A stretch of 38,606 nucleotides of DNA, taken from Bryobacteraceae bacterium. Its GTDB lineage: Bacteria; Acidobacteriota; Terriglobia; Bryobacterales; Bryobacteraceae. Shown here piece by piece: positions 1 through 38,606 of this stretch; positions within the stretch are counted from its first letter, which is position 1, and every line of letters begins with the position of its first letter. Where the stretch lies: contig JANWVO010000031.1 in the NCBI GenBank assembly GCA_025056865.1, forward strand, positions 1 to 38,606, read 5' to 3'. The position numbers and the translations under genes were made by a program. Below the pieces are notes generated by a model. It saw nothing but the letters and a program-made list of their open reading frames with translations. It searched no databases and was not told the DNA's origin.

Positions 1-171
1 GACGGGCGCCGCGAGGAGCTTGACCACTGTGACGAACAGCAACGCCGTGCCGACGGCAGCGGCGGGTTCCATGCCAAAGCCGAGGATCAGAATGGGCGTC
101 ATCAGGACGCCGCCGCCGACGCCGGTGAGTCCGACGGCGAGCGCGACAAGAAATCCGGCCAGGGTGATCAT
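1..171 (-). CDS. Sulfite exporter TauE/SafE family protein, N-terminal part (runs off the window)
   Basis: Only the first 57 codons are in the window; the gene continues past position 1. The visible protein begins MITLAGFLVALAVGLTGVGG and continues with the glycine-rich hydrophobic pattern and the PAAAVGTALL stretch typical of the first two membrane segments of the TauE/SafE (DUF81) family of inner-membrane anion transporters. The ATG at 171 lies 3 nt after the cysH stop, so it is the last visible gene of the sulfate-assimilation operon. This position suggests transport of sulfate, sulfite or another sulfur anion, which is inferred from context; the family also handles other substrates. The C-terminal half, needed to judge completeness, is not visible. 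Confidence 0.8.
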   Translation of the reverse strand, partial: MITLAGFLVALAVGLTGVGGGVLMTPILILGFGMEPAAAVGTALLFVTVVKLLAAPV

Positions 172-174
172 GGG

Positions 175-843
175 TCAACTCTCTCTATCGAACGTGTGGA
201 TGCCGCACTCGAGCTTGGCCCCGCCCCAGCGGCCAGAGCGTGGATTCGACGGATCGACGGGCTTTGCCGTGCAGGGCTGGCAGCCGATGCTTGGATATCC
301 CTGATCGTAGAGCGGCAGCAGGGGAATGTCGTTGGCGGCGCAGTAGCTGAGCACGTCTTTCCAGGTCCAGAAAGCCAGCGGATTGAGCTTCACGATGGAG
401 CGGCCGGAAGGCAGCGCATGGGTCTCCTCGATTTGCAGATCCGCTCTGGTGGGAGACTGCTCGCGGCGCAGTCCGGTAATCCAGAGATCGTAGGGCTCGA
501 GGCCTTCCAGCAGGGGCTCCACTTTCCGGAGGCGGCAGCAGCGGTGCGGGTCTGACTGGTAGAGCAGGCCGAACTGCGCTTCCTGCTGCTCCCGCGACAA
601 CCGGGACCGCAAATTGAAAAGCCGCAGCCCCCATTCGCGCGCGATGCGGTCGCGATAGGCGATGGTTTCGGGGAAATGGTAGCCCGTATCGAGAAAAAGA
701 ACCGGCAAATCCGGCTGGAATTGGCGGGCCATGTGAAGCACGGCCATATCCTCGGCCTGAAAGCTGCAAGTGAGGCAGGCCGTCTGCGGGAATCGGGCAA
801 GGGCGCGTTCGAGCGCGCCACGCGCCTGGTCGAGAACGTTCAC
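175..843 (-). CDS. cysH: Adenylyl-sulfate (APS) reductase, assimilatory, [4Fe-4S] type
   Basis: Cytoplasmic thioredoxin-dependent enzyme reducing adenylyl sulfate to sulfite. The chosen start is GTG at 843: it has a strong AAGGAGGT site just upstream and overlaps the preceding stop as GTGA. Reading further upstream would run into the siroheme gene. The 222-residue product has the nucleotide-binding SFQAEDM motif (about 27-33), a Cys-Cys pair in CCRLRKVEPL (102-103), GCQPCT (188, 191) and the catalytic ECGIH (Cys213). The two Cys pairs are the [4Fe-4S] ligands that mark APS-type enzymes; PAPS-only reductases lack them. Substrate preference for APS is therefore inferred from family knowledge, and it fits the degenerate APS kinase tail on the neighbouring CysN. 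Confidence 0.95.
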   Translation of the reverse strand: MNVLDQARGALERALARFPQTACLTCSFQAEDMAVLHMARQFQPDLPVLFLDTGYHFPETIAYRDRIAREWGLRLFNLRSRLSREQQEAQFGLLYQSDPHRCCRLRKVEPLLEGLEPYDLWITGLRREQSPTRADLQIEETHALPSGRSIVKLNPLAFWTWKDVLSYCAANDIPLLPLYDQGYPSIGCQPCTAKPVDPSNPRSGRWGGAKLECGIHTFDRES

Positions 844-1493
844 GCTGCCACCTCCTTTTCCGCTGCTTCGATGAGGACTTCGGCGAGCCGCCGCGCTTCC
901 TCCCTGCGGCCTTCGCGAAGAAGCGGAATGGCCTGCGAGTCCACGAGGGAATACCAGAGCTGCCGGCGGCGGGAGAAGTCGGCGATGCGGCCGGAAATGC
1001 GGGGCCGCCATTCCTCGCAAAGCTCCAGGAATTCCGCATACGCGGCATCGAAAATCGAGGCGAGGCGCTGCCGGATGCGCACGGCCAGCGCGGGGCAGCG
1101 GCCGCTAGAGGATACGGCCACCACGAGAGCGCCCTGCCGGTGCACGGAAGGCAGCAGGAAGCGGCAGTGCGCGGGATCGTCGGCCGCGTTGAAGAGGACG
1201 CCGGCCCGCTCGGCGGCCTCAGCGAAAGCGGCGTTGTCTTCGCGGCTGGCGACGGCGCTGATCGCGAGCCGGAACTCCGCGAGGTCTTCCGGCCGCGGGT
1301 GGCGCTGCCGCCACTCGATGGCGCCATGCGCCGCCAACTGCCGCAATGCGGGCGTGGCTTCTTCGGCGATCAAAACGAGGCGCGCGCCAGTGCCTTCGAA
1401 GAGGCCCACCTTTTCCTCGGCCATTGCGTTGCCGCCGAGAACGGCGCACGGCCAGCCGCGCAAATCGAGCATGACGGGGAACAGGGCGCTCAT
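840..1493 (-). CDS. Siroheme synthase, precorrin-2 dehydrogenase/ferrochelatase domain (CysG-B/Met8-like)
   Basis: A 217-residue protein matching the dehydrogenase/chelatase half of siroheme synthase: it converts precorrin-2 to sirohydrochlorin with NAD+ and may insert Fe2+ to give siroheme, the cofactor of the sulfite reductase encoded just upstream. The N-terminus MSALFPVMLDLRGWPCAVLGG is the usual Rossmann strand. The family pattern FNAADDP (about 101-107) is followed by CRFLLPS, and VAVSSSGRCPALA matches the typical VaISTgGrSPalA block. The uroporphyrinogen methyltransferase half of bifunctional CysG is absent. One oddity is that the expected GGGxVA dinucleotide loop reads GGNAMA. Start ATG at 1493 overlaps the sulfite reductase stop (ATGA), and its own stop overlaps the cysH start, so translation is probably coupled. 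Confidence 0.9.
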   Translation of the reverse strand: MSALFPVMLDLRGWPCAVLGGNAMAEEKVGLFEGTGARLVLIAEEATPALRQLAAHGAIEWRQRHPRPEDLAEFRLAISAVASREDNAAFAEAAERAGVLFNAADDPAHCRFLLPSVHRQGALVVAVSSSGRCPALAVRIRQRLASIFDAAYAEFLELCEEWRPRISGRIADFSRRRQLWYSLVDSQAIPLLREGRREEARRLAEVLIEAAEKEVAA

Positions 1494-3175
1494 GCGGACA
1501 CCTCCAGGAAGCGCTCGCGCAGGGCGTCGACGCCCGCGCGGTGGCAGAAGTCACCGAAGGATTCGCCGGAGCGGCGTTCCCGCACCCACGCGTCCAGCAA
1601 AGGCCGGAGCACGGCGCCGATGCGGTCCTGCGGGATGTTGTGCGAGTAAAGCACGGCGAGGCGCGTGGCCAGAGGCGAGCCGCCCAGATAGATCGAATAC
1701 AGCCTGGGGCTCTGGCCGACGATTCCGATTTCGGCGGTGTAGGGGCGGGCGCAACCGTTCGGGCAGCCGGTCATGCGGAGATGGATGACCTCGCCGGCAG
1801 CGCCGGCGGCGTCCGCCTGGCCCTGGATGTCGGCCGCAATGTCCGGCAGGACGCGCTCGCTGTCGGTCAGCGCGAGTCCGCAGGTAGGCAGGGCGGGGCA
1901 GGCCATCGAGTGGCGCAGCACCGGCGGCAGCTCGTGCGGAAAGGCTGCGCCGCGGCGGCGGAGAATGCCTTCGAGCGCGGGCCGCGCTTCCGGCGGCAGG
2001 TTGGCGAAGATCAGGTTCTGCTGAGGCGTGAAGCGGACTTCCGGCTGCAATTCGGAGACGATTTCCGCCACGGTCTCCAGGAGTGCGCCGCCAAGGCGCC
2101 CGCTGACGACGCGCAGGCCGAAGAACCAGCGTTCGCCGCGGTCGTCCTGCGCGTGCCAGCCCAGCCAGTCCGCGTGCCGCGTCCAGGCCAGCGGCCGGGG
2201 CGGCTCAGGCTGCCAGCCGATCCGCCGCGCCAGCTCTTCGCGGAACCACGCGAGGCCGCGCTCTTCGATGACATACTTCAGGCGGGCATGGCGGCGGTTG
2301 GCACGGTCGCCGAAGTCTCGGTGGATGGAGACGACCGCGCGGGCCACATCGAGAACGCGTTCCGGAGGGATGAAGCCGACAGGATCGGCCAGCCGCGGAT
2401 GCGTGTTGCGGTCTCCGTTGGTCTGGCCCATGCCGCCGCCGGCGAGGAATGTGAAGCCCGCGACTTCGCCGTTTTCGATGTGGGCGACGAAACCGAGATC
2501 GTGAGCGTAAATGTCGACGGTATTATCGCCCTCGCACGTGAATCCGATTTTGAATTTGCGCGGGAGGTATGTGTCGCCATAAAGAGGTTCGGACTCTTCG
2601 GCCGCATCGACCAGCGAAGCGGCGCGTTCGCCGTCGAGCCAGATTTCCGCGTAGGCGCGCGTCTTCGGCTTGAGCGAGCGGTCGACGAGCCGGACCCATT
2701 CGAGGAGGCTCTTCTGTCCGGGGGTGTCGAACGGGGCGGCGGTGCAGACGACATTGCGCACGACATCGCCGCAGGCGGCGAGCGTGTTCAGCCCCGCGGC
2801 GTTGATGGCGCGGATGAGATCCCGCAGCGAGCGTTTGCCAACGTAGTGGTATTGCACGCCGCCGCGCGAGGTGATGCGGAGCGTCCCGTCTCCGACCTGG
2901 CCGGCGAGGCGGTGGAGGGCGAGGTACTGCTCCGGCCGCAGCACGCCGCCGGGCACGCTGACGCGCACCATGCAGGAGTATTCCTTTTTCGCTTCCGCAC
3001 GGCGCAAATCCCGGTCATGCTGCTGGTAAATGCCGTGGAATTTCAGCACCAGCGTGGCGTCTTTGCTGAAACTGGGCGCATCGCTGGCGAGCTCTTCGGC
3101 GAGGGTGCCGCGCAGGCGGCGGCTGGCCGCCTTGACGAACTCGGCGCCCGAAAGCTTCTTTCCGTTTTCTGGCAT
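1490..3175 (-). CDS. sir: Assimilatory sulfite reductase, siroheme/[4Fe-4S] hemoprotein
   Basis: A 561-residue cytoplasmic enzyme for the six-electron reduction of sulfite to sulfide. The two siroheme/[4Fe-4S] motifs are plain in the C-terminal half: CPALPTCGLALTDSER and TGCPNGCARPY. The N-terminal half carries the typical RVSVPGG, FHGIYQQHDRD and ITSRGGVQYH blocks. Start ATG at 3175 lies 2 nt after the cysN stop and follows a GGGAGGG site. No flavoprotein subunit (CysJ) is encoded nearby, so electrons may come from ferredoxin or from a subunit elsewhere; this is inference. The sulfite/nitrite reductase superfamily shares this fold, but the operon partners make sulfite the likely substrate. 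Confidence 0.95.
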   Translation of the reverse strand: MPENGKKLSGAEFVKAASRRLRGTLAEELASDAPSFSKDATLVLKFHGIYQQHDRDLRRAEAKKEYSCMVRVSVPGGVLRPEQYLALHRLAGQVGDGTLRITSRGGVQYHYVGKRSLRDLIRAINAAGLNTLAACGDVVRNVVCTAAPFDTPGQKSLLEWVRLVDRSLKPKTRAYAEIWLDGERAASLVDAAEESEPLYGDTYLPRKFKIGFTCEGDNTVDIYAHDLGFVAHIENGEVAGFTFLAGGGMGQTNGDRNTHPRLADPVGFIPPERVLDVARAVVSIHRDFGDRANRRHARLKYVIEERGLAWFREELARRIGWQPEPPRPLAWTRHADWLGWHAQDDRGERWFFGLRVVSGRLGGALLETVAEIVSELQPEVRFTPQQNLIFANLPPEARPALEGILRRRGAAFPHELPPVLRHSMACPALPTCGLALTDSERVLPDIAADIQGQADAAGAAGEVIHLRMTGCPNGCARPYTAEIGIVGQSPRLYSIYLGGSPLATRLAVLYSHNIPQDRIGAVLRPLLDAWVRERRSGESFGDFCHRAGVDALRERFLEVSA

Positions 3176-3177
3176 GG

Positions 3178-4878
3178 CTAGATTCCCTCCCCGGACAGGA
3201 AGGCGTCCCTCGGGATCAGGACGCCCCTGCGTTCCAGCTCTTCCAACACGAGCGCGGCGGCGCGTTCGGGATCCGCGCCGGCCTCTTCCGGCAGCGCAAC
3301 CACAGGGAAGCCGCGGCATTCCGAATCCGGCGGGGCAATCACGAGAAGCCCGGCGCGCAGGAGCGGCTCAAGGGGCACCACACGCTCATCGAGGAGGACG
3401 ACGTCGGCGCCGTGTTCAAAGAGGCGGCGCTCCAGCCAAAAGGCGGCTTCGGAATCAGGCCGGGCGAGGATCAGGGCGCCGGAGTGCCCGCTGCGCGTGC
3501 GGCGTTCGCCAGCGGTGAGACGGCCGGCACGAAACACGGGCCGGCGGCGCTGCCGCCGCTGCTCGTCGGGATCTTCGACGGCAGCTTCGATCATGCCGGC
3601 GGCGATGGTGCGGTTGGAAATGGGATCGATGAGGATGAATGCGCCGTTGCCGCGGACGTCGCGGTAGGGGTCGAAGGCAAGGGGCCGCGAAGTTTCCCAG
3701 ACCACGAGGCCGATTTCGCTCCAGCCGAGCGTTTCGGCGGCGCGGGGCTCCAGGGTTTCGATGTCGACGGCGTGCCGCAGTTGGACGGCCCGGGCCTGCA
3801 CCTCGAGCGGACCATGGCGCAGGAGGTAGGTTTTGGACGGGGAGAGCGGCTCGGAGCTCATCCACACCGTGTGCGCCTCGAAACGGCGGGCGAGGCGGGG
3901 AGGCGCGGAGGCGGCGGCCAGAAGCGACCCGCGGGAGACGTCCAGCTCGTCTTCCAGCGTGAGCGTCACGGACATTGGCGCGACGGCTTCTTCGAGATCG
4001 CCGTCGAAGGTGACAATCCGTTGGACGCGGCTCTGACGGGCGGAGGGCAGCTCCAGGACGGGATCGCCGGGGCGCACGCGGCCGGAAACGATCTGGCCGG
4101 CGAAGCCGCGGAAGCCGTCGCGCGGGCGGATGACATACTGCACGGGCATGCGGAACGGGCCGGCAGCCGCCGCGGCCTGCGGCTCCACCGTCTCGAGGAA
4201 TTCGAGCAGCGAAGGACCGCCGTACCACGGCATGCGCGGCGAGCGCTCCACGACGTTGTCGCCTTCGAGCGCGCTCACGGGAATAAAGGTGAGGCGCGCG
4301 CCGCGGAGCCGCGGCTCGAGGGCGCGGAACGCGGCCGCCGCCTCTTCGAAGGCGGCCTGGCTGTAGCCGGCAAGATCCATCTTGTTGACGGCGACGACAA
4401 GCTCGGGTACGCCGAGCAGCGCCGCGATGAAGGCATGGCGGCGCGACTGGGGCAGCACGCCCTTGCGCACGTCGACCAGAATCACGGCGGCGTCGGCCGT
4501 GGATGCGCCCGTGGCCATGTTGGGCGTGTACTGCTCGTGGCCCGGCGTGTCGGCGATGATGAACGTGCGGCGCGGCGTGGAAAAATAGCGGTAGGCGACG
4601 TCGATGGTAATGCCCTGCTCGCGCTCGGCACGGAGGCCGTCGGTGAGCAGCGAGAAATCGATGGCAGTGCCGGAGCGGTTGATGGGGCTTTTCCTGACGG
4701 CCTCGATCTGGTCTTCGTAGACGCTGCGCGTGTCATGCAGCAGGCGTCCGATCAGCGTGGACTTGCCATCGTCGACGCTGCCCGCGGTGGAGAAGCGAAG
4801 CAGCGAGCGCTCGCCTGGCTGGCGGAGGAAATGGGCCAGCGGGAGCGCGGGCGCGAGAATTTCCGGAGCTGCGGACAT
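3178..4878 (-). CDS. cysN: Sulfate adenylyltransferase subunit 1 with a degenerate APS-kinase-like C-terminal tail
   Basis: GTPase subunit of ATP sulfurylase; with CysD it makes APS from sulfate and ATP. The 566-residue protein shows all GTPase motifs: P-loop GSVDDGKST (33-41), DTPGHEQY, and NKMD, followed by the EF-Tu-like barrel domains to about residue 430. The last roughly 125 residues start like the linker of bifunctional CysNC proteins (LTAGERRTRSGHSGAL) and keep the later kinase pattern LERRLFEHGADVVLLD. The kinase P-loop (usually GLSGxGKST) is gone, replaced by ARPDSEAAF, and downstream kinase motifs are not recognisable. The tail should therefore not phosphorylate APS. The start overlaps the cysD stop as TGATG. 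Confidence 0.93.
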   Translation of the reverse strand: MSAAPEILAPALPLAHFLRQPGERSLLRFSTAGSVDDGKSTLIGRLLHDTRSVYEDQIEAVRKSPINRSGTAIDFSLLTDGLRAEREQGITIDVAYRYFSTPRRTFIIADTPGHEQYTPNMATGASTADAAVILVDVRKGVLPQSRRHAFIAALLGVPELVVAVNKMDLAGYSQAAFEEAAAAFRALEPRLRGARLTFIPVSALEGDNVVERSPRMPWYGGPSLLEFLETVEPQAAAAAGPFRMPVQYVIRPRDGFRGFAGQIVSGRVRPGDPVLELPSARQSRVQRIVTFDGDLEEAVAPMSVTLTLEDELDVSRGSLLAAASAPPRLARRFEAHTVWMSSEPLSPSKTYLLRHGPLEVQARAVQLRHAVDIETLEPRAAETLGWSEIGLVVWETSRPLAFDPYRDVRGNGAFILIDPISNRTIAAGMIEAAVEDPDEQRRQRRRPVFRAGRLTAGERRTRSGHSGALILARPDSEAAFWLERRLFEHGADVVLLDERVVPLEPLLRAGLLVIAPPDSECRGFPVVALPEEAGADPERAAALVLEELERRGVLIPRDAFLSGEGI

Positions 4879-5792
4879 CAGAAATACCCCTCCCGTTTTT
4901 TCAGTTCCATGGAGCCATCCTGGTCGTGATCAATGACCCGGTTTTCGCGTTCCGAGCGGCGGAATTCCTGGAGCTCGGCGATGATTTTTTCCACCGTATC
5001 GGCCTCCGAACGGATGGCTCCGCTGCATGGCGTGCATCCGAGCGTGCGCATCCTGCACATGATGATTTCGGGCTTTTCTCCGGGCAAAAGGCGCACGTTG
5101 GGCTGATAAGGAATGAGCGTGCCGCCGCGCACCAGAACAGGCCGCGGCCGCGCGAAATAGAGGGGAACAATCGGGATTTTTTCGAGCGCGATGTAGCGCC
5201 AGACGTCCATTTCCGTCCAATTGGAAAGCGGGAAAACGCGCATATGCTCGCCGGGGTCGACGCGGCCGTTGTAGATCGACCAGAGCTCGGGGCGCTGCGT
5301 CTTCGGGTCCCAGTGTCCGTTGCGGTCGCGGAAGCTGAAGATGCGCTCCTTGGCGCGGGAGCGCTCTTCGTCGCGGCGCGCGCCGCCGAGCGCGGCATCG
5401 TAGCCGCCCTCGCGGATGGCCTGCACCAGAGCCTGGGTGCGCAGAAGCTGGCAGCACTTGGCGGTGCCGAAATCGTAGGGATTCGCCCCAAGGCGGATGG
5501 CTTCGCGGTTGGTGTAGACGCGGAGTTCCGCGCCGATTTCGCGCGTGAAGCGGTCCCGGAACTCGATCATCTCCGGGTATTCGTAGGTCGTGTCGATGTG
5601 GAGCAGGGGGAAGGGAAGCGGCCCGGGATGAAAGGCCTTCCGGGCGAGGTGCAGGAGGACAGAGGAGTCCTTTCCGATGGAGTACAGGAGCACGGGACGG
5701 GCAAACTGCGCCGCTGTCTCCCGCAGGATCTGGATGCTTTCCGCCTCCAGCCAACGCAGGTGGGTGAGCGCAGTCTGGGACGAGCCTGTCAT
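4878..5792 (-). CDS. cysD: Sulfate adenylyltransferase subunit 2
   Basis: Catalytic subunit of ATP sulfurylase, partner of CysN. The 304-residue protein has the PP-loop SIGKDSS (38-44), the [11 protein letters not shown] block, [15 protein letters not shown] (the conserved CysD loop) and the C-terminal [19 protein letters not shown] signature with which CysD proteins usually end. It is the first gene of a five-enzyme, translationally coupled sulfate-assimilation operon. The ATG at 5792 has no good Shine-Dalgarno sequence, but no better start exists in frame and the N-terminus matches the family ([11 protein letters not shown]). A perfect dyad, ATAATC-N8-GATTAT, sits 22-42 nt upstream and could be an operator. 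Confidence 0.95.
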
Positions 5793-5814
5793 GGAGACAG
5801 GGTACAGGATCTAC

Positions 5815-5834
5815 ATAATCCCTAGCAAGATTAT
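5815..5834. promoter_or_regulatory. Inverted repeat upstream of the cysD operon, possible operator
   Basis: ATAATC-CCTAGCAA-GATTAT forms a perfect 6-bp dyad with an 8-nt spacer, 22 nt upstream of the cysD ATG. It is AT-rich against a GC-rich background and lies where a repressor of the operon could act. The cognate regulator is unknown. I found no convincing -35/-10 pair around it, so its link to the promoter is inference. Confidence 0.35.
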
Positions 5835-5869
5835 CCAGATTTGGCGCATTTGAGCCGAAGGGAAAAAGT

Positions 5870-5897
5870 GCGCCCGGGCGGGCCTGTCCCCATTTTT
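5870..5897. repeat. 28-nt direct repeat, copy 1 (other copy at 6016-6043)
   Basis: The 28 nt starting GCGCCCGGGCGGGCCTG and ending in CCCCATTTTT are identical to 6016-6043. The unit contains the 10-bp perfect palindrome CGCCCGGGCG. In the minus orientation it reads AAAAATGGGGACAGGCCC, a style of dispersed intergenic repeat seen in several bacterial genomes. The 118 nt between the copies end a short open frame (minus strand ...NAPRVNRVY, stop near 5948) that I cannot identify. Confidence 0.7.
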
Positions 5898-6015
5898 TGG
5901 ACGTAAGACTATGCTAGGTAAGCTATTGGAAAGAAGTGTGTTATTAGTAGACGCGGTTCACGCGCGGGGCGTTGTCGGGCCGGCACTCGCGGTGCGAGGT
6001 CGGGATAGGAAAATC

Positions 6016-6043
6016 GCGCCCGGGCGGGCCTGTCCCCATTTTT
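6016..6043. repeat. 28-nt direct repeat, copy 2, abutting the receptor stop codon
   Basis: Identical to the copy at 5870-5897. This copy begins in the stop codon of the TonB receptor gene (TGA at 6045-6043), so the receptor's 3' end coincides exactly with the repeat boundary. This suggests duplication or insertion at the end of the gene. Confidence 0.7.
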
Positions 6044-8271
6044 CAGAAGAGGCGGAGGGTGTAGGAGATGCGGATGCCGCGGCCCATTTCCGGGGCGATG
6101 TCCTTCACGAAGCTCAAGTGGTTTCGATAGAGGCGGTTGCCGAGGTTGAACGTGGTGACGTTGAACGTGTGCAGCGTGTGGCCGCGCGTGAGGGTATAGG
6201 AGGCGTTGACATGCGCCACGGCGTAGCCCGCCGTGGGCGTCTCGTTCGGGGCCACCTGCCATTGCCGGTTTACGAGGAGCAGCTCGGGGCGGACACTGAG
6301 GCCCTTCCAGAACCAGTCCAGGCCGAGGCGGCCGCGCGCCGGGGGGATGCGGGGGAGGTTCCAGCGGGAACCCGAGGCGAGGTTGGCGTCGACATAGTCG
6401 AATCCGGCCAGCAGCCACAGCGGGCCGCGCACACGTGCCTGGAGGCGCGCCTCGGCGCCGGCGAAGCGGGAGTCGGCCTGGGAGAAGAGGTAAACGGGCA
6501 GCCCATGATCCACCTCTCCGGTGGGCAGGTAGTAGACGAAATCGTGCATCTGGTAGCGGAACAGGTTCGCCTCGGCGCGGAGATTGCGTCCCTGGTGGCG
6601 GAGCGAGATTTCGACGCCGTCGCCGGCTTCCCGCACGAGGTCCGGGTTGCCAATCTCGTAGGCCAGGTTGCCTGGATGGGGTCCATAGTTGTAAAGCTCT
6701 TCGAGGGCGGGCGCGCGGTAGGAACGGATGTAGTTGGCGACGAGGGCGCCGCTGCGCCAGAGGGGAATCCACGCCCCGGCGGAGGCGGAGGCACCAGAGA
6801 AACGGCGCTGGCGCAGCCCTTCCGGAGAGTAGCGGTTCGTCTCCCAGCGGCCGCCGAACTGGAGCCGCAGGCGCTCCCAGCTCAACTCCTCGAGGCCGAA
6901 CAGGGCGAATGCATTCTGGGCGACAGGGGGCGCAAGCGCCTCCGCGCCGCGCGTTTCGTAGTCGCGATGCAGGCCCCACAGGCCGAAGCGGCCTGACCAT
7001 GGGCCGCGGCGGCGCTGGTCGAACATGCCGGAGTAGACGAGCTGTTTGTTGAAGAACTGCGTCCCGGTTACGCCGTCTTCGATTTCGCGGTGCGTGTAGT
7101 CGGCGTAGCCGAGGTCGAACTGGAACTGTTCGAAGAGGCCAAGGCGCTTGAGGGCGCCGTTGAAGCGGGCATTGGTGCGGCGCATGTCCAGAACGGGCAG
7201 CTCGTGGCCATGGCCGTGTGCGTCCATGTCCTCATGACCGTGATCCTCTTCGCCGTGGGCGTGGCCTCCGGGCACGCCGTAGGTCATGTCGATGCGGTGC
7301 ACGACGGCGTTCCAGCTCAGCCTGTCGCCGTAGCGGCCGATGCCCGCCTTGGCATTGGTCATCTCGGTGAAGGAGTTCGCAATCCGGCCAGCGGGGGTGC
7401 TGTAGTCGCCGGTGCGCATGCCGCCGCCGCTCCCATAGAAGAGCCAGTCTCCCTGGCCATACTCGAATGAGCCGCTGCCGCCGCCCTGCGCGTTGGCCGT
7501 GCCGCCGGTTCCAGTCAGCGCCATGTGCAGACCCTGGTGCGGATGCTGGTTGATGACGTGGTGATCGGTGAGCACGTTGACGACGCCGCCGATGGCGTTG
7601 GAGCCATAGAGCAACGTGGCAGGGCCTTTGACGACTTCGACGCGCTCCAGATTCATGGGATCCACCGGTTCGCCGTGGTCGCCGGACTGCGAGGAGATGG
7701 TTCCGGTGCGCATGCCGTCCTGGAGGACGAGCACGCGGTCGCCGTCGAAGCCGCGGATGACCGGACGCGTGGAGCCCGGGCCGTAGCTTCTTTTCGCGAC
7801 ACCCGCTTCGTCGCCAAGCAGATCGCCCAGAGAGGAGGAGGCGCTGCGGCCCGTCAACTGATAACCGTCGAGCGAAACGACGCTGAGAAAAGCGTCGGCA
7901 GCCGACTCTTCGCGGCCGGAAGCGGTGACCGTGAGGGACTCCTTGAGCGGGCTGATCCGCAGTGCAAAGTCCACCGTGGCAGTTTCGCCCGCCTGCACAC
8001 GCACCGTCTTCTTCTCATCCGCAAGCGCGTGGACGTGGGCCAGCAGGGTGTATTCGCCCGGCGCGAGCCCCTCGAAACGGTACCGGCCAAGATCGTCGCT
8101 TTCGACGATGCGGCCGCCCGGAGACAGCAGAACGGAGGCGCCATGAAGCGGCTCTCCGTTGCCAGCGAAGGTCACGGTTCCCTGGATGATGGCACCGCTG
8201 GGGGCCTGGCCGAGGACGGCCGGGCAGAAGAGGAGCGTGATGGCCGTAGCCAAATGAAAGCGGATTCTCAT
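6043..8271 (-). CDS. TonB-dependent outer-membrane receptor, ZnuD-like with His-rich loop
   Basis: A 742-residue outer-membrane receptor, probably for a metal ion. It has a signal peptide (MRIRFHLATA... cut near AVLGQ), an N-terminal carboxypeptidase-regulatory-like beta-sandwich (about 25-110), a plug domain containing RPVIRGFDGDRVLVLQDG and VEVVKGPATLLYGSNAIGG, and a C-terminal barrel ending in a terminal Phe (ISYTLRLF). An extracellular-loop candidate at about 332-356 is packed with His, Asp and Glu (GGHAHGEEDHGHEDMDAHGHGHE is split here as GGHAHGEEDHG / HEDMDAHGHGHE). Such loops occur in the zinc receptor ZnuD, so zinc is the likely ligand, with nickel or another metal possible. ATG 8271 is preferred over 8277 because GAGGG is then spaced 6 nt. 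No zinc ABC transporter or Zur site was seen next to it. Confidence 0.88.
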   Translation of the reverse strand: MRIRFHLATAITLLFCPAVLGQAPSGAIIQGTVTFAGNGEPLHGASVLLSPGGRIVESDDLGRYRFEGLAPGEYTLLAHVHALADEKKTVRVQAGETATVDFALRISPLKESLTVTASGREESAADAFLSVVSLDGYQLTGRSASSSLGDLLGDEAGVAKRSYGPGSTRPVIRGFDGDRVLVLQDGMRTGTISSQSGDHGEPVDPMNLERVEVVKGPATLLYGSNAIGGVVNVLTDHHVINQHPHQGLHMALTGTGGTANAQGGGSGSFEYGQGDWLFYGSGGGMRTGDYSTPAGRIANSFTEMTNAKAGIGRYGDRLSWNAVVHRIDMTYGVPGGHAHGEEDHGHEDMDAHGHGHELPVLDMRRTNARFNGALKRLGLFEQFQFDLGYADYTHREIEDGVTGTQFFNKQLVYSGMFDQRRRGPWSGRFGLWGLHRDYETRGAEALAPPVAQNAFALFGLEELSWERLRLQFGGRWETNRYSPEGLRQRRFSGASASAGAWIPLWRSGALVANYIRSYRAPALEELYNYGPHPGNLAYEIGNPDLVREAGDGVEISLRHQGRNLRAEANLFRYQMHDFVYYLPTGEVDHGLPVYLFSQADSRFAGAEARLQARVRGPLWLLAGFDYVDANLASGSRWNLPRIPPARGRLGLDWFWKGLSVRPELLLVNRQWQVAPNETPTAGYAVAHVNASYTLTRGHTLHTFNVTTFNLGNRLYRNHLSFVKDIAPEMGRGIRISYTLRLF

Positions 8272-8447
8272 TCCCATCCCTCTTTCATTCTGGAGGCGGG
8301 GGCGTGGCGGTCCTTTCTCCGGCGAGCAGACGGGACGAAAAAGGAGATAAGCGGGCCGCCTGCGGGGCCGAGCGGGACTTTTGGCGCTGAAAAAAACCGC
8401 CCCGGATGGCGCGCGTGCGATCCTGAGGAGAAGAAGAGGGCAAAGGG

Positions 8448-8876
8448 ATGAAGCTTTTCGATGTCCACTCCGCCCGGAGCCTGCTGCCCGAGGTGCGACG
8501 TCTGCTGGCGCAGGGGATGGATGCCCGCTCGAGGGAGGTCGAAGTCCGCAGGGTGATGGCTGCCTTTGCCGAAAGGGCGCAGCTCATGGGTGGAGCGAGG
8601 CTCGACCCGGAGCAGGCGGAACAGTGGCGGAGGGAGCTTGCGGTGGCGGCAGCCCTGATGCGGCAGGCGGTGAAGGCGCTGGAAGGGCTGGGCGTTCTGG
8701 TGAAGGACCTGGACATCGGTCTCGTGGATTTCCCGACCCTGTATCGAGGGCAGGAGGTGCTGCTCTGCTGGCGGTATGGGGAGCCGGACATCGCCTGGTG
8801 GCACGGCCTCGAGGAAGGCTTCAGGGGCCGCAAGCCGGTGGACGAAGATTTCCTGCGGAACCACCGCGGCGGGTGA
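8448..8876 (+). CDS. DUF2203 family protein
   Basis: A 142-residue protein matching the DUF2203 family: N-terminal FDVHSARSLLPEVRRLL, a charged helical middle, and the conserved C-terminal block VKDLDIGLVDFPTLYRGQEVLLCWRYGE with IAWWHGLEEGFRGRKPVDEDF (quoted in pieces). No signal peptide or membrane segment is seen, so it is probably cytoplasmic. The family has no established biochemical role. AGAGGG/AAAGGG sites precede the ATG at 8448. It is divergent from the TonB receptor and followed 30 nt later by the sensor kinase gene, with which it may be cotranscribed. Confidence 0.85.
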   Translation: MKLFDVHSARSLLPEVRRLLAQGMDARSREVEVRRVMAAFAERAQLMGGARLDPEQAEQWRRELAVAAALMRQAVKALEGLGVLVKDLDIGLVDFPTLYRGQEVLLCWRYGEPDIAWWHGLEEGFRGRKPVDEDFLRNHRGG

Positions 8877-8906
8877 GGGCGGGCTGGCGGCGTATGATGA
8901 AGAGAA

Positions 8907-11600
8907 GTGCGTGGCAGCAGAGCAGTACGCGCTTCCACCGCCCGGCCCGGTGCTGGCCGGGCCGCCCTGTGGGTAATGGCCATCCTGTGCGGCCTGTTGC
9001 CCGCGCCTGCGCAGCCAAGGTCCCGGCAGGAGCCGGCGCGGGTGCTGATCCTGCACTCCTACGATCCCTCCTACAACTGGTCTGTCGAAGTCACGCTGGG
9101 GCTGCGGTCCGTGCTGGAGGCTCTGCCCCGGGAACTCGATGTCTGGATCGAGTACCTGAACGTGCGGAAGCTGGGAAAGCAGGAGGCGTGGCGATGGATG
9201 GACCAGACGCTCGAGCAGCGCCACGCCGCCCGCCACTTCGACCTCGTTCTCGCGTGCGATGACGCTGCTGTCGAGTACATGCTCGAAGGCAGCCCGGCGG
9301 CCCTGCGCAAGACCCCGGTTGTTTTCTGCGGCGTTGGACGCCGGGATCTGATCGCGCGCCTGCCCCGCGACCGGTTTACGGGAGTGGAAGAGCTGTCCAC
9401 GGCCTCCGACTTCCTGGACGAAGTGTTGAAGATGCTGCCCGCTCCACGGCGGGTGGTTGTAGTCACCGACAACTCGCCCACGGGCGCGGAGCACCGTCAG
9501 TTCTACGGCGAGATTCAGAAGCAGAGGCCGCGGCTCGCTTTCGAGTTTCTGGATGGCAGTGCGCTGGAGGTGGAGCAGATTCTGGACCGGCTGCGGCGGC
9601 TCGATTCGAGCTCGCTGGTCGTGCTGACCCACTTCACCCGGGACTGCAACGGCCGCTATGTGAGCCCGCGGTGGATGGCGGCGGAAGTGGCGCGCGTGAG
9701 CGCGGCGCCGGTTGTCAGCCCGCACGTCCGGATCCTGGGCCAGGGGATTCTGGCGGGCAACACCAGTGCGGGATTCGCGCACGGCGAGATGGCAGGCCGC
9801 CTGGCGATTGAGGTGCTGGAAGGCGTGCGTCCGGCTGATATCCCTCTGCGCCGCCACGGCAACATCCGCCTGATTGTGGACGACTCGGTGGCGGCGCGAT
9901 GGGACATCCCGCGCTCGGCGATCTCGCCGGAAGCCGAGATTGTCCATCCGGCGGGTGGATGGCGGGCGCTGTCGAGCGCCGACCGGCGTCTGCTGGCGGC
10001 GGGCGTCGTCCTTGTCGGACTTCAGATGCTGCTGATCGCCGGACTGCTGGTGACGATCTGGCAGCGCCGCAGGGCCGAACGCGAGCTGAAGGCCAGCCGC
10101 GAGATGCTGGACCGGGCGCAGCGCATCGCACGGATTGGCCTGTGGACGCGGGACCCGCGCACGGAGAGGCTGCACTGGTCCGACGAAGTGTGCCGGATGT
10201 TCGGGCTGGACGATTCCGCACAGCGTCCCACGATGGAGCAGTTTCTCGCCTTTATCCACCCGGAAGACCGGCTGCGGGTGGAGGCGATCATCCGCGCCAG
10301 CGACCGGCAGCGCCGCAGCCGGGTCATCGAATTCCGCATTGTGCGCCCGGACGGGGCCGTGCGCCATGTGCGCAGCGTGGGCGAATGGACGTCGGGACCC
10401 AATGGCGAGCCGCTGGTTGCGGGCATGGTGCAGGACATCACCGAGACGAAGCACCTCGAGGAGATGCTGGCCCAGGTGCAGCGGGTGGAAGCGCTGGGGA
10501 CGCTGGCGGGCGGGGTGGCGCACGACTTCAACAACCTGCTGACGGTGATCAACGGCTACGGGCAGATGCTGGCCGCGGCGCTGCCGCCGGACGATACGCG
10601 GCTGCCCTATGTGCGCGAGATCCAGCGCGCGGGCGAGCGGGCCTCCGAGCTGACGCGCCAGCTTCTCGCCTTCAGCCGCAAGCAGATCCTTTCGCCGCGC
10701 CTGCTGGACCTCAACCAGACGATCGAGGAGAACCTTGGCCTCCTGAAGCCGCTGCTTGGCGACTCGATTGCTTTGCGTCTGGAGCTTTCGCCGGGGCTGA
10801 GCCCGATCCACGCCGACCCGGCGCAGCTCGGGCAGGTTCTGATCAATCTGGCGGCCAATGCGCGCGATGCCATGCCTGCGGGTGGTACGCTGACGATCCG
10901 TACTGCTGTCGACGTGATGCAGGAGTTCTCCCGCTCTGGCGAGGAGAGCATTCTGCCCGGCCGCTATGTGGAGCTGACGGTTTCGGACACCGGCTGCGGG
11001 ATGGACGAAGAAACGCGGCGGCGCGCCTTCGAGCCGTTTTTCACGACCAAGCCGATCGGCAAGGGGACGGGGCTCGGGCTGGCCTCGGTCTATGGAATCG
11101 TGCGCCAGAGCGGCGGCTACATCACGGTGGCCAGCCGGCCCGGGGAAGGCGCAACTTTCCGCATCCTGTTCCCGGCGGCCGAGGGGGCGATTGCGGCTGC
11201 GGGGCGGGACATGGCCGCGGCGTCCGAGAGAGTCTCCGGCAGGATCCTGGTGGTAGACGACGAGCCGCAACTTGGCGAGATCATGCGGCTGGCGCTGCGG
11301 CAGGCAGGATACGAGGTCGTTGTGGCGGCCAGCGGGACGGAGGCCCTGTCGATGGCGCAGAAGGCGCTGCCGCAGTGGGCGCCGGACCTGCTGCTGACCG
11401 AGCTGGATCTGCCCGGCCTGGGCGGCAAGAAGCTGGCCGCGCGTCTCCGCGCCTCTGTTCCGGGGCTGCGCGTGCTTTACCTGAGCCACCCCGACAAGGT
11501 GGAAGGCCCGTGCGCGGACGGGCTGGACGCGCCGGTGCTGGAGAAGCCTTTCACGCCCGCGGCGCTGGTGGCGGCGGTGCGGCAGGCGCTGGCCGGCTGA
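8907..11600 (+). CDS. Hybrid sensor histidine kinase with periplasmic ABC-substrate-binding-like sensor
   Basis: A 897-residue membrane signalling protein. Order: basic N-terminus and signal/first membrane segment (about 18-36); a periplasmic sensor resembling the ABC-transporter substrate-binding fold, from [14 protein letters not shown] to about 345; a second membrane segment (about 362-386); a PAS domain (about 395-510); HisKA with the phospho-acceptor in [10 protein letters not shown] (His539); HATPase with [16 protein letters not shown] and GTGLGL; and a C-terminal receiver (about 779-897). In the receiver the usual phospho-acceptor Asp reads Glu ([10 protein letters not shown], Glu832), while the acidic pair VVDDEP and the Lys of LEKPF are kept. 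The GTG at 8907 has only a weak ribosome site; a later ATG at 8976 would remove the basic part of the signal. No cognate regulator lies adjacent. Confidence 0.9.
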
Positions 11601-11615
11601 AGGGCGGCGCGGGCC

Positions 11616-13574
11616 TCAGGGTGCGAGTTCGAAGCCGGTTTTCTCTTCCACGGCGCGCGGCCCGGCCACGGAAATGATCCGTAATTCGTAATCTCCCGGT
11701 GCCAGATTTTCCAGGGAAATGACGCCGAAATAGGGATAATTTCCGTCCGCTGAACCCGGCAATTCCAGCACGGCGCGCGCCACGGCCCTGCCATCCTTCA
11801 GGATCTCCGCCGCGGCTTGCGGCCGGACGCCTGCCGGCGCGTACGCCACAAGGTAGAAGCCCAGCTCCCCGCGGACCGCGCGGTCCAGCCGGGGCGTGAC
11901 GGCGCCGCCGGAGAAGCGCAGCGGGCTGGGCCCGCGGTCGTCGGCCTCGCCGTAAGAGGCCTCGGGCGGTGGCGAAGGATCCACGCGGCGCACCAGCACG
12001 ATGCTGCTGAGGGCCGGCGCATCGGGCGGCAGGGCGGGGACGAGGAAGGAGATGCGCTTCGTGCCGACGCGCTCGCCCAGCCGGTCAGCGACGGCGCTTT
12101 CCATCACGTAGCGGCCGGGCGGAAGCGGAAAGTGATCGTTGTAAATGAAGTCGCCGGCCCGGAAGGCTTCCAGCTTTTCCAGCGGGCCGGAGAAGGGGAC
12201 ATCGCGCGTCGCCTTGCGCACGGCCCGGCCTTCGCCGTCCTTGATGAAGACGAGAAACGAGGCGTGAATTTCATAAGTCCCGGCGGCTTCATTCTTGCGG
12301 ACGCTGAGATTGCGGATGGGAATTTCGATCTGGAAGGCGCACTGCACCCTGCCCTGCGGCGCCGGGCCGAAGCGGAACATTCCGGCGCGGTAGTCCACCT
12401 GGCGCGGCATCGGGCTGGAGCTGAGCGCGCGCAGCAGCGGAATTTCATGAGGAAACAGCAGCGCCTGCATGCCGGGCGGGAGCGCGAAATAGCCGCTGCG
12501 GGCCTGCACGGCGACGCCCGGCCGGCGGACGCGCAGCTCCAGCCTGCGGAAGCGGCCGTCCCAATGGGTGTTCTGCGGCGTGTAGCTGGCCAGGTAGTAG
12601 GCTGCGGCGTCTTCGGCGGCCTGGCGCAGCGGTGCGCGGAGGTCGTTGGTGCCAGCGATGGCAAGGCCGCCGGTAGCAGCGGCGAGTTCCTCGAGCAGGG
12701 GCGCCTGCGCGGGCGCAAGCGAAGGCGGGGCGACCGGGTCGGCGCCGGCGGGCAGAGCGCTGCCGGCGCGCAGCCCGCGCGTGTCCATGGTGTAGAAGGC
12801 CACGTTGTTGCGGTTGGCCTGGGCGATGACGGCGCGGGCGAGGCCGCCGGAGGCAGGGATGCCTTCGCTGAACAGAATGGCGTTCTTGCGGCCTTCGAGG
12901 CGGCGCAGGCCAAGCACCATCGACAGCAGGCCGTTCAGGGCGTGCGAGCCGCGCTGCTCGCGCTCGAGCTCGGCGAGGCGGCTCTCCATTTCGGCCACGG
13001 CTTCTTCCATCGCCTGCGCTGCGTAGTCGCCGGCGGTGGCCGTGCGCGTGGGCCTGCCGATCTCCGGCGCGCCTTCGGCGCGCACGGTTTTCGCGCCGGT
13101 GGCGCGTTCGGCGGCCCATTTCACGAGGTAAGGCTCATTGGTGAAGGGCTGGAGGATGCGGAAGGACGGTTCGAGCGTGGCGACGGCGTAGTAGGTGTTG
13201 GGCGGAATGCCGTGCCGCACCAGGTCTTCGACTGCGCGGCGCGCCAGCTCGCGCCCCCCGGCGCTGAGCTGGTCGAAGACAAGGAGCATCAACTGCACGT
13301 TGCGCGACGGGTCCAGCCGGCGTTCGCGCGAGCCGGCGCCGGCCGGCTGTTCGATGGCGCGCAGCCCTTCGACGCGGCGCAGGACCTTGAGCCGCTGCGG
13401 GATGCCGTCCTCGAGAAGTTCAACTTCTTCGAGCCGGAGGTCCGTGACCTGCCTTCCGCGGCGGTCCCGCACCACGAAGTCGACCAGCACCTCTTCCGCT
13501 GACGTGCGGAACTGCGGCGGTTCCTGCGCCGGCAGGAGCCCGCACAGCAGAAGCAGCGCCGCCCCGCCTCTCAT
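11616..13574 (-). CDS. VWFA-related domain secreted protein (acidobacterial type)
   Basis: A 652-residue exported protein: signal peptide (MRGGAALLLLCGLLPAQE), then an N-terminal domain with VEVLVDFVVRD-like and LRLEEVELLEDGIPQ segments, then a von Willebrand factor A-like fold (NVQLMLLVFDQLSAGG, about 93-108; NAILFSEGIPASGG; VAFYTMDTRGL), and a beta-rich C-terminal half. This is the layout of the 'VWFA-related' family, greatly expanded in Acidobacteria. The metal site is degenerate, since the first strand has FDQLS in place of DxSxS. The role is unknown, probably binding in the periplasm or at the surface. The ATG at 13574 overlaps the stop of the upstream TPR gene (ATGA) and follows a GGGGG ribosome site, indicating coupling. 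Confidence 0.88.
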   Translation of the reverse strand: MRGGAALLLLCGLLPAQEPPQFRTSAEEVLVDFVVRDRRGRQVTDLRLEEVELLEDGIPQRLKVLRRVEGLRAIEQPAGAGSRERRLDPSRNVQLMLLVFDQLSAGGRELARRAVEDLVRHGIPPNTYYAVATLEPSFRILQPFTNEPYLVKWAAERATGAKTVRAEGAPEIGRPTRTATAGDYAAQAMEEAVAEMESRLAELEREQRGSHALNGLLSMVLGLRRLEGRKNAILFSEGIPASGGLARAVIAQANRNNVAFYTMDTRGLRAGSALPAGADPVAPPSLAPAQAPLLEELAAATGGLAIAGTNDLRAPLRQAAEDAAAYYLASYTPQNTHWDGRFRRLELRVRRPGVAVQARSGYFALPPGMQALLFPHEIPLLRALSSSPMPRQVDYRAGMFRFGPAPQGRVQCAFQIEIPIRNLSVRKNEAAGTYEIHASFLVFIKDGEGRAVRKATRDVPFSGPLEKLEAFRAGDFIYNDHFPLPPGRYVMESAVADRLGERVGTKRISFLVPALPPDAPALSSIVLVRRVDPSPPPEASYGEADDRGPSPLRFSGGAVTPRLDRAVRGELGFYLVAYAPAGVRPQAAAEILKDGRAVARAVLELPGSADGNYPYFGVISLENLAPGDYELRIISVAGPRAVEEKTGFELAP

Positions 13575-14728
13575 TTCGAGACCCCCGCGCCCGTGCGCAG
13601 CGCTTCGCTCTGCTTTTCGATATCGGCGCGGATCCTGAGCTGCCTCTCCGCATCCGCAGCGCGGCCGGCGCGCGCATAGGCGTTGGCGAGCACGGTGTGG
13701 CACTGAAGGCACTCCGGAGCGAGCCGGACGGCCTGCTCCAGCTCGGCGATGGACTCTTTCAGCCGGCCCAGATCGAGCAGCAGCCTGCCGAGGATCTGAT
13801 GGGCGACGAAATCCTCCGGCGCGAGCTCCACCGCCTGTTGCGCGTAAGGCAGCCCGCGCGCCGCCTCGCCCTGCTTCAGCCAGTAATTGGCCAGTTGCAG
13901 GCGCGCCTGCACGTGGCCGGGCGTGACCTCCAGCTCTTTCTGCATCTCGGCCGACATGGCGTCGTCGTCGGCTGCCAGCAGATGGACATAGCCGAGCGTG
14001 TAGTGGACGTTGGGGCGGCCGGGGAAGCCCGCGGCCAGCGCTTCGGCTGCCCTGCGCGCGTCCTCATGCCTGCCTTTCCAGGCCAGCAGGACGGCGCGCC
14101 CGGCCAGCTCCACGGCCTCCCTGTCTGCCGGCGGGACCTTGCCCGGCAGATGAGGCAGCCGCAGCAGATTGATGCCCGCGGCCTGGATGAGCAGCGGCGT
14201 TTCCGGCTTTTCCCGGGCGAACTCCTGAAGGAGCACATTGGCGAGGTCGTGGCGGCCAGCGCGGTTCAGCAGAGCGATCAGATGGAAGCGCGCCACCGTG
14301 TCCATCTCCGTGCCTGCGGGCAAAGGCTCGCGCGCGGTCTTGGCCGCCAGCAGGTGCTTCAGCGCGAGGTCGTACTTGCCGTTCTGGTATTCGGCGAGGC
14401 CCAGCATGGCGAGCGCCGCGCCGTGCTGGGGGTCGAGGATCACCAGCCGCGCGAAGGCGCGCTCTGCCTCCGCATAGTTGTCCCTGTCGTAGTGGGCCAG
14501 CCCCAGATACCACCACGCTTCGGCTTTGCGCGGCGCGAGCCTGACGACCTCAGAATAGATGCGGATGGCTTCCTCGAGCAGCTCGGCCTGCCGTGCGGCT
14601 TCGCCGTCCTTCATGAGCTGCTCGATGCGCGCTGCCTGGGCGGGGCGCGGCGCGCTCCGCGGAGGCGGCTGCGGCGCCACCGCGAGCGCCAGCCACAATG
14701 CCAAGACCACGATGCCCATCCCTTCCAC
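13571..14728 (-). CDS. Exported TPR-repeat protein
   Basis: A 385-residue protein with a hydrophobic N-terminus (MEGMGIVVLALWLALAVA) that acts as a signal peptide or anchor, followed by tetratricopeptide repeats over most of the length. Clear units are AEAWWYLGLAHYDRDNYAEAERAF, GAALAMLGLAEYQNGKYDLALK, VHYTLGYVHLLA and FVAHQILGRLLLDLGRLKESI (each split at about 20 residues in the protein). TPR proteins are scaffolds for protein-protein contact; the partner here is most simply the VWFA-related protein translated from the overlapping downstream gene. No enzymatic motif is seen. It diverges from the Oar-like receptor gene across about 160 nt. Confidence 0.85.
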   Translation of the reverse strand: MEGMGIVVLALWLALAVAPQPPPRSAPRPAQAARIEQLMKDGEAARQAELLEEAIRIYSEVVRLAPRKAEAWWYLGLAHYDRDNYAEAERAFARLVILDPQHGAALAMLGLAEYQNGKYDLALKHLLAAKTAREPLPAGTEMDTVARFHLIALLNRAGRHDLANVLLQEFAREKPETPLLIQAAGINLLRLPHLPGKVPPADREAVELAGRAVLLAWKGRHEDARRAAEALAAGFPGRPNVHYTLGYVHLLAADDDAMSAEMQKELEVTPGHVQARLQLANYWLKQGEAARGLPYAQQAVELAPEDFVAHQILGRLLLDLGRLKESIAELEQAVRLAPECLQCHTVLANAYARAGRAADAERQLRIRADIEKQSEALRTGAGVSK

Positions 14729-14891
14729 TATGCACCGCCGGGAGCCGGGCGGCCAGCCTGGGAGAGATGGCGTAACGCTCCGGACTGGAGCGGTTCGGAA
14801 TGCCTCGGCAGGCTGTAACGAAAGATTAAGAAGCCTTGTTTCAGAGGAGGGGCAATGCTAACCTTTCTTCATGCAGGGGTTGCATACAACC

Positions 14892-17800
14892 ATGTCAAGA
14901 AAACCAACTATCCCCATGCTCCTCGCTTTGCTTGTGCTGCTGGCCGTGTCCGCCAGCGGACAAACCATTACTGGCGCAATCACTGGCACCGTGACGGACC
15001 CTTCGGGCGCCATTGTCCCGAACGTGCGCGTCACGGCGACCAATGTGGCTACAAACCTCACCTATGACACCCAGACCAATGAGGCGGGTGTGTACAATCT
15101 GCTGTTCCTGCCGGTGGGCGATTACACGCTCACGGTGACGGCGCAGGGCTTCAAACGCTCCACGCTGGGTCCGTTCAAGCTGGAAGTCAACCAGACGGCG
15201 CGTGTCGACGTGCGGCTGGAAGTCGGCGACACGACGCAGACCGTGGAAGTGCGCGACATCGCGCCGATCCTTCAGACGGAGTCCACGCAGACGGGCGACA
15301 CGCTGTCCTCGCAGAAGCTGACCTCGCTGCCGCTGAAGGGACGCAACTTCGTGTCGATGACGCTGCTGATTCCGGGCGCCGTTTCACCGAATCCGGAAGC
15401 GACCAACAACCGATTCGGCGCGCGTCCTTTCGTCAACGGCAACCGCGAGCAGACGAACAACTTCATGCTCGACGGCATTGATATCAACGATTCGATCGAC
15501 AACCGCGTCGGCTATTCGCCCAACGTCGACGCGCTCGAGGAAGTGAAGGTGCTCACCGGCAACATGGGCGCCGACTACGGCAACGCCGGCGGCGCGACGG
15601 TGATGCTCACGATGAAGAGCGGCACCAACCAGTTCAAGGGCAACGTATTCGAGTTTTTCCGCAACGAGAAGCTGGACGCCAATGGTTTCTTCCGCAACCG
15701 CAACCCGAACACGGCGCGCCGGCTCGGCTTCAAGCGCAACATTTTCGGCGGCACGCTGGGCGGACCCATCCGCCGGGACCGCGCCTTCTTCTTCGTGAAC
15801 TATGAAGGCACCGAGCAGCGGACCAGCGGTCCGGCCTCTGCGAGCGTTGCGCCGCAGGCGTGGCGGCAGGGCGACCTGAGCCAGTTCCCGAACGTGATCC
15901 GCGATCCGCTGGCCGGAGGCGCGCCGTTCCCGAACAAGCAGATTCCGCAGTCGCGCATCGTCAATCCGGTGGCAAGGAAGCTGTTTTCAAGCCCAGATCT
16001 GTATCCGCTGCCCAACCAGGCAGGCGCTGGCGCGCTGGGCGTCAGCGGCAACTATGCGGCGAGCTCGGCCAGCACGCTGAAGAACCATCAGGGCGACGCG
16101 AAGATCGACTACCGGCTCACGGACAAGGACAATCTCTCTGGCCGCTTCAGTTGGGGAGAGTATGAGAGCTACGGCAGCCGCGCAGCGCTGCCAGTGCTGA
16201 TGACTTCGGGCCAGCTTGGGCCCACGCGTTCGGGCGTCATCAACTGGGTGCGGACGTTCACGCCGGCGATCGTCAATGAGGCGCGCGTCGGCTTCTCGCG
16301 CATCATCATCAAGGACACGACGGTGGACTGGTCCGGCAAGCTGGGCCTGAACGGCAACCAGAGCTTCGGCATTCCGGGCGGACAGCCCGTGGCGGGGCTG
16401 AGCTCGGTGAGCCTGGGCAGCGGCCTGACCTCGGTGGGTGCCAGCGGCATCTTTTCCAACACCGCTGACAACAAGTATCAGTACTATAACAACCTGACCT
16501 GGCAGAAGGGCCGGCATCTGCTGAAGATGGGCGGCCAGTTCATGCGCTACCAGCAGAACCGGTATTATTCCGGCAACAACGGCGTGCTGGGCATCTTCAG
16601 CTACAACGGCACCTATACGGGCCTGGATTACGCGGACTTCCTGCTGGACCAGCTTGCCAGCAAGGGCCGCGGCTCGGCCACGGGCACCTGGGGCCACCGC
16701 TTCTGGCGTTCGGCGTTCTTCATCCAGGACGACTGGAAGGCGGCGCCGAACTTCACGCTGAACGTCGGGCTGCGCTACGAGTACATGCAGCCGATCTACG
16801 AGGTGGCCAACCGCCAGGTCAACATCGACACGTTCAACGGCGTGCTTCAGTACGCGGGCCGCGACGGCAACAGCCGCGCCCTGTACCGGCCGTACAAGAA
16901 CCAGTGGATGCCGCGCATCGGATTCGCTTGGACTCCGGGCATCCTGAGCAACAAGCTGGTGGTGCGCGCGGGCTGGGCCTACATGAGCTTCATGGAAGGC
17001 ACGGGCGCCAACCTGCGGCTGCCGCTGAACCCGCCGTTCTTCATCGAGACCAACTTCAACTACGACGTCAACGCGCCGGGCTCCATCGCGACCGGCTTCG
17101 CCGACGTGGTGACGGCCGACATCCGGCTGGACATGCCGCGGCCTGCGGGCACGGTGGTGCCGCAGTTGCAGGGGCGCGCGTGGCATCCGGACCTGCGGCC
17201 GCAGACGACGTCGCAGATCAACTTCACGCTGGAATACCAGATCGACAACGCGACATCGATCTCGGCCGGGTACGTGGGCCAGAAGGGCACGCACCTGGTG
17301 GCGCCCGTCGAGGCCAACCAGCCGCTGCCGGGAACGGGCCCTGTGTCGACCTGGCCGAACCTGAACCTGCGCCGGCCGCTGATCAACAAGCTGCCGAACG
17401 TGGGCAACATCGCGCGCACCGAATCTTCGGCCACGATGGACTACCACTCGCTCCAGGTTTCCGGACGCCGCCGCTACTCGGGCGGGCTGGAGATGCTGGC
17501 CAGCTACACTTTCGGCAAGACGCTGACCGACAACCTCGGCTATTACGGCAGCGCGTTCACGCAGGGCGAGGGCGCCTATTGGCAGAACGCCTATGACCGA
17601 CGCGCCAACCGCGGGCGCGCCTTCTTTGACGCGCGCCACAATTTCACCCTGGGAGCGCTGTACGACCTGCCGTTCGGCAAGGGCAAGAAGTTCGCATCGA
17701 ACATGCCCAAAGCGGCGGAGCTGCTGCTGGGCGGCTGGAACATCAACAGCATGCTGATGGCGCGCAGCGGATTCCCGATCACCGTCCGCGCCATCGACCG

Positions 17801-18236
17801 CACCAGCATGGCCGTGCGCGGCAACGTGCGCGCCAATTATTTCCGCAAGCTGGTGAAGGACTCCTCGCTTGTCAACATCGACAACTTCTTCGGGCTGCCG
17901 GTGGACACGGCGGCGCGCACCGCCTTCTTCTGCCCGGCGGGCGTCGATGATGGCAAGTGCCCGTACGGCAACCCGGGCGACGGCCTGTTCGGCACAGCGA
18001 GCATCGGCACCGAGCAGGGGCCGAGCTTCTTCTCGCTGGACTTCTCCATCGGCAAGAAGTTCTACGTCAGCGAGACCCGTTACTTTGACTTCCGGACGGA
18101 GTTCTTCAACGCTCTGAACCACGTGAGCTGGGCTCCGCCGCCGGCCAACATCGGCTCGCCGGCGACCTTTGGCGCGGTCACCGCGCAGGTGCAGTCGCCG
18201 CGCAACATCCAGTTCGGGCTGAAGTTCTACTTCTAG
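14892..18236 (+). CDS. Oar-like TonB-dependent receptor with carboxypeptidase-regulatory domain
   Basis: A very large (1114-residue) outer-membrane protein. It has a signal peptide (MSRKPTIPMLLALLVLLAVS, cut near ASGQ), an N-terminal carboxypeptidase-regulatory-like domain (GAITGTVTDPSGAIVPNV onward, to about 100), a plug region with NFMLDGIDINDS and VKVLTGNMGADYG, and a long barrel ending in FGLKFYF. The terminal Phe is the usual outer-membrane insertion signal. This is the family expanded in Acidobacteria and related to Myxococcus Oar; substrates are mostly unknown, and large oligosaccharides or peptides are common guesses. ATG 14892 is preferred because AGGGG lies about 12 nt upstream; ATG 14871 in the same frame has no site. 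A strong hairpin follows the stop. Confidence 0.9.
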   Translation: MSRKPTIPMLLALLVLLAVSASGQTITGAITGTVTDPSGAIVPNVRVTATNVATNLTYDTQTNEAGVYNLLFLPVGDYTLTVTAQGFKRSTLGPFKLEVNQTARVDVRLEVGDTTQTVEVRDIAPILQTESTQTGDTLSSQKLTSLPLKGRNFVSMTLLIPGAVSPNPEATNNRFGARPFVNGNREQTNNFMLDGIDINDSIDNRVGYSPNVDALEEVKVLTGNMGADYGNAGGATVMLTMKSGTNQFKGNVFEFFRNEKLDANGFFRNRNPNTARRLGFKRNIFGGTLGGPIRRDRAFFFVNYEGTEQRTSGPASASVAPQAWRQGDLSQFPNVIRDPLAGGAPFPNKQIPQSRIVNPVARKLFSSPDLYPLPNQAGAGALGVSGNYAASSASTLKNHQGDAKIDYRLTDKDNLSGRFSWGEYESYGSRAALPVLMTSGQLGPTRSGVINWVRTFTPAIVNEARVGFSRIIIKDTTVDWSGKLGLNGNQSFGIPGGQPVAGLSSVSLGSGLTSVGASGIFSNTADNKYQYYNNLTWQKGRHLLKMGGQFMRYQQNRYYSGNNGVLGIFSYNGTYTGLDYADFLLDQLASKGRGSATGTWGHRFWRSAFFIQDDWKAAPNFTLNVGLRYEYMQPIYEVANRQVNIDTFNGVLQYAGRDGNSRALYRPYKNQWMPRIGFAWTPGILSNKLVVRAGWAYMSFMEGTGANLRLPLNPPFFIETNFNYDVNAPGSIATGFADVVTADIRLDMPRPAGTVVPQLQGRAWHPDLRPQTTSQINFTLEYQIDNATSISAGYVGQKGTHLVAPVEANQPLPGTGPVSTWPNLNLRRPLINKLPNVGNIARTESSATMDYHSLQVSGRRRYSGGLEMLASYTFGKTLTDNLGYYGSAFTQGEGAYWQNAYDRRANRGRAFFDARHNFTLGALYDLPFGKGKKFASNMPKAAELLLGGWNINSMLMARSGFPITVRAIDRTSMAVRGNVRANYFRKLVKDSSLVNIDNFFGLPVDTAARTAFFCPAGVDDGKCPYGNPGDGLFGTASIGTEQGPSFFSLDFSIGKKFYVSETRYFDFRTEFFNALNHVSWAPPPANIGSPATFGAVTAQVQSPRNIQFGLKFYF

Positions 18237-18257
18237 CCTTCCGCTGGCCCTGAAACC

Positions 18258-18304
18258 GCAGGCGCCCTCTCCCGCCACGGCGGGGGAGGGCGCCTGCATT
18301 TTGC
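18258..18304 (+). terminator. Rho-independent-type terminator after the Oar-like gene
   Basis: GCAGGCGCCCTC...GAGGGCGCCTGC forms a stem of about 18 bp (18258-18297) closed by a small loop, with a short ATTTT tract after it, 21 nt past the stop codon. The stem is exceptionally strong; the U-tract is short. Confidence 0.7.
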
Positions 18305-18335
18305 GGGCGTCCTGAAGGCGGCTGCTGTAACAGAA

Positions 18336-18375
18336 AATACGTTCTCTTTCTCTGGAATACGTTGTCTTTCCCTGG
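18336..18375. repeat. Tandem 20-nt direct repeat upstream of the cytochrome gene
   Basis: Two adjacent 20-nt units, AATACGTTCTCTTTCTCTGG and AATACGTTGTCTTTCCCTGG, differ at two positions. They lie about 110 nt upstream of the cytochrome c ATG, past the terminator of the receptor gene. Tandem binding sites for a regulator are a possibility; nothing else supports this. Confidence 0.4.
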
Positions 18376-18485
18376 AAAATGCCAGAGGATTCTTTCCCGA
18401 GCGCAGCGCTGCCGGGAGCGAATTCCCGGCAAGAAATCTGCCGCGGCGGCCCCGTTGGCGGACTCTTTGCAGTAGACTATACCCC

Positions 18486-18857
18486 ATGAAGACGACTGCT
18501 ACTGTTGTTCTGGCCCTCTCGCTGGCCGCGCCGGCCGTGATCGCCGCGCTGGAGGATCCGCCGCCCCAGCATGTGAAATGGATGAAGGAGAGCGCCGAGC
18601 TCCAGGACAGGATCCGCAACGGCCAGGACGTGCAGGCCAGCGCACGGCGCATGGAGGCGCTGTACAAGGAGGTGGAGGCCTTCTGGGCGAAGCGCAATTC
18701 GGAGGTCGCCGTGAAGGCGTGCCGCGACATCCAGGCGGCCGCCGCGAAAGTGGCTGCCGGCGACGCGGGCGCGGGCCGGGCGATCGGCGCGGGCTGCCGG
18801 TCCTGCCACGACCAGCACCGCGAGAAGATCTCTGACACGGTCTACAAGATCAAATAA
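18486..18857 (+). CDS. Class II (c'/c-556-like) cytochrome c, periplasmic
   Basis: A 123-residue exported protein. It has a signal peptide (MKTTATVVLALSLAAPAVIA), then an all-helical stretch, and a single haem-binding motif CRSCH at 104-108, close to the C-terminus. A C-terminal CxxCH on a four-helix bundle is the arrangement of class II cytochromes c. A Met residue that could be the sixth ligand is present in KWMKES near residue 33, which suits the c-556 type, though this is inference. Its job is periplasmic electron transfer with unknown partners. No clear ribosome site precedes the ATG (CTATACCCC), so initiation may be weak or leaderless. Confidence 0.82.
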   Translation: MKTTATVVLALSLAAPAVIAALEDPPPQHVKWMKESAELQDRIRNGQDVQASARRMEALYKEVEAFWAKRNSEVAVKACRDIQAAAAKVAAGDAGAGRAIGAGCRSCHDQHREKISDTVYKIK

Positions 18858-18886
18858 ACCGGACTGGCGCAGCGTCCCGGAGCGTC

Positions 18887-20329
18887 TCAGTCCGCGCCTT
18901 GCAGCCGCAGCCAGCGGCCGCCTTGCCAGTAGAGGATCACGGAAGCCTTGCCCAGGGAATGGGACTCGATCCCGTCATGATCGACAGGAGGCAGGTCCGG
19001 TCCTCCGTAATTCTGGTGGTAACGGCGGATGTCGGCTGGCGAGGCAGGCGTAATCATCCACGAGAAGCCTGCCGAGGCGCGGTCGAGCATCTGGAAGGAC
19101 TGGATCTCCAGGTTCCCGCGCAGGGTTTGCGGCGATACGTCGTCCGCACTGGGAAAGACGAGCAGCCGCACCAGGCCCTTTACCGAACAGAGAGCGGCCC
19201 AACTTTCCTTGTCTGCCGAAAAGAAGCTCCCGCGGATGAGGTTGGCGGGGCCGCGGCGGTTCGGCAGTTCGAAAGGCTGCGGAATTTCGCAGCCCATCTG
19301 TTTCAGGCCCGCAGCCACGCCGGAGGGCAGATCCGGGAAAGCATCGGGCGCAAGCCGGCGCATTTTCCTCCAATGGAGATTGATCACGAGCTGTTGGTCG
19401 AACAGCGGTGGCACGGCGTCCGGCGGCGATTCTGCGTTCGGACCGTGAACCGGAGGTTCAAACGCGGAGTCTTCCAACTGCGGGCTGACGAGGCGCGCGC
19501 GGCGCATGGCGGCGCGCGCCACCGCTTCGAGGCGGTGCCGGACCCGGTCCGCGGGCTTGGAATCCCGCAGAGCGGCCCGCGACTGCCGTGCCGCAGCAAC
19601 GAGCAGCTCGGGGTTCAGCGAACTCTCCACCAGGCTTCGGGCCAGACCGGCATTTTCCGTTTCCTCTGCAATTTGCCGCACGCACCAGCGGGCGAGCGCC
19701 TCGATGGCGGACCGGTAGTCCGGCTGCGCGTCCAGAGCCGCCTGCAAGAATTCCACATGCTGCCGAGGGTTCAGCGGCTCCGTCCAGCGTGCGGCGTTCA
19801 TGGCGATGCGCGGATCCCATGGGCGCGACGCGATGGCGCGCCGCCAAAGCCGGATCAGCCCGGCGACATCGTCCTGCGGAAGCTCGCCTGGAGCAAAGCG
19901 GGCCGGTGGCCAGTCGAGAAACTCTGATTCCGGGGCGTTCTGGATCAGCCATTCCACATGACCCGCGCGCTCGCGCGCCATGCCGGACCGGTTCTGATGC
20001 CAGAGCCACGCCATGAGAATAGCGCGCGTCCGCACATCCGCCGGAGACGCGTCAAGTTGACTGCGGAGACGGGCTGCCTCCTGCGGAGGAAGACGCGCGG
20101 CTTCCTCGAGAAGCGCCGAGGAGTAGGGCAAAGGCGGCGCCTCGGTGGCGGCTCGAGGCTGCGGCGCCTGCGGGGAAAAACCCCCTCCGGGCCTTCCGGC
20201 ACGCTCTACTCCAATCCAGACAAGCCAGGCTCCCACGAGCAGAACTGGCAGCACGATTGCGTACCTGCGCAGCATGGCCCAATTTTGCCATGAACGGATG
20301 CCGGGCAGAAGCCAGGAAGCTTGCTTCAT
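18887..20329 (-). CDS. Membrane-anchored hypothetical protein
   Basis: I do not recognise this 480-residue protein. A hydrophobic segment (RYAIVLPVLLVGAWLVWIGV, about 22-41) would anchor it with the bulk outside the cytoplasm. A Pro-rich linker (about 48-68) follows, then helical stretches between 70 and 270 that look like irregular TPR-type pairs (RIAMNAARWTEPLNPRQHVE; FLQAALDAQPDYRSAIEALA). The last 150 residues look more globular, with SADKESWAALCSVKGLVRLL and VILYWQGGRWLRLQGAD. No catalytic motif is visible. The start is uncertain: ATG at 20329 or ATG at 20275 (MLRRYAIVL), neither with a good ribosome site. The gene is convergent with the cytochrome gene and is preceded by an unusual palindrome-rich region. 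Confidence 0.65.
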   Translation of the reverse strand: MKQASWLLPGIRSWQNWAMLRRYAIVLPVLLVGAWLVWIGVERAGRPGGGFSPQAPQPRAATEAPPLPYSSALLEEAARLPPQEAARLRSQLDASPADVRTRAILMAWLWHQNRSGMARERAGHVEWLIQNAPESEFLDWPPARFAPGELPQDDVAGLIRLWRRAIASRPWDPRIAMNAARWTEPLNPRQHVEFLQAALDAQPDYRSAIEALARWCVRQIAEETENAGLARSLVESSLNPELLVAAARQSRAALRDSKPADRVRHRLEAVARAAMRRARLVSPQLEDSAFEPPVHGPNAESPPDAVPPLFDQQLVINLHWRKMRRLAPDAFPDLPSGVAAGLKQMGCEIPQPFELPNRRGPANLIRGSFFSADKESWAALCSVKGLVRLLVFPSADDVSPQTLRGNLEIQSFQMLDRASAGFSWMITPASPADIRRYHQNYGGPDLPPVDHDGIESHSLGKASVILYWQGGRWLRLQGAD

Positions 20330-20681
20330 GGGAGTGGAGGCCCGAATTTAAATGGCCATGCGAGACCTGCTGAATAGGAAACCTGGAGGATGATAGCGCT
20401 AACGGGATTCGAATCCGTATTTTGGCATTGAGAGGATTTTGTCATCATCCTAAAATGGTAGCGGTAAACATACGACAGCGTCCCAAAATTTCGCGGCCTT
20501 ATACTGCGCATACTTTGGCTGCTGCCCGGAGGAGACGGGCGCGTGCTGTTCCCGCAAACGCAATGCCGACAGGCTGACCGCCAACTACCCGGCGAAGGAT
20601 TCCGTCAATGCCAGGCGTCATGCTGAAGGCTTCCGTGTTCGAGAGAAGTTCATCGACGTCCGGGCTGGCCTGCCTCATTTC
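20330..20681. other. Intergenic region with nested palindromes and a tRNA T-arm-like motif
   Basis: No convincing gene. It holds the 12-bp palindrome GGATTCGAATCC (20405-20416), the 8-bp palindrome TAGCGCTA (20394-20401), an inverted pair GGATGAT/ATCATCC (20388-20394, 20444-20450) and another pair ATTTTGG/CCAAAAT (20419-20425, 20483-20489). The minus strand reads ACGGATTCGAATCCCGT, which imitates a tRNA T-arm, but no acceptor or anticodon arm completes a tRNA. This could be an old integration site or a structured RNA. Confidence 0.4.
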
Positions 20682-20721
20682 TAAGAAAATAGAAGCCCGG
20701 AATCCTCTCGGAATCCGGGCT
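20682..20721 (-). terminator. Terminator after the repeat-protein gene
   Basis: On the minus strand AGCCCGGATTCC-GAGA-GGATTCCGGGCT forms a 12-bp stem with one mismatch, followed by TTCTATTTTCTT. A second perfect hairpin, GCACCC-TCAT-GGGTGC (20741-20756), lies between it and the stop codon. Together they mark the end of the transcript of the repeat protein. Confidence 0.7.
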
Positions 20722-20772
20722 CTTAAGACTGATTGTTCGGGCACCCATGAGGGTGCTATCTCACCGCACGGA

Positions 20773-21123
20773 TTAATCAAAGCCCAGCGGATCGGGCGGG
20801 CGGATCGGACGGATCTCCCGATCGAATCCCAGCGGATCAGGCGGGCGGATCGGACGGATCTCCCGATCGAAACCCAGCGGATCGGGCGGGCGGATCGGAC
20901 GGATCTCCCGATCGAAACCCAGCGGATCGGGCGGGCGGATCGGACGGATCTCCCGATCGAAACCCAGCGGATCCGGTGGGCGGATCGGACGGATCTCCCG
21001 ATCGAAACCCAGCGGGTTCGACGAGACAATGGCCACCATGTTGTCGGACGGGAGCACGGCAGCCGAAGCTGCGGCCCCTGCCACAACACAAAGAAGGGCA
21101 ACCAACAGAGTTGTTGTCCTCAT
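20773..21123 (-). CDS. Small exported protein made of five 15-residue tandem repeats
   Basis: A 116-residue protein I do not recognise. A clear signal peptide (MRTTTLLVALLCVVAGAAAS, cleavage near ASA-A) is followed by a 20-residue linker (VLPSDNMVAIVSSN) and then five copies of PLGFDREIRPIRPPD, ending with PLGFD. The copies are identical in sequence; the 45-bp DNA units (about 20783-21013) differ at only a few positions. ATG 21123 is chosen because GGAAGG lies 8 nt upstream; the only earlier in-frame start is a GTG. The repeat is rich in Arg and Pro with regular Asp/Glu. No Cys is present in the mature part. It may be a surface or matrix repeat protein, or a precursor cut into repeated peptides; both are guesses. 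A terminator follows, and a 7-bp dyad (GAAGAAC-A-GTTCTTC, 21158-21172) precedes it. Confidence 0.75.
   Translation of the reverse strand: MRTTTLLVALLCVVAGAAASAAVLPSDNMVAIVSSNPLGFDREIRPIRPPDPLGFDREIRPIRPPDPLGFDREIRPIRPPDPLGFDREIRPIRPPDPLGFDREIRPIRPPDPLGFD
20783..21013. repeat. 45-bp tandem repeat, about five copies
   Basis: In-frame tandem array inside the small exported protein gene. The unit on the plus strand starts CCCAGCGGATCGGGCGGGCG and has a 45-bp period. Copies differ by single bases (for example CAGG, CGGG or CCGGT in the same place), so the array is recently expanded or kept uniform by recombination. Confidence 0.9.
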
Positions 21124-21584
21124 CACATGCACCTTCCGAGAAACCCGGCCCTCAAGAGAAGAACAGTTCTTCCCCCGAGCCGAGCCTAAGATCTACACCT
21201 GAGGCTAAGGCTAAGGGTCCCCAATCAGGGCTAGGATATTTCCGATGCCAAAGACCGGGCCTTATTCCTGGATCCGGTCCGGGATTTGACCGGGAGAATT
21301 TGTGAAATCCGATTCGAAGGATGGCTGACCCGCAAGAAATTCCGGAACCAGAATCCGGGAGGAGAACAACCGGCTGTGCAGGGTGCGGGGCTTTCGGGGC
21401 GGCCTTCGGGCGGGAAAGGAGCGTTTTCAGATCGCGCCAGAGAAGGACGGCCAGCACGGGCAACAGTCCTTGGCGGGGCGCGCTTTATGACACCTTCTGC
21501 GCCGGGATCGCGGTGGAAATTTCCCGGTAGATTTGCGGAAATCCAGCCTGGCGGGGGGAGCTGGGGCAGGAGCCGTGCAGGAAA
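21124..21584. other. Intergenic region, no gene supported
   Basis: The stretch between the repeat-protein gene and the ExeA-like gene holds short open frames without codon-use or family support. Visible structure: the dyad GAAGAAC-A-GTTCTTC (21158-21172), about 35 nt upstream of the repeat-protein ATG, and a short direct repetition GAGGCTAAGGCTAAGG (near 21203). It probably carries the promoter of the repeat-protein gene, but no clear -10/-35 was found. Confidence 0.4.
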
Positions 21585-22481
21585 TCAGGGGGAAGTCTCG
21601 GTAGGAAGCAGCGGTGGCTGTTCCTCGCCGGCATGGCGTGGATAGCGCAGCCGCCCCGGCATGCCCGGCCATTCCAGCCGCATGTCCAGGCAGACTTCAT
21701 CCAGCATGTCCACCGTGGTCTGCCGGCATTCGAGCGCGAACGCGGTGAGAAGCAGGTTGTCGCAAAGCGCGTTGATGACGCGGGGAATGCCCTGGCTCCT
21801 CAGGTGGATTTCCCGAAGCACGTCTGGCGGGAAGACCTTCTGCTCCGGCATGCCGGCGCGGGCAAGCCGCGTCTGGATGTACTCTGCCGTCTCCTCCGCG
21901 TTCAAGGGCCGAAGCATGCAGCGCAGCACGATCCGCTGCTTGAGCTGCCTCAGGCCGGGGGATTCCAGCTTCCGGTCGAGTTCCGGCTGGCCGGAGAGGA
22001 TGATCTGAAGAAGCTTGCCAGACTTGGGATTTTCCAGATTGGTAAGGAGCCGGATTTCCTCCAGCACGTCCTGCTCCAGATTCTGGGCTTCGTCGACAAT
22101 GAGCACCGTCGTACGTCCGGCCGATGCCTCTTCCAGCAGCAGATGGTTCAATGCGAACAGCACCTCGGTCTTCGACCTGCGGTCGCACCGCAGGTCGAGA
22201 TCGTAGGCGATCATCTCGAAAAACTGGTCCGCATTGATCCTCGAATTGAAGATAAAGGCGAATTCAATGCCCTGCGCATCCAGCTCGTCGCGGAGGCATT
22301 CGAGCAGCGTGGTCTTGCCGGTGCCGACCTCGCCGGTCAGAACGATGAAGCCCTTTCGCCCGTGGACTCCGTAAATCAGGTTCGCCAGCGCCTCTTCGTG
22401 CTGCGGACTCCTGTAAAGGAACGCCGGATCGGGGCTGAGATTGAACGGACTTTCGCGGAATCCGAAGAAGGCGTTGTACAT
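21585..22481 (-). CDS. ExeA/GspA-like AAA+ ATPase
   Basis: A 298-residue cytoplasmic ATPase. The N-terminus MYNAFFGFRESPFNLSPDP is the hallmark of the ExeA/GspA family, followed by Walker A GEVGTGKTT (50-58), Walker B VLIVDEAQ (126-133) and a sensor-like region IILSGQPEL, with IPRVINALCDNLLLTAF toward the C-terminus. Family members drive assembly of secretion systems or are found beside exopolysaccharide/exosortase loci; the peptidoglycan-binding C-terminal half of ExeA is missing here. ATG 22481 has an AGGAGG site 4-5 nt upstream. It lies 121 nt after csm5 on the same strand but has its own candidate extended -10, so a functional link to the CRISPR operon is not established. Confidence 0.85.
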   Translation of the reverse strand: MYNAFFGFRESPFNLSPDPAFLYRSPQHEEALANLIYGVHGRKGFIVLTGEVGTGKTTLLECLRDELDAQGIEFAFIFNSRINADQFFEMIAYDLDLRCDRRSKTEVLFALNHLLLEEASAGRTTVLIVDEAQNLEQDVLEEIRLLTNLENPKSGKLLQIILSGQPELDRKLESPGLRQLKQRIVLRCMLRPLNAEETAEYIQTRLARAGMPEQKVFPPDVLREIHLRSQGIPRVINALCDNLLLTAFALECRQTTVDMLDEVCLDMRLEWPGMPGRLRYPRHAGEEQPPLLPTETSP

Positions 22482-22538
22482 GCTCCTCCTGCCAGCGGCG
22501 CGCAGGACGCGGGCCCCGGACTCTGGCTGCCTGAGGCC

Positions 22539-22547
22539 ATTCTAACA
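22539..22547 (-). promoter_or_regulatory. Candidate extended -10 promoter of the ExeA-like gene
   Basis: The minus strand reads TGTTAGAAT, matching the extended -10 form TGnTATAAT at all but one base. It lies 58 nt upstream of the ATG, in the csm5-exeA gap. No clear -35 is visible. Confidence 0.4.
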
Positions 22548-22602
22548 TCGTCTCCCGCCGGGCCTTCTCCGCAGGGTGGGCGTCTTACTGCGGCAGCCGC
22601 GC

Positions 22603-23784
22603 CTAACGGCCGCCTTCCGGTCCGGCGATGGCGAATTCCACCCAGCCGGGAAGCGCGGCCGGCTGGTCGTTCAGGAACACCACCTGGCGCGTCTTGGGGA
22701 AGGGAAGTCCGGTACGGATCTGCTCGCGGTAGACGGGCAGCAGGCGAAGAAGCTCGTGATAGGGCCCGCTGGCCGTGTCGAGGCTGGCGGATTTCGACAG
22801 CAGGCCGGTGCCCCAGCCGATACAAAGCAGGCAGGCATTGTTCCCGGCGCGGATCTGCTCGAGCCGCTGCTCGAGCTGGGCCATGGAGTCGGCCACGGCC
22901 CGGAGCCCGGTGGCCTCGGCGTAGCGGCGGTGGAGCGCGAGGAGCTGGGCGGCGGCACGGTTGGCGGCCGCCATGGAGCGCTCCCAGTCGCACGGCTCGC
23001 CGTTCCACCGCAGGGCCTTGCGGATCCGCTCCTGCCTGGCCGCGCTGGCCAGTCCCAATGTTCCCTCAAAGACGGTGCCCGGCATGGCCATTTCCGCAAA
23101 GTGCGGCGTGGAGTCGCCTGGCCTGCGGCTCTCGACGGCGCCTCGGGGGCTCATCTTCCAGCCCAATTCCAGGCGGCCGCCGCGCTGCACGAGCGTCGCA
23201 GTGCGCAGAAGGCAGATGCGCGTCCGGCCCCCCGGCGGCAGGGGATCGGAGTCGGAGATCATGAGGCTCCGCAGCCGGTCTGTGGAGGAAGGGCCGAGCG
23301 CTGCCTCCTCGAGCGGGCCGGCCGGGCGGCGCGGGGCCCTCTCGGCCCTCTGTAGGACGTCGAGCGCCTGCTTCCAGTGGTGCGCGGAGAGGGAGTCGAG
23401 CAGGACGGCGCGGCGGAGGGCGCCCTTGATGACGCTGCCGGGAACATAGATGGCGCCGCCGGCGGTGGCGGCGAAGGTCGGGATGAAGAGGTGTTCGGCC
23501 GAGGTGCGCGCGTAGTAGGCGGCCAGCGACGGATGCTCGAAGGGGATGCGCCGGCTGGCGTAATTCTGCGCGTATCCGCCCCAGGAGGCGAAGTCGAGCT
23601 TCTCGGCGCGGCGGATCTGGTTGAGGTAGGTCTCCAGCCGCGGACCACGCGCCAGCAGGCGGAAGATGCGCCGCTGGTCGAGAACGTTCACCTGGTCCTT
23701 CCAGACCATGTAGTCGATCGGCGCCAGCTTCTGGCCGTCGCCGGCCAGGAGCGGGGTCAACACGGTGAGTCGGTACCTGGTCAT
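22603..23784 (-). CDS. csm5: Type III-A CRISPR RAMP protein Csm5
   Basis: A 393-residue RAMP-superfamily subunit that in type III-A complexes caps the crRNA 3' side. Evidence: the N-terminal strand YRLTVLTPLLAGDG with the GDG turn, the RAMP motif IYVPGSVIKGALRRAVL (near residue 120-140), and a late glycine-rich loop LCIGWGTGLLSKSA, all typical of Csm5. The length is normal for the family. The ATG at 23784 overlaps the csm4 stop (ATGA). It is the last gene of the cas10-csm2-csm3-csm4-csm5 operon. Assignment rests on motif pattern and gene order. Confidence 0.87.
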   Translation of the reverse strand: MTRYRLTVLTPLLAGDGQKLAPIDYMVWKDQVNVLDQRRIFRLLARGPRLETYLNQIRRAEKLDFASWGGYAQNYASRRIPFEHPSLAAYYARTSAEHLFIPTFAATAGGAIYVPGSVIKGALRRAVLLDSLSAHHWKQALDVLQRAERAPRRPAGPLEEAALGPSSTDRLRSLMISDSDPLPPGGRTRICLLRTATLVQRGGRLELGWKMSPRGAVESRRPGDSTPHFAEMAMPGTVFEGTLGLASAARQERIRKALRWNGEPCDWERSMAAANRAAAQLLALHRRYAEATGLRAVADSMAQLEQRLEQIRAGNNACLLCIGWGTGLLSKSASLDTASGPYHELLRLLPVYREQIRTGLPFPKTRQVVFLNDQPAALPGWVEFAIAGPEGGR

Positions 23785-24800
23785 GCGTTCCCCGGCCATG
23801 GAATCGGGATTGCGACGGCATGCCCCGCCCGCCAGACCGGGTGGGGGCAGCCTTCCGGCGCGACGTTCTGCACCGTTCCGCGGGGCGGCGCGGCGCTGAC
23901 GACGACGGAACCTTCGGCGAGGGCGCGGGAGATGCGCTTGGCCAGTCCGCGGCCCTCGCGGCTGCCGATGCGTCCGCCGCGCTTGAGAATCTCGTAATGG
24001 CCCTCGTCCCAGCGGACCGGATCCGCGCCGGAAGGGATCATCAGAGACAGCAGCCACCAGGCGCTGCCGGAACCCGGCACGCCTTTCGGGCCGAACAGGA
24101 TCTCGGAGAGCAGCCCTGCCTGGAAGTCCACGCTGCGCGCGCGGCCGAAGCCCCGCGAACGCATGCCGCCGATGCCGCTGTCGCCGAGCAGGCGGAAGGC
24201 GGCCTGAAGGCGCGGAGCCCAGACGGCGTAGGCCGTCGGCGTGGCGAACTGCGCGGCGCACCAGAGGCCGGAGGCAGGGGCGAACTGCACGCACCCGGCC
24301 ACGTAGGGCATCACCTGGCCGCCGGTCATGCGGTCCACGGCGGCCATCGAGCGGAGCAGAAAACGGAACGGGCCGGTGGCCGAGCGGCTGCCGGCGGGGA
24401 TCAGGCAGGCGCTGAAGCCGTCCACTTCCCAGGCTTCCTCGTCGAACTTCTCTCCGCGCAGCAGCGAGCCCACCAGCCTGGAGGGTACGAGCCGGGCGCC
24501 TTTCCACCGGCCTTTCGAAGTGGCGCCTTCCGGCGGCCACAATCCCTTCGGCGGGGGAACGTAGAGCAGGTTCCGCTGCCAGGGGAAGGCGGAGGTGAAG
24601 CGGACGGAGGGCTCCCGCAGGGGATCCGCGGTAGCGGCCAGCCATTCGTCCATCCAGCCGAGCTGCTCCAGGGCGAGCGTGACCGCCGAGTAGACGGCGT
24701 CGCTGTGCAGCACGGCGGCCGCCTCGCCGAGGGACCCGGACTCTGGTCCGAGCCGCCAGGGCGTGGACGGGCGGATGCGGACGAGCAGCGCAGGGTTCAT
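23781..24800 (-). CDS. csm4: Type III-A CRISPR RAMP protein Csm4
   Basis: A 339-residue RAMP subunit expected to bind the crRNA 5' tag and contact Cas10. The N-terminal half has the Csm4-type motif VLHSDAVYSAVTLALEQLG (about 34-52); the glycine-rich RAMP loop SGIGGMRSRGFGRA is near residue 220. Further upstream reading is open, but the ATG at 24800 sits 14 nt after the csm3 stop with GAGG about 9 nt before it, so it is the supported start. The stop overlaps the csm5 start, indicating translational coupling. Confidence 0.88.
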   Translation of the reverse strand: MNPALLVRIRPSTPWRLGPESGSLGEAAAVLHSDAVYSAVTLALEQLGWMDEWLAATADPLREPSVRFTSAFPWQRNLLYVPPPKGLWPPEGATSKGRWKGARLVPSRLVGSLLRGEKFDEEAWEVDGFSACLIPAGSRSATGPFRFLLRSMAAVDRMTGGQVMPYVAGCVQFAPASGLWCAAQFATPTAYAVWAPRLQAAFRLLGDSGIGGMRSRGFGRARSVDFQAGLLSEILFGPKGVPGSGSAWWLLSLMIPSGADPVRWDEGHYEILKRGGRIGSREGRGLAKRISRALAEGSVVVSAAPPRGTVQNVAPEGCPHPVWRAGHAVAIPIPWPGNA

Positions 24801-24814
24801 TGCTTGCGCCTCGC

Positions 24815-25648
24815 TCAGACGAGCTTCTCCAGGAACTCGGGGCCAGCGGCGGCCTGAAGATCGGCGGTGGACTCGGCCTTTTCGATCAGCGTCTGTTCGC
24901 CTTCCGTGCCCGCGTAATAGCCCCGGTTGCGCCAGGCGACGCGCCATTTGGCGAAGCGGACGCGGCCGCTGCCGCGCGAACCGCCGCCGCCGAGGGCGTC
25001 GTCCTCCAGCAGCCGCAGGCCCTGGAGGAAGGCCGCCACGAGCTCGCGGTCTTCAGGGCAGAGGATGTCGAGCACGAAACGGACGCGGAAGCGGGCTCCG
25101 GCGGGCACGCGCTCCAGGGTGCGCGCGCTGGACTGCGCAGTGATGCGGTCGATGGCGTTCTCGCTCTTCACCTCGGTGAGCTCGTCGTCGAGGTTCTCGC
25201 GCATCTGGGGCGTGATCGATTCCAGATCGAGCGGCGCATCGTAGACGGTGAGCCGCGCCGGCGTCGCCGCCGAGGGCTCCAGCGCGTCGCCGGCCACGCG
25301 CTCCATGCGTCCGGGATTGCGGCCGAACAGCAGGCAGATTTCGTCGCCCGGATCGTCGCTCTGGTGGATGCGCACCTCCTGGCCGCGGCGGCGGGACAGA
25401 TAGACGAGATCCTCGGGGCCGACGAGGCCGGCGGCCTGTTCCAGCAGGCTGCGGATGCGCCCGCGCAGGCTGCTGCCGGGCACATAAGGCCGGCCGAAGG
25501 CGTCCTTCACCACCGGATTGTCGGCGCCGCCAAGGTCGAGCGAGCCCTTGCCGGCGCCGATGTGGAGGCCGGTTTCGCAGATCAGCTCTCCGTCAAACAG
25601 CAGCTTGCCGATCAGGCCGAGCTTGGTGGTCGCGGTGTGTGAACTCAT
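24815..25648 (-). CDS. csm3: Type III-A CRISPR RAMP nuclease Csm3
   Basis: A 277-residue backbone subunit; several copies line the crRNA and cut target RNA every 6 nt. Motifs: ETGLHIGAG, then LGGADNPVVKD in which Asp43 lines up with the catalytic Asp33 of Streptococcus thermophilus Csm3 (known from that protein), PYVPGSSLRGRIRSLLE, the region KSENAIDRITAQSSARTLER, and the glycine loop LGGGGSRGSGRV. The slicing residue is therefore kept, so target-RNA cleavage is expected. The C-terminus is about 50 residues longer than in small Csm3 proteins. ATG 25648 has GGAG 6 nt upstream. Confidence 0.93.
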   Translation of the reverse strand: MSSHTATTKLGLIGKLLFDGELICETGLHIGAGKGSLDLGGADNPVVKDAFGRPYVPGSSLRGRIRSLLEQAAGLVGPEDLVYLSRRRGQEVRIHQSDDPGDEICLLFGRNPGRMERVAGDALEPSAATPARLTVYDAPLDLESITPQMRENLDDELTEVKSENAIDRITAQSSARTLERVPAGARFRVRFVLDILCPEDRELVAAFLQGLRLLEDDALGGGGSRGSGRVRFAKWRVAWRNRGYYAGTEGEQTLIEKAESTADLQAAAGPEFLEKLV

Positions 25649-25672
25649 GGGTGTCTCCGCTGTCTGGCAGTC

Positions 25673-26404
25673 TTATTCGTTGTAGGCGACGATCGCCTCG
25701 AACAGGTCGCGGAAGCGCTCATAGCCGCGGGCGTCGTTCTTCCGCGTCACCTGGAGCAGAAGCTTCTCCAGCGGGTCGAGGCTGCGCAACTGATGGCGCG
25801 CAATGGTGTAGGCCAGCCGCGCGCGCAGCATCACGAAGGCGTGCTGCCGCTCCGGCTCCTGCGTGCGGCAGGCGCGGCGCACCGCGCTGAACAGCCGCCG
25901 CAACTGGCTGCGCGTGCCGGAGTCCATGTCGCGCATGCGGGCGACGATGGCGTGCGCCTGGTTGTCCAGATAAAGGCTGTCGGCGATCAGCTTCTCGAGG
26001 TCGATTTCAATCGGACCCTCGGGGCCGCGGCCGCGCTCGGCGCGGGCGCCCTCCCGCGCCGGGCCCTGCGTCCGGGCGCGGTCGTTCGTCTTCGCGCCGC
26101 CCTGCCCTTTGCCCCGTTCAGCCTGCGCGGCCCGCTGCGCGGCGCGGGCGTTCCTCGGCTCCTGCGCCGATCTTGGCGCGGCGGGACGTGCCGCTGGCGC
26201 AGGCGGTTGCGCTGGGGCTTCGGGCTCCGCCGGCGGCTCCAGGGCCGCCGCGGGTTCCAGCTCCGGCTCTCGGGGCGGCTCCGGCAACGCCGGTTCAGCG
26301 GCCGCGGCCTCTGTGGGAGGGGCTTCCGCCGCGGGCGTCTCCACGGCCTGCGTCTCGGCCGTCTGCGCTTCCTGCGGGGTCTGTTGAGGCTCGAATTCGT
26401 TCAT
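25673..26404 (-). CDS. csm2: Type III-A small subunit Csm2 with long low-complexity N-terminal extension
   Basis: A 243-residue protein, about 110 residues longer than usual Csm2. The C-terminal core (131-243) matches Csm2: DMDSGTRSQLRRLFSAVRRA, then MLRARLAYTIARHQLR, and the closing FRDLFEAIVAYNE; in type III-A complexes this subunit forms the minor filament along the target RNA. The first 70 residues are Pro, Ala and Glu repeats, and residues 71-130 are rich in Arg, Ala, Gly and Gln, so the extension is acidic then basic and looks disordered. ATG 26404 lies 3 nt after the cas10 stop with GAGGTGG about 8 nt upstream; no later start has a comparable site, so the extension is probably translated. 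Confidence 0.82.
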   Translation of the reverse strand: MNEFEPQQTPQEAQTAETQAVETPAAEAPPTEAAAAEPALPEPPREPELEPAAALEPPAEPEAPAQPPAPAARPAAPRSAQEPRNARAAQRAAQAERGKGQGGAKTNDRARTQGPAREGARAERGRGPEGPIEIDLEKLIADSLYLDNQAHAIVARMRDMDSGTRSQLRRLFSAVRRACRTQEPERQHAFVMLRARLAYTIARHQLRSLDPLEKLLLQVTRKNDARGYERFRDLFEAIVAYNE

Positions 26405-26407
26405 CGG

Positions 26408-27805
26408 CTAATCCACCTCTTCCGTCATACGCGCCCATTCCAGCGCCACCCGCCCGGAGGGCTTCAGTTTCAATTGCGCCTGCCCGCGGGTGAGAAACGC
26501 CGCGAGCACCGCCTGGCGGGCCTTTTCAAATTCGCGGTGGCGCTCCGGGCCATCGAGCACGCGGTTCAGCCGGCGGTGCAGCCGCCAAGGCCGCTGCTGC
26601 GTCTCCAGCAGGCGCCGCGAGCTGCGCGCGGGCAGCACGCGATCCGTCTCGCGGTAGAAGGCGCCGAGCTCGCCCAGGAACTGCGGCGAGCAGCCGAAGC
26701 GGTCCACCATCCGCACCATCACGTCCTTCAGCTCGGCCGCCTCGGCCACCTGCTTCCAGTCGAGCACCTTGCCGAAGACCGCAATCGAGTCCCTGCCCGT
26801 GCTCTTGGCGGCCTCCATCTGCCGCCCGGCCTCCCGGTAAACCACCGCCGGCTCGAACTCCGGGTAAGGCGCCAGCGCGATGCCCATCGACAGCGTCTTG
26901 CCTTCCACTCCCGGAAATTCCTTCAGGAATTCCTCCACCGAGCGGCGGAAGACGCGCTCGATCGAGCGCGCGAAAGGCAGCAGCGCGTCCCAGCTCCCGG
27001 CAAGGGCGAATTCATCGCCGCCGGTGTACAGCACCGTCACCTTGTCGCGGAACTCTTCCTGTCCGCACAGCACCTGCACTTCGCCGGCGAAGAACTGCTT
27101 GTAGAAGACCGAGAGCTGGATGTACTCCTCGACCGATTCGGCCTTGTTGAGCCGCGCCTGAAACTGATCCACGTCGCCGCGCAGGATGCCCCATGCCTTG
27201 CGCCCGCGCGACCGCGCCGCCAGCTCTTCCACGCTGGCGGGCCATCCGCCCGGCATCTGGGCGAAGTGCGTCGCCAGCCAGTGCGCTTCGCCTTCCCGGC
27301 GCAGCATGCCGGGCGAGTCCGGATCCCAGACAGCGGCAGCAGAATCCGGCAAGCCGAGGAACAGATCTTCCAAGAAGGAGTCGTCGCCGGCTTCGTCGTA
27401 AGGCTCGAAGAGCCCGTCCGGCTCCAGCGCATTCAGCCCGCGCCACTTGCGGAAGCCCGCATCCAGGCGCTTGCGGATATCGCTCCACGCGCCGAGATTC
27501 TCCGTGCTCGACCAGGCGAGCCGGAGATCATGGCCGGAGAACGCGGCCAGCCGGCGCGTGGCATCGACGAGGAATTCGTTAGCCTGCGCCAGGCTCTCCC
27601 CGGGCAGCACCGCGAGGAACTGCCCGCCGCCGCAGGAGCCGAGCAGCTCCGGCGCAAGGCCCAGCCGCTCCAGCAGCGCCCGCGGCAGCGCTTCCGTCAG
27701 AAGGGAGACATAAAGGCAACGGCCGGCGAGCGCGGCAAAGCCGCCCCGCGCGCTGTGGACGAACGGCTCGATCCCCAGCAGCTTCCCCTGCAAAAAGACT
27801 TGCAC
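26408..27805 (-). CDS. cas10: Cas10/Csm1, short form without HD domain, GGDEF palm
   Basis: Large subunit of the type III complex, 465 residues against roughly 750 for usual Csm1. It starts directly in Palm1 (VFLQGKLLGIEPFVHSARGG; LYVSLLTEALPRALLERLGL) and has GSCGGGQFLAVLP. The N-terminal HD nuclease domain is absent, and no CxxC pairs of the zinc ribbon are found between 120 and 200. Palm2 shows RGDVDQF (Asp211, Asp213) and YTGGDEF (262-266) in place of GGDD, then LSMGIALAPY. DNA cleavage by HD is therefore not expected; cyclic oligoadenylate synthesis is uncertain because the second Asp is Glu. GTG 27805 follows GAGGT at 8 nt. It is the first gene of the operon. Confidence 0.92.
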   Translation of the reverse strand: MQVFLQGKLLGIEPFVHSARGGFAALAGRCLYVSLLTEALPRALLERLGLAPELLGSCGGGQFLAVLPGESLAQANEFLVDATRRLAAFSGHDLRLAWSSTENLGAWSDIRKRLDAGFRKWRGLNALEPDGLFEPYDEAGDDSFLEDLFLGLPDSAAAVWDPDSPGMLRREGEAHWLATHFAQMPGGWPASVEELAARSRGRKAWGILRGDVDQFQARLNKAESVEEYIQLSVFYKQFFAGEVQVLCGQEEFRDKVTVLYTGGDEFALAGSWDALLPFARSIERVFRRSVEEFLKEFPGVEGKTLSMGIALAPYPEFEPAVVYREAGRQMEAAKSTGRDSIAVFGKVLDWKQVAEAAELKDVMVRMVDRFGCSPQFLGELGAFYRETDRVLPARSSRRLLETQQRPWRLHRRLNRVLDGPERHREFEKARQAVLAAFLTRGQAQLKLKPSGRVALEWARMTEEVD

Positions 27806-27837
27806 GCGGACTACCTCAGCGAGAGCCTAACCCTTAG

Positions 27838-27846
27838 AATCTAACA
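27838..27846 (-). promoter_or_regulatory. Candidate extended -10 promoter of the cas10-csm operon
   Basis: The minus strand reads TGTTAGATT, an extended -10-like element 32 nt upstream of the cas10 GTG. It lies in a 220-nt gap after the HlyD-type gene. The hexamer matches TATAAT at four positions and no -35 is clear. Confidence 0.3.
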
Positions 27847-28025
27847 CAATGCGGCGCGGCGGGAATGCCTGGTTTCCCGCTGCCCGCGCCGCAAGGGCGC
27901 GGGAATGCGGCGGCGGCAGCCACGCTCCGCGGCGGCTCAGTCCGCGGCACCGGCGGGATCGCCGTTCTTTGCAGGTCGGCAGATGCGGGCGCAAACCGGG
28001 ATGCCTGCCGCCATCCGCTTCTCCG

Positions 28026-29252
28026 TCAGATCTCGTTGCCGGGAAAGACAGGCCGCACTTCCATGCCCGCCTGCAAGGGCCGGTCCACGGGCAGGGCCAC
28101 GGCGTCTCCAGGCTTCAGGCCGCTGCGCACTTCGGCGTCCACCTCGCTGGTGGCGCCGATCTGCAAGGCTTTCCAGACGAGCCGGTTGCCTTCGAGCACA
28201 TAAGCGCCGAGCTCGTCGCCCTGCCGCCGCAGCGCTGCCTTGGGAATGGTGAGCGCGTTCTCAATCACATGGGCGCGGATGCGGACGTTGACGTTGGCGC
28301 CCGGCGGCAGGTCGAGCGAAGGGTTGTCGCACATCGCCCATACCTCGCCCACCATGCGGGTGCCCATCGGCACCACCTGCGTCGGCATCCGTTCTACCTG
28401 TGCCTGCCAGCGCCGGTCCGGCAGCGCGTCCCAGGTGATCTGCACCGGCAGCCCGGCACGCACGCGTCCGAGTTCAGGCTCGTCGACGAAGATGATGATC
28501 TTCAGCCGGTCCACCTGTCCGACGCGGGCTACCAGCGCGCCGGCCTCCAGCCAGTCGCCTTCGCGGACCGGAAGGTCGTAGACGACGCCCTCGCGCGGCG
28601 CGCGGATCCGGGTCTGTTCCATGCGCAGGCGCGCGGCGTCCAGCGCCGCTTCGGCATCCCGCAGCCGGGCGCGCGCGGCCTCGAGGTCAGTCTCCGCCAC
28701 CAGCGCGGCCAGCCTCCTGCGCTGCGCCTCCCATTCGGATTCGGCCTGACGGGCTCGGTCGCGCGCCTGATCCAGCTCCGCGCGCGCCGCGGCGCCCTTC
28801 TCCACCAGCCTTTCGAGCGCGGCCGCGTCGCGCCGGGCCGCTTCCAGCTCCACGGCGAGTTTCGCAATGGCTCCTTCCAGTTGCGCGCGCTCGGCCGCCC
28901 GGCCGCCTTTCTCGAGCAGCCGGACTTCGGCCCGCGCCGCTTCGGTCCGCGCCTCGGCCGACGCCAGCTCCGTGCGCGCCGGGGCGTCGTCGAGCTGCAC
29001 CAGCAGCGCGCCGGCGGCCACGCGGGCCCCGCGTTCCACCGCAACGCGGCGCACGCGCCCGGCCTGCGCAGCGCGCACCGGCTCCCACGAGGCGGGCTCC
29101 GCGCGGCCATTGGTGGTCAGGATGCTGACCAGCGTCTCCTGCCGGGCGCGGGCGAAGGGCACTTCGGGGGGCGCGGGTTTGCGCAGCGCGAGCCAGAGAA
29201 CGGCGGCCGCCACAACAAGCGTCGCGGCGAGGGCGGCGAACCAGCGTTTCAT
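28026..29252 (-). CDS. HlyD/RND-type membrane-fusion (periplasmic adaptor) protein
   Basis: A 408-residue adaptor for an efflux pump or ABC exporter. One N-terminal membrane segment (MKRWFAALAATLVVAAAVLW) anchors it; a biotinyl-lipoyl half motif (GRVRRVAVERGARVAAGALLVQLDD, split around residue 65-90) is followed by a long Ala/Glu/Arg coiled-coil hairpin (about 90-205), the second lipoyl half (RIRAPREGVVYDLPVREGDW) and beta-barrel/membrane-proximal domains. No inner-membrane pump or outer-membrane channel gene is next to it, so the partner is unknown; in this family, adaptors of MacA-type ABC exporters look similar. ATG 29252 is chosen because the hydrophobic segment begins there; upstream sequence in frame is not protein-like. 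Confidence 0.85.
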   Translation of the reverse strand: MKRWFAALAATLVVAAAVLWLALRKPAPPEVPFARARQETLVSILTTNGRAEPASWEPVRAAQAGRVRRVAVERGARVAAGALLVQLDDAPARTELASAEARTEAARAEVRLLEKGGRAAERAQLEGAIAKLAVELEAARRDAAALERLVEKGAAARAELDQARDRARQAESEWEAQRRRLAALVAETDLEAARARLRDAEAALDAARLRMEQTRIRAPREGVVYDLPVREGDWLEAGALVARVGQVDRLKIIIFVDEPELGRVRAGLPVQITWDALPDRRWQAQVERMPTQVVPMGTRMVGEVWAMCDNPSLDLPPGANVNVRIRAHVIENALTIPKAALRRQGDELGAYVLEGNRLVWKALQIGATSEVDAEVRSGLKPGDAVALPVDRPLQAGMEVRPVFPGNEI

Positions 29253-29283
29253 GGCGCGGCAGCATCCTTTCCGGGCATCGCCA

Positions 29284-29853
29284 TTATCCTCGCACGCCCA
29301 GGCACCATGCGAACAGCAGCCGCCATTCGGCCATCTGCACCGCCCTCGCAAGGCGCTCGGCGTCCGTGCCGGGTTCGCGGCGGGCGCGGGCGCAGAAGCG
29401 GATGAAATCCTCGGGATCCCACCGGGATGCGGGCTTCCAGTGCGCGCCGGGGAAGGCGGCCGCCAGCCGCTGCGCCTCGGCGCACAGCGCCTCATGAATG
29501 GGATGCGCGCCGGCGGCGCGGAACCAGTAGCCGGCGTTCCAGTCGTCCGGCTCCTGGCGGTGGAGGATGCCGTGCCAGTAGCTGCCTTCCGGCGTTGGCA
29601 GATCCTGCGCCACGCGGTGGCAGGCGTCGAAGTGCTGCAAGTAGAGCCAGAGACCGGCGAGCGCGCCTTCCGGGCTGCGGGCGCCGGGGAAGAGCGCGGC
29701 CGCCGAGGCGCCCCGCAGAGCATCGACGGCGGCGCCCTCCACGGGACGGCGGCAGACGAGCGGCATTTCGTAGTTTTCGCCCGCGGCCTCGAGGGCGGCG
29801 GCCACGGGGCCGGACAGCGGCAGACCGGCGGTCCAGTTCATGGCGGCGGACAT
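29284..29853 (-). CDS. Conserved-looking hypothetical protein
   Basis: I do not recognise this 189-residue protein. It is soluble, with no signal peptide, and rich in Trp, His and Ala. Visible segments are LWLYLQHFDACHRVAQDLPT, GSYWHGILHRQEPDDWNAGY and WDPEDFIRFCARARRE, with several His residues that could bind a metal. Codon use and a sensible hydrophobic core argue that it is real. The start could be ATG 29853 or ATG 29841 (MNWTAG); neither has a strong ribosome site. It lies between the DapA-family gene and the adaptor gene on the same strand. Confidence 0.7.
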   Translation of the reverse strand: MSAAMNWTAGLPLSGPVAAALEAAGENYEMPLVCRRPVEGAAVDALRGASAAALFPGARSPEGALAGLWLYLQHFDACHRVAQDLPTPEGSYWHGILHRQEPDDWNAGYWFRAAGAHPIHEALCAEAQRLAAAFPGAHWKPASRWDPEDFIRFCARARREPGTDAERLARAVQMAEWRLLFAWCLGVRG

Positions 29854-29894
29854 GGGAGAAATCCGGGTGAATTCTCAGGAAATCCGGCTGGAAT

Positions 29895-30779
29895 TCAGCC
29901 GTTCAATCCGGCGAATGCCTCTTCAATTTCCTTCTTCGCCTCCGGCTTCAGCGGGGCGAGCGGCAGCCGGCAGGGGCCGCCATAGTAGCCGTTCAGGTCC
30001 ATCGCGTACTTCAGGCCCGGGATGCCGTATTTCACCGTCACGAGCACCGCCGCGCGCGCGATGCGCCGCTGCCAGTCCATGGCGGCGTCGAACTCGCGCT
30101 GGCGGTGGGCCTCCCAGATGGCGATCACCGAATAGGGCGCGGCGTTGGCGTAGGCGAGCACCGCCCCGCAGGCTCCGACGGCGAGCGACGGCGCCAGCGT
30201 TGGAGCCGAACCCACCAGCACCTGGAAGCCCGGGCGGCACTCGCGGATCATCTGCATCACTTTCTCGATGTTTCCGCTGCTCTCCTTGATGGCGATGATG
30301 TTCGGATGGTGGCTCAGCTCGGCCACGGTGTCCGCCGGAATGTCGACGCCGGTGGCCTGCGGCCAGTTGTAGATCATCACCGGGATCGGGCTCTGGTCGG
30401 CCACGGCGCGGAAAAACAGCGCCTGCGCCGCGCCGTTGTTGACGAGGTTCTTGTAGTAGTGCGGCGTGCGCACCATCGCCGCGCGGTAGCCCATCTCCGC
30501 GGCACGGCGCGTCAGCTCGAGCGTTTCTCTCACGCTCTCCATCCCCGTGCCGCAGATCAGCAGCTTGTCCGGGGCGGCGTGCTTCGCCACCAGCTCGAAC
30601 ATCCGCAGCTTCTCTTCAAACATCAGGTGGACGCTTTCCCCGGTGGAGCCGCAGACGACGTAGCCCGCCAGCGCCGTGCGGTTCCACCGCCCCACGTTGT
30701 GGGCGACCTTGGCCTCGTAGATCTCCCCGTCGGCGTTGAAAGGGGTCGTGATGGGGGGGAAGATGCCCTGGAGCTTCAT
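29895..30779 (-). CDS. DapA-family Schiff-base aldolase/lyase
   Basis: A 294-residue TIM-barrel enzyme of the dihydrodipicolinate synthase/N-acetylneuraminate lyase superfamily. The hallmarks are present: CGSTGES (43-49), the catalytic Tyr in MIYNWP (Tyr137) and the Schiff-base Lys in IIAIKESSGN (Lys165). The substrate cannot be fixed from these: 4-hydroxy-tetrahydrodipicolinate synthase, 4-hydroxy-2-oxoglutarate aldolase and sugar-acid lyases share them. No lysine-pathway genes are adjacent, so a catabolic aldolase is at least as likely. The ATG at 30779 is preferred over the GTG just before it because AGGA is then 4 nt away. A terminator hairpin separates it from atpE upstream. Confidence 0.88.
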   Translation of the reverse strand: MKLQGIFPPITTPFNADGEIYEAKVAHNVGRWNRTALAGYVVCGSTGESVHLMFEEKLRMFELVAKHAAPDKLLICGTGMESVRETLELTRRAAEMGYRAAMVRTPHYYKNLVNNGAAQALFFRAVADQSPIPVMIYNWPQATGVDIPADTVAELSHHPNIIAIKESSGNIEKVMQMIRECRPGFQVLVGSAPTLAPSLAVGACGAVLAYANAAPYSVIAIWEAHRQREFDAAMDWQRRIARAAVLVTVKYGIPGLKYAMDLNGYYGGPCRLPLAPLKPEAKKEIEEAFAGLNG

Positions 30780-30792
30780 CACTTCCTAGCGT

Positions 30793-30826
30793 AAAAGACA
30801 GGAGGGCCCGGCCAGAAGCCGGGCCC
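30793..30826 (-). terminator. Terminator after atpE
   Basis: On the minus strand GGGCCCGGC-TTCTG-GCCGGGCCC forms a perfect 9-bp stem (30804-30826), followed by TCCTGTCTTTTA. It lies about 25 nt after the atpE stop and just upstream of the DapA-family gene, so it should end the ATP synthase F0 transcript. Confidence 0.75.
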
Positions 30827-30851
30827 CCACGATGACGCGCCGCCGGCGCTG

Positions 30852-31139
30852 TCAGCGTCCGATGTTGACGAACGTGAACAGGGCCAGCGATTCGATGAAT
30901 GCCAGACCCAGGATCAGCAGGATGCGGATGGCGCCAGCCGCCCCCGGATTGCGGGCGATGCCCTCCACCGAAGCGGCGATGGCCTTGCCCTGCGCCAGGC
31001 CGCAGATGCTGGACGCGATGGCCATGGCGAACGCGCCCGGCAGCACGAACACGCCGCTGGACTGCCCGCTCTGCTGGGCGAACGCGGGCGCAGCCACCAG
31101 AAGCAGCGCCGCGAGGATCAGAAGGTTGCGAACTTGCAT
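30852..31139 (-). CDS. atpE: ATP synthase F0 subunit c
   Basis: A 95-residue rotor-ring subunit. It has an N-terminal signal-like segment (MQVRNLLILAALLLVAAPAFA) followed by the two-helix hairpin: GxG-like ICGLAQGKAIAASVEGIARNP (loop at about 63-65) and LGLAFIESLALFTF with the ion-binding carboxylate Glu83. Gln50 and Ser84 match positions Gln32 and Ser66 of the sodium-binding Ilyobacter subunit, but the Thr and Tyr of that signature are Leu and Phe here, so proton coupling is not excluded. The ATG is preceded by AAGGAG. It follows atpB on the minus strand. Confidence 0.93.
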   Translation of the reverse strand: MQVRNLLILAALLLVAAPAFAQQSGQSSGVFVLPGAFAMAIASSICGLAQGKAIAASVEGIARNPGAAGAIRILLILGLAFIESLALFTFVNIGR

Positions 31140-31239
31140 GGGTCGTTTCTCCTTGTGCTATGAACTGGCCCCCAGGAGGTGGTTGCACACCGTGCGTTGG
31201 GACGCCGGGGCCTCACACTGAAGGCCGATGATGCCGGTA

Positions 31240-31980
31240 TCAATGCCCCTCATGGGCGACGGCTTCGCCGACGTAGACCATGCCGAGCATCGTGAAGATG
31301 AACGCCTGGATGAAAGAAACGAAGACGTGGAGCCCCATGAAAATCACGGGCACCACCCACGGGATCAGGGCGAGGAATCCGATGGTGACCTGCTCGCCAG
31401 CCAGCATGTTGGCGTAGAGTCGGATGGTGAGCGAGACCGGACGGATCAGGTGGCTGATCACCTCGAGCGGGAACATGAACCAGGCGATCAGCAGCACCGG
31501 GCCCGCGAAATGCTTCAGGTGCCCCAGCAGCCCCTGCTCCTGGATGCCCTGCCCGTTGTAGTAGAAAAACATCGCAATCGCCGCGCCAGCCGGGACGAAG
31601 TAATACATGGTCGGCGACTCGAAGGAAGGAATGATGCCCAGCAGGTTGGACGTGAGGATGAACAGGAAGATCATCGCGAACCAGGGCAGCCGCTTGCGGT
31701 AGCCGTGGCCGATGATGTCCTGCGCCTGCGCGGCAAGGAAATTGTAGACGCCCTCGATGACGAGCTGGAACCTGCCGGGACGGTCCACGCTCAGCCGCGC
31801 GCGCAGCAGCAGCGCGGCGGACATCAGGATGAGGATCACGAGGACCTCCATGGCGATGTAGTTCGACCAGGGCCTGGAAGGATCCTCGGTGTGATAGCCG
31901 ACCAGTTGATAGAGGGCGTTGACCGGCGCGGCCAGGTATTTATTCAGCAGCGCCGTGAACCACAGCTCATGCTCGTGCAT
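31240..31980 (-). CDS. atpB: ATP synthase F0 subunit a
   Basis: A 246-residue inner-membrane subunit with at least five hydrophobic segments. The essential Arg of the half-channel helix is in SLTIRLYANMLAGEQ (Arg187), with the conserved TSNLLGIIPSF before it and LHVFVSFIQAFIFTMLGMVY at the end. It forms the ion path with the c-ring. The N-terminus begins with MHEHELWFTALLNKYL, as in other bacterial subunits. The start overlaps the upstream AtpI-like gene by 14 nt, showing tight coupling. The subunit b, delta, alpha, gamma, beta and epsilon genes are not in the window. Confidence 0.95.
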   Translation of the reverse strand: MHEHELWFTALLNKYLAAPVNALYQLVGYHTEDPSRPWSNYIAMEVLVILILMSAALLLRARLSVDRPGRFQLVIEGVYNFLAAQAQDIIGHGYRKRLPWFAMIFLFILTSNLLGIIPSFESPTMYYFVPAGAAIAMFFYYNGQGIQEQGLLGHLKHFAGPVLLIAWFMFPLEVISHLIRPVSLTIRLYANMLAGEQVTIGFLALIPWVVPVIFMGLHVFVSFIQAFIFTMLGMVYVGEAVAHEGH

Positions 31981-32350
31981 AGAACAGCTCGATGAGGACT
32001 TCGATGGTGGCGGCCGTCACGGCAACGGTGAGGCCCGAAGCAAGCGCGATTCGCCCTGCTCCGCAAAACTCCAGGATAACATAGGCCGCTCCGCCAAGAA
32101 TCAGCATGCGGAAGGCGTGCACGAAGAAACGGACCTTTTTCACCGGGCGCCCCTCGGCCGCCGCCTGGAGGTCGTCCACCAGCCGGTGCAGCAGGAAGAA
32201 GGAGAGGCCGGCGATGGCCGCGCCGCCGAGGAAGCTGAGCATCGGGCCGGAGCCGGCAAACAGCCGCCACGCCGCCGCGCCCGCGCCTGCGAGGATCAGG
32301 CAGAGCCAGCCGATGCGGCGGACGATGCGGCCGTAGTCGAGCTCCTTCAT
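31967..32350 (-). CDS. ATP synthase subunit I-like membrane protein
   Basis: A 127-residue protein with four predicted membrane segments (IGWLCLILAGAGAAAWRLFAG; MLSFLGGAAIAGLSFFLLHRL; MLILGGAAYVILEFCG; LASGLTVAVTAATIEVLIEL, approximate). Four helices and the place just before atpB match the AtpI/subunit I family, which helps assemble the c-ring in some bacteria. Sequence similarity within this family is low, so the call rests on topology and gene order. It overlaps the atpZ-like gene upstream by 4 nt (ATGA) and atpB downstream. Confidence 0.75.
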   Translation of the reverse strand: MKELDYGRIVRRIGWLCLILAGAGAAAWRLFAGSGPMLSFLGGAAIAGLSFFLLHRLVDDLQAAAEGRPVKKVRFFVHAFRMLILGGAAYVILEFCGAGRIALASGLTVAVTAATIEVLIELFYARA

Positions 32351-32598
32351 TTCTGCTTCCTGTCCAGCCCCTCGATGCGCACCGCCTGGCGGAAGGTTTC
32401 ATACATGCCCGCCGCGCAGCCGACGATCAGCCCGACCAGATACAGGTAGGACGTGCCCCAGCTCTGATCGAGCCACTCGCCGATCTTGTAGCAGACCCAT
32501 CCGCTGATCGGAGTGACGAAGGCCAGCCCCGCGTAGGCGCCTGCCTTCGCGTACGGACTCAGCCCCTTGCGTTCGGGCTCCTGCTGCTCGCCGCCCAC
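32347..32598 (-). CDS. AtpZ/AtpI family small membrane protein
   Basis: An 83-residue protein with two hydrophobic segments, YAGLAFVTPISGWVCYKIGE and YLYLVGLIVGCAAGMYETF, and the WLDQSWGTS turn between them. This is the layout of the AtpZ (F0F1 ATP synthase-associated, formerly putative F0F1-ATPase subunit) family, found as the first gene of many atp operons. A magnesium/calcium transport role has been proposed for relatives; here it is inferred only from position. It opens the four-gene F0 cluster and diverges from tRNA-Leu. Confidence 0.8.
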   Translation of the reverse strand: MGGEQQEPERKGLSPYAKAGAYAGLAFVTPISGWVCYKIGEWLDQSWGTSYLYLVGLIVGCAAGMYETFRQAVRIEGLDRKQK

Positions 32599-32654
32599 AA
32601 GTCCAGTGTACGGCTTCCGCCGCCCGGCGCGCCGCCGCGCCGCGGGGCCGGTGC

Positions 32655-32660
32655 TACAAT
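32655..32660 (+). promoter_or_regulatory. Extended -10 promoter element of tRNA-Leu
   Basis: TACAAT at 32655-32660 is preceded by TGC (TGCTACAAT), an extended -10, and ends 19 nt before the tRNA. No good -35 is visible in the GC-rich stretch upstream. Confidence 0.5.
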
Positions 32661-32679
32661 GTGGTTCGGAACAGCCGCT

Positions 32680-32768
32680 GGCGAAGTGGCGGAACTGGCA
32701 GACGCACCAGACTCAAAATCTGGCGAACCTTTGGGTTCGTGTGGGTTCGACCCCCACCTTCGCCACCA
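32680..32768 (+). tRNA. tRNA-Leu (anticodon CAA)
   Basis: Complete class II tRNA. The acceptor GGCGAAG pairs with CTTCGCC at the 3' end, followed by discriminator A and an encoded CCA (32766-32768). The anticodon stem CCAGA/TCTGG closes loop CTCAAAA, giving anticodon CAA for UUG codons. The long variable arm (CGAACCTTTGGGTTCG) is that of Leu tRNAs. The T-arm reads GTGGGTTCGACCCCCAC. A tyrosine integrase gene faces this 3' end 144 nt away, so the tRNA is the likely attachment site. Confidence 0.97.
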
Positions 32769-32837
32769 TCCAAATTGATTTTATCTTCAAAAGCTTACAA
32801 GTTCCTCTCCGGTCGGTTGTACCAAGACCGTACCAAG
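32740..32837 (+). other. Putative attachment site: tRNA-Leu 3' end plus direct repeats
   Basis: The tRNA 3' half (T-arm to CCA, about 32740-32768) is the usual crossover region for tRNA-targeting integrases. Just beyond lie two direct copies of GTACCAAG (32819-32826 and 32830-32837), spaced 11 nt start to start, which may be integrase arm sites. The matching right attachment site was not found in the window, so the crossover point is inferred. Confidence 0.45.
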
Positions 32838-32911
32838 CGGCTGGCTCAGCAACTCCAAACCATCCGCTTCGCCCCCCGGGGCCACTGCGTTCTTCCCTCC
32901 CTCATCACCCC

Positions 32912-34024
32912 TCACTGGCCTCCCATCGCCACGACTCTCGGAGTCTCCCCCATGCCATCCCAGGCCCGCCGCACCGCCTCTTCCAGCCGCGCCTGCCGCT
33001 CCTGCACCCAGGGAGCGTAATGCTTCTCGGTGACCCGGATCGACTGGTGGCCGAGCAGCACGCTGACGACCTCGAGTGAGACCCCGTTTTCGAGCAGCCG
33101 CACCGCGAAGGTGTCGCGGAAACGGTGCGAATGGCCGTCCGGCAGCCCGGCCCGGAGGAAGATTTTCCGCAGCTTGTTGGACCAGACCCTCGCCGCGGCA
33201 TCCGGCCTGCTGGTGCCGGTCCAGAAGAAATGCCGGGCGCTTTCCGGCTCGAATGCCTCCAGGGCGCGCAACACCACCGGAGGCAGGGGCACCCAGACGG
33301 GGGTTCCCGTCTTCTGGGTGTAGAGAAAGAGCTTTCCATCGCGAATGCGGTCGCGCGCCAGAGTCACCGCGTCCATGATGCGCAGGCCGCTGTAGCGCAT
33401 CAGAAGCACGAGGGCCCGCAGCTGCGAGCCTTTGCCGGGGAAGCGGTCGCAGGCGGCCAGGATCCGCCGCATCTCCTCTTCGGAAAAAGGCAGCGTAGGA
33501 GTCAGGGAGACCCGCGGCGGCCTGATGCCGGCTGCAGGGCTCGAAGACAGCCATCCCTGCTCGACCGCGAATCGGAAGACGGTCTTCAGTCTCTCCAGCT
33601 GCTTGACCGCGGCCAGCCTCTGCCAGCGCCACGTCTCGCGGAAATCGCGAACCACGGCGGGCGTCCAGCGGGACAGCTGACGCGTCTCATGCTGCTCGGC
33701 GAAGCGGAGCATGTCGCGGAACAGGCCTTCGTACTTGCCGATTGTCGAAGGCTTGAGTTGCCTGGCGCGGGCATCGGCGAGAAACGCGCGGGCCAGATCC
33801 TCCACCCCGGGTTCGGGCCCGGCGGGCTGCGCGGTCAGTCCGCCAGCTTCGAGCATCCGGATCCTCGTTTGCGCCTCTTCCAGGCTGCGGGTGCGGAGTG
33901 AGCGGCGGAAGCGGCGTCCGTCCAGCTCTCCATCGCACCACAGCGGGCAGGAGCAGCGCAGGAAGGCCCGGCCTTTGGCTTTGTGACGGCAATCCGGTCG
34001 GTGGCGGCGGTACACGGTCAGCAT
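32912..34024 (-). CDS. Tyrosine recombinase/phage-type integrase
   Basis: A 370-residue site-specific recombinase. The catalytic set is complete: Arg215 (YSGLRIMD), Lys238 (TQKTGTPVW), His300/Arg303 (HSHRFRDTF), His326 (LLGHQSI) and the nucleophile Tyr336 (HYAPW). The SAM-like core-binding domain covers about 75-165. The N-terminus has a Cys/His cluster (Cys12, His14, Cys24, Cys26, Cys30) that may bind zinc. It points at the tRNA-Leu 3' end and is the integrase of the island that follows. ATG 34024 has GAGAGGA about 6 nt upstream. Confidence 0.95.
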   Translation of the reverse strand: MLTVYRRHRPDCRHKAKGRAFLRCSCPLWCDGELDGRRFRRSLRTRSLEEAQTRIRMLEAGGLTAQPAGPEPGVEDLARAFLADARARQLKPSTIGKYEGLFRDMLRFAEQHETRQLSRWTPAVVRDFRETWRWQRLAAVKQLERLKTVFRFAVEQGWLSSSPAAGIRPPRVSLTPTLPFSEEEMRRILAACDRFPGKGSQLRALVLLMRYSGLRIMDAVTLARDRIRDGKLFLYTQKTGTPVWVPLPPVVLRALEAFEPESARHFFWTGTSRPDAAARVWSNKLRKIFLRAGLPDGHSHRFRDTFAVRLLENGVSLEVVSVLLGHQSIRVTEKHYAPWVQERQARLEEAVRRAWDGMGETPRVVAMGGQ

Positions 34025-34096
34025 GGGCGATCCTCTCCGCTCAGCATGCCACGAACGCCGCTCCTGGCGAATCAGGCAGGCCGGAAAGTTCTTGCA

Positions 34097-34522
34097 TCAC
34101 TCGGAGTGCCCCTGACCGGGGTCGGCTTGGCCGGCCCCACGCTTCTGCCTCTTTCTCAGGCCGGCCAGCCACTGCCTCCTGTCAGCGTCGGCGGCTGCAT
34201 CAGCGCGTTCCGGCCCCGCCGGAGCGAAGCTTTTCGGTCCGCGCAACTCGCGGTGGACCTGGCGCAGGACCGAGGCGGGAATGCGGAGTGTGACGTAGGC
34301 ACGCCGCCCGGAGAGCCCTAGGCTCCTCAGGTGGAGGACGCTAGGCCGGCCCCGGAACAGCCTTCGCGCCGATTCGCGGCTGATGCCCCAAAGCTTGGCC
34401 ACTTCGGCCAGGCTGTAATGGCGCTCCAGCGCGTCGGGCTCATCGCCGCAGCCATTCGGCTGGGCGGCGGAGCCGGTCACAGACAGAACCTGAAGGTTGC
34501 GGGAGTCGTTTTCTCTCGTCAT
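34097..34522 (-). CDS. HTH DNA-binding protein, excisionase/regulator-like
   Basis: A 141-residue basic protein. A helix-turn-helix of the MerR/excisionase type is visible at about 35-70: HYSLAEVAKLWGISRESARR, followed by LFRGRPSVL and the strand RAYVTLRIPASVLRQVHREL. Such proteins control excision or replication of integrated elements, and the gene stands between the integrase and the replication-type ATPase. The C-terminal 45 residues are Arg/Ala/Gln-rich without a clear fold. ATG 34522 is preferred (GGAAG 6 nt upstream) over the adjacent GTG. Function is inferred from the fold and neighbours. Confidence 0.75.
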   Translation of the reverse strand: MTRENDSRNLQVLSVTGSAAQPNGCGDEPDALERHYSLAEVAKLWGISRESARRLFRGRPSVLHLRSLGLSGRRAYVTLRIPASVLRQVHRELRGPKSFAPAGPERADAAADADRRQWLAGLRKRQKRGAGQADPGQGHSE

Positions 34523-34537
34523 CACCTGCTTCCCCTT

Positions 34538-36088
34538 CTAGTGTGTAATTCCTCCGTCATTCGATTCGGGCACGGCCTGCTGGCCTGTGCTTCGATCAGG
34601 CGCCGTGAGATACTCCAGCCTGTAGACGCCGGTGTTGTCTGACCGGCCCATGCGAATAAGCTGGAATGGGCCGAAAACGTTGCCAGCCCGCGCGGACAGT
34701 ATGCGCCCGAGACTGACAGGGGTTTGACGGCCTTCCGCGACACCCGATTCGCGCGCGAGCTCGACGAGCTCGCAAGCCTGCACCGGCCTCCTACCGAACC
34801 GCTCATGCCAGCTGCGGAGAAACGTTAACCACATTTCGCTGGCCTGTGTGGTCTCCCGGTCGACGTTCCCGAGGAAGCCATTGACGCCGTTTACCTCGAG
34901 GATGCCGCCGACGATCGCGCTCCATCGTTCAAACGACGGCAGACGGCGGGCGCTTTCAGGCCGTCCGGCCTTCTGCCATCTCAACACCAGGGCCAGAAGC
35001 GCGGCCAGCAACCGTGTTCTGTGGCGTCGCGTCCAACCCGGCAGATCGAAAATCCTGAAATCGGTCCGCGTCCGCGGATCCGGACCTCGTGGCGCCAGGT
35101 GGATCGGCACGATGCGCCGCGAGATTTCGGGGCCCAATCGAACGTTGTTGCCGACGACAACAATTGTTGCGGTATTTTCAGAGGTGAATATCGTTGACCT
35201 GCCGATGAGACGATCCGTGTAGGTTTCGGCAGTCAGAATCGCAGCCAGAGAGGGCGATGCCAGGTCGTCCCAGTTGTCAAGAACCAGGCAGGGGGGCTGA
35301 TCCCGCAGGGCCGATGTGAGAAGACGGCGAAGCTCGGCGCCGTCGTTGCGGTTGGGCGGCGGAATCACCGGAAGCGGGCCGCCGGTGAGGATCGTAGCCG
35401 CCGTTTGAACCAGCAGGGTGCCGCCAAGCCCCGGGGCTGGCTTGTTTACGCAGAAAAGCGGCACCGGCCCCCGGAACAACTCGCGCAGAAGCGGAGTGAG
35501 CATCAGGCAAAAGAGGTGTGCGTTGCTGGAATCATCCTCAAATGGGAAATCGCGAAACGGCTCGATGAGAATCTCTAAAAGCGCAACCTCTGGCAGTCGG
35601 GCAAGCTTACGGGCGACGCTCCACACGTCCGTGTAATCGGTGGCAAGGTAAACCCTGTTTTGCCCGTCATAGCCCGCTCGGAAAACCAGCTCGCCGGACG
35701 ATCCGAAAAAGGGGAAGCCGGCGACTCGGCGCAACACGGGCAGCGGAGCGTTGCGCCGCGAACTCATATTCTTTATCATGCTTTCCGGCGGATAACTCCC
35801 CCTGCCCCGTGCTCCCTTCCTCCAGATGGCTGCTTCCGTCAGCAGGGCGCGCAATCCGTCCCGCGATAAGGGCTCGATGTGAACGCCGCCTTCCGCCGTG
35901 TGGATCACGCGCACGAGCTGTCCTGTCCCCGCGTGCACGAATACTCGGGGCGGTCGGTTGAATTCCTTGAGCACTTTCCATGCGGCGGCTTCCAACTCGT
36001 TTGGGAGCATGGCCAGATCCAGCGTCGGTCTCACGGCTTGCTCTTCTGGATCGGGCTCAAAAATCCTTGGATTCAGACTGATCGGCAT
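34538..36088 (-). CDS. AAA+ replication-type ATPase of a mobile element, Walker A lysine missing
   Basis: A 516-residue protein resembling the helicase/ATPase part of primase-helicase proteins found in integrated elements. Segments: an unassigned N-terminal domain (1-200); NKPAPGLGGTLLVQTA (215-230), which stands where relatives have a Walker A (xGxGKTLL) but has Gly instead of Lys; Walker B CLVLDNWDD (267-275); DRLIGRS; a sensor VVVGNNVRL (311-319); an ISRRIVPIHL arginine motif (324-325); and ILEVNGVNGFLGN. The rest of the AAA+ core is good, so the lost Lys is notable. ATG 36088 has AAGGAG 9 nt upstream; an earlier in-frame ATG (36166) has none. The stop is 15 nt before the HTH gene start. 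Confidence 0.75.
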   Translation of the reverse strand: MPISLNPRIFEPDPEEQAVRPTLDLAMLPNELEAAAWKVLKEFNRPPRVFVHAGTGQLVRVIHTAEGGVHIEPLSRDGLRALLTEAAIWRKGARGRGSYPPESMIKNMSSRRNAPLPVLRRVAGFPFFGSSGELVFRAGYDGQNRVYLATDYTDVWSVARKLARLPEVALLEILIEPFRDFPFEDDSSNAHLFCLMLTPLLRELFRGPVPLFCVNKPAPGLGGTLLVQTAATILTGGPLPVIPPPNRNDGAELRRLLTSALRDQPPCLVLDNWDDLASPSLAAILTAETYTDRLIGRSTIFTSENTATIVVVGNNVRLGPEISRRIVPIHLAPRGPDPRTRTDFRIFDLPGWTRRHRTRLLAALLALVLRWQKAGRPESARRLPSFERWSAIVGGILEVNGVNGFLGNVDRETTQASEMWLTFLRSWHERFGRRPVQACELVELARESGVAEGRQTPVSLGRILSARAGNVFGPFQLIRMGRSDNTGVYRLEYLTAPDRSTGQQAVPESNDGGITH

Positions 36089-36227
36089 CGGGCCTCTCTC
36101 CTTGGTAGCGTCAAGCCCATCCTCCGCGGGTTGCCATGTTGCTTCAAGTGGAATTTGAGGAAACATAGCAAGTATCAGAATTTGTGGAGTTTTCTCGCGT
36201 CTGGAGAATCCCGCGCTTTACTGGTGA

Positions 36228-36233
36228 TAGAAT
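36228..36233 (+). promoter_or_regulatory. Extended -10 element of the divergent island gene
   Basis: TAGAAT preceded by TGA (TGATAGAAT) matches the extended -10 pattern and lies 37 nt upstream of the GTG start at 36271. It is in the divergent gap between the AAA+ gene and the plus-strand gene. Confidence 0.45.
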
Positions 36234-36270
36234 CTCTCCGTATCCCAGCCTCCGGGACGAGGGGTTTTCC

Positions 36271-37278
36271 GTGACTCAGAGAAACAGGTACAGTAAGCGG
36301 GAGAAGCCCGTTGTGGCTGCTGAGGCGGGGGCCTGGTTGGAATTTCTGCGCTGGCGTCAGAGGGCGCGCTCCCTGGCCGAGCGCTTCGACCAGTTGCTGC
36401 CGGAAGCAGCCGAAATGGGGCAAAAGGGAAGGATTGCCAGCGAGAAGTATGAAGCTATGCTCCGGGAGTGGAATCAACGGGTTGATCCGGCCACGATGCA
36501 GCCTCGCGAAAAGTGTCCGGAAGGTCCTCCCGAACTCTTCCTGAGTTCCCTGCCCGAACAGCAGAGAGAGCTTTTTCTGGCTCATTACAGCCTCTGGCTG
36601 AAAGGGGGGCCCCAAAAGTCGGACTCAGCACAAGGGAAGCGTGAACCGGACAGCGGAACTTTTCAGCGCTGGCTGGAGTTTCCCAGAGCGCCGGTGGGGT
36701 CGCTTGTTGCCGAACAGCGGTCGATTGACGAATGGCACGCCCGCAGAAGCTCATTGGAGGGAGAAATCGCAGAATCTTGCGAGCAGCTCGCCATGCTTCT
36801 GCCAACGCTGAGGAACTCCATTCGGATGATCGCCGTAAAGGAGAGCAGACGCAACAGGGGCGCCGCCGAGAGCGTGCTCGAGGCCTTCGATCGTGTGACG
36901 CAAAGGCTGGGGCATAGGCCGACACGGGGACCGACCATGTTGAAGGAAGCCCTGGCGGAGGCCGAACAAGTCGTCGCTGCATTGTGGAATTCCGAATATG
37001 GCTCGCAGCTCAGCCGGGAGCTTGCCACGCAGCTCTTCCAGCAGGCCCTGAGAACCGGGCAGCTCCGGATGCAGGGCCCCAAGGGCATTCGGCAGGCCCA
37101 ACTGGCAGCGCTGCTGGACCGCGAAGGCATCCCCGTGCCGCAACACCTCGTCTTTGCCGCTCCGACCTGGCAACAGGCCTTCGAGAAGGCAGGGAGGGAG
37201 TCCGCTCTGCGATCTACATTGTCGAAGTGGTGGAGTGACGCGATCACACCCGGTCTTTCCCCGGGGGATCTGCTCTGA
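36271..37278 (+). CDS. Hypothetical island protein, helical
   Basis: I do not recognise this 335-residue protein. It is soluble, strongly helical and charged, with Gln, Arg, Glu and Leu dominant. Visible stretches are AWLEFLRWRQRARSLAERFD, DEWHARRSSLEGEIAESCEQ (coiled-coil-like, about 155-185), RPTRGPTMLKEALAEAEQVV and a C-terminal GKG-free region LAALLDREGIPVPQHLVFAA that resembles a winged-helix or serine-recombinase-type HTH core (RQAQLAALLDREGIPVP). GTG 36271 is chosen because GAGGGG lies 6 nt upstream; the frame is open to 36184 but that part has no site. It diverges from the AAA+ gene and may be its partner in replication or partition; this is a guess. Confidence 0.65.
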   Translation: MTQRNRYSKREKPVVAAEAGAWLEFLRWRQRARSLAERFDQLLPEAAEMGQKGRIASEKYEAMLREWNQRVDPATMQPREKCPEGPPELFLSSLPEQQRELFLAHYSLWLKGGPQKSDSAQGKREPDSGTFQRWLEFPRAPVGSLVAEQRSIDEWHARRSSLEGEIAESCEQLAMLLPTLRNSIRMIAVKESRRNRGAAESVLEAFDRVTQRLGHRPTRGPTMLKEALAEAEQVVAALWNSEYGSQLSRELATQLFQQALRTGQLRMQGPKGIRQAQLAALLDREGIPVPQHLVFAAPTWQQAFEKAGRESALRSTLSKWWSDAITPGLSPGDLL

Positions 37279-38486
37279 ATACGCTGGACAACGCTGGAAT
37301 CTCCGATGGCTGTTTGGCCTCCTGCCCGTGATCGGGCTTGAATGACCCGTGCTAAACGCGCGGACAATTCCGGATCTCCGCACAACCGGCCCCGATATTC
37401 CAGACTTTGGCTCCGATTTCACTTCGTGCTGCCGCCCGCTCTGGGCGATGCCAAATGGGCAAGTCCGTTAACGCAACCCGGATGCCGTGGGGTGATCCGT
37501 GAAGGCGCAGCCCAGGGCTGCTGCGGGAAGGCCTAACGGCCCGTCCAAACCCCCCTTGTCAGGACACAAGACTCGTTGAGCCAGTCTCGATGAGAGTTGG
37601 TTGTCGGCGGACTTCGGCATCCCAGGCCTGCCGCTTTTCCCTCTCGCGAGAATGCCCGCTCGATTTCCGGCCACGAAACAGTGCGGCGATCACCGAGGCT
37701 GGCGCGGATCCATTGCCTGGCTCGCAGGGGCTGATGCGACAGCGTCTGTGTCAGGATGCCCGTCAGCCGCGTGAGCTTTGATGCGGGAACCGCGACGTGC
37801 ACGCTGCCGGAAGGGAGCTCTTTGGGGCGGTTCTGTGTGTTGCGATTTCTCCTGCGAAATCCAACTACCAAAGCCAGGCGTTGGGAATGTACACGCGGAG
37901 AGTTTGCGCGATATCGCCAGCGGTAAAACGACGCACCGATCACGTGGTTTGGCGCACGGCTGTTTGCTCCTGTTGCCACCTTGTGCACCCGACCGGGCCT
38001 GGATCTTGTGGCTTTCAATCCGCCTTCCCGGCGGCAGTGCGTTGAAAATGGGCTGGTTCGGGAGATGAGGGAGACAGGGAGATGCTCCCCCCGAGGAAAT
38101 AATGAAAAGGCAGGAAACAAAAACGGAAAGGAAGGAAGAAAAACAAGAATGGTGTGGCCTATTCCCCTATCTCCCCCTACTCCCGATCTCTTTCCCCAGC
38201 AGAAGCTTCCAGCCGGGAGACCGTCGGGGAGAACCACCTTCTCCCTGTTGACCTGCTTGACTGGGAATACACGTGCCAGCTTCGACGCCGGTGGAGTTGA
38301 GGCCTCCGACAGGAGGCCTGTTGGTCGGAGAGTCGGATGTGACCCCCAAGCACACGGGCCTGAGTGGAAAATTCCCGAGAAACACACTGCGGCTGGCCTC
38401 CGGCTGATTCCTCGCATCTCAACATGCATGGCCGGCCCCGCGAGTCGGCAGCCTGTGTCTCGTGCCGGCCGCGCCGGCCCGGGGGC
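37279..38486. other. 1.2 kb without a convincing gene; purine/pyrimidine tract near 38085-38205
   Basis: Open frames here lack codon bias, ribosome sites and family patterns. A polypurine run (about 38091-38150, GAGGAAATAATGAAAAGGCA onward) is followed by a polypyrimidine run (about 38159-38203, CCTATTCCCCTATCTCCCCC onward), unlike the rest of the window. A minus-strand frame that covers most of the region and ends at 37533 contains stretches that look protein-like but match nothing I know. The right boundary of the tRNA-Leu island may lie here. Confidence 0.4.
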
Positions 38487-38579
38487 GTCAGCCTGCGCGA
38501 GGAGATGGCCCGGCAGGTGGACCGGCTGGCCCGGGCCCTGATGAGCGGCGGCGAATGGACCGCCTTTGTGGAGCATTGA
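38487..38579 (+). pseudogene. cas1: Probable 3' remnant of cas1
   Basis: The last 30 codons of an open frame read VSLREEMARQVDRLARALMS then GGEWTAFVEH and a stop. This matches the end of Cas1 proteins, where an Arg/Glu helix (LREexxRQVxRLAxAL) leads to a short aromatic tail before the stop. The preceding residues (ESAACVSCRPRRPGG) are not Cas1-like, and no Cas1 body is found upstream in any plus frame. The stop is 2 nt before the cas2 start, the usual cas1-cas2 spacing. The call is from the short pattern plus position; a small unrelated gene is possible. Confidence 0.5.
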
Positions 38580-38581
38580 GC

Positions 38582-38606
38582 GTGTATTTCGTGGTGACCT
38601 ACGATG
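38582..38606 (+). CDS. cas2: CRISPR adaptation protein Cas2, first codons (runs off the window)
   Basis: Only eight codons are visible: GTG then YFVVTYD. This is the first beta strand of Cas2, which typically reads MxxVVxYDI/V with the metal-binding Asp at the end of the strand. GGAG lies 8 nt before the GTG, inside the cas1-like remnant. Cas2 forms the dimer at the heart of the Cas1-Cas2 spacer integrase. A CRISPR array would be expected to the right of the window. Because so little is visible, the identification depends on the pattern and the cas1-like sequence before it. Confidence 0.6.

Follow-up and report, generated by a model that had tools for sequence, protein, structure and literature searches.

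A csm operon with a reduced Cas10

The window analyzed here, a 38,606-nucleotide stretch of a Bryobacteraceae genome (contig JANWVO010000031.1), carries on its minus strand an intact operon of the order cas10-csm2-csm3-csm4-csm5, with cas10 in the first position. The operon and its adjoining features are composed as follows.

26408..27805, minus strand: cas10/csm1, 465 residues, without HD and zinc-ribbon cysteines and with a GGDEF motif, assigned by family and profile searches
25673..26404, minus strand: csm2, a 131-residue low-complexity tail followed by a 112-residue core; TIGR01870 and PF03750 above cut-off
24815..25648, minus strand: csm3, TIGR02582 at 186 bits against a cut-off of 90; candidate cutting aspartate D43 (GGADNPV)
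23781..24800, minus strand: csm4, 339 residues, with an alternative earlier start; TIGR01903 at 117 bits against 55 (scored with the longer start)
22603..23784, minus strand: csm5, 393 residues; TIGR01899 at 61.9 bits against 38.3 (scored with the longer start)
21585..22481, minus strand: AAA ATPase of the XrtA/PEP-CTERM-associated kind; TIGR03015 at 299.5 bits, under the cut-off of 324.5
27838..27846, minus strand: promoter-like element TGTTAGATT, upstream of cas10

Csm2, Csm3, Csm4 and Csm5 all score above their NCBIfam cut-offs, which gives the operon the gene set of a type III-A effector complex. The cas10 gene starts at a GTG at position 27805 and its stop codon ends at 26408. Of 61 loci, 19 have the strict form of the promoter-like element, TG(N)1-2TAGA(A/T)T, upstream of cas10, and looser forms were seen by eye in others; a conserved RNA considered for this upstream region came down, in its common parts, to this element and a short leader. 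The ATPase gene adjoins the operon in 21 of the 38 loci that have room for it, and its membership of the system is uncertain.

Several other features were observed in the window and in related loci. A small protein built of 15-residue repeats (45-nt tandem repeats) is encoded at 20773-21132 on the minus strand, and loci from both the window's genus and genus group g47 have a match to it on the downstream side of the ATPase. At 32680-34024, a tRNA-Leu is followed by a reading frame that is integrase-like by eye, as in integrated elements. ARAGORN places a tRNA-Arg at 26189-26282 on the plus strand, opposite the csm2 coding sequence, a call that is probably false. In locus L044 of genome G019, five near-identical 70-bp tandem repeats lie directly upstream of cas10 (8021-8375).

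Cas10 lacks the HD region, a loss supported across the family

According to the initial annotation, Cas10 begins directly in Palm1, has no HD motifs and no Cys pairs between the palms, carries GGDEF at residues 262-266 and has GK in Palm1, a description that family and profile searches confirm. The Csm1 family TIGR02578 matches the protein with an E-value of 2.5e-43 and 148.8 bits, short of the 170 required of a full-length Csm1, because the N-terminal part is missing. Palm2 is matched above cut-off by the Pfam family PF22335 (residues 206-342) and Palm1 just under it by Csm1_B (residues 23-88, 24.2 bits against 26.4), while no HD family of Pfam matches at E-values up to 0.1. In a profile made from 29 relatives, residues 6-85 and 184-404 correspond to residues 254-336 and 488-704, respectively, of a solved 757-residue Csm1, so that the window's protein has no counterpart to some 250 residues at the N-terminus of the solved protein, where HD lies in Csm1, or to part of the inter-palm region. 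An AlphaFold model from two sequences reached a pLDDT of 38 and was set aside. The same genome encodes another Cas10, which served as a control:

L077, 6488-8992 (G000:C12), minus strand: second, ordinary Csm1; csm3 lies nearby (L002), and the contig also has a Cas1 match

This 834-residue protein is matched by TIGR02578 over its length with 536 bits, shows a weak HD match at residues 11-115 (19.3 bits, cut-off 22) and has both the CPAC/CGPC cysteines and GGDD.

The reduced architecture is common to the relatives of the window's Cas10. In a set of 63, from which nine duplicate loci had been dropped and in which the starts were picked nearest to that of the window, all proteins are 369-538 residues long and none has a CxxC, as is also the case for the window's own Cas10. 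Where the usual Palm1 motif GDxSGIQ has Asp, the window's protein has Lys; among the 61 relatives aligned at this position, Lys is found in 52, Gln, Arg or His in nine and Asp in none, and two more have a gap. The initial annotation had also raised the prospect of an HD domain that is frameshifted or separately encoded. No HD gene adjoins cas10, which is separated by 220 nt from a HlyD-type gene. In-frame room for more than 100 residues upstream of cas10 is available in three loci only (L016, L021, and L030), and these stretches appear, by eye, to be an Arg-rich out-of-frame translation. The loss of the DNA-cutting part, suspected at first for this one copy, is supported for the whole family. 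According to extracts of PMC11229360, which covers 1113 type III loci, 39% of these have a recognizable HD, a share that is 65% for III-A, so its absence alone does not make the operon an outlier; the same extracts discuss that nuclease-deficient, effector-less type III loci may signal in trans.

GGDEF is a lineage variant of the cyclase motif

The cyclase motif of the window's Cas10 reads TGGDEFALAG, and the aspartates D211, D213, and D264 are all kept. The motif letters and the palm fold are those of diguanylate cyclases, an identity that was rejected for a gene standing in a csm operon, as the corresponding family scores are under cut-off (PF00990, 23.3 bits against 23.8; TIGR00254, 14.1 against 37.4). 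Among the 63 relatives, the fourth residue of the motif is Asp in 45, Glu in 15, and Gly in three. The five rows from the window's genus all have Glu at this position, as do seven of the nine of g47 and two of the four of g12, and it is also found in g14, so that Asp and Glu switch inside two genus groups (g12 and g47). GGDEF is therefore a lineage variant of the motif, and the proposal of the initial annotation that it marks a different signal, to be sought as a fixed GGDEF among relatives, is not supported.

The wider pattern GG-D-[DE] is matched by 54 of 62 relatives, and the eight that depart from it lie each on a separate branch; the third-position Asp is altered in six of these, and L068, which lies outside the tree, adds a further variant, GGNDF. 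All 63 relatives keep D213, and 59 of them keep D211. Retention of the motif in most Cas10s argues that signalling may still matter in most lineages. It would also speak, together with the three aspartates of the window's protein, for a signalling enzyme whose main output is an unusual nucleotide made by the GGDEF Cas10. We regard such an enzyme as improbable, given the Asp/Glu switches within genera, the eight separate departures from the motif while Csm3 stays intact, and the sub-threshold scores of the GGDEF families. The receptor side points the same way: among 120 family genomes, each at least 90% complete, Csx1-HEPN was found in none, Card1 in five, and Csm6-HEPN in none, the last being weak evidence as no control gave a signal.

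The operon is near-universal and under purifying selection

CRISPR-Cas loci tend to be mobile and patchily distributed. Cas10 was matched (E ≤ 1e-8) in 184 of 200 Bryobacteraceae genomes (92%), some of the matches being fragments, and in 70 of 76 genera; among the more complete genomes, the count is 135 of 140. A search at the level of the order, over 150 genomes, gave 125 matches, all in Bryobacteraceae; of the genomes listed, 15 belong to two other families and had none. Across 297 genomes of the phylum, Csm3 exceeds 70% identity in only three, all within the family, and eight others lie at 40-46%; a search of IMG/VR with Csm3 found no virus-borne relatives. The five genes stand together in 39 of the 41 fetched loci L032-L072, the remaining two being cut by contig ends, and, the ATPase aside, the 14 further window genes that served as queries were found near the operon in few loci.

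The pattern of descent was followed on a Cas10 tree built quickly from 62 rows, without L068 and with the motif columns removed. In this tree, whose support is mixed and which has seven long-branched rows, eight genera are represented by more than one row, and each of them forms one side of a branch. In 110 genomes, the identities of Cas10 and of AtpB to the window correlate with a Pearson coefficient of 0.87 and a Spearman coefficient of 0.38, most genomes lying near 50% for both. Five pairs, drawn from two genera, give dN/dS values of 0.04-0.16 (cas10) and 0.015-0.12 (csm3), with maxima of 0.30 for csm2 and 0.28 for csm5, the starts of csm4 and csm5 being uncurated. The operon is under purifying selection.

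Conservation is uneven among the subunits. Averaged over pairs from 30 genera, sequence identity is 0.86 in the Csm2 core (29 rows), 0.74 in Csm3, 0.52 in Cas10, 0.50 in Csm4, and 0.53 in Csm5; five loci with odd gene models had been left out beforehand, and others were excluded for missing or cut genes. Measured from its motif to its end, the Csm2 core has the same length, 112 residues, in each of the 57 complete rows where this motif could be located; L026 is truncated by its contig, and L069 falls outside the pattern. A Csm2 profile compared with solved structures found no solved relative. Outside the core, the N-terminal tail of the window's Csm2 (residues 1-131; 25673-26404, minus strand) is of low complexity and rich in Pro, Ala, and Glu, and the tails of relatives contain at least two Arg-Gly pairs in 50 of 58 cases, reminiscent of RGG RNA-binding tails.

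In Csm3, D43, which we take to be the counterpart of the catalytic Asp of known Csm3 proteins, is present in every one of the 57 relatives that can be read there, a 58th being masked at this position. It is retained also in five lineages in which D264 of Cas10 has changed (g36, g42, g55, g70, and g74). Csm3 is thus more tightly constrained than the cyclase, which favors over a new signal the suggestion of the initial annotation that the complex may act as an RNA slicer through Csm3.

These data bear directly on whether the operon is a decayed CRISPR remnant. Such a remnant would account for the absence of HD, zinc ribbon, array, and adaptation genes and for the few lineages with long Cas10 branches; the presence in 184 of 200 genomes, the dN/dS values well below 1 and the constant length of the Csm2 core make decay unlikely, and we consider it extremely improbable. 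The initial annotation had allowed that relatives with GGDD and HD might mark this copy as merely decayed: GGDD is indeed common among them, HD was seen in none, and dN/dS speaks against decay.

Guide RNAs would come from elsewhere in the cell

No array, Cas6, or adaptation gene was found at the operon, in the window or in the fetched operon loci. Arrays were sought as exact 20-mers recurring at 45-110 nt. This finder flagged tandem repeats in several operon loci, of which L032, L044, L057, and L069 were inspected; the repeats in the window, L033-L037, and L066 were judged non-array by their period alone. A short repeat pair at 51 nt was noted in L093, and L075 and L076 lie by Cas1. One true array was flagged, in the window's own genome, where it adjoins a Cas6 of another clade:

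L078, about 9458-9888 (G000:C23): CRISPR-like array with six repeat copies spaced 74-75 nt apart, of which the first are degenerate

We propose that the operon is uncoupled from spacer acquisition, as no array or cas1 lies in the fetched loci.

Cas6 and Cas1 are both frequent in the family. Of the 200 genomes, 164 have a strong Cas6 match (<1e-30), often standing alone, and 172 have one at E ≤ 1e-10; Cas1 was found in 108. In tests that ignore kinship and draw on many draft genomes, Cas6 is associated with the operon (both in 156 genomes, operon only in 28, Cas6 only in eight, neither in eight; odds ratio 5.6, p 0.002) and not with Cas1 (odds ratio 1.06, p 1.0), and for operon and Cas1 the absence of a link is not clear-cut (odds ratio 2.8, p 0.07). 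Cas1 went undetected in 81 of the 184 operon carriers, of which 69 have a strong Cas6 and ten have no Cas6 match at all. Among the matches listed, Cas6 stands solely beside Cas1, by eye, only in G106, G136, and G173. Across 17 Cas6 neighbourhoods, no other gene family is common to more than six loci, and in 189 genomes of the phylum a single Cas6 match below 1e-60 lies outside the family (G376). The window's genus departs from this picture: none of its five genomes has a strong Cas6, and one of them, G126 (98% complete), keeps the operon with neither Cas6 nor Cas1 found. This loss of the core Cas6 implies that guides in the genus would come from other arrays or be matured by host RNases.

The core Cas6 clade is also found in type I loci. 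In 13 stretches (L133-L145), it has Cas1 on the same contig, and family searches typed three of them, L143 as I-A-like, L133 as I-B-like, and L134 as I-D-like. Nine of the 13 hold arrays of at least three copies, all with repeats ending in CCCC-loop-GAAGGGGAYTGAAA, and four have no such array; the type III locus L146 has a different repeat. The Cas6 and its repeat have seemingly been passed as a pair among these type I subtypes. Among 18 loci with an array or Cas1, 13 contain the strict form of this repeat end, with 203 matches in all; it has none in 71 loci of the operon (887 kb, overlaps counted twice) and none in 37 Cas6 loci (442 kb), where the handle alone occurs once, in L080.

The presence of this Cas6 clade in array-bearing type I loci makes borrowed guides plausible. 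The complex might then still be antiviral, as a permanent second-line effector that takes the crRNAs of type I and type III arrays through the shared Cas6, a possibility that we take seriously while holding it short of probable. Apart from the repeat ends shared by all nine arrays, it accords with the frequency of Cas1 in the family, with the array and the second type III locus of the window's own genome, and with a precedent of crRNA sharing given in extracts of PMC5576922, between III-B and I-F in Marinomonas. It sits less well with the 81 carriers lacking a detected Cas1, with the lack of any array near the operon, and with a presence of 92% and a strong conservation that are unlike those of patchy defence loci.

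A presence in nearly all genomes, inheritance by descent, and almost unchanging Csm2 and Csm3 subunits speak for a housekeeping riboregulator, in which one or a few dedicated, fixed guides would act on host transcripts. The existence of carriers without Cas1 and the position of the core Cas6, mostly away from Cas1 by eye, agree with such a regulator; against it, no conserved guide gene was found near the operon or Cas6. A comparison of the flanks of 37 Cas6 loci returned the end of the gene itself and longer syntenic stretches, and Rfam gave one sub-threshold match in the window between 20000 and 31000 and one tRNA in seven loci. We rate the housekeeping regulator with its dedicated guide as rather unlikely, at odds similar to those of an immune role through borrowed guides.

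A probable resident Csm complex of the Bryobacteraceae

We consider it on balance probable, by a modest degree, that the operon encodes a resident, vertically inherited Csm complex of the Bryobacteraceae, derived from type III-A, with no array beside it, supplied with guides made elsewhere and cutting RNA through Csm3. The antiviral explanation discussed above is this same reading with the guide source set as itinerant arrays. In the mechanism that we envisage, the complex would bind a guide RNA made elsewhere in the cell, from Cas6-processed arrays or as a stand-alone guide, Csm2 and Csm3 would form the filament, and matching RNA would be cut by Csm3. Cas10 would serve mainly as a structural cap, its DNA cutting lost. 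Nucleotide signalling would be optional: GGDEF probably still permits it, and several lineages would have dropped it. Guides in the window's genus may come from other arrays, such as that of L078 in the same genome, or be matured by host RNases. A near-permanent gene cluster of the family suggests that the complex is kept for a lasting job and is not a passing immune system. A fully domesticated RNA-silencing machine, in which fixed chromosomal guides would direct the cutting of host transcripts and the Arg-Gly-rich tail of Csm2 would gather RNA, across 70 genera, is a more doubtful extension that we put forward tentatively.

With type III-A (Csm) complexes, the operon shares the cas10-csm2-csm3-csm4-csm5 set, the Csm3 Asp, and the palm domains. 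It differs from them by the absence of HD and zinc-ribbon cysteines, the replaced Palm1 Asp, the lack of an array or adaptation genes beside it, and its near-universal presence in one family. As far as extracts of PMC12669027 describe them, subtypes III-G, III-H, and III-I resemble it in part, by a reduced Cas10 and lost signalling parts; their cyclase is inactivated or lost, whereas the window's Cas10 keeps D264 and is accompanied by a full csm2-5 set, which places the operon outside these subtypes. The main text of that paper contains no word beginning with Acidobact or Bryobacter. The nearest precedent for a lineage-wide III-A system with little acquisition is that of the Mycobacterium tuberculosis complex, for which non-immune roles have likewise been proposed (PMC13334790, in extract). 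That system keeps arrays, cas1, cas2, cas6, and csm6 in its locus and belongs to one species complex, against 70 genera here.

Published accounts of the family and the phylum touch on CRISPR in other ways. In the available parts of these papers, no CRISPR is reported in a Bryobacteraceae strain (PMC8759368), CRISPRs are counted over Acidobacteriota with no description of the Csm operon of the window (PMC11245096), and type III contigs are presented with Cas1/Cas2 and arrays, unlike the window's operon (PMC11742911). No description of a family-wide Csm operon was found in a search of titles and abstracts, the scope of which mostly excluded subscription papers.

With its presence in 92% of the genomes, no adjoining array, and two near-frozen subunits, the operon represents a natural experiment in how a CRISPR effector may turn into a permanent component of the cell. 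It offers a case for testing whether type III machines serve some lasting purpose besides adaptive immunity, and which of their activities are kept by selection.
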